Shown here piece by piece: positions 1 through 64,000 of a stretch of DNA of 64,000 nucleotides. The notes under the pieces were generated by a model that did no database searches, had not been told where the DNA came from, and saw only the letters and a program-made list of their open reading frames with translations. A program made the position numbers and the translations under genes. Each line of letters starts with the position of its first letter. Positions within the stretch are counted from its first letter, which is position 1. Origin of the DNA: Acidobacteriota bacterium (lineage in GTDB: Bacteria > Acidobacteriota > Thermoanaerobaculia > Multivoradales > JAGPDF01); assembly GCA_014584695.1 (NCBI GenBank), contig JACTMI010000009.1:1-64000 (forward strand), read 5' to 3'.

Positions 1-61
1 TCCTCAGCGCTCGAAAACCACGTGGCAACCCCTTTCGACCAAGCAACTTGGAGCAGCCACT
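1..61 (+). promoter_or_regulatory. Probable 3' end of the CRISPR leader
   Basis: These 61 bases abut the first intact repeat and contain no repeat copy, although a 36-nt spacer would have placed one ending near position 25. The array therefore starts here. The opposite end carries the decayed repeat, which marks it as leader-distal, so this side should be the leader. Most of the leader, and any adjacent cas genes, would lie left of the window. Confidence 0.6.
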
Positions 62-275
62 GTCATCCGAGGCGCGAAGCCTCGGCCCCATTGAAGCGTC
101 GGCGCGATCTCGACCAACGGCACGGTCGACGCCGTCATCCGAGGCGCGAAGCCTCGGCCCCATTGAAGCAAGCGGACGTCGCAAACATCCGCGCGGCGAT
201 GGTCGTCATCCGAGGCGCGAAGCCTCGGCCCCATTGAAGCCACCGCTCGACCGCCTGGCTCGCCCTGCTGCTCAT

Positions 276-321
276 GTCATCCGAGGCGCGAAGCCTCGGC
301 CCCCCTCGGCCCCATTGAAGC
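276..321 (+). repeat. CRISPR repeat 4 with a 10-bp internal duplication
   Basis: This copy is 46 nt rather than 36. After the hairpin the sequence CCCTCGGCCC is present twice, so the distance between the stem and the ATTGAAGC end grows by 10 nt. The three newer leader-side repeats are normal, so the change arose in situ after integration or was not copied forward. Confidence 0.95.
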
Positions 322-3300
322 GCCAAGGGCTATGCCTACGACTTGATCGTCAAGACGGTCATCCGAGGCGCGAAGCCTCGGCCCCATTGAAGCAACCTCG
401 AACCGCTGAAGTGGGATGCGCCCGAGATGGTCATCCGAGGCGCGAAGCCTCGGCCCCATTGAAGCCGCATGTGCGCGGCGCGCCACTGCTCGTTCGCGGG
501 CGTCATCCGAGGCGCGAAGCCTCGGCCCCATTGAAGCAGGACGTGCTCGACGCCACCAACGAGCGCGTGAAGGGTCATCCGAGGCGCGAAGCCTCGGCCC
601 CATTGAAGCGTTGGTGGCCTGATCCGCTGGCTTCTTGGCCCGACCGAGTCATCCGAGGCGCGAAGCCTCGGCCCCATTGAAGCTTGTAGCGCTCGCGCCA
701 GCAGCGCCGAAACTGGGAGTGTCATCCGAGGCGCGAAGCCTCGGCCCCATTGAAGCGATGGTAGCGGCGCACGAGGCCGAGAACACCAAGCTGGTCATCC
801 GAGGCGCGAAGCCTCGGCCCCATTGAAGCCAGGTCGGAGAGCTGCTGGAGATCCGTGGCGGGAAGGTCATCCGAGGCGCGAAGCCTCGGCCCCATTGAAG
901 CGCGTGAGGATCTCCTCAGCTCGCGCATAGCTGCGGCGTCATCCGAGGCGCGAAGCCTCGGCCCCATTGAAGCCTCGACGCTGGCTGAGCGGGCCTTGCG
1001 GAGCCGAGCTGTCATCCGAGGCGCGAAGCCTCGGCCCCATTGAAGCCAGATCCGGAACGTCAAGGGGATCCACGCCTTCGAGTCATCCGAGGCGCGAAGC
1101 CTCGGCCCCATTGAAGCGCGAGCAGAGCCGCGGCCTCGCGCGCCTCGTCGGTCGGTCATCCGAGGCGCGAAGCCTCGGCCCCATTGAAGCGAGCACTTCG
1201 GCGAGCTCCAACTCGAAGTCGGGGAGGTCATCCGAGGCGCGAAGCCTCGGCCCCATTGAAGCGAACTCGTCACGATGGGCGACGATCGCGTCCGGCCGGT
1301 CATCCGAGGCGCGAAGCCTCGGCCCCATTGAAGCAACCAGGATGGCGGCGACTTCACCGGCACGCTCACCGGTCATCCGAGGCGCGAAGCCTCGGCCCCA
1401 TTGAAGCAAGCCGAGCGCCATCGGCTCCATGCCCTCCTCGGCGTCATCCGAGGCGCGAAGCCTCGGCCCCATTGAAGCGAGAAGCCGCCCTCGTAGACCG
1501 CCAGCACAGCCTCGTCATCCGAGGCGCGAAGCCTCGGCCCCATTGAAGCAGCCAGGTCGGCGAGAGATTCGTGAGGCGCACGCGGGTCATCCGAGGCGCG
1601 AAGCCTCGGCCCCATTGAAGCCAGGCGACGTGATACCAGCGCTTCGCAGCGACCGTGTCATCCGAGGCGCGAAGCCTCGGCCCCATTGAAGCGCCCACTC
1701 CTGCTGCTTCGCGACCGCTGGCTGGTATGTCATCCGAGGCGCGAAGCCTCGGCCCCATTGAAGCGCTCGGGGTGGTGGTCAGCCCGCCGGGATCAGCCGC
1801 GTCATCCGAGGCGCGAAGCCTCGGCCCCATTGAAGCTTGCGCAGGAAGTCGAGGGTCTCGGCGAGGCCGGCGTCATCCGAGGCGCGAAGCCTCGGCCCCA
1901 TTGAAGCGCGTCGCGTCGCGGCCGCCCCTGCCCTGCTCCCCAGGTCATCCGAGGCGCGAAGCCTCGGCCCCATTGAAGCATGTAGGTCGTCAATGGCAGG
2001 AACGAGGGACCGAACGTCATCCGAGGCGCGAAGCCTCGGCCCCATTGAAGCTGCGAGGCGCCCACGGTCAGGCTCTCCGGATCGCGCGTCATCCGAGGCG
2101 CGAAGCCTCGGCCCCATTGAAGCACGCCCTTCTGGATCGCATCCTCGACGCTCCAGTCGTCATCCGAGGCGCGAAGCCTCGGCCCCATTGAAGCCTGGCC
2201 CGCCGCCTCCCCCGGCACCTGGGCCGGCACGTCATCCGAGGCGCGAAGCCTCGGCCCCATTGAAGCTTGGGGATGTCCGCAGACACGAGCGCGCGGAACG
2301 CCGTCATCCGAGGCGCGAAGCCTCGGCCCCATTGAAGCTCCGGGCCGGTCAGCGTGCCGCTAGCCGGCGATGGCGTCATTCGAGGCGCGAAGCCTCGGCC
2401 CCATTGAAGCTGGCAAGTGCGAGCCGACGGCTCGGTGACTTGGGTTGTCATCCGAGGCGCGAAGCCTCGGCCCCATTGAAGCAGGACGACCTTCTGCGTG
2501 AGCGCGTTGCCGGAGACGCGTCATCCGAGGCGCGAAGCCTCGGCCCCATTGAAGCTACGTGATGTTCGCGAAGCCGGCATCGGCCAGCTTGTCATCCGAG
2601 GCGCGAAGCCTCGGCCCCATTGAAGCGAGAAAGATCTGCGCCTGCTCGTAGCGACGACGAGGTCATCCGAGGCGCGAAGCCTCGGCCCCATTGAAGCGGG
2701 ATAGGACTCGGGCGATACGCCCACCGCAACCGAGTCATCCGAGGCGCGAAGCCTCGGCCCCATTGAAGCGGACGAAGTGCCGCGCGATCACGGACGCGCA
2801 GCTCGTCATCCGAGGCGCGAAGCCTCGGCCCCATTGAAGCGGAGTGGCCGAGGGAGCGCAGAACCGCGACGAGCCGGTCATCCGAGGCGCGAAGCCTCGG
2901 CCCCATTGAAGCGCGAGTGCCTGAGCGCATCCGCAACCAGCTCACAGAGCGTCATCCGAGGCGCGAAGCCTCGGCCCCATTGAAGCGGTGGGTTCCGCAG
3001 CGGTCACGCCCGCTGCGTCCTCGTCATCCGAGGCGCGAAGCCTCGGCCCCATTGAAGCCAGCGTACCCGTCTTTCCCTCTTCGGTCGCCGCGGCGTCATC
3101 CGAGGCGCGAAGCCTCGGCCCCATTGAAGCGCGTCGCGCCGTGGCCGCCCCTGCCCGGCGCCCCAGACGTCATCCGAGGCGCGAAGCCTCGGCCCCATTG
3201 AAGCCGCGGCGTGCCCGACTTCCACGACCTCGCGGACAACGTCATCCGAGGCGCGAAGCCTCGGCCCCATTGAAGCGAGCGTGTCGACATGGCCGGCCGC

Positions 3301-4973
3301 CGGCGTGGCAAGTCATCCGAGGCGCGAAGCCTCGGCCCCATTGAAGCCGGTCCCACTCCGACCTCGGCGGCGGCCGCACGCCCGTCATCCGAGGCGCGAA
3401 GCCTCGGCCCCATTGAAGCGCGGTGGCCTGGCGGACGCCGCCGCGGGCGCCAGCAAGTCATCCGAGGCGCGAAGCCTCGGCCCCATTGAAGCGGTGCTGG
3501 CGGATCTCCTCTTCGCGCAGGCAGTGCAGGTCATCCGAGGCGCGAAGCCTCGGCCCCATTGAAGCCTGACCGAGACGACGAGGGTCACGAGCTGCCGCGT
3601 CGTCATCCGAGGCGCGAAGCCTCGGCCCCATTGAAGCCATTCGCGGTCAGCCAGAAGTGGCGAATCTCGTCGAGTCATCCGAGGCGCGAAGCCTCGGCCC
3701 CATTGAAGCCATGGTCAGACCTCCTTGCTCTTGCGTGGGAAGACTCGGTCATCCGAGGCGCGAAGCCTCGGCCCCATTGAAGCACCGCCGCGGAGGGAGT
3801 AGGCCCGCTGGCCGACGCCGTCATCCGAGGCGCGAAGCCTCGGCCCCATTGAAGCCAGGTATTCGCGGCGTTCGCCAAGCGGAACGCAGCGTCATCCGAG
3901 GCGCGAAGCCTCGGCCCCATTGAAGCTCCACAGATTTTGCCGCGATCACCGCGAAAATTACCGTCATCCGAGGCGCGAAGCCTCGGCCCCATTGAAGCTG
4001 GGCGCTCGGCGCGATTCGCTCACCGTGCCGCGCGGTCATCCGAGGCGCGAAGCCTCGGCCCCATTGAAGCCGGGATCGATAGACGGCCCAAGAGCCGCAG
4101 GAAGGCGGTCATCCGAGGCGCGAAGCCTCGGCCCCATTGAAGCACCACGGTGAACGAGCCATTGTTTTCGACAGCCAACCGTCATCCGAGGCGCGAAGCC
4201 TCGGCCCCATTGAAGCCTCGAGCACATGTACCACGGCGCCGAGCGGACGAACCGTCATCCGAGGCGCGAAGCCTCGGCCCCATTGAAGCCACGGTGAGCC
4301 CGGGCGCTCCGCAGTCCCTCCGCTGGTCATCCGAGGCGCGAAGCCTCGGCCCCATTGAAGCTGGATCCTGTTCCCTAGAGTGCCGCCGAGCGAGACGCGT
4401 CATCCGAGGCGCGAAGCCTCGGCCCCATTGAAGCGGATGCTCGCGACCGGTCACGAACGTGGTCCTGTGGGTCATCCGAGGCGCGAAGCCTCGGCCCCAT
4501 TGAAGCATCAAGATCATCAGCGACTCGGCAACCGAGGTGGTCGTCATCCGAGGCGCGAAGCCTCGGCCCCATTGAAGCCCGGGCATCGGTCTCCTCGACA
4601 TGGCGTGCGAGGCGTCATCCGAGGCGCGAAGCCTCGGCCCCATTGAAGCGACGGATCGGATCAGCTTCGACATGAGAGCCTCCAGGTCATCCGAGGCGCG
4701 AAGCCTCGGCCCCATTGAAGCAGGATGCCGGGCGACGTGTTCCCGGAGACCGTGGGGGTCATCCGAGGCGCGAAGCCTCGGCCCCATTGAAGCTGGGCGC
4801 TGGGTGCGGTTCGTGCGGCGGCGCGGGCCGTCATCCGAGGTGCGAAGCCTCGGCCCCATTGAAGCGAGGTCGAGGGCCGCGGCTGCGACCCCCAGAAGCT
4901 CGTCATCCGAGGCGCGAAGCCTCGGCCCCATTGAAGCCGGGCTATCGCCTGAGCTGCGCGGAAGACGATGCGG

Positions 4974-5009
4974 GTCATCCGAGGTGCGAAGCCTCGGCCC
5001 CGTTGGAGT
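4974..5009 (+). repeat. Decayed terminal CRISPR repeat
   Basis: The last repeat keeps the first 28 bases with one change (GAGGTGCG), but its end reads CCGTTGGAGT instead of CCATTGAAGC. Degeneration at one end is typical of the leader-distal terminus, and it sets the array orientation as plus strand. Confidence 0.9.
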
Positions 5010-5084
5010 GGGCATGGCTGCGTCTACGGGCGGAGGCGGAGGGGCAGCACGCGTGCTTCAGCGGAGGATGCCGACGCCGTACTG

Positions 5085-5432
5085 CTAGAAACGGTCGTCC
5101 GCCGTGGCCAGCACGAGGGCTTCGACGCTGGCCTGCGCGAGGAGCAGGCGATCGAAGGGGTCGTCGTGATGGCGCGGTAGCTTGCCGGCGACCTGCGCGT
5201 GGCGGGCCGAGATTGGCAGCTCCGAGAAGCCGTTGGCGGCGATCTCGGCGACCAGGTCCCCTTCGACCGCGAGCTTGCCCAGAGCGGCCTTGATGGCGGC
5301 TTCCCAAATCGAGGCGGCGCTCACGAGGACTTCGCTGCGTGGTGCGGATACGGCCGCGCGCGCGCGGGGTCCGAGCCGCCGATCGTCTCGCAGACACCAG
5401 GGAAAGATGTGGGTTTCGAGCAGAATCCTCGA
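5085..5432 (-). pseudogene. Decayed PIN-domain (VapC-type) toxin
   Basis: The frame encodes about 115 residues resembling VapC-type RNases that pair with Phd antitoxins. It opens RILLETHIFPW, contains SAASIWEAAIK and DPFDRLLLAQA, and ends LATADDRF. Three defects are visible. The family's first catalytic Asp (normally LLDTH) is Glu. No ATG, GTG or TTG exists near the expected start, where the codon is TCG at 5430-5432. The protein stops about ten residues before the usual C-terminus. A single T at 5431 (minus strand) would restore a TTG start and, in the upstream frame, a TGA stop for the antitoxin. It lies directly downstream of the antitoxin gene and 75 bp from the CRISPR end. I infer an inactive toxin relic. 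Confidence 0.75.
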
Positions 5433-5668
5433 TCCGACTCGCCCCGGAAGGCGCGCGCGACCGCCTCCGGCAAGGGGGCGTCGAAGTCGCTGGCGATCCG
5501 CACCTTGCCCTTGAGCCGGCCGGGCCGTCGTGGCTGGTCCTCGAAGCCGATCAGCCGGGCGACCGGCTTGCCGCCGCGCGTGATGACGAGCGCCGCACCC
5601 GCCTCGGCCTCGACGAGCAGGCGGGGGAGGTGTGTCTTGGCCTGGTTCACGGTCACCGATTTCGACAT
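5321..5668 (-). CDS. Phd/YefM-family antitoxin, stop codon apparently lost
   Basis: The N-terminal 75-80 residues match Phd/YefM antitoxins: MSKSVTVNQAKTHLPRLL, then ITRGGKPVARLIGFE, then the linker PGRLKGKVRIASDFDAPLP. This domain dimerises, binds its own promoter and neutralises the PIN toxin through its C-terminal tail. The homologous region ends at FRGESD near 5433. The next codon is CGA where TGA is expected, so the frame reads through about 37 more residues in the toxin region's other frame before stopping at 5321. The start at 5668 fits the family N-terminus. If translated, the protein has an unnatural tail. This may be a retained repressor or a relic. Confidence 0.75.
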   Translation of the reverse strand: MSKSVTVNQAKTHLPRLLVEAEAGAALVITRGGKPVARLIGFEDQPRRPGRLKGKVRIASDFDAPLPEAVARAFRGESDRGFCSKPTSFPGVCETIGGSDPARARPYPHHAAKSS

Positions 5669-5810
5669 GGATGACTAGTTTGGTCCACGTGGCCACACGA
5701 GATCGAGCCGCGGTCGGCGGGCGTGCCCTGGGCCGGCGACCGCTCGGCTGGTGGGCGCCAGCTCGACGGGTCTTCATCGGTGATTCCGGCGAAGCGCCGC
5801 GTTGGAGTCG

Positions 5811-6326
5811 CTACTTGCAGGTTCTGGAGCGCTTCTTGACCAGCTTCTCGAGCTCGCCACCGGCTTGCTTTCGACGGAGCTCCTCGAGGGCCGGGATCTC
5901 GTCGACGGTTGCGGCGGCTCTCATGGAGTCGTAGGCGCGGAGCGTGCCTTCGATGCCGGCGGCGTAGGTGGCGGGGCTGCGGGCCTTGGCCTTTGGATTC
6001 TCGATCAGGAAGGCGGCCTGGGCGTAGGCCTGGTGGATCGCGAGCTCGGGCGGAACGGCGGCGAGCTCCTCCGGCGTGCCGAGGAGGTCCGGGCACAGAC
6101 TGACGGTGAGATCCGGGACCTCCACCAACCAGAGCGTGAGCCAGGCGCGGGCCGGCTTGGCTTCGGGAGCCGAGGGGTTCTTCTCGAGCAGGTCGACGAG
6201 CTCGAGCGCCTTCGCTCGCTCCTCGGGAGTGGAGGGGCCCCGGTCCGCCGCGGCGGCGCTCGCCGCCAGCAGGAAGCCGATCGCGAGGGCGGCGAGCTTC
6301 CCACAGAGTGGGTTACGGTTCGGCAT
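5811..6326 (-). CDS. Secreted protein of unknown function
   Basis: This is a 171-residue protein with a clear signal peptide: basic MPNRNPLCGK, a hydrophobic stretch LAALAIGFLLAASAAAA and a likely cut before DRG. The mature part is alpha-helical in character, with repeated Ala/Glu/Leu and Pro-rich turns, one Cys near the middle and one near the end. The internal Met is preferred as start over the longer frame because GGAGAGG lies about five bases upstream. I do not recognise the family. It stands alone between the decayed toxin-antitoxin pair and an ATPase gene. Confidence 0.75.
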   Translation of the reverse strand: MPNRNPLCGKLAALAIGFLLAASAAAADRGPSTPEERAKALELVDLLEKNPSAPEAKPARAWLTLWLVEVPDLTVSLCPDLLGTPEELAAVPPELAIHQAYAQAAFLIENPKAKARSPATYAAGIEGTLRAYDSMRAAATVDEIPALEELRRKQAGGELEKLVKKRSRTCK

Positions 6327-6500
6327 CGGTTCCTCTCCGCCGGTCGCTGCGACCATCGGTGGGAAGCGGCTCTCCGGGTTCGCGGTGCGCCGCTGAGCCC
6401 TGGCCGGAGTCGATGGGCCGGCGGCCCGGAGTCGAGCCTACCAGCCGACGAGCGGCACGCGCCCCTGGAGACTGGGGTCCACCTCGCGCACCGAGCGGGC

Positions 6501-7754
6501 TCAGACGATTCGCCACCAGGGGACCGCCAGGACGCGATCTTCGAGGCGGATGGTCTCGTTGCCGGCGTGGAGCAGGAGGGCGGCTCGAGCGGCTGGGGAG
6601 TGCGTCGCGAGAAAGGTCAGCAGATGCCGGGCGTCCCGGTGGCTGGGGCGTGTCGTGGCCTTGACCTCGATCGGCAGCAGCGTGCGACCGGCCTCGATGA
6701 CGAAGTCGACCTCTTCCTGGTTGGCCGTGCGCCAGTGACAGATCCCCGGACGGGGGGCGACCAGCTCGCGCCAGGCGAGCAGGTCCGAGAGGATCAGGTT
6801 CTCGAGGTGGGCGCCGGTCGCGTCGCCGCCCGCGAGGTGGCGGGCGAGGGCGACGTCCGACCAGTAGAGCTTGGGACTCTTGACGATGCGCTTCGTGCGG
6901 CTCGCCGCGTAGGGCTCGACCCGGACGAGCTGACAGGAGGTCTCGAGCAGGTTGAGCCAGCGGTGCACCGTCGGGCGCGAGATCGCGAGGTCGCGCGCGA
7001 GATCCGCCTGGTTGACGATCGTGCCTGCGCGCAGCGCCGCCGCGCGCATCAGACGGCGGAAGTCGCCCAGCGCATCGATGCGCGCGAGAGTCTGGAGGTC
7101 CCGCTCGAGATAGGTCTCGACGTAGCCGTCGAACCAGCGGGCGCGTGCCGCGGGCGTCGCCAGCTCGTGCGCCGGGACGGGCAGCCCACCGATCGCCGCG
7201 ACCTCCCGCCAGTCTTCCGCCGTGGCCTGCCGCCGACCGAGCAGCGCCTCCCACTCGTCGATCGGCGCGGCCAGCAATCCACTCCAGGGCCCGGTGCGGC
7301 CGAAACCGAGGCGCTCTCCGCGCGTCAAGGGCCAGAGCCTGAGGTAGTACGCGCGGCCGGCGAGCGATTCCGAGACCCGCTCCATTAGCAGCAGGTTAGC
7401 CGAGCCGGTGAGCACGAAACGGCCCGGGTGTCGGGGGCGGTCCGCGTCGACCACGCGCTTGACCTCGAGCAGCAGATCCGGGGCTCGCTGGACCTCGTCC
7501 AGCACGAGTCGAGGGCCGCGCGCGAGCAGCGACCGGGGATCGCGTCGAGCCTGGTCGCGCAACTCGGCGTCGTCAAGCGTCAGGTAGAGATGCCCGGCGA
7601 GCGCCGGCAACGTCTGAACGAGCGTGCTCTTGCCGGTCTGACGCGCACCGATCACGGCCACCACGGGCTGCTCGGAGAGCGCCGTCGCCAGCGCTTCTCC
7701 GGCAGCGCGGGGAAGGGTCGCGGCTGAGCCATGGCGTGAACGATTTTCGTTCAT
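6501..7754 (-). CDS. AAA-family ATPase with DUF4143 domain
   Basis: This 417-residue protein belongs to the AAA_14/DUF4143 group of archaeal and bacterial ATPases. The N-terminal AAA domain has Walker A GARQTGKST near residue 35, Walker B VLDEVQRAPDLL near 85 and the sensor segment FVLTGSANLLLM. A winged-helix stretch follows around DLAISRPTVHRWLNLLE, and the C-terminal DUF4143 part contains GICHWRTANQEEVDFVIE, a PD-(D/E)XK-like arrangement. The role of the family is not firmly known; members often sit in mobile or toxin-antitoxin-rich regions, as here. The start at 7754 is chosen because it places the ATPase at the usual distance, although an in-frame ATG 20 codons upstream exists. A 16-bp direct repeat overlaps this start. 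Confidence 0.85.
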   Translation of the reverse strand: MNENRSRHGSAATLPRAAGEALATALSEQPVVAVIGARQTGKSTLVQTLPALAGHLYLTLDDAELRDQARRDPRSLLARGPRLVLDEVQRAPDLLLEVKRVVDADRPRHPGRFVLTGSANLLLMERVSESLAGRAYYLRLWPLTRGERLGFGRTGPWSGLLAAPIDEWEALLGRRQATAEDWREVAAIGGLPVPAHELATPAARARWFDGYVETYLERDLQTLARIDALGDFRRLMRAAALRAGTIVNQADLARDLAISRPTVHRWLNLLETSCQLVRVEPYAASRTKRIVKSPKLYWSDVALARHLAGGDATGAHLENLILSDLLAWRELVAPRPGICHWRTANQEEVDFVIEAGRTLLPIEVKATTRPSHRDARHLLTFLATHSPAARAALLLHAGNETIRLEDRVLAVPWWRIV

Positions 7755-7767
7755 GGCGTGAACGATT
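7730..7767. repeat. 16-bp direct repeat at the ATPase start, possible operator
   Basis: CATGGCGTGAACGATT occurs at 7730-7745 and again at 7752-7767, a 22-bp period of about two helical turns. Read on the minus strand, the pair also contains CGTTCA and TGAACG as inverted halves separated by five bases. The ATPase start codon lies inside the upstream copy. This is consistent with an autoregulatory site or simply a local duplication. Confidence 0.4.
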
Positions 7768-7850
7768 CTACCGAGAGACGCTTCGATTAACAAGCCGTTG
7801 GACCCGCGAGGCAATGACCTGCGGGAACGGTGTTCGCCCGCGGTCGCGAC

Positions 7851-8249
7851 TCAGGCGACGACGGTGAAGCCCGGAGCGTCGCCGAGGCGGCGGTCGAAGG
7901 TGTAAGTGGTCGACGCGTCGGCGGCGCGGGCGTGGAGGGAGAGGAGGTGGTCCGCGAGCTCGCCGCGGCCGGCGGCCACGGCGCCGAGGGCGGCGCGCAG
8001 ACGGCGGGGATCCTCGAAAGCGAAAATCGGATCGTCGGCGAGCTCGCGCAGCGTCGCCAGCCGTTCGGGCCCCGGCACGCGGTAGCTCGACCGCAGGACC
8101 CAGTCCAGCTCGCAGAGCACGATGTCGGTCAGCAGCACGCGCTCTTCGCGGCCGATCGCCTGCGCGAGCAACTGCTCGGCGGCGGCGCGCTGGCGTTCGT
8201 CGTCGGCGACCAGGAGACGGACGACGACGTTGGTGTCGAAGGCGATCAC
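7851..8249 (-). CDS. vapC: VapC-type PIN-domain RNase toxin
   Basis: This is a 132-residue PIN-domain protein and the predicted toxic RNase of a type II toxin-antitoxin pair. All four acidic metal ligands expected in the family are visible: D5 in FDTNVV, E47 in LCELDW, D100 in ELADHLL and D119 in YTFDRRL. Length is normal, so it looks intact. Its ATG overlaps the last four bases of the antitoxin gene (8246-8249), so the pair is translationally coupled. Expression should be controlled from the operator upstream of the antitoxin. Confidence 0.93.
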   Translation of the reverse strand: MIAFDTNVVVRLLVADDERQRAAAEQLLAQAIGREERVLLTDIVLCELDWVLRSSYRVPGPERLATLRELADDPIFAFEDPRRLRAALGAVAAGRGELADHLLSLHARAADASTTYTFDRRLGDAPGFTVVA

Positions 8250-8512
8250 CGGCCGCGCCGGGCGCGGGCGTTCTCGGCCGCGTGGTGCCGGCCGATCGCG
8301 GTGTCCATCTCCTCGACCGGGACCGGGGACGGCCGAGCGTAACCGCGCAGCCTGCCGACGAAGGTCGGGCGCGGCCGCCGCGGCGAGATCCGCAGCGTGC
8401 CGCCGGGCAGCAGCTCGAAGTCGAGCACGTCGCCCTGCTCGAGCCGCAGCCGGTCCCGGATCTCCTTGGGCACCGTCAATTGACCTTTCGAAGTGAGCGT
8501 AGCGCTGGGCAC
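8246..8512 (-). CDS. vapB: AbrB/MazE-type (VapB) antitoxin
   Basis: This 88-residue protein opens with a swapped-hairpin AbrB domain, visible as SATLTSKGQLTVPKEIRDRL followed by GDVLDFELLPGGTLRI. That domain binds operator DNA as a dimer. The C-terminal half, basic and Pro-rich, is the expected toxin-wrapping tail. The start is GTG at 8512, chosen because AAGGAGGG lies four bases upstream and because the AbrB domain begins immediately. The stop overlaps the vapC start. Confidence 0.93.
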   Translation of the reverse strand: MPSATLTSKGQLTVPKEIRDRLRLEQGDVLDFELLPGGTLRISPRRPRPTFVGRLRGYARPSPVPVEEMDTAIGRHHAAENARARRGR

Positions 8513-8518
8513 GAAGCC

Positions 8519-8558
8519 CTCCTTACTTCTCGACCAATCATAGCACTCGAGTAAGGAG
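8519..8558 (-). promoter_or_regulatory. vapBC promoter inside a perfect inverted-repeat operator
   Basis: CTCCTTACT at 8519-8527 and AGTAAGGAG at 8550-8558 form a perfect 9-bp inverted repeat. Its dyad centre is at 8538.5, within the minus-strand -10 hexamer TATGAT (8537-8542). One arm overlaps the Shine-Dalgarno of vapB. The -35 is weak (TGGCTG-like with a 16-bp spacer). This is the expected layout for AbrB-type antitoxin autorepression. Confidence 0.8.
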
Positions 8559-8686
8559 CAGCCAGGCGACCGGACGGGGCGGGTGACCTCCCTGACCCCC
8601 TTCGCGAGCGGCCGACCTCGAAGGAAGCCCCGGCGAGACTGTGGAAAGCGCCATCGCGCCGGCGGGCGCCACCGGCGGTAGGGTAG
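8559..8686. other. Intergenic stretch without a recognisable gene
   Basis: The gap 8513-8886 holds the vapBC operator at its left end and two hairpins at 8688-8752. In between no coding frame looks real on either strand, and no known RNA family was recognised. The presence of a plus-strand terminator just downstream makes a small plus-strand transcript possible here. From 8753 to 8886 I see nothing further. Confidence 0.5.
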
Positions 8687-8687
8687 G

Positions 8688-8715
8688 GCACGCCGCCGTT
8701 CCCTCGGCGGCGTGC
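8688..8715 (+). ncRNA. Strong hairpin, possible part of a small RNA
   Basis: GCACGCCGCC at 8688-8697 pairs perfectly with GGCGGCGTGC at 8706-8715 around an 8-nt loop, and it stands 10 nt before an intrinsic terminator. Two consecutive hairpins with no upstream plus-strand gene suggest the 3' part of a small RNA. No family was recognised. Confidence 0.35.
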
Positions 8716-8725
8716 TTCCCAGATT

Positions 8726-8752
8726 GAGCCCCCTCCCCGGGGGCTCCTTTTT
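8726..8752 (+). terminator. Orphan Rho-independent terminator on the plus strand
   Basis: GAGCCCCC at 8726-8733 pairs with GGGGGCTC at 8739-8746 around TCCCC, followed by CTTTTT. The U-tract is on the plus strand, while both flanking genes are on the minus strand. The reverse direction has no U-tract, so it does not serve the LytTR gene ending at 8887. Confidence 0.75.
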
Positions 8753-8886
8753 GTCGCCGGGAAGGCTCGTCGGCTGGTGATCCCGTCAGGACCGTTCGAG
8801 AGCTCTGAGTCGAGAGCTGGCTCGTGCGCCGACGCTCGTGGCTGGCATCCCGGCGGCGGTATGGCGGTGACTCGACCTGGTGCGCT

Positions 8887-9615
8887 TCAGTCTCTCCCGA
8901 GCGCGGCCTTCAGGACAGGCGCGCGTCGCCGGGAGATCGGCACGCGTACACCCGACGCGAGCAGCAGGGACCGCTCACCAGGGCCCCGGCTCTCCACGGT
9001 GCGAACGCAGTCCACGCGCACCATCGCCGAGCGGTGGACGCGAAGGAACCCACTGCTCTTTAGGCGCCGCTCCAGCTGCGCGATCGACTCGCGGTGCAGG
9101 TACCCGGTGCCACCCACCCACAACCTGGCATAGTTGCCCGCCGCCTCGATCCACTCGATGTCGGCCGGGTCGAGGATCACGGTGCCGCGGACCGTGGAGA
9201 CGCGGAATCGCTCGCTACCCCGATGCTGGCCGCCTTCTCGGTGGTTGCTTCGCAGCCAACGTTCGAGCCGGCCGATAGTCGCCGCGAATCGCCGTTCGGA
9301 GACCGGCTTGAGCAGGTAGTCGACAGCCTCGGCCTCGAACGCCTGCACCGCGAACTGCTGGTAGGCGGTGAGGAAGACCGTCAGCGGCAATCGCCGACCT
9401 GCGCGGCGCGCCAGGACGTCGAAGCCGCCGAGGCCGGGCATCTGCACGTCGAGGAACAGCACGTCCGGCGTCTCTCGCTCGAGCAGCTCGAGCACCTCGG
9501 CGCCGTTGCGGCACTCCGCCGTGACGAGGAAGCGAGCGTGGGCTCGCAGCAGCTGGCGGACGCCGCGGCGCGCCGCGGGCTCGTCGTCGGCGATGGCGAC
9601 CGTCCATTCAACCAT
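8887..9615 (-). CDS. LytTR-family response regulator
   Basis: This is a 242-residue regulator. The receiver domain (about 1-120) has the acidic pair in IADDEP, the phosphoacceptor D56 in VLFLDVQMPG, the switch residues in FLTAY and K103 in YLLKPVS. A LytTR DNA-binding domain follows (about 140-240), with the family pattern DPADIEWIEAAGNYARLW and FLRVHRSAMVR. It should be phosphorylated by the LytS-type kinase encoded immediately upstream; the two frames overlap by eight bases at 9608-9615, so expression is coupled. The target genes are not evident. Confidence 0.93.
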   Translation of the reverse strand: MVEWTVAIADDEPAARRGVRQLLRAHARFLVTAECRNGAEVLELLERETPDVLFLDVQMPGLGGFDVLARRAGRRLPLTVFLTAYQQFAVQAFEAEAVDYLLKPVSERRFAATIGRLERWLRSNHREGGQHRGSERFRVSTVRGTVILDPADIEWIEAAGNYARLWVGGTGYLHRESIAQLERRLKSSGFLRVHRSAMVRVDCVRTVESRGPGERSLLLASGVRVPISRRRAPVLKAALGRD

Positions 9616-10699
9616 CGGTGGAATCCGGCTCGAGCTCGCGATACGGCATCCGCAACCGCGCCACGGTACCCCGTGGCTCTCGCGGCTCGACGGCCAGCGT
9701 CGCCGCATCGCCGTAGTGTGCCCGCAGGCGCTCGCGCGTGCTCGCGAGCCCTCCGTCCGGTTGTTCGTCCGCATCGCCGGGCCCCGGGCCATCGTCGGCG
9801 ACCGTGACCTCGAGCATCTCACCTGCCTTGCGCACGAGCACTTCGACCATTCCCGCGTCGGGGCTCCTCGCGACCCCGTGGCGGATCGCGTTCTCGACCA
9901 GATGTTGCAGGGCGAACGCGGGCAGCGCGGCCCCGAGCAGCTCCGGTTCGACCTCGACCCGCGTTCGCAGCCGGTCCGAGAACCGCTCACGCTCGATCTC
10001 GAGGTAGCCGCGCACCAGGTCGAGCTCGCGCGACACCGTGACCTCGAGCTCGGCCTGGTGGAGAGTGCGGCGGAGCAGGTCGCCGAAATGCTCGAGGATG
10101 CGACTCGCACGGGCCGAGTCCCGCTCGCGGACCAGCACGGTGACGGTGTTGAGGGTGTTGAACAGAAAGTGCGGGTGCACGCGGGCCTCGAGCGCGGCGA
10201 GTCGAGCGCTCGCCAGCTGCTCGGCCAGCCGCGCCATGGCGAGCTCCCGCTCACGCAGCTGTCCGAAGTAGCGAAGACCGTGCTCGGCACCGACCAGCCC
10301 CAGGTAGACGGCGACACCGAACGGGAGAGTGATGAACAGCCAGATCGCGAAGTGGTCCGACGGACTGCCCCACAGCTGGCGCGGCAGGAGCGCCGCTTTG
10401 AGCATCGTCCCCGCGGCGGCCCAGGCGGCGGCGAACAGCAGCGCCACGACCAGGTGGACGACGAGGCGCCGCCCCAGGTGAGGTCGCACCAGCGGCAGGC
10501 GGGCAGAGAGCGCGAAGACCGCGGGGGTGAGCGTGGCGTAGATCAGCCAGTCCCCGGCGCCGAAGAGCAGCGCGGGTACGTCGATGCCCGGCTCGCCGCG
10601 GAGACGGCGCTGGGCGAGCTCGTTGACCGCGCCGAGCACCGCCGGGATCAGCCAGGCCGCCGAGACCCACGCCGAGACGCGGAGAGCGTTGCGCTCCAT
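9608..10699 (-). CDS. LytS/YehU-type sensor histidine kinase
   Basis: This is a 363-residue membrane kinase. Four hydrophobic segments lie between residues 10 and 140, then a short coiled region, then the His_kinase motif HPHFLFNTLN with the likely phospho-His at H177. The HATPase part shows HLVENAIRHGV (N box), VADDGPGPGD (G1) and GGLASTRERL (G2). There is no separate extracellular sensor domain, so membrane or cell-wall state may be sensed by the helices. It is co-transcribed with the overlapping LytTR regulator. Confidence 0.93.
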   Translation of the reverse strand: MERNALRVSAWVSAAWLIPAVLGAVNELAQRRLRGEPGIDVPALLFGAGDWLIYATLTPAVFALSARLPLVRPHLGRRLVVHLVVALLFAAAWAAAGTMLKAALLPRQLWGSPSDHFAIWLFITLPFGVAVYLGLVGAEHGLRYFGQLRERELAMARLAEQLASARLAALEARVHPHFLFNTLNTVTVLVRERDSARASRILEHFGDLLRRTLHQAELEVTVSRELDLVRGYLEIERERFSDRLRTRVEVEPELLGAALPAFALQHLVENAIRHGVARSPDAGMVEVLVRKAGEMLEVTVADDGPGPGDADEQPDGGLASTRERLRAHYGDAATLAVEPREPRGTVARLRMPYRELEPDSTDG

Positions 10700-10995
10700 G
10701 CACCAAGACTAGCCTCAATGCTGGCGCCCGCGCGCCCAGCTCGGGGGCGGGCCCGAGGCCATGGCGACGGGCTCGCTCGATGAGCGCGCGAGAGTCGCCG
10801 ACCTCCCCGAACGCAGTCTGCCCGCCGACGCCGAGCGCCTGCTTCGAGGGGCCACCCTCCGGAGTCGGCCGGACAACCGTTCACGTCATCCGAGCTACCG
10901 CTCGTGGATCTCTAATTGACGCTACGTGGCCGCCGACGTACGGTGCCTTCATCGTCGCTCGAGGCGCGAGCCAACGCCGCGCAGGAGGTCCTCGG
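10700..10995. other. Divergent intergenic region with one candidate promoter
   Basis: The gap separates the minus-strand kinase from the plus-strand secreted protein. A plus-strand TTGACG at 10916-10921 with a 17-bp spacer and TACGGT at 10939-10944 is the best promoter candidate, with a good -35 and a poor -10. The first ten bases of the CRISPR repeat (GTCATCCGAG) occur at 10885, without the rest, and are taken as chance. Confidence 0.4.
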
Positions 10996-11625
10996 ATGCG
11001 CACCGCGAAGTGTGTTGTCCTGGTCGGAGCCCTGATTTCACCGCACGCCCTCTCCGCCGAGGCCGCGAGGTCGACCGACTTCGACTACCTCCTGGGCGAC
11101 TGGGAGTTCACGGCGGTGTCCAAGCAGTGGGGGCAGCTGCGCGGTCTGTGGAGCGCGGTCGCCCTCGCGGAGGGGCAGGTTCTCGACGAGTATCGAGTGG
11201 TCGGCGACGAGGGGCAGACGTACTACGTGACGACGACGCTGCGCAATTTCGACCGCCGCTCCGGCGTTTGGGACCTGGTCGGTGCCGACGCGAGCGGTGG
11301 ACTGGGTGATGTCGGCACGGCCCGGCGGGTCGGGGACGAAATGCACATCGAGCAGATCTTCGGTGCCGGCGGCGAGGCGCCCTCGCTGTGGCGAATCCGC
11401 TATCACGCGATCGCCGACGACCGCTTCTCGTGGGTCGCCGATGTCTCGAAAGACGGCGGGACGACCTGGGAGGCGGCGTTCCAGACCCTCGAGGCGCGTC
11501 GCATCGGCCCGCCGCGGCACCTTCCGGCCCTGACGCAGTCCCGACCGGTCGGCCCGGGTCAGACTCTGCCTCCCCCCTCACCGCCGGTCTCGCCGCCGAT
11601 CCAGGCGACGCGGCCTGGCGAGTGA
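10996..11625 (+). CDS. Secreted protein, lipocalin-like in pattern
   Basis: This is a 209-residue protein. The N-terminus is a signal peptide (MRTAKCVVLVGALISPHALSA, cut before EAA). The mature part starts FDYLLGDWEFTAV, a pattern shared by small beta-barrel proteins of the DUF1579 or lipocalin-like type, and continues with alternating beta segments such as DEYRVVGDEG and FSWVADVSKDGGTTWE. The last 35 residues are Pro-rich and probably disordered. The ATG at 10996 is preferred because AGGAGG lies upstream at about 10983. The reaction or ligand is unknown. Confidence 0.75.
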   Translation: MRTAKCVVLVGALISPHALSAEAARSTDFDYLLGDWEFTAVSKQWGQLRGLWSAVALAEGQVLDEYRVVGDEGQTYYVTTTLRNFDRRSGVWDLVGADASGGLGDVGTARRVGDEMHIEQIFGAGGEAPSLWRIRYHAIADDRFSWVADVSKDGGTTWEAAFQTLEARRIGPPRHLPALTQSRPVGPGQTLPPPSPPVSPPIQATRPGE

Positions 11626-11649
11626 AGGACTGCGTGGAGGAGGCCCGCC

Positions 11650-12321
11650 ATGACGGATCGCTCCAGGGCCACCGTCGCTCGCGATGCGATCGAGATCATC
11701 GCTTTTGCAATGGTCGTGGTCGCAGACGCCATGGGGTTCGTGCCGATCACACAGACGATATTCCTGCTCCCCCTGGTCTGGTTGCTCCTCCGCTCGAGGA
11801 ACGAGGGTTGGTCGACGATCGGGTTCCATCGCCCTGGAAACTTGAAACAGGCGATCGTCCTGGGAGTCCTTGCCGGCGTGCTCCTGGAGACGCTTGCAGT
11901 ATGGGTGACGACCCCGGGCATCAGCACGCTCTTTGGCGTGGAGCCGGACTACTCCGCGCTGAAGAGCATCCAGGGTAACCTGAAGTTACTGCTGGTGTTC
12001 TTGGGCCTCTCATGGGTCCTTGCGGCGTTTGGTGAAGAGATCTGCTTTCGGGGCTTTCTGATGAAGCGTCTCGCGCAAGTCCTGGGCGAAACCCGAACAG
12101 CTTGGGTCGCGAGCTTGCTGCTGTCGAGTGTCCTGTTTGGCTGGGGGCATACCGAGCAAGGTGTGTCCGGGTGGGTTCAGGAGGGCTTGAGCGGTCTGTG
12201 GCTCGGAATCCTGTTCTTGGCGACGAAGCGGAATCTCGCCGTACCGATCGTCGCCCATGGGGTTTCGAACTCCCTTGCGTTCGTGCTCATCTACCTGGGG
12301 AAATATCCAGGCCTCGGCTAG
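11650..12321 (+). CDS. CPBP-family intramembrane metalloprotease
   Basis: This is a 223-residue membrane protein of the CPBP (Abi) family, glutamic intramembrane proteases related to Rce1. The diagnostic motifs are present: FGEEICFRGFLMKRL near residue 125 (paired Glu plus Arg), FGWGHTEQG about 40 residues later (His), and VAHGVSNSLAF near the C-terminus (His and Asn). About six to seven hydrophobic helices are visible. Roles in the family include bacteriocin immunity and membrane-protein processing; the substrate cannot be told here. Codon use looks somewhat less GC-biased than that of its neighbours. Confidence 0.9.
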   Translation: MTDRSRATVARDAIEIIAFAMVVVADAMGFVPITQTIFLLPLVWLLLRSRNEGWSTIGFHRPGNLKQAIVLGVLAGVLLETLAVWVTTPGISTLFGVEPDYSALKSIQGNLKLLLVFLGLSWVLAAFGEEICFRGFLMKRLAQVLGETRTAWVASLLLSSVLFGWGHTEQGVSGWVQEGLSGLWLGILFLATKRNLAVPIVAHGVSNSLAFVLIYLGKYPGLG

Positions 12322-12340
12322 TCGCGAGTGCGAGGAACAC

Positions 12341-12736
12341 ATGGCGATCACCGGCATCATCCCTCAGCTCCGGACGATGGACATCGCCTCGTCGATCCGC
12401 TTCTACACGGAGAAATTGGACTTCGTCGTCGAGTTCAACTACCAGGACTTCTATGTCGGGCTCCGGTATGGCGATCTGACCATCCACCTCAAGCGCGTCC
12501 GTGAGCCGGACCCTTCGATCCGGTATGTCGACGATGGTGGCCATCTCCACCTCTATCTTCGAGTTGACGGAGTAGCCGCCTTGGCGGAGCGACTCGAGGC
12601 CGGCGGGGTTCCTCTGGTTCAGAATGTTCACGAGACGCCCTGGGACACGAGGGAGATCGTCGTCCACGACGACCAGGGGCACACGCTCTATTTCGGTGAG
12701 CCCCTGAAACCGCGAGGCCGTGCCGAAGGAGACTGA
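12341..12736 (+). CDS. VOC-family protein (glyoxalase/bleomycin-resistance fold)
   Basis: This is a 131-residue protein with the beta-alpha-beta-beta-beta repeats of the vicinal-oxygen-chelate superfamily: LRTMDIASSIRFYTEKLDF, then YGDLTIHLKR, and in the second half EIVVHDDQGHTLYFGEP. The terminal Glu in YFGE is the usual metal ligand of the family. The start is the ATG at 12341, 20 bases after the CPBP gene. The substrate is unknown. It is followed closely by a second VOC gene, so the two may form a heterodimer or be functionally paired. Confidence 0.85.
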   Translation: MAITGIIPQLRTMDIASSIRFYTEKLDFVVEFNYQDFYVGLRYGDLTIHLKRVREPDPSIRYVDDGGHLHLYLRVDGVAALAERLEAGGVPLVQNVHETPWDTREIVVHDDQGHTLYFGEPLKPRGRAEGD

Positions 12737-12737
12737 A

Positions 12738-13106
12738 ATGGCGGAGAGCGATCACACGCACCACGAGATCGACTACATCGAGGTGGCGGTAACCGACATG
12801 GCCCGCTCGCAGGGGTTCTATTCAGCGGCGTTCGACTGGGAGTTCACCGACTACGGACCCGGCTACGCCGGGATTCGGAGGCGACGAGGAGGCGAAGCCG
12901 GCGGGCTGCGGTTGGAGGCGGCGGTGATCGCCGGTGGGCCGTTGGTCATCCTGTATTCGACGGATCTCGAGTTGACGCTCGCCAGGGTTCGGCGAGCAGG
13001 CGGGGTGGTCAGCCAGGAAATCTTCGCCTTTCCCGGTGGCCGCCGGTTCCACTTCCAGGATCCGAGCGGCAACGAGCTCGCCGTCTGGTCCGATCATGTC
13101 GGATAA
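12738..13106 (+). CDS. VOC-family protein, second copy
   Basis: This is a 122-residue VOC-fold protein, visible as DYIEVAVTDMARSQGFYSAAF at the start, and FHFQDPSGNELAVWSDH at the end with the expected Glu. It resembles the small VOC proteins often annotated as glyoxalase-like. The ATG at 12738 directly follows the stop of the first VOC gene, and an upstream GTG at 12720 would add six residues. Its end overlaps the next gene's start at 13096, so these are one transcription unit. Confidence 0.85.
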   Translation: MAESDHTHHEIDYIEVAVTDMARSQGFYSAAFDWEFTDYGPGYAGIRRRRGGEAGGLRLEAAVIAGGPLVILYSTDLELTLARVRRAGGVVSQEIFAFPGGRRFHFQDPSGNELAVWSDHVG

Positions 13107-13608
13107 TCTGATCACCCGCCTCATTCCGCACCAGGGATGCGTGATCACTTGCGTGGACGATGCCATCGAGGTCGCCGGTTCGGCGATGAACTGGGTGATG
13201 TCCGCGGCCGTCGCCCCGTTTGCCTGCCGCGCGCCGTTCGCCTTCCGGGTCGTCGCGAAGACCGATTCGACCAACTTGCGCATGCACTGGCACCGCGGCG
13301 AGCTGATCTTCAACTGGGAGTGCTCGATACGCGAGTTGCGCGTCCACGATCCCGCCACGGCGGAGCAGCACGGCCTCGAGGGCAAGGGGTTCCTCACGAC
13401 CACCGAATGGCACGACATTCTGTGGGAAATCGGACTCGACCGCATGCGTGTCGTCGTCGATGGCGAGGTGCGTTTCGACCGTGCAGGCGACTATTCAGGG
13501 ATCGAATCCGCTCCGTCCATCGGCCCGTGCTTCGGCAGCACGGTCTCCGTGCGCGAGTTCACGATTACGTCCCTCGGGCAAGTCGCCGCCCGAGTCTCCC
13601 GTGCCTGA
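13096..13608 (+). CDS. Hypothetical protein, beta-rich
   Basis: This is a 170-residue cytoplasmic-looking protein (no signal peptide) whose ATG overlaps the end of the preceding VOC gene. The pattern of alternating strands, with phrases such as TNLRMHWHRGELIFNWE, EWHDILWEIGLDRMRVVVDG and GPCFGSTVSVREFTI, resembles a jelly-roll or concanavalin-like domain used in carbohydrate binding. No catalytic motif was recognised, and the function is unknown. Confidence 0.65.
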   Translation: MSDNLITRLIPHQGCVITCVDDAIEVAGSAMNWVMSAAVAPFACRAPFAFRVVAKTDSTNLRMHWHRGELIFNWECSIRELRVHDPATAEQHGLEGKGFLTTTEWHDILWEIGLDRMRVVVDGEVRFDRAGDYSGIESAPSIGPCFGSTVSVREFTITSLGQVAARVSRA

Positions 13609-13675
13609 AACTCGCCTCGGGGGTGGGTCGACGATCGGGACCGCCGCGGCGAGCGACGGGATACGATCCCGGGCC

Positions 13676-14863
13676 ATGGCGCCCAGCCCTTTCGCGGAGC
13701 TCTGGCCGCTCGACCCGGGCGTCCTGCATCTGAACCACGGCTCCTTCGGCGCCTGCCCGCGCGCGGTGCTCGAGTTTCAGCGCGCGCTCGCCGAGGAGCT
13801 CGAGCGCGAGCCGACTGACTTCCTGGTCCGGCGCCTGCCCGGGCGGCTCGCGGCGGCGCGCGCGGCACTCGGCGCCTTCGTCGGCGCCGCGGCCGACGAC
13901 CTCGCCTTCGTCCCCAACGCGACCAGCGCGGTCAACGCGGTGCTGCGCTCGCTCACCTTCGCCCCGGGCGACGAGCTGCTCACCACCGACCACGCCTACG
14001 GCGCCTGCCGCAAGGCGCTCGACTTCGTCGCCGGCAGGAGCGGCGCGCGGGTGGTCGTCGCGCGGCTGCCGTTCCCGGTGGCGAACGAGGAGGAGCTGGT
14101 GGCGCCAGTGCTCGCGGCGGTGACGCCCCGCACGCGCCTGGCGATGATCGACCATGTCACCAGCCCGACCGCGCTGGTGCTGCCGATCGGGAGGCTGGTG
14201 CCGGAGCTGTCGGCGCGCGGCGTCGAGACGCTGGTCGACGGTGCCCACGCCCTCGGCATGCTGCCGCTCGACCTCGACCGGCTGGGCGCCGCGTTCTACA
14301 CCGCCAATGCCCACAAGTGGCTCTGCGCGCCCAAGGGCGCGGCCTTCCTGCACGTGCGCCGCGACCTGCAGGGCGGCGTCCACCCGCTCACCATCAGCCA
14401 CGGTTTCGATGCCGCGGCGGGCGGGGCCAGTTTCCGCGAGGAGTGGGACTGGACCGGCACGCTCGACCCGACCGCCTGGCTCGCCATTCCCGAGTGCCTG
14501 CGCTACCTGGGCGGCCTGCTGCCCGGCGGGTGGAGCGAGCTCATGGCGCGCAACCGGGCGCTCTGCCGCGAGACGCGGCGGCGCATCGCCACGGCGCTCG
14601 GGGTCGAGCCGCCCTGCCCCGAGGAGATGCTGGGCTCGATCGCCTCGCTGCCGCTGCCCGCCCCGGCGCCCGGCTCCGCCGCGGCGCGGCTCGGGCACGA
14701 GGCGCTGATGAACTGGGCGCGCGAGCGCGGCGTCGAGACCTGGTTCTTCGGCTGGCCCGCCGCGGGCGACAAGGTGGTGCGCGTCTCCGCGCAGCTCTAC
14801 AACGACGCGGGCCAGTACGACCGGCTGGCGGAGCTGCTCACCGAGGCGCTCGGCCGTGCCTGA
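13676..14863 (+). CDS. Class V aminotransferase (isopenicillin-N-epimerase-like)
   Basis: This is a 395-residue PLP enzyme. The N-terminus PLDPGVLHLNHGSFGACPRAV and the PLP-binding elements are typical of the CefD/Csd-like branch of class V: FVPNATSAVNAVLRS, the Asp in TLVDGAHALGMLPLD and the Schiff-base Lys in YTANAHKWLCAPKG. Likely reactions are desulfuration, epimerisation or lyase chemistry on a small amino acid; this cannot be specified from sequence. The ATG at 13676 matches the conserved start. Its last bases overlap the GTG of an APC permease, which suggests the permease imports the enzyme's substrate. A truncated copy lies at 17433. Confidence 0.9.
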   Translation: MAPSPFAELWPLDPGVLHLNHGSFGACPRAVLEFQRALAEELEREPTDFLVRRLPGRLAAARAALGAFVGAAADDLAFVPNATSAVNAVLRSLTFAPGDELLTTDHAYGACRKALDFVAGRSGARVVVARLPFPVANEEELVAPVLAAVTPRTRLAMIDHVTSPTALVLPIGRLVPELSARGVETLVDGAHALGMLPLDLDRLGAAFYTANAHKWLCAPKGAAFLHVRRDLQGGVHPLTISHGFDAAAGGASFREEWDWTGTLDPTAWLAIPECLRYLGGLLPGGWSELMARNRALCRETRRRIATALGVEPPCPEEMLGSIASLPLPAPAPGSAAARLGHEALMNWARERGVETWFFGWPAAGDKVVRVSAQLYNDAGQYDRLAELLTEALGRA

Positions 14864-16187
14864 AGCGCGGCTCGAGCCCCGGCTGGGCGCCTTCGACGGC
14901 GCGATGGTCTTGGTCAGCCTGGTGATCGGCGTCGGCATCTTCCGGACGCCGGCGATGGTCGCCGCCGCGACCGGCGGCGGCGAGCTCTTCCTCGCGGCTT
15001 GGGGGATCGGCGGGCTGGTGAGCGCGGCGGGCGCGCTCACTTTCGCCGAGATCGGCTCGCGCTTCCCGCGCCCGGGCGCCTACTACAAGGTCGTCGCCGC
15101 GAGCTTCCACCCGGCGCTCGCCTTCGCGCTCAACTGGGCGCAGCTGCTGATGCAGGGCGCGGGCGCGGCCGGCGTGGCCTTTCTCGGCGCCGAGTACCTG
15201 CTGGCGCTCGCGCACCCCGGCACGGGGACCGACCCACGCGCGGTGACCGCGACCACCGTCGCGATGCTGGCGGTTCTGCTCGGCCTCAACTTCCTCGGCA
15301 TCCGCAGCGGCGCGCGCGCGCAGAACCTGCTCTCGGGCGCGAAGCTCGTGCTGCTGTTCGTGCTGGCGGCGGCGGGGCTCGCCTGGGCACCGGCCGCGCC
15401 GGCGGCCGTCACCTCCCCCGCCGCCTCGCCGGCGGCGGGGGGGCTGATCGCCGGGCTGGTCGCGGTCTTCTACACCTTCGGTGGCTACCAGCAGACGATG
15501 AACCTGGCCGGCGACCTGCGCCAGCCGCGGCGCACGCTGCCACGCGCGATCGGCTGGGGGATGGCGGCGGTCACGGTGCTCTACCTGGCGATCAACGCCG
15601 CCTACCTGCGCGCCCTGGGCATCGAAGGGATGACGGCGGGCAAGCTGGTGGGCGCCGATCTCGCGCGCGCCGGCTTCGGTTCGCTCGGGCAGACGCTGGT
15701 CTCGGTAGCGATTTTCCTCTCGGCCGCCGGTTTCGTGAACGCCACGATTCTGCAGCTGCCACGCAGCTACCTAGCAATGGCAGAGGACGGCGTGCTGCCC
15801 CGCGCCTTCCTCACGATCCGCCCGGGCGCGCAGACGCAGGACACGGCGCTGGCATTCCTGGCCCTCACCATGATCCTCCCCGCGCTCTTCCTCGGCTCGT
15901 TCGAGAAGCTGCTCCAGTACGTCATGTTCACCGACGCGCTGACGCTGGTGACCGTGGCCGCGACACTCTTCGTGCTGCGCGCGCGGCGGGTGGGGGAGGA
16001 GCGCGGCGACCTGTTCCGGATGCCCGGCTACCCCTGGCTGCCGGCGGCGTTCGTCGCGGTGCTCACCGCGATCGCGGCGCGAGTCGCCTGGCAGGAGCCC
16101 CGGCTCGCGGCGGCGGGCCTCGCCATCCTGGCCGCGGGCTTCCCGCTGTTCGCCCTGGCGCGCCGCCTTTCGACGCGGGGCGCTTGA
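14856..16187 (+). CDS. APC-family amino-acid permease
   Basis: This is a 443-residue membrane protein with about twelve hydrophobic helices. The first helix carries the APC signature MVLVSLVIGVGIFRTPAMVA, in which the unwound GxGIF segment binds the substrate's carboxylate and amino groups. FYTFGGYQQTMNLAGDLRQP, near the middle, matches helix 6 and the following loop. The start is GTG at 14856, overlapping the upstream aminotransferase stop by eight bases, so the two are coupled. The substrate is probably an amino acid. Confidence 0.92.
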   Translation: MPEARLEPRLGAFDGAMVLVSLVIGVGIFRTPAMVAAATGGGELFLAAWGIGGLVSAAGALTFAEIGSRFPRPGAYYKVVAASFHPALAFALNWAQLLMQGAGAAGVAFLGAEYLLALAHPGTGTDPRAVTATTVAMLAVLLGLNFLGIRSGARAQNLLSGAKLVLLFVLAAAGLAWAPAAPAAVTSPAASPAAGGLIAGLVAVFYTFGGYQQTMNLAGDLRQPRRTLPRAIGWGMAAVTVLYLAINAAYLRALGIEGMTAGKLVGADLARAGFGSLGQTLVSVAIFLSAAGFVNATILQLPRSYLAMAEDGVLPRAFLTIRPGAQTQDTALAFLALTMILPALFLGSFEKLLQYVMFTDALTLVTVAATLFVLRARRVGEERGDLFRMPGYPWLPAAFVAVLTAIAARVAWQEPRLAAAGLAILAAGFPLFALARRLSTRGA

Positions 16188-16286
16188 CTGTGGGCCACGG
16201 TGCGCTGGTCTGCGGCGTCGAGGGGGGCGTCTCTCGCGTCCAGGCGACCGCGCTCGCCAGGCCGCTAGCCGCCTGCGTCGCCAAAG

Positions 16287-16817
16287 TCAGGGCAGCGCCG
16301 GTCCAGAGGGCCGAGCGGCGATCGCTAGTCGCTCTCTCAGGAGGCTCGCCAACGAGGCGTCGAGCTCGCTCGCCAGGGCATCGATCTCGGCGCTCGCCGT
16401 CAGTCGCTCGCGCAGTAGCGCGCGAACGAACTCGAAATCGCGCGCGCGACCTGCGAGGAGCTTGCTGACCGCGAGGTCGGCGATCGCGAGGCACCATCCC
16501 ACGCACCCGACGGTTTCGATCCGCACCAGCCGGTCCCGCCATTGCGAGGGGAGTCTGGCCGTCTCGGGTCCGACTCCGTGCGCGTAGTAGCCGTAAGTCT
16601 CGTGAAACGGAGAGAGCTCGCCGATCGAGCCGTCGAGCAGATCCGCCAGCTCCGGCGCGTGCAGCGGGTAGAGATCGACTTCCATCGAGCGCAGCAGGTC
16701 GTCGGGGGCCGCCGGGTAGGAAGCGAGGAGCGCTTGGCTGCCGATCACGACGAAGTCGTTGCGGCTCGTCAGCGCTGCGCTGACCCGCAGGACGTGCTCA
16801 AGCTGCTCGCGGGTCAT
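16287..16817 (-). CDS. Nucleotidyltransferase-like protein (DUF6036-like), possible toxin
   Basis: This is a 176-residue protein resembling small nucleotidyltransferase-fold proteins such as DUF6036 and AbiEii-like toxins. The characteristic pieces are DFVVIGSQALLASYP (Gly-Ser of the active site), followed about 15 residues later by SMEVDLYP with the acidic residue. Later segments LAIADLAVSKLLAGRARDFEFVRALL match the C-terminal helices of this group. It overlaps the upstream partner gene by 20 bases. I infer a two-gene toxin-antitoxin-like module; whether this component is the toxin is unproven. Confidence 0.65.
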   Translation of the reverse strand: MTREQLEHVLRVSAALTSRNDFVVIGSQALLASYPAAPDDLLRSMEVDLYPLHAPELADLLDGSIGELSPFHETYGYYAHGVGPETARLPSQWRDRLVRIETVGCVGWCLAIADLAVSKLLAGRARDFEFVRALLRERLTASAEIDALASELDASLASLLRERLAIAARPSGPALP

Positions 16818-17121
16818 CTCGGAACCGGGCCAGTACGGCCCAGCGCTCGCGCGGCGAGAGGATCCCGGCGAAAGGGCTGCTCTGGCGCAGCCGTTGCCCT
16901 TCTTCTCCGGGATCGAGCAGGGCCGCGCGAATCTCGCTCCATTCGCGCGTCAGCAGTACCCGCCACTCGTCGATCGCCGGCGAGCGCCGAGACGCCGTCC
17001 AACGAGCGCAGTTGCTGCGCGCCACCTCGAGTCCGCGATGTTCGGGATCGGCGTCGATGGCCTCGACGACCGCGCGAGCGAGCGCCAAGCTCCGCCGGTC
17101 GATGGCCTCGTGGTCGCGCAC
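16798..17121 (-). CDS. Small partner protein of the nucleotidyltransferase-like gene
   Basis: This is a 107-residue, mainly helical, charged protein ending SPFAGILSPRERWAVLARFRDD. Proteins with this ending commonly precede DUF6036-type genes, though I know no experimental function. GTG at 17121 is the start. Its end overlaps the downstream gene by 20 bases, an unusually long overlap that argues for obligate co-expression. An inverted repeat at 17138-17156 immediately upstream could regulate the pair. Confidence 0.6.
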   Translation of the reverse strand: MRDHEAIDRRSLALARAVVEAIDADPEHRGLEVARSNCARWTASRRSPAIDEWRVLLTREWSEIRAALLDPGEEGQRLRQSSPFAGILSPRERWAVLARFRDDPRAA

Positions 17122-17432
17122 CGGAAGAGGCTAGCACGCGGGCTCGGAGAGCCCGCAGGGTGGAGCTCGACGCGCCTCGGCGGGCTTGCCCGGGACGAAG
17201 GCTCGGAAGGCCTGTTCGGCGGCGCCAGCGGGGAAGCAAGGCGTCGGCGGTTTCTGACAGTGCCTCCTGAACGGGAGGCGGTCCTGCGCCGAGCTGGAGG
17301 GTGGACGCGGCTCGCGAGCGAGGGCCGCGAATCGCCTGGCACTTCGCTCTGCGGAACTGTCGTCGACCGCCTGACGGCAGATGAACCGCGGTTCGCCCTG
17401 CGGCGGCCAGCCAGGAGGTACGATCCCGGGCC
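17122..17432. other. Intergenic region with a hairpin upstream of the toxin-like operon
   Basis: GCGGGCTC at 17138-17145 and GAGCCCGC at 17149-17156 form a perfect 8-bp inverted repeat with a 3-bp loop, 17 bp upstream of the minus-strand module; it could be an operator or a hairpin. From 17157 to about 17415 no coding or RNA feature was recognised. The last 15 bases (GGTACGATCCCGGGCC) repeat those before the intact aminotransferase at 13676, so the upstream region of that gene was duplicated too. Confidence 0.5.
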
Positions 17433-17702
17433 ATGGCGCCCAGCCCTTTCGCGCAGCTCCCGCCGCTCGACCCGGGCGTTCTCCATCTGGACAACGGCTC
17501 GTTCGGCGCTTGTCCGCGCGCGGCCCTCGGCGCCTTCGTCGGCGCCGCGGCCGACGACCTCGCCTTCGTCCCCAGCGCGACCAGCGCGGTCAACGCGCTG
17601 CTGCGCTCGCTCACCCGCGCTCCGGGCGACGAGCGGCTGACTGCCGACCACGCCTGCGGCGCCTGCCGCGCGGCGCGCGGCGTCGGCCCGGTCCCACCGT
17701 GA
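17433..17702 (+). pseudogene. Truncated duplicate of the class V aminotransferase
   Basis: The 89-residue frame starts MAPSPFAQLPPLDPGVLHLD and follows the enzyme at 13676 almost residue for residue. It lacks about 37 residues between CPRA and ALGAF, and then stops after ACGACRAARGVGPVPP. The deletion joins two GCGCGCGG-rich sites, consistent with recombination between short repeats. The PLP lysine region is absent, so it cannot be an active enzyme. The duplicated start region is retained, and its TGA stop overlaps the GTG start of chrA, so the remnant may now act as a leader peptide. Confidence 0.88.
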
Positions 17703-18964
17703 ACGCGTCGCGGCCGAGTTTTCGTACGGCGCTCGCTTACTGGGCGCGGCTGGGCTGGATCAACTTCGGTGGCCCGGCCGGGCAGATCGCGCTGCTCCAC
17801 CGCGATCTGGTCGAGCGGCGGCGCTGGGTCGACGAGCCGCGGTTCCTCCACGCGCTCAACTTCTGCATGCTGCTGCCGGGGCCCGAGGCGAAGCAGCTCG
17901 CGATCTACCTCGGTTGGCTGCTGCACGGCACGGCCGGTGCGATCGCCGCCGGCCTCGGCTTCGTGCTGCCGTCGGTCGTGCTGCTCTGGGCGCTCGCGTG
18001 GCTCTACGCCGCGCACGGTGAGACGCCGGCCATCGCGGCCGCCCTCGGCGGCATCCAGCCGGTCGTGGTGGCGATCGTCCTCGAAGCGGTGATGCGCATC
18101 GGGCGGCGGGCCTTTCGACACCCGCTCCATGCCGCCTTCGCCGCTGCCGCCTTCGCGGCGCTCGCCGCGCTCTCCGCCCCCTTCCCGGCGATCGTCGCCG
18201 CGGCCGCGGTCGCGGGCGCGCTCTGTGCTCGCTTCGCCGTCGGTTTCGCGCCTGCCGCGCCGGCGGCCGAGGAATCGCCCGCCAGCGAGAGCAACCCCCC
18301 TCGCCCGCCGTGGCGCCCGCTCGTCGTGGGAGCGGCGCTCTGGGCGGCGGGGTTCGCGCTGGTGGCGCTCGCGCGCCCGGCCGCGCCGGTCCTCACCGAC
18401 CTTTACGGCTTGTTCACCCGCGCCGCGTTCGTCACCTTCGGCGGTGCCTACGCCGTGCTCGCCTACGTGGCGCAGGTCGCGGTGGGCCGCTTCGGCTGGC
18501 TCTCGCCGGAGGCCATGCTCGACGGCCTCGCGCTCGCCGAGACCACGCCGGGGCCGCTCATCATCGTGCTCGAGTTCGTCGGCTTCCAGGCGGGCTGGAA
18601 CCACTCCGGCGGCTGGAGCCCACTCGCCGCGGCGACCGCCGGCGCCGCGGTGACCGCGTGGGTGACCTTCCTACCCTCGTTCGTCTTCATCCTGGTCGGC
18701 GCCCCGTACGTCGACCGGCTGCGCGGACGCCGCTGGCTCACCGGAGCGCTGGCCGGAGTCACCGCCGCGGTGGTCGGGGTCATCCTCCACTTGGGCTTCG
18801 TCTTCGGCGGTCAGGTGCTCTGGGCGGGCGCTCGACTCGACGCCGTGGCCGTGCTGCTCGCGGCGGCCGCGCTCCTGGCTCTCGTCCGTTTCGAGGTCAA
18901 AGTGCCGTGGCTGGTCGCCGCGGGGGCCGCCGCCGGACTCGCCAGATTCGCGCTCGGTGGCTGA
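17699..18964 (+). CDS. chrA: Chromate transporter ChrA-like protein
   Basis: This is a 421-residue membrane protein of the CHR family in its two-domain (long) form. The first half has WARLGWINFGGPAGQIALLHRDLVERRRWV and FCMLLPGPEAKQLAIYLGW, and the second repeats the pattern as FVTFGGAYAVLAYVAQ and LALAETTPGPLIIVLEFVGF. These FGG and PGP motifs are family hallmarks. ChrA exports chromate with proton antiport; some members carry other anions. A charged, Pro-rich linker lies between the halves. The start is GTG at 17699, overlapping the TGA of the truncated aminotransferase. Confidence 0.93.
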   Translation: MNASRPSFRTALAYWARLGWINFGGPAGQIALLHRDLVERRRWVDEPRFLHALNFCMLLPGPEAKQLAIYLGWLLHGTAGAIAAGLGFVLPSVVLLWALAWLYAAHGETPAIAAALGGIQPVVVAIVLEAVMRIGRRAFRHPLHAAFAAAAFAALAALSAPFPAIVAAAAVAGALCARFAVGFAPAAPAAEESPASESNPPRPPWRPLVVGAALWAAGFALVALARPAAPVLTDLYGLFTRAAFVTFGGAYAVLAYVAQVAVGRFGWLSPEAMLDGLALAETTPGPLIIVLEFVGFQAGWNHSGGWSPLAAATAGAAVTAWVTFLPSFVFILVGAPYVDRLRGRRWLTGALAGVTAAVVGVILHLGFVFGGQVLWAGARLDAVAVLLAAAALLALVRFEVKVPWLVAAGAAAGLARFALGG

Positions 18965-19063
18965 GCGGCCCGGAAGCGGGCACGCCGGTGGCGAGGCGAG
19001 CTCGCGAGCCGGCCACCTCGACCGCCAGCGGTAGAGTTCTCGGGCATCCGACGGGAGGAGCGC

Positions 19064-19912
19064 ATGGCATCGAAGCGGGCAGCATCGAAGCGGGCAGCGG
19101 CGAAGCGGGTTTCGGTACTGGGATTGGGACTGATGGGTCGGGCGATCGTCGAGGGGATGCTGGCGAGCGGTCATCCGCGCCGGGCGCTCGTCGGCTCGAC
19201 GCGGACGCGGGAGGGGGCAGCGCGGCTGGCGCGCGAGCTGGGGATCGCGGTCTCGACCGACAGCGGCGAGGTGGCGGCCGGCGCCGATGTCGTCCTCTTC
19301 GCGCTCAAGCCGCCCAAGACGCTCGAAGTGGCGCGCGAGCTGGGGCGAGCGGCGGCCCTGCGGCCGGCGACGCTCGCGGTCTCGATCGCCGCCGGGGTCA
19401 CCACGGGGCAGCTGGAGGAGGCGCTGGGGGGCCGCGTGCCGGTGGTGCGCGCGATGCCGAACACCCCCTGCTCGATCCGCCGCGGCACCACGGTGCTGTC
19501 GGCGGGCGCACGCGCCGGCGCGGCGCACCTGCGCACGGCGCGCGCCCTGTTCGAGCCGCTCGGCCGCGTGGTCGAGCTCGAAGAGAAGCACATGGACACG
19601 GTGACGGGGCTGTCGGCCTCCGGCCCAGCCTTCGTCTACGTCATCCTGGAGGCGCTGGCCGACGGCGGCGTGGCGCGCGGCCTGCCGCGCCAGACGGCGC
19701 TCGAAATGGCGGCGCAGATGGTCTACGGCGCCGCCGCGATGGTGCTCGAGACCGGGCGCCACCCGGCTTCGCTCAAGGACGACGTCACCACCCCAGCCGG
19801 CTGCACCATCGCCGGCATCCTCGCCTTGGAGGACGGCAAGATCCGCTCCGTCCTCTCCCGCGCCGTCGAGATCGCCGCCGTCCGCGCCGGCGAGCTGGGC
19901 GGCCCGCGCTGA
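19064..19912 (+). CDS. proC: Pyrroline-5-carboxylate reductase
   Basis: This is a 282-residue cytoplasmic enzyme that reduces pyrroline-5-carboxylate to proline with NAD(P)H. The Rossmann motif is VSVLGLGLMGRAIVEGML. The family signature is seen as VRAMPNTPCSIRRGTTVLS and, in the C-terminal dimerisation domain, LSASGPAFVYVILEALADGG followed by DDVTTPAGCTIAGILALEDG. The first 15 residues are a Lys/Ala-rich extension (repeated ASKRAA) with no match to the family. Length is otherwise normal. Confidence 0.95.
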   Translation: MASKRAASKRAAAKRVSVLGLGLMGRAIVEGMLASGHPRRALVGSTRTREGAARLARELGIAVSTDSGEVAAGADVVLFALKPPKTLEVARELGRAAALRPATLAVSIAAGVTTGQLEEALGGRVPVVRAMPNTPCSIRRGTTVLSAGARAGAAHLRTARALFEPLGRVVELEEKHMDTVTGLSASGPAFVYVILEALADGGVARGLPRQTALEMAAQMVYGAAAMVLETGRHPASLKDDVTTPAGCTIAGILALEDGKIRSVLSRAVEIAAVRAGELGGPR

Positions 19913-19927
19913 GCTCGTTTCCGGAGC

Positions 19928-20593
19928 TCAGCTCCGAGTCGAGCGACCCGCCGCCGCGCGCGGCGCGAGGCGGAGCAGAAGAAGGTGCGTCGCGCCGTAG
20001 GCGAGGCCGGCGAGGGCGGCGAGGACGAGGGCGAGGTGGAGAGGCGCGGGGCCGAGCTGGAGGTTCCAGAACGGGTCGCGGAAGGCAAAGTTGACGTTCT
20101 CCTCCGGGCCGGTCGCCGAGCGCGCGACGATGAGGGCGGCGGCGGCGATCGCCGTCTGGAGCGGCCAGCCGCGGCGGTCGTAGCCGGCGCGTCGGACGCA
20201 CCAGAGGACCAGCAGCGGCCAGGCGACGTGATAGAGCGAGAGCAGCCGGGTGAAGAGCGGATACTGAGGATCCCACATGTACTCGGTGCCGCCGAACAGG
20301 TGCGCGCCGAGGAGCAGGCGGGAGCCGGCGTCGAGGCCCCAGGCGAGACCGATCACCGGCGCCGCGACCGCCTGGCTCGACAGCCAGAGCCGGCTGCCGG
20401 CCACCAGCGCGACGGCAGTCACCATGACGCCCAGGTTGCACAGGAAGAGGAAGTTGGTGACCCCGTAGGCGAGCGTGTAGCTCGGCAGGTAGACGGCGAG
20501 CCAGGCGAGCCCCAGCCACCGCAGACGGCCGTAGGGGCGCGCGTCGCCTTCGTCGGCCGCCAGAGCGGCGGAGCGTGCGAGCGGAGCGTCCAA
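19928..20593 (-). CDS. Integral membrane protein of unknown function
   Basis: This is a protein of about 221 residues with six or so hydrophobic helices, including YGVTNFLFLCNLGVMVTAVAL, and a conserved-looking central loop GGTEYMWDPQYPLFTRLLSLYHVAWPLL. The C-terminal loop carries PEENVNFAFRDPFWNL, which is characteristic but not assignable by me. The open frame extends upstream without a clear ATG. I chose the TTG at 20593 because hydrophobicity starts soon after; upstream sequence is the repeat region. The proC gene ends 15 bp away, convergent. Confidence 0.65.
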   Translation of the reverse strand: MDAPLARSAALAADEGDARPYGRLRWLGLAWLAVYLPSYTLAYGVTNFLFLCNLGVMVTAVALVAGSRLWLSSQAVAAPVIGLAWGLDAGSRLLLGAHLFGGTEYMWDPQYPLFTRLLSLYHVAWPLLVLWCVRRAGYDRRGWPLQTAIAAAALIVARSATGPEENVNFAFRDPFWNLQLGPAPLHLALVLAALAGLAYGATHLLLLRLAPRAAAGRSTRS

Positions 20594-20670
20594 GCGCCGA
20601 GATCCTAGACGAAAGCCCCCCTCCCCAGCCGACCGCACCGGCAAGAGCCCGGAACCACAGCCCGAAGCGC

Positions 20671-20775
20671 GAAAAGCAAGAAGCAAGAAGCAAGAAGCAA
20701 GAAGCAAGAAGCAAGAAGCAAGAAGCCAAGAGCCAAAAGTCAAAAGCCAAAAGCGAAGAGCCAAAAGCCAAAGGC
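20671..20775. repeat. Heptanucleotide tandem repeat array, 15 units
   Basis: This is exactly 15 consecutive 7-bp units. The first eight are GAAAAGC and seven copies of AAGAAGC; the rest drift through CAAGAGC, CAAAAGT, CAAAAGC, GAAGAGC and CAAAGGC. The A-rich strand contrasts sharply with the GC-rich surroundings. Direct 7-mers of this kind recall the short tandemly repeated heptamers known in cyanobacteria. The identical copies in the middle suggest recent slippage. Confidence 0.95.
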
Positions 20776-20881
20776 TCCATAGAAGGGGAGATCCTCTCCG
20801 CACCGGCGGCCGCTGCGAGCTCGAGGCGGCGCTCGGTTCACCACCCCCTTCAACAGAACGCTTTTGCTTTTCGCTCCGGCG
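20776..20881. repeat. ~105-bp element, copy 1
   Basis: It starts TCCATAGAAGGGGAG in register with the heptamer array and includes GCGGCCGCTGCGAGCTCGAG, CCCCCTTCAACAGAACGC and the final CTTTTCGCTCCG. Copy 2, 204 bp downstream, matches apart from a few substitutions and one insertion. No open frame or terminal inverted repeat typical of an insertion sequence was found. Confidence 0.85.
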
Positions 20882-20944
20882 GTCACGGCAGCCTCGCAGG
20901 CTGCTCAGCTGGTGGCTCGCGGAGACGCCTTTCGTCGATCGCGC

Positions 20945-20979
20945 GAGAAGCGAAAGGCGAAAGGCGAAAAGCGAAAAGC
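20945..20979. repeat. Second heptanucleotide array, 5 units
   Basis: The units are GAGAAGC, GAAAGGC twice and GAAAAGC twice, directly followed by TCCATAG, exactly as in the first array. The heptamer block therefore belongs to the duplicated element and varies in copy number between copies. Confidence 0.9.
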
Positions 20980-21108
20980 TCCATAGAAGGGGAGGTCCTC
21001 TCCGCACCAGCGGCCGCTGCGAGCTCGAGGCGGCGCTCGGTTGACCACCCCCTTCAACAGAACCGGCTTGGCGCGTCCTTCAACAGAACGCTTTTTCTTT
21101 TCGCTCCG
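20980..21108. repeat. ~105-bp element, copy 2, with an internal duplication
   Basis: It matches copy 1 from TCCATAGAAGGGGAG to CTTTTCGCTCCG but has CCTTCAACAGAAC twice, separated by CGGCTTGGCGCGT. From here to the kinase start at 21181 there is no further recognisable feature; the kinase promoter should lie in this stretch. Confidence 0.85.
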
Positions 21109-21180
21109 ATGGCCATCTCGGCTCGGCATGCCGGTAGGGGGAGGGTGGCTGGTGAGCGGCGTCGGCTAGGATCGGCAGGT

Positions 21181-23454
<2,274 letters not shown>

Positions 23455-23504
23455 GCCTCGCGCGGAAGCGCTATTCTGAAGCGGAATCGCTCGCGGAGCC
23501 CGCC

Positions 23505-23918
23505 GTGTCCCACCGCCTCCTCGCCCACACCGCTGACCTGCGCGCCGAGCTCGAGGCGGCCGACCTGCCCGGCCTCTACGTCGCGGCGGCGCGGCTGGTG
23601 CGCGAGGCGCTGGTGGGGGAGTCGCCGGTCGCGGCTCGGGAGGAGCGCGCGCTGCCGGCGCAGGAGGGCGACGAAGCCGAGCGCTTCTTTCGCTTCGTCC
23701 GCGAGCTGGTCTACCTTTTCGACGCGGAGGGCTTCCTGCCGGCCGCGGTGCGGCTCGGGGACCCCCCGCGCCTGGCGGGTGAGCGCTTCGACCCCGCCCG
23801 CCACGTGAGCGAGCGGCAGATCAAGGCCGTGACCCGGCACGGCTACCTCTTCGAGCGCACCGCGGCCGGCGGCGGTCGCGAGCCGGGATTCCGCGTCGAG
23901 TTGGTGTTCGACCTGTGA
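23505..23918 (+). CDS. Archease, RtcB activator
   Basis: This is a 137-residue archease. It begins SHRLLAHTADLRAELEAADL, the family opening, and ends FRVELVFDL; the last acidic residue is part of the metal site needed to speed RtcB guanylylation. FVRELVYLFDAEGFLP in the middle is also typical. GTG at 23505 is chosen over an upstream ATG at 23451 because the latter would overlap the kinase gene and add unconserved residues. The stop overlaps the rtcB start (GTGA), so the two are coupled and form an RNA-repair operon. Confidence 0.92.
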   Translation: MSHRLLAHTADLRAELEAADLPGLYVAAARLVREALVGESPVAAREERALPAQEGDEAERFFRFVRELVYLFDAEGFLPAAVRLGDPPRLAGERFDPARHVSERQIKAVTRHGYLFERTAAGGGREPGFRVELVFDL

Positions 23919-25363
23919 GCGGACGAATCCCCACGCTCGAGCGGATCGACGGCTGGCGCTGGCGCGTTCCGCGCACCGGCGCGATGCGGACCGAGGGCCG
24001 GGTGTTCGCGTCCGAGGCCCAGGTGGCGGACCTCGCCGGGGACGAGTCGCTGCGCCAGGTCGCCAACGTCGCCTGCCTGCCGGGGATCGTCGGCCCCTCG
24101 ATCGCGATGCCCGACATCCACTGGGGCTACGGCTTTCCGATCGGCGGGGTCGCGGCGTTCGACCCGTCGGAGGGCGTCATCTCGCCGGGCGGCGTCGGCT
24201 ACGACATCAACTGCGGCGTGCGGCTGCTCTCGGTGCCGCTCGGCATCGTCGACCTGCGGCCGCGGCTGGCCGAGCTGGTCGACGCGCTCTTCGGCGCCGT
24301 GCCGTCGGGGGTCGGCTCCGCGCGCTCGGACCTGCGGCTGACCGATCCGCAGCTCGACCGGGTCCTGGCGGGCGGGGCGGCGCGCGCGGTTGCGATGGGC
24401 TTCGGCCGGGACCAGGACCTCGAGGCCATCGAAGCGGGGGGCCGGCTCCCCGAAGCGGATCCGGGGCGGGTCTCGCGGCGCGCCCGGGAGCGCGGGCGCG
24501 ACCAGCTCGGCACGCTCGGCTCCGGCAACCACTTCGTCGAGGTGCAGTGGGTCGACGACCTGCTCGACGCGACGCTCGGCGAGGCCTTCGGGCTCGCCCC
24601 CGGCCAGGTGACGGTGCTGATCCACACCGGCTCGCGCGGGCTCGGGCACCAGGTCTGCGACGACCATCTCGACACCATGCTCGCGGCGGCGCGCCGACAC
24701 GGCATCGAGCTGCCCGATCCGCAACTCGCCTGCGCGCCGCTCGGCGGCTCCGAAGCGCGGGCCTACTGGGGGGCGATGAACGCCGCCGCCAACTTCGCCT
24801 TCGCCAACCGCCAGCTGATCACCCACCACGTCCGGCGGACGTTCGGGCAGATCTACGGCGCCGGGGTCGAGGCCGGAATCGAGCTCGTCTACGACGTCGC
24901 CCACAACATCGCCAAGCTCGAGGAGCACGAGGTGGGTGGTCGGCTCCGTCGCCTCTGCGTCCACCGCAAGGGGGCGACCCGCGCCTTCCCGCCCGGGCAC
25001 CCGGAGCTCGCCCCGCGTTTCCGCGACAGCGGCCAGCCGGTGCTGGTGCCGGGCGACATGGGGCGCGCGAGCTTCGTGCTCGCGGGCGCGCCGGGCGCGG
25101 CCGCGGAGACCTTCGCCTCCTGCTGCCACGGCGCCGGCCGGCGCCTCTCGCGCCACGCCGCCAAGCGGGCCGCCGCGCGGCGCGACATCCGCGCCGAGCT
25201 CGAAGGGCGCGGCATCCTGGTGCGGGCGGCCGGCCGCGCCACGGTCGACGAGGAGATGCCGGAGGCCTACAAGGACGTCGCGGAGGTCGTGGCCGCGGTC
25301 GCCGGCGCCGGGCTCGCCGTGCCGGTCGCCCGCCTCCGCCCCGCCGCGGTGGTCAAGGGCTGA
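23915..25363 (+). CDS. rtcB: RNA-splicing ligase RtcB
   Basis: This is a 482-residue GTP- and Mn-dependent ligase joining 2',3'-cyclic-phosphate (or 3'-phosphate) RNA ends to 5'-OH ends. The metal-binding motifs are visible: GGVGYDINCGVRLL with its Asp and Cys near residue 95, GSGNHFVEVQ near 205, HTGSRGLGHQV near 233, and the guanylate-accepting His in VYDVAHNIAK near 330. GTG at 23915 overlaps the archease stop. It may repair RNAs cut by ribotoxins; PIN-type toxins occur in the same window, but no direct link is shown. Confidence 0.96.
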   Translation: MSGRIPTLERIDGWRWRVPRTGAMRTEGRVFASEAQVADLAGDESLRQVANVACLPGIVGPSIAMPDIHWGYGFPIGGVAAFDPSEGVISPGGVGYDINCGVRLLSVPLGIVDLRPRLAELVDALFGAVPSGVGSARSDLRLTDPQLDRVLAGGAARAVAMGFGRDQDLEAIEAGGRLPEADPGRVSRRARERGRDQLGTLGSGNHFVEVQWVDDLLDATLGEAFGLAPGQVTVLIHTGSRGLGHQVCDDHLDTMLAAARRHGIELPDPQLACAPLGGSEARAYWGAMNAAANFAFANRQLITHHVRRTFGQIYGAGVEAGIELVYDVAHNIAKLEEHEVGGRLRRLCVHRKGATRAFPPGHPELAPRFRDSGQPVLVPGDMGRASFVLAGAPGAAAETFASCCHGAGRRLSRHAAKRAAARRDIRAELEGRGILVRAAGRATVDEEMPEAYKDVAEVVAAVAGAGLAVPVARLRPAAVVKG

Positions 25364-25406
25364 CGCCGCCGCGATACAGTCGCCGCTCCGCCGAGGAGTG
25401 ACGGCC

Positions 25407-26672
25407 ATGAGCGCGAGAGCGAGAGCGAGAGTGGTGATCGTCGGTGGGGGTTTCGGCGGCTTGGCCGCCGCGAAGGTCCTGCGCCGCGCTCCGGTCGAGG
25501 TGACGCTCGTCGACCGCACCAACCATCACCTCTTTCAGCCCCTGCTCTACCAGGTGGCGACCGCCGGGCTCGCCCCCGGGGACATCGCCTCGCCGATCCG
25601 CCAGATCCTGCGCGCGCAGAAGAACGCGACGGTGATGATGGCCGAGGCGACCGGCGTCGACCTGGCGGGGCGCGCGCTCGAGATCGACGTCGCCGAGCGC
25701 GGCGCCGTGCGGCTCGCCTACGACTATCTCGTGCTCGCGACCGGTGTCACGCAGAGCTATTTCGGCCGCGACGACTTCGCCCGCTTCGCCCCGGGGCTGA
25801 AGACGCTCGAGGACGCGACCTCGGTGCGGGCGCGGATTCTCGGTGCGTTCGAGCGCGCCGAGACGCAGGAGCAGCCCGAGAGCCGGCGCGACCTGCTGAC
25901 GGTCGTGCTGGTCGGCGCCGGCCCGACCGGCGTCGAGATGGCCGGCGCGGCGGCCGAGCTCGCGCGCGCGACGCTCGCCCAGGACTTCCGCCGGGTCGAT
26001 CCCAGGAGCGCCCGCATCGTGCTGGTCGAGGCCGGGCCTCGAATCCTGCCGACGTTCGACGAGCGGCTGGCCCGGCGCGCGCACGAGCGGCTGGTCCGCA
26101 TGGGGGTCGAGATCCGCACGGGCCGGCCGGTCGAAGCGATCGACGCCGGCGGGGTCGCCGTCGGCGGCGAGCGGATCGAGGCCGGCGTGGTGCTCTGGAC
26201 CGCCGGAGTGCGACCCTCGCCGGTGGCCGCCTGGCTGGGCGCCGCCACCGACCGGGCCGGGCGTGTGCGGGTCGAGCCCGACCTCTCGGTGCCCGGCCAT
26301 CCCGAGGTCTTCGTGGTGGGCGATGTCGCCGCCCGGGAGCAGGACGGGCGGCCGCTGCCGGGCGTGGCGCAGGTGGCGATCCAAGGTGGGCGCCACGTCG
26401 GCCGCGCGATCGCTCGGCGGGTCGCCGGCCGGCCGGCGCTCGCCCCCTTTCGCTACCGCGACAAGGGCAACCTGGCGGTGGTGGGGCGCAACTACGCCGT
26501 GCTGGAGCTGGGGCGTCTGCGCCTCGCCGGGTTTCCGGCATGGCTGATCTGGGCCTTCGTCCACATCCGCTTCCTGGCGGAGTTCAACAACAAGCTGCTG
26601 GTCTTCACGCAGTGGGTGTGGTCCTACTTCACCTGGCAGCGGGGCTCGCGTCTGATCCTGGGCCGGCATTGA
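25407..26672 (+). CDS. ndh: NADH dehydrogenase type II-like flavoprotein
   Basis: This is a 421-residue FAD/NAD(P)-dependent oxidoreductase. The FAD site is VVIVGGGFGGLAAAKVL and the NADH site VVLVGAGPTGVEMAGAAAELA; the FAD-ribose motif HPEVFVVGDVAA is near 300, and the quinone-side motif QVAIQGGRHVGRAI follows. The C-terminal amphipathic part (FAWLIWAFVHIRFLAEF-like) anchors NDH-2 enzymes to the membrane. It should pass electrons from NADH to quinone without proton pumping. The end overlaps the convergent sigma-factor gene by 44 bp. Confidence 0.92.
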   Translation: MSARARARVVIVGGGFGGLAAAKVLRRAPVEVTLVDRTNHHLFQPLLYQVATAGLAPGDIASPIRQILRAQKNATVMMAEATGVDLAGRALEIDVAERGAVRLAYDYLVLATGVTQSYFGRDDFARFAPGLKTLEDATSVRARILGAFERAETQEQPESRRDLLTVVLVGAGPTGVEMAGAAAELARATLAQDFRRVDPRSARIVLVEAGPRILPTFDERLARRAHERLVRMGVEIRTGRPVEAIDAGGVAVGGERIEAGVVLWTAGVRPSPVAAWLGAATDRAGRVRVEPDLSVPGHPEVFVVGDVAAREQDGRPLPGVAQVAIQGGRHVGRAIARRVAGRPALAPFRYRDKGNLAVVGRNYAVLELGRLRLAGFPAWLIWAFVHIRFLAEFNNKLLVFTQWVWSYFTWQRGSRLILGRH

Positions 26673-27252
26673 GGCGGGCGCCGAGGAAGGCGCGCGCCTT
26701 TCGCCAGTCGCGCTTGATCGTCCGGTCGGTGAGGCCGAGCGCGGTGCCGATCTCCTCGAAGGTCAGGCCGCCGTAGAAACGGAGCTCGACCACCCGGCCG
26801 AGCCGGGCGTCGAGCGCCTCGAGCTCGGTGAGCGCGGCGTCGATCGCGATCAGCTCGGCCTCGGGCCGGGCAGCGATCGAGACCTCCGCCACTTCGAGGT
26901 CGACCGGGACCTGGCCCCCGCCCCGCTTGGCGGCCTGGCGGGCGCGGGCGTGGTCGATCACGATCTGCCGCATCGCCCGCGCCGCGACGGCGAAGAAGTG
27001 GACACGGTCCTGGAGATCGGGCGCCTCCTGGCGCGCCAGCCGGAAGTATGCCTCGTGGACGAGCGCGGTCGTCTCGAGCGTCGCGCCGGGCGAGCGGCCG
27101 CGCAGCAGGCGCCGGGCGATCTGCTTGAGCTCGCGGTAGACGGTCTCGAACAGGCGGTCCATCGCGGCCCGGTCGCCGGCGCGCGCGGCCGACAGGAGCT
27201 CGGTGATGTCGCCGCGGGCGGGCTCGTCGGCGGGTTGGCGCTCGTCCGGCAT
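26629..27252 (-). CDS. ECF-type RNA polymerase sigma factor
   Basis: This is a 207-residue sigma factor of the ECF subfamily common in Planctomycetes and Acidobacteriota (Sig-70_X6 type). Region 2 includes LFETVYRELKQIARRLLRG and VHFFAVAARAMRQIVIDHAR, and region 4 contains LGRVVELRFYGGLTFEEIGTALGLTDRTIKRDWRKA. The start MPDERQ at 27252 is preferred over an upstream Met. No anti-sigma gene adjoins. Members of this group are often regulated by Ser/Thr kinases, and one lies 3.2 kb away. Confidence 0.9.
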   Translation of the reverse strand: MPDERQPADEPARGDITELLSAARAGDRAAMDRLFETVYRELKQIARRLLRGRSPGATLETTALVHEAYFRLARQEAPDLQDRVHFFAVAARAMRQIVIDHARARQAAKRGGGQVPVDLEVAEVSIAARPEAELIAIDAALTELEALDARLGRVVELRFYGGLTFEEIGTALGLTDRTIKRDWRKARAFLGARLNAGPGSDASPAAR

Positions 27253-27304
27253 GCCGCCGATTCTCCCCGCTCGGACCCGGAGCGGCAAGGTCCCCGGAAA
27301 GATC

Positions 27305-28405
27305 TCAGCCGGCGCGGCGCTGGAAGTCGGCCATGAAGGCGACGAGGGCGTCGACCCCCTCCTCGGGGAAGGCGTTGTAGATCGAGGCGCGGATGCCGCC
27401 CACGGAGCGGTGGCCCTTGAGGCCGTCGAGCCCGGCGGCCTTCGCTTCCTGGACGAACCGCTGCTCGAGCTCCTCGGTGGGCAGCCGGTAGGTGACGTTC
27501 ATCCAGGAGCGCGAGTCCGGCTGCGCGTGGCCGCGGTAGAAGCCGCCGGAGCCGTCGATCGCGGCGTAGAGCTTCTCGGCCTTGCGCCGGTTGCGCCGCT
27601 CGGCGCCGTCGAGGCCGCCGGTCGCGAGCAGATGCTCCAGCACCAGGTGGAGGACGTAGATGCCGAACACCGGCGGCGTGTTGTAGAGCGAGCGCTCCTT
27701 GGCGTGGGTCGAGTACTTCAGATAGATCGGCGCGTTCGCGGCGACGCGGGAGAGCAGGTCGTCGCGGACGATCACCAGCGTGAGACCGGCGATCGAGAGG
27801 TTCTTCTGGGCGCCGGCGTAGATCAGCCCGAACCGCGAGACGTCGACCGGCCGGCAGAAGATGTCCGACGAGGCGTCGTTGACCAGCGGCACGCCCGCCG
27901 GCGGCTCCGGCAGCTGGTGGTACTGGGTGCCGAAGATGGTGTTGTTCGAGGTCATGTGGACGTAGGCGGGCGAGGCGCTCCAGCTCGCCGCGGAGGTCGC
28001 CGGGATGCGGTCGAACTGAGTCGCCTTGGAGCTCGCCGCGACGTGCACGCTCCCCACCTTGGCGGCCTCCTTGGCTGCCTTCTCCGACCAGGCTCCGGTC
28101 TCGAGGTAATCGGCCGTGCCGCCCGCGGGCAGCAGGTTGATCGGCACCATCGAGAACTGCAGCGTCGCGCCGCCTTGCAGGAAGAGGACGTGGTAGCCGT
28201 CGGGGACGCCGGCCAGCTTCTTGACGTTCTCCTCGGCGCCGTAGCAGATCGCCTCGAAGACCTTGGAGCGGTGGCTGATCTCGAGCACCGACATGCCGAC
28301 TCCGGGCAGGGCCACCAGGTCGCGCTGCGCCTGCTCGAGCACGGGGAGGGGGAGGATCGCCGGACCGGCGGAGAAGTTGTGGATCCGATGGACGGAAGTG
28401 GACAT
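27305..28405 (-). CDS. serC: Phosphoserine aminotransferase
   Basis: This is a 366-residue PLP enzyme converting 3-phosphohydroxypyruvate and glutamate into phosphoserine. The family opening HNFSAGPAILPLPVLEQAQ and the Schiff-base lysine in LIYAGAQKNLSIAG are present, as are VNDASSDIFCRPVD and the C-terminal GHRSVGGIRASIYNA. It also serves pyridoxine biosynthesis in some bacteria. Length is normal. serA lies on the same strand 1.8 kb upstream, separated by an M28 peptidase on the other strand and an amidohydrolase-like gene. Confidence 0.96.
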   Translation of the reverse strand: MSTSVHRIHNFSAGPAILPLPVLEQAQRDLVALPGVGMSVLEISHRSKVFEAICYGAEENVKKLAGVPDGYHVLFLQGGATLQFSMVPINLLPAGGTADYLETGAWSEKAAKEAAKVGSVHVAASSKATQFDRIPATSAASWSASPAYVHMTSNNTIFGTQYHQLPEPPAGVPLVNDASSDIFCRPVDVSRFGLIYAGAQKNLSIAGLTLVIVRDDLLSRVAANAPIYLKYSTHAKERSLYNTPPVFGIYVLHLVLEHLLATGGLDGAERRNRRKAEKLYAAIDGSGGFYRGHAQPDSRSWMNVTYRLPTEELEQRFVQEAKAAGLDGLKGHRSVGGIRASIYNAFPEEGVDALVAFMADFQRRAG

Positions 28406-28497
28406 CTGGAGGCTCCTTGGGGGGCTGCGGCGGGCGAATGACGCCCCGTGAATCGTATCAGCGGGAATGGGTCCGGGCAGTCGGCTAGCATCTCCCG

Positions 28498-29334
28498 ATG
28501 CGCGATTCGCTGTTCGCTCGCCAGCTGCTCGAGGACGTCCGGGTGCTGGCTTCGGAGGCGATGGGTGGCCGGGCCACGGGCACGGTCGGCGCGGAGCGGG
28601 CCCGCGAGTATCTGATCGGCCGGCTCGAGGCCGTTGGGGTCAAGCCCTGGGCTGGGCGCTTCCGCCACCCCTTCGCAGGCGATCCCGGTGGCGTCAACCT
28701 GATCGGCTGGCTGCCGGGGGAGGACGAAGGGGCGAGCTGGCTGCTCGTGCTCGCCCATCACGACCACCTGGGCCGCCTCGACGGCGAGCTCCACCCCGGC
28801 GCCGACGACAACGCCTCGGGCCTCGCCACCCTGCTGGGCGCGGCGGCGGCCCTGGCCGAACGGCCACGGCGGCGCGGCGTCCTGCTGGTCTCGCCGGATG
28901 GTGAGGAGGAGGGGCAGGCGGGGTCGACGGCGCTCGCCGCCGATCCCCCCTTCCCGCTCGAACGGGTCGGCCTGGTGGTCAACCTCGACATGCTGTCGCG
29001 CAGCGAGCGGGGCGAGCTCTGGGTGGCCGGGATCTCCCACCACGCCGCCCTCGCCCCCGCGCTGCTCGCCGCCGCCGCGCGCTCGCCGGTCACCGTCCGC
29101 CTGGGCCACGACCAGCCGGACCCGGACGACGAGCGCTTCGATTGGAGCTCGGAATCCGACCACGCCGCCTTCCACGAGCTGGGAGTGCCCTGGCTCTACT
29201 TCGGCGTCGAAGACCATCCCGACTACCACACGCCGAACGACACCTTCGAGCGGATCGACGCCGAGTTCTTCGTCGGCGCCGCCGTGACCGCGGTCGATTT
29301 CCTGACCGGCTACGCCGACGACGAAGACGACTGA
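28498..29334 (+). CDS. M28-family zinc peptidase
   Basis: This is a 278-residue aminopeptidase-like protein. The two-zinc site can be followed as LAHHDHLG (His, Asp), HPGADDNASG (bridging Asp), SPDGEEEGQAGS (paired Glu), NLDMLSR (Asp) and SDHAAFHELG (His). There is no signal peptide, so it probably acts in the cytoplasm on peptides, unlike many secreted M28 members. The 3' end overlaps the convergent amidohydrolase-like gene by 25 bp. Confidence 0.9.
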   Translation: MRDSLFARQLLEDVRVLASEAMGGRATGTVGAERAREYLIGRLEAVGVKPWAGRFRHPFAGDPGGVNLIGWLPGEDEGASWLLVLAHHDHLGRLDGELHPGADDNASGLATLLGAAAALAERPRRRGVLLVSPDGEEEGQAGSTALAADPPFPLERVGLVVNLDMLSRSERGELWVAGISHHAALAPALLAAAARSPVTVRLGHDQPDPDDERFDWSSESDHAAFHELGVPWLYFGVEDHPDYHTPNDTFERIDAEFFVGAAVTAVDFLTGYADDEDD

Positions 29335-30233
29335 GGCGCCGCCAGCGCGGCGGCGATCGCGGCGGCGAGCGGGCGGGCCAGGCGCGCGCACTTGCGCGGC
29401 CCGATCCGCGACTCGACGAAAGGGCGCCACGGGGCGCCCAGCAGGTCGCGGCGGACCTCGAGGCAGAGCACCTGGCCGGGATGTCGGCGCGCGTGGCGGT
29501 AGCCGGTGGTCGCCGGGTGGAGCTCGTAGGTCGAGTTCTCGGCCGGACCGAGTCCGAGCGGCGAGAGCGACTCGTGGAGAGCGGCGACGAGCGCCGAGGG
29601 CGCCAGCGTTTCACCGCCGGGGGCGCGGGTGATGAGGTCGATCGGCGGCCGCGGTGGCCAGCGCTCGCGCCGTCCGGGCCGGTAGGCGGCGCGCAGCGCG
29701 GCGACCACGTCGTCGTCGACCGCGACCTCGACCGAGCGCGGCGCGTAGGTATGCAGGGCCAGCGCCAGCCCGCCGCCGCCGCAGACCTCCTCGTAGGCGC
29801 TCTCGGCGAGGGCCGAGTAGCGCCGGTGCAGCTCGAGCAGCAGCGCCTGGTCCGCCGCATCGCGCAGGTAGACGGGCAGACCGGCGGTCATCCCCGCCGC
29901 GACCTCCCCGGTGACGACGCGGTTGCAGTCGACGAAGGTGCGCGGCACGAGGGCGCGCAGGATCACCACCCGCCGCCCGGGCAGGGCCGCGGCGATCGCC
30001 CGCGCGAGCTCCGGCGCGCCTTCGTCGGTGTTGACGTGGAAGAAGGCGGCGAGGTCGGCCGGCAGCGGGCCCGCGAGCCGGGCCGCGACCGCGTCGAAGT
30101 GCCGCCGCGAGGTGGCGCCGTGCGGGATCTCGATCAACAGCTCCGCCCGGCCGCGCGGCCCGGAGCGCGTCGTCTCGGCGACCTCGAGCGGCGGCCGACG
30201 CGGCGCCGAGCCGGTGTCGTCGGCCGCGCTCAG
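29310..30233 (-). CDS. N-formylglutamate amidohydrolase-like protein
   Basis: This is a protein of about 300 residues that matches the FGase family: LLIEIPHGATSRRHFDAV, then FFHVNTDEGAPELARAIA, RTFVDCNRVV, and a C-terminal CLEVRRDLLGAPWRPF. The family hydrolyses N-formyl-glutamate or similar N-acyl amino acids using zinc. No ATG, GTG or TTG lies between the serA stop and the conserved region except an internal TTG that would cut the first strand. A CTG at 30231-30233 overlaps the serA TGA (CTGA), and I set the start there tentatively. It is co-transcribed with serA. Confidence 0.8.
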   Translation of the reverse strand: MSAADDTGSAPRRPPLEVAETTRSGPRGRAELLIEIPHGATSRRHFDAVAARLAGPLPADLAAFFHVNTDEGAPELARAIAAALPGRRVVILRALVPRTFVDCNRVVTGEVAAGMTAGLPVYLRDAADQALLLELHRRYSALAESAYEEVCGGGGLALALHTYAPRSVEVAVDDDVVAALRAAYRPGRRERWPPRPPIDLITRAPGGETLAPSALVAALHESLSPLGLGPAENSTYELHPATTGYRHARRHPGQVLCLEVRRDLLGAPWRPFVESRIGPRKCARLARPLAAAIAAALAAPQSSSSSA

Positions 30234-31480
30234 AGCGCCACCAGGCGGAGGTCGAGGATCGCGTCGTGGCCGGCACGGATCGCCTCCACCGTGGCGGCCG
30301 AGGGCGCGCCGTGGAGGTGGATGGTGGCGGTCGCCGCCTCGGCGCCGTCGAAGACCACGTTCTCGGTTTCGTGGACGTTGATGCCGTCGGCGCGCAGCCG
30401 CTCGAAGACGTGGGCGAGCACTCCCGGCCGGTTGCGATGGCGGACGACCATCCGGTGGGTGGCGGGCGTGCGGCCGGCGAGGTTGACGCAGTTGGGCACC
30501 CGGCCGCGCTCGGCGTAGGTGCGGACGATGCGCACCGCTTCCGCCGCGATCGCCTCCTGGGCCTGGTCGGTCGAGGCCCCGACGTGATGGGTGCCGTAGA
30601 CATCGGGCAGCGCGACGATCGGGTCGGTGAACTCGCCGGTGCCTCCGGCGGGCTCCCGCGCGAAGACGTCGAGCCCGAGCCGCAGACCCTTCTCGCGCGC
30701 CGCCGCGGCGAGGGCCTCGGCGTCGACCACCTCGCCGCGCGCCGTGTTGATCAGCATCGCCCCCGGCGCGAGGCGCGCCAGGACCTCGGCGCCCACCAAG
30801 CCACGCGTCTCGGGTCCGAGCGCGAGGTGGATCGTCAGCGCGTCGCAGCGCGCGGCGACCTCGGCGGGGGAGGGGGCCAGCCGGATCGAAACCCGCGCGG
30901 CGGCGGCCTCGAGGCCGAGCGCGGCGATCTCGTCGTCGGTCAATGGCCGGTCGGCGCCGTCGAAGCGCCGGCTCCAGGCGACCACCGGCATGCCGAAGGC
31001 CGCCGCCCGCCGGATCGTCTCGCAGCCGATCGAGCCGAGGCCGAGCACGCCGAGCACCTGGCCGTGGAGCCCGCGGGCCCGTCCGTATTCCTTCTTGTTC
31101 CAGCGCCCCGCGCGCAGGTCGGCGACCGCGTCGGGGATGCGGCGGTCGAGCGCCAGCAGCAGCCCCATCGTCAGCTCGGCGACCGCGATCGAGTTCTGGC
31201 CCGGGCAGTTGGCGACGTAGACGCCTCGCGCCGACGCGGCGGCGACGTCGATCGTGTTGACCCCGGCGCCGGCCCGCACCACCAGCGCCAGGCGCCCCGC
31301 GTCGAGCATCGGCGCCGTCACCCGGGTCGAGCGGACGATCAGGATCTGCGCGCCCGACTCGCGGATCGCCGCCGCGAGCGCTTCGCCCTCGAGCTCGGGG
31401 CGGGAGTCGACTTCGCAGCCGCAGGCGGCCAGCCCGGCGAGCCCGCTGGCTTCGAACACGTCGGCGACCAGGACTTTCAT
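30230..31480 (-). CDS. serA: D-3-phosphoglycerate dehydrogenase
   Basis: This is a 416-residue enzyme catalysing the first step of serine synthesis. The NAD-binding motif is VLGVLGLGSIGCETI. The catalytic Arg, Glu and His are seen in LVVRAGAGVNTIDV and LINTARGEVVDAEAL (with downstream DVFAREPAG), and in THHVGASTDQAQ. The final 75 residues form an ACT domain (MVVRHRNRPGVLAHVFERL), which usually gives serine feedback control. It is the middle gene of a unit DUF1015-serA-FGase. Confidence 0.96.
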   Translation of the reverse strand: MKVLVADVFEASGLAGLAACGCEVDSRPELEGEALAAAIRESGAQILIVRSTRVTAPMLDAGRLALVVRAGAGVNTIDVAAASARGVYVANCPGQNSIAVAELTMGLLLALDRRIPDAVADLRAGRWNKKEYGRARGLHGQVLGVLGLGSIGCETIRRAAAFGMPVVAWSRRFDGADRPLTDDEIAALGLEAAAARVSIRLAPSPAEVAARCDALTIHLALGPETRGLVGAEVLARLAPGAMLINTARGEVVDAEALAAAAREKGLRLGLDVFAREPAGGTGEFTDPIVALPDVYGTHHVGASTDQAQEAIAAEAVRIVRTYAERGRVPNCVNLAGRTPATHRMVVRHRNRPGVLAHVFERLRADGINVHETENVVFDGAEAATATIHLHGAPSAATVEAIRAGHDAILDLRLVAL

Positions 31481-31500
31481 CGCGCCTCCATCGCGGGCGC

Positions 31501-32736
31501 TCAGATCTCGCGCACGAGCAGCCCGTCGCGCAGCTTGGGCTCGAACCAGGTCGACTTGGGCGGCATGATCTCGTCGGCGTCGGCGACCGCGAAGAGGTCA
31601 CCGATGGTGACCGGATGGAGGGCGAAGGCGATCGCCATCTCCCCGGAGGCGACTCGCCGCTCGAGCTCGGCGGTGCCGCGGATGCCACCGACGAAGTCGA
31701 TCCGCTGGTCGGTGCGCGGGTCGCCGATGCCGAGCAGCGGCGACAGCACCTGCTCCTGCAGCAGCTGGCAGTCCAGCCGCGCGACCGGCGAGGCCGCGGC
31801 CGCCGGCTCGGGCAGGACGAAAGTCGACCAGGTGCCGTCGAGGTAGCAGCTCACGCGGCCCTTCGCCGCCGGCTGCGGCGGCCCCTCGACCAACGGGAAG
31901 CGCCGCGCGAGCTCGGCGCGCAATGCCGCGGGCTCGCGCCCGGCGAGGTCGCGCACCACGCGGTGGTAGGGGAGGATCTGCATCTGATCGTGCGGGAAGG
32001 CCACGGCGAGAAAGTCGTCCGCGCCGCCGGCGCCGGGTGCCGGCGGATGCGGCGAGCGCCCCGCCGCGAGCTCGCCGCGCGCGCGCCAGGCGGAGGCGGC
32101 GCGGTGGTGTCCGTCGGCGATGTAGAGGAGCGGTACCGCCGCGAAACCGGTCACCAGGGCGTCCCGGTCGGCGGCGGAGACCCGCCAGACGGTGTGACCG
32201 ACGCCGTCGGCGGAGACGAAGTCGTAGAGCGGCGGCGCCGCCGTCGCCCGGGCGACCACGGCGTCGACCGCGGCCGAGGCGCGATAGGTGAGGAAGACGA
32301 CGCCGGTCTGGGCGCGCAGGGTCACGATGTGGCGGGTGCGGTCGTCCTCTTTGACGCGGCGCGTCCGCTCGTGCTTCTTGATCAGGTCGCGCTCGTACTC
32401 GTCGACCGAGAAGGCGCCGGCGACGCCGACCTGGACGTGGTCGCCCATGCGCAGGCGGTAGAGATAGAGGCTCGGCTCGGACTCGAGCTCGAGCGGCGCC
32501 TCGGTCCGGATCCGGTCGAGGTTGACGCGCGCCCGGTCGTAGACCTCCGGGGCATACGCGTCGGCGCCCTCGGCGAGCTCGAGCTCCGAGCGGGTGACGC
32601 GGAGGAACGAGAGCGGCTCGTTCCGGGCGAGAGCGCGCGCTTCGGCGGTCGAGACGACATCGTAGGGCACCGACGACACGCGGGGCGCCACCTTGGCGGC
32701 GGGTCGCAGCGCCCGGAACGGAGAGAGTTTTGCCAT
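31501..32736 (-). CDS. DUF1015-family protein
   Basis: This is a 411-residue protein of the DUF1015 family (HTH/ParB-like fold in part). Features are PFRALRPAAKVAPRVSSVPY at the start, SLYLYRLRMGDHVQVGV, RHIVTLRAQTGVVFLTY, and YIADGHHRAASAWRAR, which recalls the ParB/Srx phosphotransfer motif. The C-terminus ends MPPKSTWFEPKLRDGLLV. The family is often next to serA, as here, and could modify phosphoserine-pathway metabolites, but no reaction is established. ATG at 32736 is chosen over one nine bases upstream. Confidence 0.9.
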   Translation of the reverse strand: MAKLSPFRALRPAAKVAPRVSSVPYDVVSTAEARALARNEPLSFLRVTRSELELAEGADAYAPEVYDRARVNLDRIRTEAPLELESEPSLYLYRLRMGDHVQVGVAGAFSVDEYERDLIKKHERTRRVKEDDRTRHIVTLRAQTGVVFLTYRASAAVDAVVARATAAPPLYDFVSADGVGHTVWRVSAADRDALVTGFAAVPLLYIADGHHRAASAWRARGELAAGRSPHPPAPGAGGADDFLAVAFPHDQMQILPYHRVVRDLAGREPAALRAELARRFPLVEGPPQPAAKGRVSCYLDGTWSTFVLPEPAAAASPVARLDCQLLQEQVLSPLLGIGDPRTDQRIDFVGGIRGTAELERRVASGEMAIAFALHPVTIGDLFAVADADEIMPPKSTWFEPKLRDGLLVREI

Positions 32737-32810
32737 AATCCTCATTCTATGGCGGCGGCGACCGCGAGCAGCAGCCAGCGGCGCCGCGGAGAAGCGAGGC
32801 GGATTCCCGC

Positions 32811-33836
32811 ATGAGCACTCTGTCGATCGGCTTGCTCGGCTGCGGCCGTGTCGGCCGCAATCTGGTCCGCATCCTGACGGGCACGAACGATCTCGTGCTC
32901 GCCGCGGTCGCCGACCCGGCCGAGGCGGAGCAGATCGAGTACCTGCTCCGCTTCGACACCCTCCACGGCCGATTCCCGCTGCCACTCCGGGTCGACGGCG
33001 ACGGCCTGGAGGTGGGGGCGCGGCGGGTGGCCCTCTTCTCCGGCTCCGAGGCGCCGGCGCCCGACTGGCGCGCGCTCGGGGTCGAGGTCGTGGTGATCGC
33101 CGCCGGCCGCGTCGTCTCGCGCGCGGAGATCGACGCCGAGATCGCGCGCGGCGCGCGCCGCGTCGTGCTCTGTTCGCCCTCGGCGGAGCCGCCCGACACC
33201 ACGATCCTGCATGGCGTCAACGAAGCGAGCCTCGAGCCCGGCCATCGGGTGGTCTCGATCGGCTCGGTCACTTCGAACTGCGCCGCGCCGGTGCTGCGGG
33301 TGCTCTCCGAGCGCTTCGGCATCGAGCGCGCGTTCCTGACCAGCGTCCACGCCTACGGCAGCAATCTCCGGCTCGCCGACGTGCCCGCCGACGACATGCG
33401 CAGCGGCCGCGCGGCGGCGGAGAACATCATTCCGCAGCCGACCAACGCCGACGAGGTCATCGACGCGCTGATGCCGGCGCTCGCCGGCCGGATCTCCGGC
33501 CTCTCCCTCAACGTGCCGGTCGCCAACGGTTCGGTGGTCGACCTGACCTGCTGGCATCCCCGCCCGGTGACGGCCGAAGAGATCAACCGGGAGGTGGCCG
33601 CGGCCTGCGCCGACGAGCTCGCCGGGATCATCGCCTTCGAGACCGAGCCGATCGTCTCCTCGGACATCCTGAAGTCGCCGTACTCGGGCACCTTCGATTC
33701 GCTCTCGACCATGGCGGTCGGCGGCCGGATCTCGAAGACGCTCACCTTCTACGACAACGCCTGGGGTTACGCCCACCGGGTGGTCGACCTCCTGCGTCGG
33801 TTCGCCGCGTTCGCGGAAGAGGAGACCCGGGGATGA
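32811..33836 (+). CDS. GAPDH-family paralogue lacking the catalytic cysteine
   Basis: This is a 341-residue protein with the complete GAPDH fold: N-terminal IGLLGCGRVGRNLVRIL and the C-terminal WYDNEWG equivalent FYDNAWGYAHRVVDLL. The active-site segment SNASCTTNC reads SIGSVTSNC, so Val153 replaces the nucleophilic Cys. The general-base His (H180 in SVHAYGSNLR) is kept. The phosphate-site Arg of RVPVPNGSV is Asn here (NVPVANGSV), and the Thr-Gly-Ala loop is PTNADE. It cannot be a normal GAPDH. It overlaps the canonical gene by four bases, suggesting a regulatory or structural partner role. Confidence 0.9.
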   Translation: MSTLSIGLLGCGRVGRNLVRILTGTNDLVLAAVADPAEAEQIEYLLRFDTLHGRFPLPLRVDGDGLEVGARRVALFSGSEAPAPDWRALGVEVVVIAAGRVVSRAEIDAEIARGARRVVLCSPSAEPPDTTILHGVNEASLEPGHRVVSIGSVTSNCAAPVLRVLSERFGIERAFLTSVHAYGSNLRLADVPADDMRSGRAAAENIIPQPTNADEVIDALMPALAGRISGLSLNVPVANGSVVDLTCWHPRPVTAEEINREVAAACADELAGIIAFETEPIVSSDILKSPYSGTFDSLSTMAVGGRISKTLTFYDNAWGYAHRVVDLLRRFAAFAEEETRG

Positions 33837-34840
33837 CCACGCGCGTCGGCATCAACGGCTTCGGCCGGATCGGCCGTTCGGTGTTCCGCATCCTGGCCGA
33901 GCGGCGCGACGTCGAAGTGGTCTGCATCAACGACCTCTACGAGAACGAGCACCTCGCCTACCTGCTCCAGTACGACTCGGTGATGGGGCGCTTCGAGCGG
34001 GGGGTGCGGGTGGACGAGGAGTTCCTGTACGTCGACGGCCGCAAGGTCCACATGACCGCCGAGCGCGACCCGGCGGCGATCCCCTGGGGCGAGCTCGGCG
34101 TGGGGGTGGTGATCGAGGCGACCGGCGTCTTCCGCAGCCGCGAAAAGCTCGAGCGACATCTCGCCGGCGGCGCCGGGCGGGTGATCCTGACCGTGCCGGC
34201 CAAGGACGAGATCGACGCCATGATCGTGGTCGGGGTCAACGACGACGCGCTCCGGCCCGAGCACCGGATCGTCTCGAACGCCTCGTGCACCACGAACTGC
34301 CTGGCGCCGATCGCCAAGATCCTCGACGACCGCTTCGGCATCGAGGAGGGGATCCTGTCGACGGTCCACGCCTATACCAACGACCAGCGGCTGGCCGACG
34401 TGCCGCACAAGGACCTGCGCCGCAGCCGGGCGGCGGCCGCCAACATCATCCCCACCTCGACCGGCGCCGCGCGTGCGGTCGGCAAGGTGCTGCCCCGCCT
34501 CAAGGGCAAGCTCGACGGCGTCGCCCTGCGGGTGCCGGTGCCGAACGGTTCGGTGGTCGACTTCGCCTGCCGGCTCGCCGCCCGGCCCGCCGGCGCGGAG
34601 GTCAACGCCGCGGTCCGGGTGGCGGCCGCCGGGGCGATGGCGCGCATCGTCGAGTACAGCGAGACGCCCCTCGTCTCGACCGACATCATCGGCAATCCCC
34701 ATTCGTCCATCTTCGACGCCCTGTCGACCCAGGCCGAAGCGGACGGCTGGGCGCGCGTGGTCGCCTGGTACGACAACGAGTGGGGCTTCTCGAACCGGGT
34801 GGTCGACCTGCTCGATCAGCTCGTCGCCCTGGGCGCCTGA
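33833..34840 (+). CDS. gap: Glyceraldehyde-3-phosphate dehydrogenase
   Basis: This is a 335-residue canonical type I GAPDH that forms 1,3-bisphosphoglycerate in glycolysis. The N-terminus VGINGFGRIGRSVFRI, the catalytic SNASCTTNCLAP (C152), H179 in STVHAYTNDQ, the phosphate-site TSTGAARAVGKVLP and RVPVPNGSV, and the C-terminal WYDNEWGFSNRVVDL are all present. ATG at 33833 overlaps the stop of the paralogue (ATGA), so the two are translationally coupled. Serine-pathway genes on the other side draw on the same triose-phosphate branch. Confidence 0.97.
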   Translation: MTTRVGINGFGRIGRSVFRILAERRDVEVVCINDLYENEHLAYLLQYDSVMGRFERGVRVDEEFLYVDGRKVHMTAERDPAAIPWGELGVGVVIEATGVFRSREKLERHLAGGAGRVILTVPAKDEIDAMIVVGVNDDALRPEHRIVSNASCTTNCLAPIAKILDDRFGIEEGILSTVHAYTNDQRLADVPHKDLRRSRAAAANIIPTSTGAARAVGKVLPRLKGKLDGVALRVPVPNGSVVDFACRLAARPAGAEVNAAVRVAAAGAMARIVEYSETPLVSTDIIGNPHSSIFDALSTQAEADGWARVVAWYDNEWGFSNRVVDLLDQLVALGA

Positions 34841-34898
34841 GCCCCAGCGCCCCCACGCTCGCCGCCAAGCGCAGAATCCGCGGCAGCAGCAGCCCGGA

Positions 34899-35044
34899 GC
34901 GAGCCGCCAGGCTCGCGACCGCGGCGGGGTGAGGCCAGCGGATTCACTCCGCTGGCCGAGGGGAGGGCGCGTGCCCTCCCCTGGCGGCGGGGTGAGGCCA
35001 GCGGATTCACTCCGCTGGCCGAGGGGAGGGCGCGTGCCCTCCCC
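34899..35044 (+). repeat. Three-hairpin intergenic repeat element, two tandem units
   Basis: Unit 1 (34899-34981) has hairpin A GCGAGCC-GCCA-GGCTCGC (34899-34916), hairpin B GGCCAGCGG/CCGCTGGCC around ATTCACT (34933-34957), and hairpin C GGGGAGGGC/GCCCTCCCC around GCGT (34960-34981). Unit 2 repeats B and C up to 35044. It fills most of the 324-bp gap between gap and the protease gene. Related units lie near 53.3 and 56.9 kb. From 35045 to 35164 the protease's promoter is expected, but no clear consensus was seen. Confidence 0.95.
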
Positions 35045-35164
35045 TGTGGAATTGGCCGGCCCGACCTCTATCGAAGGTGATAGCGAACGGTCCCTTGCGC
35101 GGGACCGCTCGGTCGGGGTAGCTTCCGGTTCATCCCACACGGTCACCCACGGAAGGAGAAGGCG

Positions 35165-37564
35165 ATGGATCGGAGGTTCCGCACTGCCCCCCTGCTCTCG
35201 GCGGCGCTCGTTCTCGCCATCAGTGTCGTCACCCCCCTGGCGGGCGCCGGGCCGCTGCGGCCGGAGCCGCTCACCGGCCCCTCGGACGCGCCGCGCGTCG
35301 AGCTCGCGATCGGTTATCTGTTCGCGCACGCCGGCGAGCTCGGTCTCGCGACCGCCGACCTCGCCGAGCTGCGGGTGACCGACGAGGTGCCGACGCGCCA
35401 CAACGGCGCAACCCATGTCTATCTCCGCCAGAAGGTCCACGGCCTCGAGATCCGCGGCGCCGAGATGGGCTTCCACTTCGATCGCGCCGGGCGCCTGTTC
35501 CATCGCACCGGCGACTTCGTGCCCGCGGTGCTCGCGCGCGCCGCGGAGACGGCGCGCTTCCCGAGCCTGACGCCCGAGGAGGCGGTCGAGGCGGCGGCCC
35601 TCCACGTCGGCCTGGGTCCGATCGATCACCTCGACCTGGTCGACTCCTTCGACGGCACGACGGTGTTCGCCAACGAGCGGGTCTCCGGCGAGCCGATTCC
35701 GGTGCGGCTGGTCTACTTCCGGAACCCGGACAGCGACCGGATCGTCCTGGCGTGGAACCTCTCGATCCAGATGGTCACCGGGAGCGACTGGTGGGAGCTC
35801 TGGATCGACGCCGCCAACGGCGGCGAGGTGGCGCGGGTCAACTGGACCGACCACGCGACCTACCGGGTCTTCGCCTCGCCCAAGGAGTCGCCGGACGACG
35901 GGGCGCGCACCGACGAAGTCGATCCGGACCTGGCCGGCGGCATCGCTTCGCCGTTCGGCTGGCACGACACCAATGGTGCGGTTGGCGCCGAGACGACGCT
36001 GACCGACGGCAACAACGTCGAAGCCTGCGTCGACGCCGACGCCAACAATGCCTGCGACGCCGGCAGCCTGCCCGACGGCGGCGCGAGCCTGGTCTTCCAG
36101 CCGCCGCTCGACCTCGCGACCCAGCAGCCGGCGGACTACCGGCCGGCGGCGGTGGTCAACCTCTACTACTGGAACAACGTCATGCACGACGTGCTCTACC
36201 AGTACGGGTTCGACGAGCCGGCGGGCAACTTCCAGCACAACAACTACGGCCGCGGCGGGCTCGGCAACGACCGTGTCCGCGCCGAGGCGCAGGACGGCTC
36301 GGGGACGAACAACGCCAACTTCGCCACCCCGTCCGACGGCAACCGGCCGCGGATGCAGATGTTCGTTTGGACGGCGCCACTCGGCCTGGTGGTCAACACC
36401 CCCGCGCCGATCGCCGGCGTCTACATGGCGGGCACGGCGCAGTTCGGCCCCACCTCGTTCAACCTGACGCGCGACGTCGTGCTGGTCGACGACGGCTCGG
36501 GCACGTTCGTCAACGACGGCTGCTGCAACGACGGCAACACGCTCTGCGTGGCGCCGAACTGGCCTGGCATCACCGGCGTCGTGCCGGCGCCGATCGCCAT
36601 CCTGTACCGCGGCCAGTGCGAGTTCGGCACCAAGACGGTCAATGCCCAGAACGCCGGCGCCGCGGGCGTCATCATCGTCAACACCCAGGGCAACGACACG
36701 ATCGGCATGGGCGCCGGCGCCAACGGCGGCGCCGCGACGATTCCGGCGGTCTCGCTCGGACAGGGCGACGGCAACCTGATCATCGCCAATCTGCCGGCCA
36801 ACGTGACCATGGACTCGACGACCGTCGTCGGTCCCAACCGTGACAGCGACCTCGATGCCGGCATCATCGCCCACGAGTACGGCCACGGCCTGTCGAACCG
36901 CCTGACCGGCGGACCGGGGACCACCGGCTGCCTGTCGAACCTCGAGCAGATGGGCGAGGGCTGGAGCGACTGGATGACGCTCTTCCTCCACGCCCGCCCC
37001 GCCGACGACCGGTTGACGCGGCGGCCGATCGGCACTTACGCCACCTTCGGCAACCGCGCGACCAGCACCGGCATCCGCCGCTACCCGTACAGCACCGACC
37101 TGGCGGTCAACCCGCTGACCTACGCCAACCTGGTCGACGAGGTCCCCGCGACCTCGCCGCACGGCGTCGGCACGATCTGGGCGACCATGCTCTGGGACGT
37201 GTACTGGAACCTGGTCGACATCTACGGCTGGGACGCCGACCTCTACAACGGCACCGGTGGCAACAACTACGCCTTCCAACTGGTCGTCGACGGCCTGAAG
37301 CTCCAGCCCTGCTCGCCGGGCTTCGTCGACGGTCGCAACGCCATCCTGGCCGCCGACGTCAACAACTACGAGGGCGAGAACGCCTGTGACATCTGGCGCG
37401 CCTTCGCCAAGCGCGGGCTGGGCGTGGCGGCGAACCAGGGCTCGTCGAACAACCGTGGCGACGGCGTGCCGGACTTCGACCTGCCGGCCGCGTGCGAGGA
37501 CCTGATCTTCTCGGACGGCTTCGGCATGGGGAACACCTCGCGTTGGAGCGCTGCCGTCCCCTGA
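35165..37564 (+). CDS. Secreted fungalysin-type (M36) metalloprotease with PA domain
   Basis: This is a 799-residue exported protease. It has a signal peptide (FRTAPLLSAALVLAISVVTP), an FTP-like propeptide (TRHNGATHVYLRQKVHGLEI), and a catalytic part with the zinc motif HEYGH at H570-H574 and the downstream Glu in QMGEGWSDW. A PA (protease-associated) domain is inserted before the zinc motif (IAILYRGQCEFGTKTVNAQ to about residue 545). The C-terminus LIFSDGFGMGNTSRWSAAVP resembles short IFxDGFE-type tails found on exported proteins of several phyla and may be a sorting signal. It should degrade extracellular protein. ATG at 35165 follows AAGGAGAAGG. Confidence 0.92.
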   Translation: MDRRFRTAPLLSAALVLAISVVTPLAGAGPLRPEPLTGPSDAPRVELAIGYLFAHAGELGLATADLAELRVTDEVPTRHNGATHVYLRQKVHGLEIRGAEMGFHFDRAGRLFHRTGDFVPAVLARAAETARFPSLTPEEAVEAAALHVGLGPIDHLDLVDSFDGTTVFANERVSGEPIPVRLVYFRNPDSDRIVLAWNLSIQMVTGSDWWELWIDAANGGEVARVNWTDHATYRVFASPKESPDDGARTDEVDPDLAGGIASPFGWHDTNGAVGAETTLTDGNNVEACVDADANNACDAGSLPDGGASLVFQPPLDLATQQPADYRPAAVVNLYYWNNVMHDVLYQYGFDEPAGNFQHNNYGRGGLGNDRVRAEAQDGSGTNNANFATPSDGNRPRMQMFVWTAPLGLVVNTPAPIAGVYMAGTAQFGPTSFNLTRDVVLVDDGSGTFVNDGCCNDGNTLCVAPNWPGITGVVPAPIAILYRGQCEFGTKTVNAQNAGAAGVIIVNTQGNDTIGMGAGANGGAATIPAVSLGQGDGNLIIANLPANVTMDSTTVVGPNRDSDLDAGIIAHEYGHGLSNRLTGGPGTTGCLSNLEQMGEGWSDWMTLFLHARPADDRLTRRPIGTYATFGNRATSTGIRRYPYSTDLAVNPLTYANLVDEVPATSPHGVGTIWATMLWDVYWNLVDIYGWDADLYNGTGGNNYAFQLVVDGLKLQPCSPGFVDGRNAILAADVNNYEGENACDIWRAFAKRGLGVAANQGSSNNRGDGVPDFDLPAACEDLIFSDGFGMGNTSRWSAAVP

Positions 37565-37641
37565 GGGGGGGCGGCGGGGAGCGCCCGGACCCGATGTGAG
37601 AGGATTCTCCTCTCCGCCCGGAGCGGCGGGGAGGAGGTCCC

Positions 37642-39216
37642 TTGCGTCGCGTTGGCATCTTCGGTTGGGGCATCGTGGCGCCCAAGGCGCCGAACGTCGA
37701 AGCCTTCGCCCGACACCTCGAGAGCGCCGAGAGCTGGCTCGAGCCGTTCAACGGCTTCGGGCCCGACTGTTTCCTGGTCGGACGCCCCGAGTTCGACTTC
37801 TCCGACTACAAGCCGTGGGTCGACGAGCGCTTTCCGCCCAGCCGCTTCCCGCAGCTGGCCGACAAGATGGACCTGCCGACCCAGTTCGCGATCGGCGCCT
37901 TCGTCCAGGCGCTGGCGCAGAACCCGGGGCTGGAGCAGGAGCTCTCCCGGCTCGGCACCGCGGCTCACGTCTATGTCGGCAGCGGTCTCGGCGCGCTCCA
38001 GACCACCGGCGACGTCGCCATCCGGCTCTACCGCGCCCAGCGGCGCTGGGATCGCTTCTGGGCGCAGCCGGAGCGCAACTCGGCGCTCGCCGAGTACCTC
38101 GCGCACCCCGAGAAGTTCGACCCCTCGATCGAGGTGCCGCCGGCGCCGGAGGAGGCGCCGCTGGACGAAGTCGAGAGCGCCGAGGACCGCTTCTGGGCGT
38201 TCTGGGCCGGCCGCTCGCCGCAGCTCGCCGAGTACCTGGCGGAGCTGCGCGAGATCGAATCGCTCGCCGTCGACGGCCCGGTCGAGACCGGCAAGATCGC
38301 GCTGATCAAGGAGAAGCAGCGCCGCCGCCAGCGCCTCCAGCGCAAGTGGGGGACGCCGAATCCGCCCTGGCACGAGGTCTCCCCGAACCTGCTGTGGAAC
38401 ATCCAGAACGCGCCGGCGGCGCAGATCACGATGCTGGGGCGGATCACCGGCCTCGCCTTCGCGCCGGTCGCCGCCTGCTCGACGTTCGGCGTGACGCTGA
38501 AGCTGGCGATCGACGCCATCCGGAGGGGTGAGGCCAAGGCGGTGGTGATGGGCGCCACCGATCCGCCGCCGCTCGCGATGTCGGTCGGCGGTTTCTACGG
38601 CGCGCGCGTGATCGCCGCCGACGGCCAGGTCTCGAAGCCCCTGACCACGCTGCGCGGCACGCACGTCGCCGGCGGCGCGGCGATCTGGATCCTGGGCGAT
38701 CACGAGCACATGAGCGCGCTCGGTTTCCGCCCGCTGGGGCTCGAGCCGGTGGCCGTGGGCGTCTCCTCGGACGCGGAGCACATCATCACCCCCTCGAAGG
38801 AGGGACCGGTCACGGCCATCCGACAGGCGATCGCCGCGGCGGGCATCTCGGCGCGCGAGATCGTCTCGTGGGACCTGCACGCCACCGCCACGCCGGGCGA
38901 TTTCCAGGAGGTCGAGAACCTGCGCGAGGTGCTGCCGGAGTCCGTGCTGGTGACGGCGCGCAAGGGGACGTTCGGCCACGGCATGGGCGCCAGCGGCGGC
39001 TGGGAGCTGACCGCCCAGTACCTTGGCTACCAGCGGGGAGCGATCTACCCGACGCCGCTCGCCCGCGGCGAGGTGAACCGGGAGATCGCCGAGCTGCACT
39101 CCGGCTTCGTCTTCGACGACGGCTGCGCGGCGCCGCGCGGCTACGCCGGCAAGCTCTCGATGGGCGTGGGGGGAATCAACGCCTGCGTCATCTCGCGGCC
39201 CTGGGAGCTCGGCTGA
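37642..39216 (+). CDS. Beta-ketoacyl-ACP synthase-like protein with a central insertion
   Basis: This is a 524-residue thiolase-fold condensing enzyme. Catalytic Cys279 is in APVAACSTFGVTLKLA, the two histidines are in SWDLHATATPGD and KGTFGHGMGASGGWEL, and the C-terminus has the Gly-rich GVGGINACVI. About 100 residues of charged helix (roughly 135-245, with ALIKEKQRRRQRLQRKWG) separate the N-terminal part from the Cys region, more than in FabF. The start is TTG at 37642 behind GGAGGAGG. No ACP or reductase gene adjoins, so the acyl chain made is unknown. Confidence 0.88.
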   Translation: MRRVGIFGWGIVAPKAPNVEAFARHLESAESWLEPFNGFGPDCFLVGRPEFDFSDYKPWVDERFPPSRFPQLADKMDLPTQFAIGAFVQALAQNPGLEQELSRLGTAAHVYVGSGLGALQTTGDVAIRLYRAQRRWDRFWAQPERNSALAEYLAHPEKFDPSIEVPPAPEEAPLDEVESAEDRFWAFWAGRSPQLAEYLAELREIESLAVDGPVETGKIALIKEKQRRRQRLQRKWGTPNPPWHEVSPNLLWNIQNAPAAQITMLGRITGLAFAPVAACSTFGVTLKLAIDAIRRGEAKAVVMGATDPPPLAMSVGGFYGARVIAADGQVSKPLTTLRGTHVAGGAAIWILGDHEHMSALGFRPLGLEPVAVGVSSDAEHIITPSKEGPVTAIRQAIAAAGISAREIVSWDLHATATPGDFQEVENLREVLPESVLVTARKGTFGHGMGASGGWELTAQYLGYQRGAIYPTPLARGEVNREIAELHSGFVFDDGCAAPRGYAGKLSMGVGGINACVISRPWELG

Positions 39217-39383
39217 GAGCCCCGCGGGATCGGCACCGGAGTGCGCGGCGGGCCGTCCGGGCGTAGAATGCGCCCCCTGCGGCGGTGCGCCCGCGCGAGG
39301 ATCCCACCCGCGGAAACGAAATCCCCCTGAGCCGGCGCCTCGGCGCGGCACTCCAGGGGAGCCACGACAAGGAGCTCGGCTCG

Positions 39384-40538
39384 ATGACCTCTCGCCACGA
39401 TTCTCCAGCGCGCCGACACGGCGCCCGTTTCACTTGCTGGCTCGCGCTCGCGGTCGCGCTCGGGCTCGGCTTCGGCTGCTCACGCGGCGAGGCCGACGCG
39501 GCGGCTTCGCCCGTCGAGCCCGCCGCGACGGCGGAGGCGCCAGCGGTCGAATCCGCCGCGGCCGGCGACGCCGCGCCGCAGCTCGAAGGTGCCGCGGCGC
39601 CGACCCCCTCGGCGGCGCCCGCCGCCGATGCGCCGCTCTCGCCCGACCAGCTGCCAGCGGTGGTGGCGAAGATCGACGGCCAGGCGGTGACCAAGGAAGA
39701 CTTGCTCTCCCGCGCGGCCGAAGCGCGCGGCGCGCTCGCCGAGCGCGGCTTCCCCCCGCCGCCGCCGACGCGCGACTTCTATCGCAGCGTGCTGGACGAC
39801 ATCATCGGCAACCGGCTGCTCCACGCCGACCTCAAGGCGAAGGGCATCGGCGCTCCCGCCGAGCAGGTCGAGGCCCGCTTCGCTCAGATCCGCGGCCAGT
39901 TCCCGTCGCCGGAGGAGTTCTCGAAAGCGCTCGCCGCTCGGGGTTTCGACGAGAAGCGGCTGCGCGCCGACCTCGAAGAGGGTCTGGCCGTGCAGCACTG
40001 GGTGGAACAGACGGTGATGCCTTCGATCGCGGTCACCGAGGCCGAGGCACGGAAGTTCTACGACGACAACCCGGAGCAGATGCAGGAGCCCGAGAGCGTG
40101 CTCGCCAGCCACGTCCTGGTCGCGGTGCCGCAGGGCGCGAGCGACGCCGACAAGAGCGCGCGCCGCGAGCGCGCGGCCGAGCTGCGGGCCAAGATCGCCG
40201 GGGGCGCGGACTTCGCGGCGGTCGCGCGCGAGAGCTCGGAGGACACCGGCTCGGCGCCGCGCGGCGGGGACCTCGGCCGCGTCTACCGGGGCCAGACCGT
40301 GCCGGCTTTCGAGGCGGCGGCTTTCGGCCTCGCTCCGGGAACGCTCTCCGAGCCGGTCGAATCCCCGTTCGGCTTCCACATCATTCGGGTCGCGGAGAAG
40401 AAGCCGGCCGGCAAGCTCGAGTTCGACCGGGTCAAGGAGCGGATCACCCAGGTGCTGCGCCAGCGCGCGCTCGAGACCAAGGTGCGCGACGCCGTCCAGG
40501 CCCTCGCCGCCAAGGCGAACGTGGAGGTCCTGTTCTGA
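39384..40538 (+). CDS. Peptidyl-prolyl isomerase lipoprotein (parvulin, SurA-like)
   Basis: This is a 384-residue envelope chaperone. The N-terminus is a lipoprotein signal with Cys32 after LALAVALGLGFG, then a 60-residue Ala/Pro-rich linker. A SurA-type N-domain follows (VVAKIDGQAVTKEDLLSRA to about 220), then a parvulin domain (ASHVLVAVPQGASDADK, GGDLGRVYRGQTVPAFE, PVESPFGFHIIRV). It should assist outer-membrane or periplasmic protein folding. The next gene begins at an overlapping CTG. Confidence 0.92.
   Translation: MTSRHDSPARRHGARFTCWLALAVALGLGFGCSRGEADAAASPVEPAATAEAPAVESAAAGDAAPQLEGAAAPTPSAAPAADAPLSPDQLPAVVAKIDGQAVTKEDLLSRAAEARGALAERGFPPPPPTRDFYRSVLDDIIGNRLLHADLKAKGIGAPAEQVEARFAQIRGQFPSPEEFSKALAARGFDEKRLRADLEEGLAVQHWVEQTVMPSIAVTEAEARKFYDDNPEQMQEPESVLASHVLVAVPQGASDADKSARRERAAELRAKIAGGADFAAVARESSEDTGSAPRGGDLGRVYRGQTVPAFEAAAFGLAPGTLSEPVESPFGFHIIRVAEKKPAGKLEFDRVKERITQVLRQRALETKVRDAVQALAAKANVEVLF
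40523..40537 (+). promoter_or_regulatory. Shine-Dalgarno and CTG start of the cytochrome c gene
   Basis: GGAGG at 40523-40527 is seven bases upstream of CTG at 40535-40537, an ideal spacing. The CTG overlaps the preceding TGA stop (40536-40538). No ATG, GTG or TTG in this frame lies between the upstream gene's interior and the heme motif. Confidence 0.7.
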
Positions 40539-40939
40539 CGGCGGCCGGTGGCGGCCGCTCCGGCCGGCGCCGGCGAGCCCTCTGGCTCGGTCTCGCGCCG
40601 CTCCTCGGAGCGGTCGGCTGGGCGGCGGAAGGCTTCCGGCTGGACGGTGATCCCGAGCGGGGTCAGCCGCTCTACGAGCGCCGGTGCAAGGTCTGTCACG
40701 GTGCGGGCGGCGAGGGCGACGGCACGCTGTCGGCGAAGCTCGACCCGCCGCCGGGGGACTTGACCGACGCCGCGCGCATGGCGCGGTGGAACGACGAGGA
40801 TCTCTACCTGTTGCTGCGCGACGGCGGCAAGGCGATGGGGCTATCGGCGACCATGCCCGGATGGTCGAGGCTCGCGACCGACCAGGAGATCCGCGACATG
40901 GCCGCCTTCGTTCGAACGCTGGTCGCCGAACAGCCCTGA
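40535..40939 (+). CDS. Small c-type cytochrome, apparent CTG start
   Basis: This is a 134-residue protein with a signal peptide (basic RSGRRRR, then ALWLGLAPLLGAVGWAA). A single cytochrome c domain has the heme motif CKVCH near residue 50 and the likely axial Met in SATMPGWSRLATDQEIRDM. The frame is open far upstream only as a shadow of the PPIase gene. A start that keeps the signal peptide must be the CTG described at 40535. It probably transfers electrons in the periplasm. Confidence 0.88.
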   Translation: MTAAGGGRSGRRRRALWLGLAPLLGAVGWAAEGFRLDGDPERGQPLYERRCKVCHGAGGEGDGTLSAKLDPPPGDLTDAARMARWNDEDLYLLLRDGGKAMGLSATMPGWSRLATDQEIRDMAAFVRTLVAEQP

Positions 40940-40955
40940 GGGCGCGGAGGGGCGC

Positions 40956-41180
40956 TCAGCCGGCCGCGGTGGCCGGGCTCTCGGGCTCCGCTGCCGACTC
41001 CGGTTCCATCGCCTCGGCGCCCGCTTCGGCGCCCTCGAGGGGCTCGGTGCCCGCTTCGTTCGCACCGTTGCGGTCGATGCCGGCCTTGCGATCCGCCCGG
41101 CGCTGCATTTTCTCTTCGCGCTTCTGCTTCTTGGCCAGCTCGCGCAGGCGCTTGCCGTGGGAGTAGTTCTGTCGGGCCAA
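40956..41180 (-). CDS. Small basic conserved protein
   Basis: This is a 74-residue protein opening MARQNYSHGKRLRELAKKQK, a basic pattern that I recognise from short uncharacterised proteins of many Gram-negative bacteria. The last 35 residues are acidic and Pro/Ala-rich. It has no membrane segment. The family's role is unknown; the basic helix suggests nucleic-acid or ribosome contact. Confidence 0.75.
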   Translation of the reverse strand: MARQNYSHGKRLRELAKKQKREEKMQRRADRKAGIDRNGANEAGTEPLEGAEAGAEAMEPESAAEPESPATAAG

Positions 41181-41284
41181 TCTCTCCTCCTCCGAAAGTC
41201 GTTGCGTGGATCCGTCCGGGCCACCCCGCCGAGCGGGTCCCGAGCGGGCTCTCGACCGCTAAGGGTAGCACCCGCGGCCGACCG

Positions 41285-41794
41285 CTACCGAATCGGGTCC
41301 GCGGCCGCAGTTTCCGGAGCCGGAGGCGCTGCATCCCGGCCCCCGACGCAGAGGACCTCCGGAGCCTCTCCCGGGCTGGCGTTGGCGAGCACGCAGGCGA
41401 CCGGGGCGGGCGGTGCCGGGCGGCGTGCGAGCGGCGGTGGGGCAGGCGCCGGCAGCGGCGCCGGGGCCGGGATCGTGACCGCGCGCCCGAGCGGATACTC
41501 GAGCACGGCGCTGCCGTCGAGCCGCTCTGCGGGCTCCCGCGATCCGGCCGCGAGGGCCGTTTCGCGGAGCTGGATCGACCGGAGGTTGCCTTCGGTCGAG
41601 CGATAGACGACGCGGCGCCCCTCGAGCCGCCAGGGACCGAGGGTCTCGATCCAGCCGCCCCGGGCGAGGGGTAGCCGATCGGCCCGGGCGGCGCTCGCCC
41701 CCAGGCAGAGCGGCAGCAGCACGATGGCGAGCAGGCGGCAGCGGCGCGCTGGCGGCCGCAGCTGCTCTCGTCGACGGATCCAGGGGTGGCTCAT
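41285..41794 (-). CDS. Exported protein of unknown function
   Basis: This is a 169-residue protein. The N-terminus is basic, and the hydrophobic core RLLAIVLLPLCLGASAARA forms a signal peptide. The mature part begins with a short beta motif (LPLARGGWIETLGPWRLEGRRVVYRS), like the FecR- or SPOR-type opening 'LxxGG', then a Pro-rich tail with two Cys. MSHPW at 41794 is preferred to the longer frame. The upstream gene is the RlmL-like methyltransferase. The function is not recognised. Confidence 0.65.
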   Translation of the reverse strand: MSHPWIRRREQLRPPARRCRLLAIVLLPLCLGASAARADRLPLARGGWIETLGPWRLEGRRVVYRSTEGNLRSIQLRETALAAGSREPAERLDGSAVLEYPLGRAVTIPAPAPLPAPAPPPLARRPAPPAPVACVLANASPGEAPEVLCVGGRDAAPPAPETAAADPIR

Positions 41795-41848
41795 GCGACT
41801 CTCTCCTCTCGCCAGAAAGAGACGCAAGTCGAGGCCGCCGACTCGCGC

Positions 41849-42991
41849 TCACCAGAGATCGAGGATCAGGATCCGCGCCTCCACGGGGCCGTTCCAGACC
41901 GGGATGCGGCGTGTCGGTCGCAGGCCGAGCTGCTTGCCGAGCGCTGGGTCGCCGGCGATCAGGACCGCTTTCCAGCCGCGGTACCGCTGTTTCAACAGGT
42001 CGCCGAGCCGGCGCCACTGGTCGGCTGGCGCGGCGATCCGCTCCCCGTACGGCGGATTGATCGCCAGGAGGCCGGGGCCGCCCGGCGGAGGCGGCTCCTC
42101 GAAGGCGTCGCCCCGCGCGAGCGTCGTGTGCCTCCCGAGTCCCGCCGCCTCGAGGTTCGTCGCGGCGGCGGTGAGCGCCGTCGGCTCGAGGTCGTAGCCG
42201 TGGAGGCGGACTTCGGGGTCGGGGGCGGGGATCGGCTCGGCGCGCACGCTCCGGAGCAGGCCCCGAAAGGGCTCGAGCCGGTCGAAAGCCCACTCGGACC
42301 GGAGGCGATTCGGCGCCAGACCGAGGGCGATCGCTCCGGCTTCGGCGAGCAGCGTGCCCGAGCCGCACATCGGATCCACCACCGGGCCGCGCCCATTCCA
42401 ACCCGAGGCGAGCAGCGCCGCGGCGGCCAGCTGCTCGCGCATCGGCGCCACGGTGGTCGAGAGCCGGTAGCCCCGTCGATCGAGCGGGGTGCCCGCGAGG
42501 TCGAGCAGCAGCGCGGCGCGGTCCTCGAGCAGCCGGATTCGCAGCGCCAGGTCCGGTGCCTCCCGGTCGACATTGGCGCGGCGCCCCCAGCGCGCGCGCT
42601 GGGCGTCGACCAGGGCGTCCTTGGTCTTGAGCGCGATCCAGCGGGTGTCGCGCAAGCGCGAGCGGGTCGAGGTGGCGCTGACCGCGAAGCTGCGCTCCGG
42701 GGTGGCGAGCGACGAGAGCGAGAGCGGCGCCGCCGGCGGGGCGGCGACCAGCGCCCGCACCGCGCGATAGAGGCTCTCCTCGTCCGGCGCCGGGAAGCTC
42801 GCGAGCTCGGCCAGCACCCGGGTCGCGGCGCGCGAGCGCCAGCAGGCCCGCACCGCGCCGGGGAGATCGGCGAGGAAGCCGACGCCGCCGATCTCGTGCC
42901 CGGCCGGCGCCAGGCCGAGCGCCGAGAGCTCGGCCGCGACGATCTCCTCGAGGCCGCGCGAGCAGGTCGCGACCCAGCGCCGCTCGTTCAC
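41849..42991 (-). CDS. RlmL/RlmN-type THUMP-domain RNA methyltransferase (N2-guanosine)
   Basis: This is a 380-residue enzyme of the RlmL/Trm14 group, which methylates guanosine N2 in rRNA or tRNA. The N-terminal region opens WVATCSRGLEEIVAAELSALG, and a THUMP domain follows (around RSFAVSATSTRSRLRDTRW). The methyltransferase part has SAM motif I DPMCGSGTLLAEAGAIALG and the catalytic NPPYGER. GTG at 42991 overlaps the stop of the flavin reductase gene (GTGA), so they are coupled. The exact target nucleotide cannot be assigned. Confidence 0.9.
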   Translation of the reverse strand: MNERRWVATCSRGLEEIVAAELSALGLAPAGHEIGGVGFLADLPGAVRACWRSRAATRVLAELASFPAPDEESLYRAVRALVAAPPAAPLSLSSLATPERSFAVSATSTRSRLRDTRWIALKTKDALVDAQRARWGRRANVDREAPDLALRIRLLEDRAALLLDLAGTPLDRRGYRLSTTVAPMREQLAAAALLASGWNGRGPVVDPMCGSGTLLAEAGAIALGLAPNRLRSEWAFDRLEPFRGLLRSVRAEPIPAPDPEVRLHGYDLEPTALTAAATNLEAAGLGRHTTLARGDAFEEPPPPGGPGLLAINPPYGERIAAPADQWRRLGDLLKQRYRGWKAVLIAGDPALGKQLGLRPTRRIPVWNGPVEARILILDLW

Positions 42992-43476
42992 CCCGTCGCG
43001 AGCCGCCGGTAGTCCCGATTCCAGTAGATCAGCGGCAGCTCGCCCGGCCGGGGCACCTCGCTCGCGAGCACCTCACCGATGTAGAGCTCGTGGGTGCCCG
43101 CCTCGTGGCGCGAGTGGACCCTGCAGTCGAGCCACGCGAGCGCGGTGGCGAGCACCGGCGCGCCGGTCACCGCGGTCGTCCAGGTGCCGCGCGAGAAGCG
43201 CCGCTCGTCGGGCTCCCAGGCGAATTGGTCCGAGATTTCGCGCTGGTCCTGCGCCAGGACGTTGACCGCGAACGTCGATCCGGGTTGGCTGAGCAGATCG
43301 TGGGCCCGGTGGACGTGGTCGATCATCACCGCGACGAGTGGCGGCTCCGGAGAGACCGACACGAAGGCCGACACGGTCAGCCCGTGGGTCAGCTCGCCGG
43401 CGCGGATGGTCACCACGGTGACCCCGGCGGGGACGTGGCGCAGCGCGTCTCGGAACGCTTCGGCGGAGATCGGCAT
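42988..43476 (-). CDS. Flavin reductase-like FMN-binding protein
   Basis: This is a 162-residue split-barrel protein. The pattern FRDALRHVPAGVTVVTIR, LTVSAFVSVSPEPPLVAV, FAVNVLAQDQREISDQF and HELYIGEV is typical of flavin reductases that supply reduced FMN to two-component monooxygenases. No monooxygenase adjoins. ATG at 43476 lies five bases from the LysM-FecR gene end. Co-translation with the RNA methyltransferase is probably not functional. Confidence 0.9.
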   Translation of the reverse strand: MPISAEAFRDALRHVPAGVTVVTIRAGELTHGLTVSAFVSVSPEPPLVAVMIDHVHRAHDLLSQPGSTFAVNVLAQDQREISDQFAWEPDERRFSRGTWTTAVTGAPVLATALAWLDCRVHSRHEAGTHELYIGEVLASEVPRPGELPLIYWNRDYRRLATG

Positions 43477-43481
43477 CGGGT

Positions 43482-45353
43482 CTAGCGCCGGCCGGTCCGG
43501 CGGCTGGTCTTCCCTTCGCCCGCCACGGCCGCGGCCCGATCCAGGTGCCAGCCGATTCTCCGGGAGTGCCCGGCGCGGTCGCGAACCTCGGCCTCGAGCA
43601 GCAAGCGGCCCGGCTCGAAGGTGGAGGGCACCAGGCGGAGCGCGACGGATTCCAGGCCGCAACCGAGGTCCCGGGCCAGCAAGTCGAAGCGGCCACCAGC
43701 GGCGGCGTCGACCCGCTCGCCCAGGCGAGCGGTGGTGCCGGCGACGCGCAGTGTGTAAGCGGCCTCCGTGCCCGCGGCGTCGAACCTGAGCGGCGCCGAG
43801 GAGGCGCCGCAGGGGAGGGGCTCGAAGTGACCGTTCGAGGCACTCGCCGCCTCCAGCCGCAGACCGTTGCAGGCCACCGGTGCGCCGGCCGCGGCGCGGC
43901 GGGCGCGCCGCGCCGCGTTCGCGATCTCCGCCCGGGTGGGGCCGCTCTCGCCGCCACCGAGCTCCAGCCAAGGGGCGACGACGTCGAGCTCGAAGGCGAG
44001 CGGCGGCGAGTCCGCGCTGCGCCCGCGCGCGTCGGTGGCTCGCGCCACGACGGTGTGTCGGCCCGGTTGCCCGGCGAGCTGGGCCAAGCCGGCCGGGCCG
44101 GCGGCGGTGCCGCCGACCAGGAGCTGCCAGGGCAGCTCGCTCCCAGCGCGATCGCGGGCGTCGACTCGGACCTCCGGCGGCACCGCCACGCAGGCTCCCG
44201 CCGGCACCGCTGCATCGTCGAGCCAGAGCGCGACCACCGGAGCCGCTGGGGCGACCGAGTCGACGGGTTGCAGCGGGCGCGTCGCCGACGGAAAGCCGTC
44301 CAGGCCCGAGGCGCTGCGCGCCGTCACGCGCCAGAACAGCGCTTCGCCGGGAGCCTCCCGGAGGGTGCTGCGGGTCGCGTCGGTGGTCCACGAGCGCTCG
44401 TGGACCGCGCCGCACCCGGTGTCCAGGCAGACCTCCACCAGGTAGGCCACGGCGCCCTCGACCGGTTCCCAGCGGAGCTCGATCGCGGCGCGCTCGACCT
44501 CCTCACCCTTGCCGGGGGAGACCTGCCGCGGTGCCGCGAGCAGCCGCTCGACCGGACCGGGGGCAGCGTTGGCCGCCACGGAAGTGCCGGAGCCGGCGGC
44601 GACCTCCACCTCGCGCCCCCGCGCCGCGACGCGGGCGGAGCCCTCGTAGGTCATGAACTGCGCGGCGTCGCCCTCGACGCGGCGCGAGCGAGTGACCAGG
44701 GGTTGTTGCTCGCTCGCCGAGCCGCGCGAGCGGGCTTCGCCGACGATCACCTCGATGTCCTGCCGTTTGCCCGCCGCGCCGCGCGCCGCGAGATCCGCTT
44801 GGCCGACCAGCACCTCGATCTCCTTGCGCGGCTGGCTGGCCGCAGCGGGACTCTGCGCGCGCAGGAAGATGAGCGACTCCGCCCCGACCGTCACCGTCGA
44901 GCCGTCGTCGAAGCGCAGCCGGGCCGAGCCGTCGGCGAAGCTGCGCAGGCTGTCGTTCTCGAGCAGCAGGTCGCCGACTGCGGCGGGTCGCCAGGGCACC
45001 GGCTGCGGCCGCTCCTCGACCCGCTTCGAGACCGCCTCGACCTGGGCGGTCGGCACCGGCGTCGGGGGATCGTGGAGAACGCGGAGCCGCTGGCCCGGGT
45101 AGATGCGATGCGGGTTCGCGAGGGACGGGTTCAGTGCGTGGAGCTCGGTCCAGAGCTCGTGGGAGCCGAGGTACTGGCTGGCCAGGCCCTCCAGCGTGTC
45201 GCCGGGGCGGACGATGTGCCAACCCTCCTCCCACCGCGCCCGCACGTCGGGCGGCACGGCGAGAGCTGGGGGCGAGGCGGTGGCCAGGCCGAGCGCCGCC
45301 GGGAGGAGCGCCGCCGGGAAGCGGTGACGAAGTCGATGCGCGCGTTCAGCCAC
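43482..45353 (-). CDS. Exported LysM and FecR-domain protein
   Basis: This is a 623-residue envelope protein. The signal peptide is RFPAALLPAALGLATASPPALA. A LysM domain follows (WHIVRPGDTLEGLASQYLGS to GQRLRVL), binding peptidoglycan. A FecR domain is next (AVGDLLLENDSLRSFADGSA), with LRFDDGSTVTVGAESLIFL. The C-terminal half has fibronectin-like strands (WEPVEGAVAYLVEVCLD) and repeated Ig-like segments. GTG at 45353 is chosen because the signal peptide directly follows. No sigma/anti-sigma partner adjoins, so it looks like a wall-attached structural or sensory protein. Confidence 0.88.
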   Translation of the reverse strand: MAERAHRLRHRFPAALLPAALGLATASPPALAVPPDVRARWEEGWHIVRPGDTLEGLASQYLGSHELWTELHALNPSLANPHRIYPGQRLRVLHDPPTPVPTAQVEAVSKRVEERPQPVPWRPAAVGDLLLENDSLRSFADGSARLRFDDGSTVTVGAESLIFLRAQSPAAASQPRKEIEVLVGQADLAARGAAGKRQDIEVIVGEARSRGSASEQQPLVTRSRRVEGDAAQFMTYEGSARVAARGREVEVAAGSGTSVAANAAPGPVERLLAAPRQVSPGKGEEVERAAIELRWEPVEGAVAYLVEVCLDTGCGAVHERSWTTDATRSTLREAPGEALFWRVTARSASGLDGFPSATRPLQPVDSVAPAAPVVALWLDDAAVPAGACVAVPPEVRVDARDRAGSELPWQLLVGGTAAGPAGLAQLAGQPGRHTVVARATDARGRSADSPPLAFELDVVAPWLELGGGESGPTRAEIANAARRARRAAAGAPVACNGLRLEAASASNGHFEPLPCGASSAPLRFDAAGTEAAYTLRVAGTTARLGERVDAAAGGRFDLLARDLGCGLESVALRLVPSTFEPGRLLLEAEVRDRAGHSRRIGWHLDRAAAVAGEGKTSRRTGRR

Positions 45354-45391
45354 GTCGAGGCCCCTCCTTCCCCCGTTGCCGGGCCGCGATC

Positions 45392-46648
45392 CTACTCCGG
45401 TCCGGCGGCCTCGGCGAGAGCTGCCCGCTTCGGATAGCGGGTGGCGACGTAGTCGTCGACCAGCGCGAGGAAGGCGCGCGCCAACTCCTCGTAGGAGCCC
45501 TGGAGTGTCGTGAACTGCGTGCCGTCGACGAACACGGGACAGGTCGGCGCCTCGCCCGTCCCCGGCAGGCTGATGCCGAGATTGGCTGCCTTGGACTCCC
45601 CCGGGCCGTTGACCACGCAGCCCATGACCGCCAGCTTGAGCTCTTCGACCCCCTCGTGCTCCGCTTGCCAGCGCGGCATCCGTTCCCGCACGTGGGCTTG
45701 GACGCGCTCGGCGAGCTCCTGGAAGGTGGTCGACGTCGTGCGGCCGCAGCCGGGGCAGGCGGTCACCGACGGGGAGAACGAGCGGATGCCCAGCGACTGC
45801 AGGATCTCGCAAGCGGCGTAGACCTCTTCGCGGCGGTCGCCGCCGGGGCGGGGCGTCAACGAGACGCGGATCGTGTCGCCGATCCCCTCGGCCAGCAGGA
45901 CGCCCAGCGCGGTGGCGGACCAGGTCAGCCCTTTGAGGCCCATGCCGGCCTCGGTGAGGCCGAGATGGAGAGGCTGGCGGGTGCGCGCCGCGAGCTCGCG
46001 GTAGACCGAGATCAGATCCGGTGGCCGCGAGACCTTGCACGAGATCACGATCGCGGTCTCGTCGAGGCCGTGCTCGAGCGCCAGCGCGGTGCTCTCGAGC
46101 GCCGACAGCACCATGCACTCGGCGAGGATCTCCTCGGAGCTGCGGCCCAGGTCGCGGTCGGTGTTCTCCTGCATCTTGGCCATCACCAGCTGCTGGTCGA
46201 GCGAGCCGGCGTTGACGCCGATCCGCACCGGTTTGCCGTGCTCGACGGCGATTCGGCAGATGGTGGCGAACTGCTCGTCGCGCTTGCGCCCGAACCCCAC
46301 GTTGCCGGGGTTGATCCGGTACTTGGCGAGGGCGCGCGCGCACTCGGGATGACGGGCAAGCAGCAGGTGGCCGTTGTAGTGGAAGTCGCCGATCAGCGGC
46401 ACCGCGCAGCCGGCGTCGTCGAGGCGACGCCGGATCTCGCCGACCGCCGCCGCGGCGGCGTCGAGGTTGACCGTGATCCGCACCAGCTCGGAACCGGCGC
46501 GCGCGAGCTCGAGGCACTGCCGCGCGGTCGCGGCGGCGTCGGCGGTGTCGGTGTTGCACATCGACTGCACCACGACCGGCGCGCCGCCACCGACGACGAC
46601 GTGGCCGATGCGGACGGCGTGGGTGGTGAGGCGGTGGATCCGGTTCAT
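45392..46648 (-). CDS. ispG: 4-Hydroxy-3-methylbut-2-enyl diphosphate synthase
   Basis: This is a 418-residue enzyme of the non-mevalonate isoprenoid pathway that reduces MEcPP to HMBPP with a [4Fe-4S] cluster. The start has [21 protein letters not shown]. The cluster ligands are in [19 protein letters not shown] and [20 protein letters not shown], including the conserved Glu. [28 protein letters not shown] fits the TIM-barrel half. Length is normal, and it is probably monocistronic. Confidence 0.96.
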
Positions 46649-46769
46649 GGCGCGGGTGCCGGCGCGGGCGCGCGCGATCAGCGATCAGGATACCACCGGC
46701 GACGGCGGTGGCCCGGCGGCGAGCCGGCCACTCCGTGCGAGAATCGTCGGCGGGTCGCAGGGACTCACG

Positions 46770-48392
46770 ATGACGACGCCACCGCCATTGCCGCCGGCGA
46801 CCGGGAGCTCTCCCGGTGTGGCCGAGGCCGGCCGCCAGGTCAGCGCGCTCGCGCTGCTCAACGAGATCGCGCGCAGCGCCAGCGAGGGCCTGATCCTCGG
46901 ACCGATGCTGCAGCGGATCACCGAGACGTTGAGCGCCACGCTCGACTGGGACCACGTCGGCTTCGCGCGCATCGACCGCGAGCGGGGGCTGTTCGTCTGC
47001 GAGGCGGTGTCCTCGCGCATTCCTTCCGAGGTCGTGCCGGGCTACTCGCGGCCGCTCGGGGACGGCATCGTGGGGCAGGTCGCAGCGACGGGTCGCCCGC
47101 TGATCGTCGACGACGTCGAGTCGTTTCCCTCCTATGTCCGCACCAGCGACGGCGTGCGCTGCGAGGCCTGCCTGCCCATCGTGCACGCGGGCGAGGTGGT
47201 CGCGATCCTGAACTTCGAGCACGCCCGGCCGCGCGACACGGCGGCCGAGCTGCCGCTGCTCGAAGCGGTGGCACGCCAGATCTCCGGCGCGGTGGCCAAC
47301 GCCCGCCTGCACGAGGAGGTCTGGCGGCGCGCCGAGCAGCTCCAGCTGGTCTCCGACCTGGCGCGCTCGGCGCTCGAAGCCGAGGAGCTGGGGCCGGTGC
47401 TCCAGCGCGTCACCGAGCGGCTGCGGGAGCGCTTCGACTTCCTGCTGTCGTGCGTCTACCTGATCGATCAACGCTCCTCGCGGCTCGACCTGCTGGCCTC
47501 GGCCGTCCGCCGGACCCTCGGCTCGGACCTGCCGCCGACGCTCTCCTCCGCGCGCGGCATCATCGGCCGCTCGGTGCAGTTGCGGCGGGCGCAGCTGGTG
47601 GTCGACGTGCGGAGCGATCCCGACTACTTGCCGCTGCTGCCGGAGGTCACTTCCGAGCTCGCGCTGCCGATCCTCTTCCAGGGGCGTACCCTGGGGGTGT
47701 TCAATTTCGAGAACGATCGGCCGCAGGTCTTCTCCGAGGCGGCGGTGTCGCTGCTGCAGATGGTGACCGACCAGATCGCCGGCGTGGTCCACCTGGCGTC
47801 GGTCAACCGCCGCCTGTCCGAGATGGCCGACGAGCTGGCGGCCGCCAACCGCCGGCTCTCGGAGCTCAATCGCACGCTCGAGGAGCTGTCGACCGTCGAC
47901 GCGTTGACCGGGCTCGCCAACCGGCGGCAGTTCGATCGCATGCTCGACCTGGAGTGGCGGCGCGCGATTCGCGGCGGCGCGCCGCTGTCGCTGCTGCTGA
48001 TCGACATCGACTTCTTCAAGCGCTACAACGACACCCACGGGCATCTGCGGGGCGACGCGGTGCTCGCCGAGGTGGCGAACCTCCTGGGCGCATCCTTCAC
48101 CCGCGCCGGCGACCTGGTGGCGCGCTACGGCGGCGAGGAGTTCGCGGCGCTGCTGCCAAACACCACGCCGGAGGCGGCGGCCGAGCTGGCCGAACAGGCG
48201 CGGGCGCGGGTCGAGGCGCGCGCGATCGCCCACCCGGCCTCCGACGCGGCCCGCATGCTGACCGTCTCGGTCGGGGTCGGCACCACGGTTCCGGACGCCT
48301 GGCGCCTCCCCTCCGCGCTGATCGAGCTCGCCGACCGCGGCCTCTACCTGGCGAAAGCGAGCGGCCGGAACTGCTTGCGCGTGGCCTCCTGA
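46770..48392 (+). CDS. GAF-GAF-GGDEF diguanylate cyclase
   Basis: This is a 540-residue cytoplasmic protein that should make c-di-GMP from two GTP. Two GAF domains occupy about 25-180 and 195-350 (FVCEAVSSRIPSEVVPGYSR; LGVFNFENDRPQVFSEAAVS). The GGDEF domain follows VDALTGLANRRQFDRML and carries the active YGGEEFAALLP near 450. RAGD lies five residues before GGEEF, matching the inhibitory I-site, so product feedback is likely. The GAF ligands are unknown. ispG is divergent upstream. Confidence 0.94.
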   Translation: MTTPPPLPPATGSSPGVAEAGRQVSALALLNEIARSASEGLILGPMLQRITETLSATLDWDHVGFARIDRERGLFVCEAVSSRIPSEVVPGYSRPLGDGIVGQVAATGRPLIVDDVESFPSYVRTSDGVRCEACLPIVHAGEVVAILNFEHARPRDTAAELPLLEAVARQISGAVANARLHEEVWRRAEQLQLVSDLARSALEAEELGPVLQRVTERLRERFDFLLSCVYLIDQRSSRLDLLASAVRRTLGSDLPPTLSSARGIIGRSVQLRRAQLVVDVRSDPDYLPLLPEVTSELALPILFQGRTLGVFNFENDRPQVFSEAAVSLLQMVTDQIAGVVHLASVNRRLSEMADELAAANRRLSELNRTLEELSTVDALTGLANRRQFDRMLDLEWRRAIRGGAPLSLLLIDIDFFKRYNDTHGHLRGDAVLAEVANLLGASFTRAGDLVARYGGEEFAALLPNTTPEAAAELAEQARARVEARAIAHPASDAARMLTVSVGVGTTVPDAWRLPSALIELADRGLYLAKASGRNCLRVAS

Positions 48393-48557
48393 AGGAGAAA
48401 CACGGCCGCGGGTGCGAGCGGCTGGCCACCCCAAAGGACGGTTCGGGGCCGCGGGCCACGGGTCTAGGATGAAAGGGCGCCCCGCGGCCTCCGGCCCGGG
48501 GACCGCAAAGTCGAAGTCTGCGCGATGCCGCGCGGTCGCGCGGCCCTGGAGGCCTTC

Positions 48558-49817
48558 ATGAACCACTACGTCGACACTCCCTGGACCGACCGGTTCGCGC
48601 TGCGGACCGCCAACCTGTCGAGCTCGGTCATCCGGGAGCTGCTGAAGCTGACCGAGGATCCCGAGGTCATCTCTTTCGCCGGCGGATTGCCGGCCCCGGA
48701 GGTCTTTCCCCTCGCCGAGGTCGAGACGGCGTGCCGCCGCGTGATCGCGGAGCAAGGCCACCGCGCCCTTCAATACGGCACCACCGAGGGTTACCTGCCC
48801 CTGCGCGAGATGCTGGTCCGGCACATGGAGCGCTACGGCATCCGGGTGACGCCGGCCAACATCCTGATCACTTCCGGATCGCAGCAGGCGCTCGATCTGA
48901 TCGGCAAGCTGATGATCAACTCGGGGGACCGGATCCTGACCGAGGCCCCGACCTACCTGGGCGGGCTGCAGGCCTTCAACGCCTACCAGGCGCAGTACGT
49001 GACGGTGCCGATCGACCAGGACGGCATGCAGGTCGAGCTGCTCGAGGCGCAGCTGCGCACGGGGCCGAAGTTCCTCTACGTGCTGCCCAACTTCCACAAC
49101 CCGGCCGGGACGACCCTGCCGCTCGAGCGCCGCCGCCGGCTGGTCGAGCTGGCGAGCCGCTACGGCACGCCCATTCTCGAGGACGATCCGTACGGGCAGC
49201 TCCGCTTCGAGGGCGACCACCTGCCGCCGCTGGTCGACATCGATTCCGAATACCACGGCGCCACCGCGGCCGGCCGTCCGTTCCGCGGCGGCGTCATCTA
49301 CCTGTCGACGTTCTCGAAGACCCTGGCGCCGGGGCTACGCGTCGCCTGGGTGGTGGCGCCCGCCGACGTGATCGCCAAGCTGGTCCAGATGAAGCAGGGC
49401 AGCGATCTCCACACTTCGACTTTCAATCAGATGGTCGTGTACGAGACGGCGCGCGGCGGCTTCCTCGACCGCCACGTCCGGCGGATTCGCTCGGTCTACG
49501 GCGAGCGCCGCGCGGCCATGCTTTCCGCGCTCGAGAAGCACATGCCGCCCGGCGTCGAGTGGACCCGCCCGCAGGGTGGGCTCTTCCTCTGGGCGACGCT
49601 GCCGCCGGGGCTCGACGCGGCGGACGTGCTGCGCGACGCGGTGCAGGCGAAGGTGGCGTTCGTGCCGGGCAAGGCCTTCTTCCCGGGTGCCGGAGGCGAG
49701 CGCTCGATGCGGCTCAACTTCTCCTACTGCGCGCCGGCGACGCTCGAAGAGGGCGTGCGTCGCCTGGCCGAGGTGGTCGACCGGGCGATGGCGCCGGTGC
49801 GGGTCGCGGTACCTTGA
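48558..49817 (+). CDS. PLP-dependent aminotransferase, 2-aminoadipate/MocR-like class I
   Basis: This is a 419-residue fold-type I aminotransferase similar to 2-aminoadipate and branched/aromatic aminotransferases. SFAGGLPAPEVFP, ILITSGSQQALDLIGKLMI, PNFHNPAGTTLPLERR, ILEDDPYGQLRFEG and the Schiff-base lysine in YLSTFSKTLAPGLRVAW are all present. MNHYVD at 48558 fits the family start better than the upstream in-frame Met. It meets the Rrf2 gene tail to tail, next to the 2-oxoacid oxidoreductase operon, which suggests it produces the 2-oxoacids oxidised there. Confidence 0.9.
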   Translation: MNHYVDTPWTDRFALRTANLSSSVIRELLKLTEDPEVISFAGGLPAPEVFPLAEVETACRRVIAEQGHRALQYGTTEGYLPLREMLVRHMERYGIRVTPANILITSGSQQALDLIGKLMINSGDRILTEAPTYLGGLQAFNAYQAQYVTVPIDQDGMQVELLEAQLRTGPKFLYVLPNFHNPAGTTLPLERRRRLVELASRYGTPILEDDPYGQLRFEGDHLPPLVDIDSEYHGATAAGRPFRGGVIYLSTFSKTLAPGLRVAWVVAPADVIAKLVQMKQGSDLHTSTFNQMVVYETARGGFLDRHVRRIRSVYGERRAAMLSALEKHMPPGVEWTRPQGGLFLWATLPPGLDAADVLRDAVQAKVAFVPGKAFFPGAGGERSMRLNFSYCAPATLEEGVRRLAEVVDRAMAPVRVAVP

Positions 49818-50276
49818 TCAGCCGGCCGGCGCTGCCGGTGGCTCGATGTCCCGACCGCTCGGAAAGCCGCCGAGCCCCGGATTGCGCCCCACGTCGCCGA
49901 GCGTGGTGGTCTGCAGCCGGTGGATGAACGCGTTCACCGAGTGCTTCCAGGTGAAGTGGAGCGGACAGGCGGCCTCGTCGGAGCAGACGCGCTGTCCCAG
50001 CACGCACAGGCGCCCGGGGCCGAGCCGATCGAACAGCTCGACCACTTCGTGCAGCGTCAGCCGCTCGGGATTCCGCTTGAGGCGGAATCCCCCTTTGCGG
50101 CCGCGCTGACTCTCCAGGATGCCCTGGCTGGTGAGCGTCTGCAGGATCTTGCTCAGGAACGACGGTGGAATCGCCAAGTCGTCCGCGATCTGGCGGGCGA
50201 GCGTCCAGGGCCGATCGTCCAGGCGGGCCAGATAGGCCAGCGCCCGGATGGCGTACTGCGAGCTACTCGAGAGCAT
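49818..50276 (-). CDS. Rrf2-family transcriptional regulator with Fe-S cysteines
   Basis: This is a 152-residue dimeric regulator. The winged helix starts MLSSSSQYAIRALAYLARL and includes ADDLAIPPSFLSKILQTL and RGRKGGFRLKRNPERLTL. Three cysteines in LCVLGQRVCSDEAACPLH (CX7CX5C) match the [2Fe-2S]/[4Fe-4S] binding loop of IscR and NsrR relatives. Met at 50276 is the family start. It is divergent from the ferredoxin-dependent oxidoreductase operon and probably regulates it in response to iron, oxygen or nitric oxide. Confidence 0.93.
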   Translation of the reverse strand: MLSSSSQYAIRALAYLARLDDRPWTLARQIADDLAIPPSFLSKILQTLTSQGILESQRGRKGGFRLKRNPERLTLHEVVELFDRLGPGRLCVLGQRVCSDEAACPLHFTWKHSVNAFIHRLQTTTLGDVGRNPGLGGFPSGRDIEPPAAPAG

Positions 50277-50411
50277 GGGACTCCCCCCCGGAGCGTGAGG
50301 ATATCTCAAACGAGGTAAACAAGTATATAGATCCGGATATCTTAAAAAGTGTTAGAATTCTCACGGGCGCGGTCGCACGCTGGCAGCCAAGCCCTCCGAG
50401 GAGGCAAGGAG
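50277..50411. promoter_or_regulatory. Divergent control region of the Rrf2 and oxidoreductase genes
   Basis: This AT-rich stretch contains GGATATCT twice, at about 50292-50299 and 50332-50339, and the palindrome ATCCGGAT overlapping the second. A plausible -10 (TAGAAT, near 50354) for the plus-strand operon follows. These duplicated sites are the likely Rrf2 targets. The -35 is poor, as expected for a regulated promoter. Confidence 0.55.
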
Positions 50412-51814
50412 ATGACCCAGACCCAGGCGGCGAAGAGGCCGAAGCCGTTCGTCTTTCCCGAGTTCTGCAAGGGGTGCGGGCGCTGCATCGAGGTCTGTCC
50501 GAAGGAGTGCATCTCCTTCGCGACCGAGATCCACCCCCAGACGGGGCTGATTCCCATCGTCCTCGACCTCGAGGCGTGCAACGGCTGCGGCCTCTGCATC
50601 ACGGCCTGTCCCGAGCCCTACGGTCTGCGGCCCGAGACCCCGGGTGCCGACTTCGAGTTGCAGGACCCGGAGGCGATGTTCGGCCCGCGGCCGACGGCGG
50701 CGCCGGAGCCGGTGGCGCGGCCCGACCGCACCGTCGCCCTCCCCGAGCTCGCGCCGATGGTGATCAAGGGCAATTACGCCGCCGCGATCGGCGCGCTGCT
50801 GGCCGGCTGCCGTCACGTCTACGGCTATCCGATCACGCCCTCGACCGAAGGCGCCGAGCTGATGGCCAAGGTGCTGCCCCAGCTCGACGGCGTCTTCCTC
50901 CAGGCGGTTTCGGAAGTGGCGGCGGTGAACCTGATGTACGGCTGCGGCGGCGCCGGGCTGCGCGCCATGACCTTCACCTCCTCACCCGGCTTCAGCCTGA
51001 TGACGGAGGGGCTGAGCTACATGATCGGCGCGGAGCTGCCGGGCGTCTTCGTCAACCTGATGCGGGGTGGTCCGGGGCTCGGCAACATCGCACCCGAGCA
51101 GGCCGACATCAAGCAGGTCTGCCGTGGCCTCGGCCATGGCAACACGCACGCCATCGTGCTGGCGCCGGCGACGCCCCAGGAGATGCTCGATCTCACCCTG
51201 CTCGCCTTCGACCTCTCGATCCAGTACCGCAACCCGGTGATCGTGCTCGGGGACGGCTACCTCGGCCAGATGACCGGCCGGGTGACGCTGCCGACGCGCA
51301 TGGTCGAGCCCGGGATGCCCGAGTGGGCGGTGGCCGGCGACGGCGAGCACCGGCGGAACCTGATCTGCTCGATCTACCTCTCCGACCGCGATCTGGAGGA
51401 GCACAACCGGCACCTGCTCGCCAAGTACGCGGAGATGACCAGCCGCGAGCAGCGCGCCGACCTGTTCTACGCCGGCGACGCCGAGACCCTGATCGTCGCC
51501 TGCAACACGCCGGCACAGATGGCCAAGGGAGCCGTGCAGGAGCTGCGGCAGCGGGGCGTCCGGGTCGGCCTCTTCCGGCCGGTCACCCTGTGGCCGTTCC
51601 CGATCCAGAAGCTGTTGCCACTGCTGCCCAAGGTCGAGCGAATCGTGGTGGTCGAGGCCTCGCCCGGGCAGCTGGAGGACGAGCTGCGGCTGGCGCTGTC
51701 GAAGGCGTCGGTCTATCGCCCGCCGCTGATCGAGAGCGTCCGACACTACGGCGGCGTGCTGCCGTCCCAGTCCGAGATCGTCGCGCAGGTGCTGGCGGCG
51801 CAGGAGGTGGCGTC

Positions 51815-51818
<4 letters not shown>
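50412..51818 (+). CDS. 2-Oxoacid:ferredoxin oxidoreductase, fused delta-alpha subunits
   Basis: This is a 468-residue protein. Residues 1-75 are a two-[4Fe-4S] ferredoxin (CKGCGRCIEVCP and CNGCGLCITACP). From about 115 it follows the alpha subunit of 2-oxoisovalerate/2-oxoglutarate:ferredoxin oxidoreductases (VKGNYAAAIGALLAGCRHVYGYPITPST, MRGGPGLGNIAPEQAD, VIVLGDGYLGQMTG). These parts are separate genes (VorD and VorB) in many organisms. It oxidises a CoA-linked 2-oxoacid and reduces ferredoxin together with the next gene product. ATG at 50412 follows AAGGAG. Confidence 0.93.
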
Positions 51819-53236
<1,418 letters not shown>

Positions 53237-53296
53237 ACCCCAGCTCCTCGAGCCCTCAGCTCCCGACCCAGCATCTCCCGGCGTAGAAATCTGGGA

Positions 53297-53380
53297 GCGA
53301 GCCGCGAGGCTCGCGACCGCGGAGGGGTGAGGCCAGCGGATTCACTCCGCTGGCCGAGGGGAGGGCGCGTGCCCTCCCCT
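53297..53380 (+). repeat. Three-hairpin intergenic repeat element, unit 3
   Basis: Hairpin A is GCGAGCC-GCGA-GGCTCGC at 53297-53314, then hairpins B (GGCCAGCGG/CCGCTGGCC) and C (GGGGAGGGC/GCCCTCCCC). It sits between convergent genes with the next two units, together filling the 332-bp gap 53237-53568. Confidence 0.95.
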
Positions 53381-53390
53381 TGGAAGGCGC

Positions 53391-53455
53391 CCTCGCGACC
53401 GCGGAGGGGTGAGGCCAGCGGATTCACTCCGCTGGCCGAGGGGAGGGCGCGTGCC
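53391..53455 (+). repeat. Three-hairpin element, unit 4 (truncated)
   Basis: It repeats the linker CTCGCGACCGCGG and hairpin B, but is cut within hairpin C after GCGCGTGCC, where TAGCTCTGTC follows instead of the second arm. Hairpin A is mostly lost. Confidence 0.9.
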
Positions 53456-53479
53456 TAGCTCTGTCAAGGCGACAGCGGA

Positions 53480-53562
53480 GCGAGCCGTCAGGCTCGCGAC
53501 CGCGGCGGGGTGAGGCCGCCGGATTCACTCCGGCGGCCGAGGGGAGGGCGCGTGCCCTCCCC
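53480..53562 (+). repeat. Three-hairpin element, unit 5, with compensated stem B
   Basis: Hairpin A is GCGAGCC-GTCA-GGCTCGC. Stem B reads GGCCGCCGG (53514-53522) and CCGGCGGCC (53530-53538), so two base pairs are changed on both sides while the loop ATTCACT is kept. Hairpin C ends CCCTCCCC followed by TTTC. Confidence 0.95.
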
Positions 53563-53568
53563 TTTCAA

Positions 53569-54654
53569 TCACCCGACCCGGACGCGCACGCGGTGCCAGG
53601 CGTTGTTCATGTAGCCCTTGAAGTTCCAGACCTGGGCGAGGTCTCGCGGCTGGCTCTGCGCCGCCGAGTCCCAGGCCCGGACGACGAGCTCCCGCTCGCC
53701 CGGCTCGAGCTCGACCGCGAGGCGAAAGAACCGCCACGTCCAGCGTTCCGGCGCGGGCTCGAGCAGCGCCGTGCGCCAGCTCTCGCCGCCGTCCGTCGAG
53801 ATCTCGACGCGCTCGACCGCGCGGCCGCCGCCGGCGATCGCGATCCCCTCGAGCAGCGTGGCGCCAGCCGGCAGGCGGGCGCCCTCCTCCGGAGTGGTCA
53901 GGATCGAGTTGACCGGCAGCTCGCCCAGCATCGCGCCCGCCTCCCAGTCGACGTTCTCCGGACCGATGCGGCTGGGGAAGAGGCGGTAGGCGACGCGCTG
54001 AAAGTAGTTGTCCGAAGGCTCCCCCTGGAGCGCGATCTCCGCCAACCACTTGACGCTGCGCGCGCCGATCCAACCCGGCACCACCAGGCGGAGCGGATGG
54101 CCGTGCACGGGGGGCAGCGGCTGGCCGTTCATGGCGGTGGCCAGGAGGACTTCCGGCGCGAGCGCCTTCTCGAGCGGGATCGAGCCGCCGAAGCGAAACC
54201 GCCGGCCATGGCGCTCGGTCTCGTCGAGCCCGGTGAGGGCGACATGGCGCGCCGCCGCGGTCGGCCCGGCCGCGGCCAGCACGTCGGCGAGCGCGACGCC
54301 GGACCAGCGCGCGTTCGAGATCGCCTCGCAGCCCCAGGGCAGCTCGTGCGGGATCTCGCGCAGCGTCACCAGCTCCTGGCGCCGGTTGCCGGCGCATTGA
54401 ATCGTGGCGGCGAGCTCGCGCGGCGGGAAGCGCGCGAGCTCGGCGAGCGACAGCTCGAGCGGGCGCTCGACCGCGCCGCCGATCCGGAGACGAAAGGAGT
54501 CGGGGTCGACGGCGGGGACGTCGCCGTGATTGCGGACGAAGAAGAGGTCGTTCGGCGTCACGAACGCCGCCCGCATCGAGGCCGGCGGCGGGCCGACATT
54601 GAACGGGCTCCGCTGGCGCACCAGCGTCTCGGGACGCTTGCCGAACAGGGTCAT
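53569..54654 (-). CDS. Sulfite-oxidase-family molybdopterin enzyme
   Basis: This is a 361-residue protein of the sulfite oxidase family. The N-terminal Mo-cofactor domain has NDLFFVRNHGDVP and the catalytic Cys87 in ATIQCAGNRRQEL, with ATAMNGQPLPPVHGHPLRLVVPGW. The C-terminal Ig-like dimerisation domain includes ISTDGGESWRTALLEP and WNFKGYMNNAWHRVRV. No heme domain or signal peptide is visible, so it may act in the cytoplasm. It oxidises sulfite to sulfate. Cysteine dioxygenase lies 10 bp upstream in the same unit. Confidence 0.92.
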   Translation of the reverse strand: MTLFGKRPETLVRQRSPFNVGPPPASMRAAFVTPNDLFFVRNHGDVPAVDPDSFRLRIGGAVERPLELSLAELARFPPRELAATIQCAGNRRQELVTLREIPHELPWGCEAISNARWSGVALADVLAAAGPTAAARHVALTGLDETERHGRRFRFGGSIPLEKALAPEVLLATAMNGQPLPPVHGHPLRLVVPGWIGARSVKWLAEIALQGEPSDNYFQRVAYRLFPSRIGPENVDWEAGAMLGELPVNSILTTPEEGARLPAGATLLEGIAIAGGGRAVERVEISTDGGESWRTALLEPAPERWTWRFFRLAVELEPGERELVVRAWDSAAQSQPRDLAQVWNFKGYMNNAWHRVRVRVG

Positions 54655-54664
54655 CGCCGGGCCC

Positions 54665-55237
54665 TCAGTCGTGGTAGGAGAGCTGCTTGCGGACGCGGCG
54701 GTAGGTGCCGTCGCCGTTGTCCTCGAACAGGTGACAGTGGTCCAGCTCGCCGCCGTAGACGTGCAGGGTGATCGTCGTCGCCTCCGGCAGCGCGTTGCGC
54801 AGCACGTGGTACTCGAACGGCGGAATCAGCGCGCCCGAGGAGCCGGCGAGCGCGCGGACGCGGCCGCGCGGGGCGAACCGATAGCGTCCGTCGGCGTCGT
54901 CGACGCGCTCGAACTGGACGATCTCCATCTCGCCTTCGACCACCCCTTCGACGCACCAGATGCCGCCGTGGTCGTGGAGCGGCGTCCCCTGGCCCGGCCC
55001 CCAGGTCATCGCCACGACGCTGTAGTCGCGCTCCGGGTCGCGATGGAGGAGCCGGCGGGCGTAGGTGTCCTCGCGGGTGCGGCGGAAGCGCTCGGGCAGC
55101 CGGATCACGCGCTCCCGGATCAGCTCCGCCAGGGTGTGCTTGATCGCCGCGGCGGCCGCCTCGGCGCGACCGAGCTCGACCGCGCGGTCGAGGCGGGGGA
55201 TCAGCCGGTCGAGGCCGGTGTCGACGGAGGGCGCCAT
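54665..55237 (-). CDS. Cysteine dioxygenase
   Basis: This is a 190-residue cupin converting cysteine to cysteine sulfinate with Fe(II) and O2. Iron ligands are the two histidines in TPLHDHGG and the one in PPFEYHVLRN. The Cys in GGIWCVEG and the Tyr in LHVYGGELD sit where the mammalian Cys93-Tyr157 crosslink is; Tyr and Arg in TYARRLLHR correspond to substrate-binding Tyr58 and Arg60. These favour a true cysteine dioxygenase over a 3-mercaptopropionate one. The start MAPSVD at 55237 is chosen over a longer frame. Confidence 0.9.
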   Translation of the reverse strand: MAPSVDTGLDRLIPRLDRAVELGRAEAAAAAIKHTLAELIRERVIRLPERFRRTREDTYARRLLHRDPERDYSVVAMTWGPGQGTPLHDHGGIWCVEGVVEGEMEIVQFERVDDADGRYRFAPRGRVRALAGSSGALIPPFEYHVLRNALPEATTITLHVYGGELDHCHLFEDNGDGTYRRVRKQLSYHD

Positions 55238-55397
55238 GGCAGCTTCCCGGAGGGCCGAGAGACTACCAGAGCGGCCGTCGGGCTTCGCGCGCGAGCGGAC
55301 GCGCGGGCATTGCGCCACTGGCGAAAGTCAGGGGTCACCCTGGACTTCGGTCTCCCGGCCCGCCGCTAGAATGCTCCTGAACCCGGAGGGGGTGACG

Positions 55398-56810
55398 ATG
55401 TCTTCTCGTGAGTTGCTGGCCCGGGTCGCGCGGCACGCGGCGTCCTACCTGGAGTCGCTGCCGGAGCGCCCGGTCGGCCGGTCGGTGGCGGTGGCGGAGA
55501 TTCGGGACTTGCTGGGCGGCCCGCTGCCCGAGCGGGGAGCTCCGGACGGTGAGGTGATCGATCAGCTGCTCGCGGCCGAAGAGCGAGGCATCGTCGCCAC
55601 CGCCGGCCCGCGCTATTTCGGCTTCGTGGTCGGCGGCGCGCTGCCGGTCTCGCTGGCCGCCGACTGGCTGACTTCGACCTGGGACCAGAACGCCGGTCTC
55701 TATGTCCTCTCGCCCGCCAACGCGGTGTGCGAGGAGACCGCCGGCCGCTGGATCCTGGAGCTGCTCGGCCTGCCGACGGGGGCGAGCGCGGGCTTCGTGA
55801 CCGGTTGCCAGGCGGCCAACTTCTCGGCGCTCGCGGCCGCCCGTCACCAGGTGCTCGAGCGCGCCGGCTGGGACGTCGAGCGGCGCGGGCTGTTCGGCGC
55901 CCCCGAGATCGAGGTCGTGGTCGGCGAGGAGGCCCACGTCACCGTTCACACCGCCCTCCAGATGCTCGGCCTGGGGCGCGAGCGCGTCCACCGTGTCGCC
56001 GCGGACGAGCAGGGCAGGATGCGAGCCGACGCGCTCGCCGAGCGCTTGTCGAGCTTGGGCGCTGGCCCCAAGATCGTCTGCGCGCAAGCCGGCAACGTCA
56101 ACACCGGCGCCATCGATCCCATGGCCGAGATCGCCGAGCTGGCGCGCGCCCACGGCGCTTGGCTCCACGTCGACGGCGCTTTCGGGCTCTGGGCCGCGGC
56201 GAGCCCCGCGCTGGCCGAGCCGCTGGCCGGCTTCGAGCGCGCCGATTCGTGGGCCACCGACGCGCACAAGTGGCTCAACGTCCCCTACGACTCGGGGATC
56301 GTGATCTGCGCCCACCCGGAGACTCACCGCGCCGCGCTCACCGCCAGCGCGAGCTATCTCGTCCAGACCGAGGGCGCCGAGCGGGACCCCTTCGAATGGA
56401 CGCCGGAGTTTTCGCGCCGCGCGCGCGGCTTCGCGGTCTGGGCGGCGCTCGCGGCGCTCGGCCGTGGCGGCGTCCGCGAGCTGGTCGAGCGCGGCGTCGC
56501 GCTCGCCCGCCGCTTCGCGGAGCAGCTCGCCGGCGCGCCCGGCGTCGAGATCCTCAACGAGGTCGTGCTCAACCAGGTGCTGGTGCGCTTCGCGCCTCCC
56601 GGCGGCGGCGATGCGTCCGCCACCGACGCCTTCACCCGGGACACCATCCGCCGCGTGCAGGAAGAGGGGACCTGCTGGCTCTCCGGCACCCAGTGGCGGG
56701 GCCGGGCCGCGATGCGGATTTCGGTCTCCAACTGGTCGACCACCGAGGCCGACGTCGACCGCTCGGCGCGCGCCATCCTCGCCGCCGCCGGCCGCCCCGC
56801 CCCCTCCTGA
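55398..56810 (+). CDS. Group II PLP-dependent amino-acid decarboxylase
   Basis: This is a 470-residue fold-type I decarboxylase. Features are GPRYFGFVVGGALPVSLAADWL, AGFVTGCQAANFSALAAARH, the PLP Asp in WLHVDGAFGLWAAAS and the Schiff-base lysine in WATDAHKWLNVPYDSG. Substrates of the family include Glu, aromatic amino acids and cysteine sulfinate. The divergent neighbour is cysteine dioxygenase, so cysteine sulfinate (giving hypotaurine) is a reasonable but untested candidate. ATG at 55398 is preceded by CGGAGGGGG. Confidence 0.9.
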   Translation: MSSRELLARVARHAASYLESLPERPVGRSVAVAEIRDLLGGPLPERGAPDGEVIDQLLAAEERGIVATAGPRYFGFVVGGALPVSLAADWLTSTWDQNAGLYVLSPANAVCEETAGRWILELLGLPTGASAGFVTGCQAANFSALAAARHQVLERAGWDVERRGLFGAPEIEVVVGEEAHVTVHTALQMLGLGRERVHRVAADEQGRMRADALAERLSSLGAGPKIVCAQAGNVNTGAIDPMAEIAELARAHGAWLHVDGAFGLWAAASPALAEPLAGFERADSWATDAHKWLNVPYDSGIVICAHPETHRAALTASASYLVQTEGAERDPFEWTPEFSRRARGFAVWAALAALGRGGVRELVERGVALARRFAEQLAGAPGVEILNEVVLNQVLVRFAPPGGGDASATDAFTRDTIRRVQEEGTCWLSGTQWRGRAAMRISVSNWSTTEADVDRSARAILAAAGRPAPS

Positions 56811-57093
56811 GCGACGACGCCGCGAATTCTCCACACCCCTCGAGAAGAGAGCCGAAGCCGCCGTCAGCGAGCGAGCCGCGAGGCTCGCGACCGCGGTGGG
56901 GTGAGGCCAGCGGATTGACTCCGCTGGCCGAGGGGAGGGCGCGTGCCCTCCCCATGCAGATGAGACCCGCGTGCCCTCCGGCGCCAGACTGAGGCCAGCA
57001 GGAGCGAGCCGAAAGGCGAGCGACCGCGGCGGGGTGAGGCCAGCGGATTGACTCCGCTGGCCGAGGGGAGGGCGCGTGCCCTCCCCTGTTAGA
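56811..57093 (+). repeat. Three-hairpin intergenic repeats, units 6 and 7, between convergent genes
   Basis: Unit 6 (56871-56953) has hairpin A GCGAGCC-GCGA-GGCTCGC, then B and C. Unit 7 (57002-57086) has a modified A (GCC-GAAA-GGC) and the same B and C. In both, the loop of B is ATTGACT rather than ATTCACT. The gap separates the decarboxylase from the convergent HD-GYP gene and contains nothing else recognisable. Confidence 0.93.
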
Positions 57094-59046
57094 TCACCGC
57101 CGCAGGTCGTCGCCGCCCCCTTCGATCAGCGCCAGGAAGGCGTGGAAGAGCTGGGGATCCCACTTGCCGGCGGTCGTCTCGCGTTGCAGCAGCTCGAGCG
57201 CTTCGGCCCGCGACAGGCCCGGACGGTAGGCGCGCTCCGAGGTGAGGGCGTCGAAGGCGTCGACCACCGCGAGCAGGCGGGCGTCGAGCGGGATCGATTC
57301 CCCGACCAGTCCGCGAGGGTAGCCATGGCCGTCGAAACGCTCGTGGTGGAAGCGGATGCTGTCGAGCACCCGCTCGGCGGTGCGCAGCCGGCGGCAGATC
57401 TGGAAGCCGATCTCCGGATGCTCCATCACGCGCGCCCACTCGTCAGGATCGAGCTTGCCTGGCTTGTTCAGCAACGCCTCGGGCACCGCGACCTTGCCGA
57501 TGTCGTGCAACAGCCCGGCGATGCGCATGCGCGCCACTTCGTCGGCCCGCCAGCCGAGCTGCGCGGCGAGGCGCGCCGCGAGCTCGCCGACCCGCTGGCT
57601 GTGGCCGCGGGTCGAAGGGTCCTTGGCCTCGAGCGCGGCCGAGAGCGAGAGCACGACGCTCTCGTGGCCGATCAGGTCCTGGTGATAGAGGCGGAGGCGC
57701 AGCAGCGAGCGGACGCGGGCGAGCAGCTCGAGCCGGTGCACCGGCGAGATCAGCAGGTCGTCGGCGGCGGCGTCGAGGGCGCGCAGCCGCGCGCCGCTCT
57801 CCTCGTAGGCGGTGATCAGCACCACCGGCACGAACGTGCCCTCGGGATCGGACTTGATCTGCCGGCAGAGCTGCTCGCCGGTGAATCCCGGCATCCGCAC
57901 GTCGGCCAGCACCAGGTCGGGGCGCTCGCGCTGCCAGGCGTCGAGCCCCGCGCGGCCCGATGCGACCACCAGCGGCTCGTACCCGGCCGCTTCGAGCAGC
58001 TCGCGGTACAGCGAGCGGTTGGTCGCGCTGTCGTCGGCGATGAGCACCCTGCCACCGGTCTCGATCTCGGGCGCCGGCAGGATCAGCTCGAGCGGCGGTG
58101 TCGCGGGCAGGGCGTGCGCGGCGCCGAGGACGGCCGCCACGGTCCGCTCGCGAAAGCGGCCCCGCGTCGCTTCGAGCTGGAGCAGCGCCTCGGGATCCGG
58201 GCCGCCATCGGCGGCGGCGACGCGCGCGCGATCGAAGGCGTCGGCGGCGGCGACGATCTCGACCGCGAGCGGCAACGCCGATTCCGACAGGCCGGCCGGA
58301 AAGCCGCTGCCGTCCAGCCGCTCGTGGTGGTGGCGCAGCACCGGCAGCGCGCCGGCGAGCGATGGAATGGGCTCGAGGATGCGGGGTCCGAGCTCGACGT
58401 GCGCCCGGTAGAGCATCCGCTCCCCCTCGCTGAGCTGGCTCTCCGGACGGCTCAGCAGGGCGTCGGGAACTCCGAGCTTGCCGAGGTCGTGCAGGGCCGC
58501 GCCGAGCACCAGGTCGTGCAGCTCGCGGGCGGCGACGCCGAGCGCGCGCGCCGCGCCGGCGGACAGCGCGGCGACGCGCAGGGAGTGGTGCCGGCTGCGC
58601 GCGTCCTTGCCCTCGAGCAGCTCGACCATGCTGAACAGCACCGCCTCGGTGCTGTCGAGCTCGTCGCGCAGGCCGCGGATCCGGAGCAGCGACCGCAGCC
58701 GGGTCAGCAGCTCCATGCGGTGGAACGGCTTGTTGAGGAAGTCGTCGGCGCCGGCCTCGAAGCCGCGCACCTTGCTCTCGACGTCGGAGAGCGCGGTCAG
58801 CATCACCACCGGGACGAAACAGGTCGGCCGGCGGCTCTTGAGCCGGCGGCAGACCTCGAGGCCGTCGAGCCGCGGCATCATGATGTCGAGCAGCACGGCC
58901 TGCGGCAGCTCGCGCTCGACCTCGTCCAGCGCCGCCTCGCCGTGGGTGGCGAAGGCGACCTCGAAGCCCTCGTCCGAGAGGATCGCGCCCAGCAGCTCCA
59001 GGTTCTCGGGCTGGTCGTCGACGGCGAGGATGCGGGGCGCGCTCAC
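57094..59046 (-). CDS. Tandem REC-HD-GYP-REC-HD-GYP response regulator
   Basis: This is a 650-residue protein with a doubled architecture. Receiver 1 has D54 (VLLDIMMPRLDG) and K106 (FLNKPF). HD-GYP 1 has H186-D187 in AALHDLGK and HHERLDGSGFP, but its later DxFDAxxxxRpYR part is degenerate. Receiver 2 has D382 (VLADVRMPG) but Ser434 where the conserved Lys belongs. HD-GYP 2 is complete: GLLHDIGKVAVPEALL, HHERFDGHGYPRGL and VVDAFDALTSERAYRPG. It should hydrolyse c-di-GMP. GTG at 59046 overlaps the stop of the receiver gene upstream, so the signalling set is coupled. Confidence 0.93.
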   Translation of the reverse strand: MSAPRILAVDDQPENLELLGAILSDEGFEVAFATHGEAALDEVERELPQAVLLDIMMPRLDGLEVCRRLKSRRPTCFVPVVMLTALSDVESKVRGFEAGADDFLNKPFHRMELLTRLRSLLRIRGLRDELDSTEAVLFSMVELLEGKDARSRHHSLRVAALSAGAARALGVAARELHDLVLGAALHDLGKLGVPDALLSRPESQLSEGERMLYRAHVELGPRILEPIPSLAGALPVLRHHHERLDGSGFPAGLSESALPLAVEIVAAADAFDRARVAAADGGPDPEALLQLEATRGRFRERTVAAVLGAAHALPATPPLELILPAPEIETGGRVLIADDSATNRSLYRELLEAAGYEPLVVASGRAGLDAWQRERPDLVLADVRMPGFTGEQLCRQIKSDPEGTFVPVVLITAYEESGARLRALDAAADDLLISPVHRLELLARVRSLLRLRLYHQDLIGHESVVLSLSAALEAKDPSTRGHSQRVGELAARLAAQLGWRADEVARMRIAGLLHDIGKVAVPEALLNKPGKLDPDEWARVMEHPEIGFQICRRLRTAERVLDSIRFHHERFDGHGYPRGLVGESIPLDARLLAVVDAFDALTSERAYRPGLSRAEALELLQRETTAGKWDPQLFHAFLALIEGGGDDLRR

Positions 59047-59419
59047 GCGGCACCTCCGGGGATCAGGCGCCGGACCGCGGCGACGAAGGTCGCCGTGTCG
59101 AGCGGCTTCGGCAGATAGCCCGTGCACCCCGCGGCCAGGAAGCGCTCGCGGTCGCCCTGCATCGCGTGGGCGGTGAGGGCCGCGACCGGCACGCCGTGGA
59201 GCTCCGGGTGGGCGCGAATCTCGGCCAGCAGCTCGAGGCCGGAGCCGTCCGGCAGGTTCATGTCGAGCAGGACCAGCGCCGGCCGCTCGCCGGCGAGCAG
59301 GCGCCGGAACTCCTCGCGCTGGCGCGCGCGCGCGAGCCGGAAACCCGCTTCCTCGAGCAGGAACTCGACCAGCTCGAAGTTCTGGTCGTTGTCCTCGATC
59401 ACCCAGAGCATCTCGCCGC

Positions 59420-59423
<4 letters not shown>
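59043..59423 (-). CDS. Stand-alone receiver (CheY-like) protein
   Basis: This is a 126-residue single receiver domain: MLWVIEDNDQNFELVEFLLEEA at the start, LVLLDMNLPDGSGLELLAEI with the phosphoacceptor Asp, AALTAHAMQGDRERFLAAGC and YLPKPLDTATFVAAVRRLI with the conserved Lys. It lies between and overlaps both the hybrid kinase (ATGA at 59420-59423) and the HD-GYP protein (GTGA at 59043-59046). It probably shuttles phosphoryl groups between them. Confidence 0.93.
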
Positions 59424-61663
<2,240 letters not shown>

Positions 61664-61766
61664 CGGTTCCGGCCTCCTCGAAGCGACTGCGTCGCGCGGA
61701 TCATAGTCGACCGGCGCCGGATCCAGACGGCACCGGCGCCGTCGGCGAGCTCGCCCATTGGGGCGA

Positions 61767-62255
61767 TCAGGGCAGCGTCTGCGCCAGAACCTCGCGCTTG
61801 CGCGCCTCGCGCCAAGCGGCGAGGCGGGCGGCGAGCTCGGGATCGCCGAGGGCGAGGATCGCGGCCGCCAGCAGCCCCGCATTGGCGGCCCCCGCCTTGC
61901 CGATCGCCAGCGTCCCGACCGGCACGCCCTTGGGCATCTGCACGATGGCGAGCAGGGCGTCGAGGCCCTGGAGCGGTGAGGAGTCGATCGGGACGCCGAG
62001 TACCGGCAGCAGGGTCTTGGCCGCCAGCACCCCGGCGAGGTGCGCGGCGCCCCCCGCCCCCGCGATCAGCACGCGCAGGCCGCGCGCGGCCGCGCCGGTG
62101 GCGTACGCGAGGGCTTCTTCTGGAGTTCGGTGGGCGGAGAGGACCCGCGCCTCGCAGGCGACTCCCAGCTCCTCGAGGACCTTCTGGGCCTCGGCCATCA
62201 CCCCCCAGTCGTTCTTGCTGCCCATCAGGATGCCGACCCGCGGCGTGGCGTTCAC
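61767..62255 (-). CDS. purE: N5-carboxyaminoimidazole ribonucleotide mutase
   Basis: This is a 162-residue class I PurE that rearranges N5-CAIR to CAIR in purine synthesis. The family motifs are [56 protein letters not shown] and [23 protein letters not shown] at 62255 overlaps the murF stop (GTGA). No purK was seen nearby, although class I enzymes normally need it. Confidence 0.95.
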
Positions 62256-63676
62256 GTTGCTCCCTCCAAGGCGTCGATCAGTCGTTCCATGCGCATGCCG
62301 CGCGAGCCCTTGACCAGCAGCACGTCGCCTTGCCTGAGCTCGAGCCCGGACGCCGCCGCGGCGCCGTCCTCGAAGCAGCGCGCTCGGGCGTTTCGACGCG
62401 CCGCAGCGGCGGCGAAGAGCGGGCCCACCAGCAGGGTCTCGGCCGCGCCCGCGGCGGCCACCGCGGCCAAGGCGGCGTCGTGCTCGGGCTCGGCCAGCGG
62501 CCCCAGCTCCAGCATGTCGCCGAGCGCGACGTGCAGCCGTGCGCCGCGCCGCGCGGCGAGCTCGCGGGCGGCGGCGAGCGACGCCGCGAGCGACTTCGGA
62601 TTCGAATTGTACGTGTCGTCGAGCACCAGCGCGCCGCCGAGCGCGAGCGGCCGCAAGCGACCCGGCACCGCCTCGACCGCGGCGAGCGCGGCGGCGGCGG
62701 CCGCGAGCTCGGCCCCCGTGGCCGGGCGGCCGACGAGCGCCAGCGCGCCGGCCAGGGCGGCCGCGACGTCGAGCGCGGCGTCCGCGCCGAGCAACGCGGT
62801 CTCCAGCTCGAGCTGGACCGGCGCCGCGGCGGTGAACGCCGGACCCAGCTCGAGCCGGAGTCGCGAGCGCCCGGAGGCGAGGGGCTCGCGGGCGAGCAGC
62901 CGGAGGTCGGAATCGGCGGCGAGGCCGAATGTCCGGCGCTCGGCGGCCGCTGTGGCCAGGCGGGCGACGAGCAGCGGCTCCTCGCGCGCGGTGATCGCGA
63001 CTCGACGCGCCGCCGCGAGCAGCGCGGCCTCCTCGTCCGCGATCGCGACCAGGTCGCCCAGCCGCTCGGAGTGCTCGACGCCGACGTTGAGCACCACCGC
63101 GACGTCGGGGCGGACGATCCGACCGAGCTCGGCGATCTCGCCGGGCACGCTGGTACCGCACTCGACCACCATCGCCTGGTGACGGGGCTCGAGCGACAGC
63201 AGGGTGAGCGGCACGCCGATCCGGTTGTTGAGGTTGCCGGCGGTGACCAGCGTGTCGCCGCACAGCGCCGCCACCGCCGCCGCGGCCAGCGTCTTGGTCG
63301 TCGTCTTGCCCGCCGCGCCGCCGATCGCCAGCGCCGGCGCGGGCCGCGCCGCGGCGACGCGCTCGACGTGCGCGCGCGCCAGCCGGCCGAGCGCGGCGAG
63401 CGTGTCGTCGACCTCGACCCGCGGACCCTCGATGCCGCGGTCCGTCAGGACCATGGGCAGCGCGCCGCGCTCTCGCGCCGCCGCGACGAAGTCGTGGGCG
63501 TCGTGGGTCTCGCCGAGCAGCGCGACGAAGAGGGCGCCGGGCCCGACCGCGCGCGAGTCGGTCGAGACGCCGCGGATCGCGGTCGCGCCGTCGACGCCGA
63601 ACGCGCGCCCGCCGGTCGCGGCGGCGATCTCGCCGACCGTGAAGGCGGCGCGGTTCGGGGGCAGCGGTGTGGCCAC
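62252..63676 (-). CDS. murF: UDP-MurNAc-tripeptide:D-Ala-D-Ala ligase
   Basis: This is a 474-residue Mur ligase that adds D-Ala-D-Ala to the cell-wall precursor. The N-terminal part is [19 protein letters not shown] followed by [18 protein letters not shown]. The ATP site is [10 protein letters not shown] (usually GSxGKT). [19 protein letters not shown] and [15 protein letters not shown] match the central domain, and [16 protein letters not shown] and [14 protein letters not shown] the C-terminal domain. Length is normal. No other mur genes are adjacent in this window. Confidence 0.95.
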
Positions 63677-63692
63677 GCCGGCGAGCCTCGGC

Positions 63693-64000
63693 TCAGGGCG
63701 CGGCGCCCGCCGTCGGGCCGGTCGGAAGCATCAGCGGCGAGCCCGGCCCGAGCGGGACATCGAGCAGAATCCAGCCGACGAACAGGACGCTCCAGCCGAG
63801 CAGGAAGACGAGGGTGTAGGGGAGCATCGTCGCCACCAGGGTGCCGATGCCGGCCTTGGGCTCGTATTTCTGGAAGAAGGCGATGATCAGCGCGAAGTAG
63901 CTCATCATCGGGGAGATGACGTTCGAGACGCTGTCGCCGACCCGGTAGGCCCCCTGGGTCAGCTCGGGGCTGTAGCCGAGCAGCGCGAACATCGGCACGA
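63693..64000 (-). CDS. AbgT-family transporter, C-terminal part
   Basis: The last 100 or so residues of a membrane transporter are present; the gene continues beyond the window. [21 protein letters not shown] and [20 protein letters not shown] match the C-terminus of AbgT p-aminobenzoyl-glutamate transporters, in which the Asp and Asn of the DSVSN motif lie in the substrate site. It is the last gene before murF on the same strand. The start cannot be given. Confidence 0.88.

Follow-up and report, generated by a model that had tools for sequence, protein, structure and literature searches.

Type I-G CRISPR-Cas systems (formerly I-U) with a Cas4/1 fusion are known from Geobacter sulfurreducens, Methanosarcina barkeri and Thioalkalivibrio sulfidiphilus. 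When spacers are acquired, the PAM end is processed precisely by Cas4 and the other end is trimmed by Cas1 (PMC10504553); the published type I-G PAM is TTN, and the type I-G effector flips out the crRNA base at each sixth position (PMC9638904). Near-identical spacers have been described in Bifidobacterium lactis arrays, mostly of type I-E and in one case of type I-G (PMC12915315). Here we describe a pair of such spacers, numbers 26 and 43, in a type I-G array at the start of a 64,000-nucleotide stretch of an Acidobacteriota genome (contig JACTMI010000009.1, positions 1 to 64,000; referred to as the window). In the portion of the Bifidobacterium report drawn on here, the likeness to our pair lies in spacer differences of a few nucleotides, judged by the hitting of the same protospacer; the difference is that near-identical spacers are classed there by differences in the seed. 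The pair 26/43 is thus a known kind of thing, an ordinary mark of the sort that immunity to related phages is expected to leave, and it alters no idea about CRISPR.

The type I-G locus and its array

Position 1 of the window is the end of its contig (G000:C5), and the reverse complement of another contig of the assembly (C28) overlaps the window start by 98 bp. Toward the window, C28 encodes Cas3g (TIGR02621, E 1.7e-209), the Csx17/Cas8g large subunit (TIGR04113, E 1.8e-172), Csb1 (Cas7g; TIGR02570, E 6.2e-24), Csb2 (Cas5/6g; TIGR02165, E 9.1e-41), a Cas4g/Cas1g fusion (NF049935, E 2.6e-241) and Cas2, followed by the leader. The array and the cas genes of the adjoining contig form a complete type I-G system. 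All signature genes are like those of the three systems named above, as are the 36-bp repeat ending in ATTGAAGC and the spacers of mostly 35-38 nt, and we found no structural differences from these systems. The same repeat 3' end is common to most of the other type I-G arrays that we collected. Among 21 sampled genomes of the host's relatives, a full-score Cas4/1 was found in this genome only (operon on contig C28, locus L009), and the closest Cas4/1 proteins found elsewhere are about 58-66% identical and mostly from Gamma- and Betaproteobacteria. Because no full-score system was found in the sampled relatives, these data suggest that the host acquired its type I-G operon by horizontal transfer.

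The features of the array are listed in Table 1. The leader lies at the left end of the window, and a degenerate terminal repeat at 4974 marks the leader-distal end; spacer 1 is therefore the newest and spacer 68 the oldest, which also sets the relative age of spacers 26 and 43. The repeats are nearly invariant, with two substitutions in the 68 non-terminal copies plus one 10-bp duplication. The repeat at 276-321 reaches 46 bp through this duplication, which doubles CCTCGGCCCC in its 3' half and leaves its 8-nt handle ATTGAAGC intact. Just past the old end of the array, an ORF on the minus strand (5085-5668) reads by eye like a Phd/VapB-type antitoxin (MSKSVTVNQAKTHLPRLL...) and is followed, in another frame and again by eye, by PIN-toxin-like sequence.

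Table 1. Coordinates of the leader, the array and the spacers discussed in the text (window positions).
Feature	Position	Strand	Remarks
CRISPR leader, 3' part	1..61	+	no repeat within 1-61; overlaps end of contig C28
Type I-G CRISPR array	62..5009	+	69 repeats (36 bp, GTCATCCGAGGCGCGAAGCCTCGGCCCCATTGAAGC), 68 spacers
Spacer 26	1908..1943	+	36 nt; younger of the pair
Spacer 43	3131..3168	+	38 nt; older of the pair
Spacer 55	3999..4034	+	candidate same-start partner of spacer 66
Spacer 66	4794..4829	+	candidate partner of spacer 55

Two spacers with a common start

Spacers 26 and 43 begin at the same base and, over the first 36 nt of spacer 43, are identical at 32 of 36 positions (11% divergence), the mismatches being located at positions 9, 12, 27 and 30; the original prediction gave the coordinates, the alignment and the mismatches correctly in every detail. 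The spacers that flank them (25/27 and 42/44) are unrelated to each other. On a 35-position scale the pair reaches 31/35 identities, whereas in 5000 arrays simulated with a first-order Markov model no same-start pair exceeded 25/35; same-start comparisons with the spacers of other type I-G arrays (n=143,888) gave a maximum of 23/35. Within this array and its sister arrays, 26/43 is the only clear pair with a common start and several mismatches in a single array. The view that one site was sampled twice, and independently, is therefore upheld by the shared start, the unlinked neighbours and a similarity beyond chance, no simulated array of the randomised control having produced an equally similar pair.

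All four mismatches share one codon phase (p = 0.025). When four substitutions were placed at random, 5.2% of trials left them silent in one or more of the six frames. Taken alone, the pair is a weak basis for deducing a coding site (p about 0.025-0.05). The original prediction had also quoted a peptide from the minus strand, on which the pair comprises 11 complete codons plus GC. The third positions of that frame are also the third positions of plus frame 1, in which both spacers give ASRRGRPCPAPQ and are equally silent; since the two strands are equally synonymous, neither that peptide nor its strand is established. Codon usage was uninformative for choosing the coding strand: it favours neither wobble frame, and both score below other frames for spacer 26.

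Spacers 55 and 66 are the second-best pair of the array and possibly a second one with a common start. They begin at the same base and agree at 24 of 36 positions, plus frame 1 reads WALGAIRSPCRA and WALGAVRAAARA, and 7, 4 and 1 of their mismatches fall at third, first and second codon positions, respectively. This level of similarity was reached in 18 of the 5000 simulations, but other arrays contain equally similar pairs at shifted offsets, and we regard 55/66 as suggestive only. Two viral matches to it were rejected, one of them in a small real-looking ORF (L229, 7568-7807) where only the 7 residues forced by the pattern agree. It is doubtful that the array preferentially re-samples particular conserved coding sites, whether by priming or because an essential gene contains a PAM hotspot; if it did, it would accumulate synonymous versions of one target, and 55/66 would be a second, older case.

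Sister arrays and the search for the target

We collected 80 related loci, 68 of which have arrays, with 2,119 spacers in total. When about 2,160 distinct spacers from this array and the sister arrays were compared (at least 3 mismatches, at least 88% identity), three cross-array pairs passed beyond this array; the share of their mismatches that falls in a single codon phase is 3/3, 4/4 and 2/3 (9/10 when pooled). The coding interpretation of 26/43 is strengthened by these pairs, since they display the same phase pattern. The 4/4 pair, composed of Rhodanobacter L094 spacer 129 and Thauera L125 spacer 51, resembles 26/43 in having four mismatches, all in one phase, but comes from two hosts and opposite strands, and its target can be named, namely a phage primase. 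The wobble pattern of its peptide ITGEWIRINPK matches 72 viral contigs, in every case within a long open frame (291-1009 aa), and the best of these frames is a phage DNA primase (PHROG 2249, E 9.7e-159; Pfam DUF5906). The flanks of these sites (TT on one strand in 55/72, TTC or TTT on the other in 63/72) are in line with the TTN PAM. The type of event initially proposed for the window does therefore occur in type I-G systems, with a coding signature and a shared PAM as had been predicted. Because a single wobble-degenerate pattern led to 72 viral contigs with a primase gene, such pairs make it possible to deduce, from CRISPR memory alone, in which phase an unseen phage gene is read and that it is conserved. 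In a further sister array (L070), spacers 34 and 45 have an exact 27-nt overlap on opposite strands and are one invader site captured in both orientations.

A protospacer of 26/43 was found neither in 2.9 million viral contigs (searched with six patterns, one of them the full wobble pattern and the others either relaxed or fully synonymous), nor among one genome each of about 85,000 species, nor in 396 genomes of the phylum with up to 3 mismatches allowed, nor in the genomes of the host and its relatives, nor in phage and plasmid records; tblastn of the peptide against phages gave no match. The expected hits of both spacers and the peptide in one homologous phage gene thus did not appear. Since the same pattern method does find its targets in the case of the primase, the invader is probably simply absent from the searched collections, and the pair is a good hook for finding it in further metagenomes. 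Several candidates were discarded. A match to the BPP-1 terminase crosses the point at which two spacers had been concatenated, and its frame is a different one. Relaxed patterns gave five, three and six matches in viral contigs, none with a convincing gene frame or an extension past the pattern, and these were judged to be chance; 3-mismatch matches in genomes of relatives do not stand out as protospacers; and matches of concatenated spacers to genomes of the family are G+C-rich, have no TTN and were also attributed to chance. A coding protospacer in related invaders is probable, on a weak phase signal backed by the sister arrays; the phage source that had been proposed with it found no counterpart in any searched collection.

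Origin of the pair

We favour the interpretation (probability about 0.75) that spacers 26 and 43 were acquired independently at one PAM, from homologous sites of two related invaders and probably within a conserved coding gene. The Cas4/1-fusion adaptation complex would have taken the same site twice, 17 array positions apart. Cleavage by Cas4 at the PAM, presumably TTN in this host by analogy with the sister systems, would fix the first base of the spacer, and loose trimming of the non-PAM end would yield 36 nt in one case and 38 nt in the other; two independent acquisitions at one PAM would thus account for both the exact shared start and the ragged other end. The wobble-only differences would reflect the location of the stretch in a gene that is probably protein-coding and conserved. 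We infer both the coding nature of the DNA and its source in a phage or a related mobile element.

The site may instead be non-coding, or coding in another frame, the shared phase being a 1-in-40 coincidence. The modest p value leaves room for this, and for spacer 26 other frames score better on codon usage; the sister-array pairs, however, have the same phase pattern, and phage genomes are mostly coding. We consider such a coincidence unlikely.

Slightly less likely again is the synonymous escape of the original prediction, in which silent changes in the phage disabled spacer 43 and spacer 26 was then re-acquired. The younger age of spacer 26, given by the leader and the degenerate last repeat, would fit, as would differences that are silent in a possible frame. 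However, seed positions 1-8 are identical and all four mismatches lie outside the PAM-proximal 8 nt; if the usual flip register (6, 12, ..., 30) applies, positions 12 and 30 would fall on flipped-out bases and only the mismatches at 9 and 27 would matter. Escape is therefore not needed to explain the pair, and spacer 43 would probably still recognise the target of spacer 26. Moreover, four differences together resemble divergence between relatives and not stepwise escape, and acquisition of spacer 26 from a relative would be the simpler course.

A source in one element with two paralogous copies of the gene, in place of two related phages, is compatible with the pair itself, but no such element was found in the searched collections and the L094/L125 pair illustrates that homologous sites carried by different phages are enough; this origin appears improbable. 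Although exact spacer duplications by array recombination are seen in three sister arrays (L091, L137, L143), a drifted array-internal duplicate is hardly credible in view of the 11% divergence against the near-invariant repeats, the unequal lengths and the unrelated neighbours.

Farther along the window, at 34921-35046, 53319-53563 and 56893-57088, lies a G+C-rich repeat of 63 bp that is palindromic in part, has the core GCCAGCGGATTCACTCCGCTGGC and often occurs as tandem copies; it has 55 matches in the genome. The heptamers AAGCAAG and AAAAGCC are repeated at 20672-20979 inside a long open frame, and this stretch possibly encodes a lysine/alanine-rich segment.
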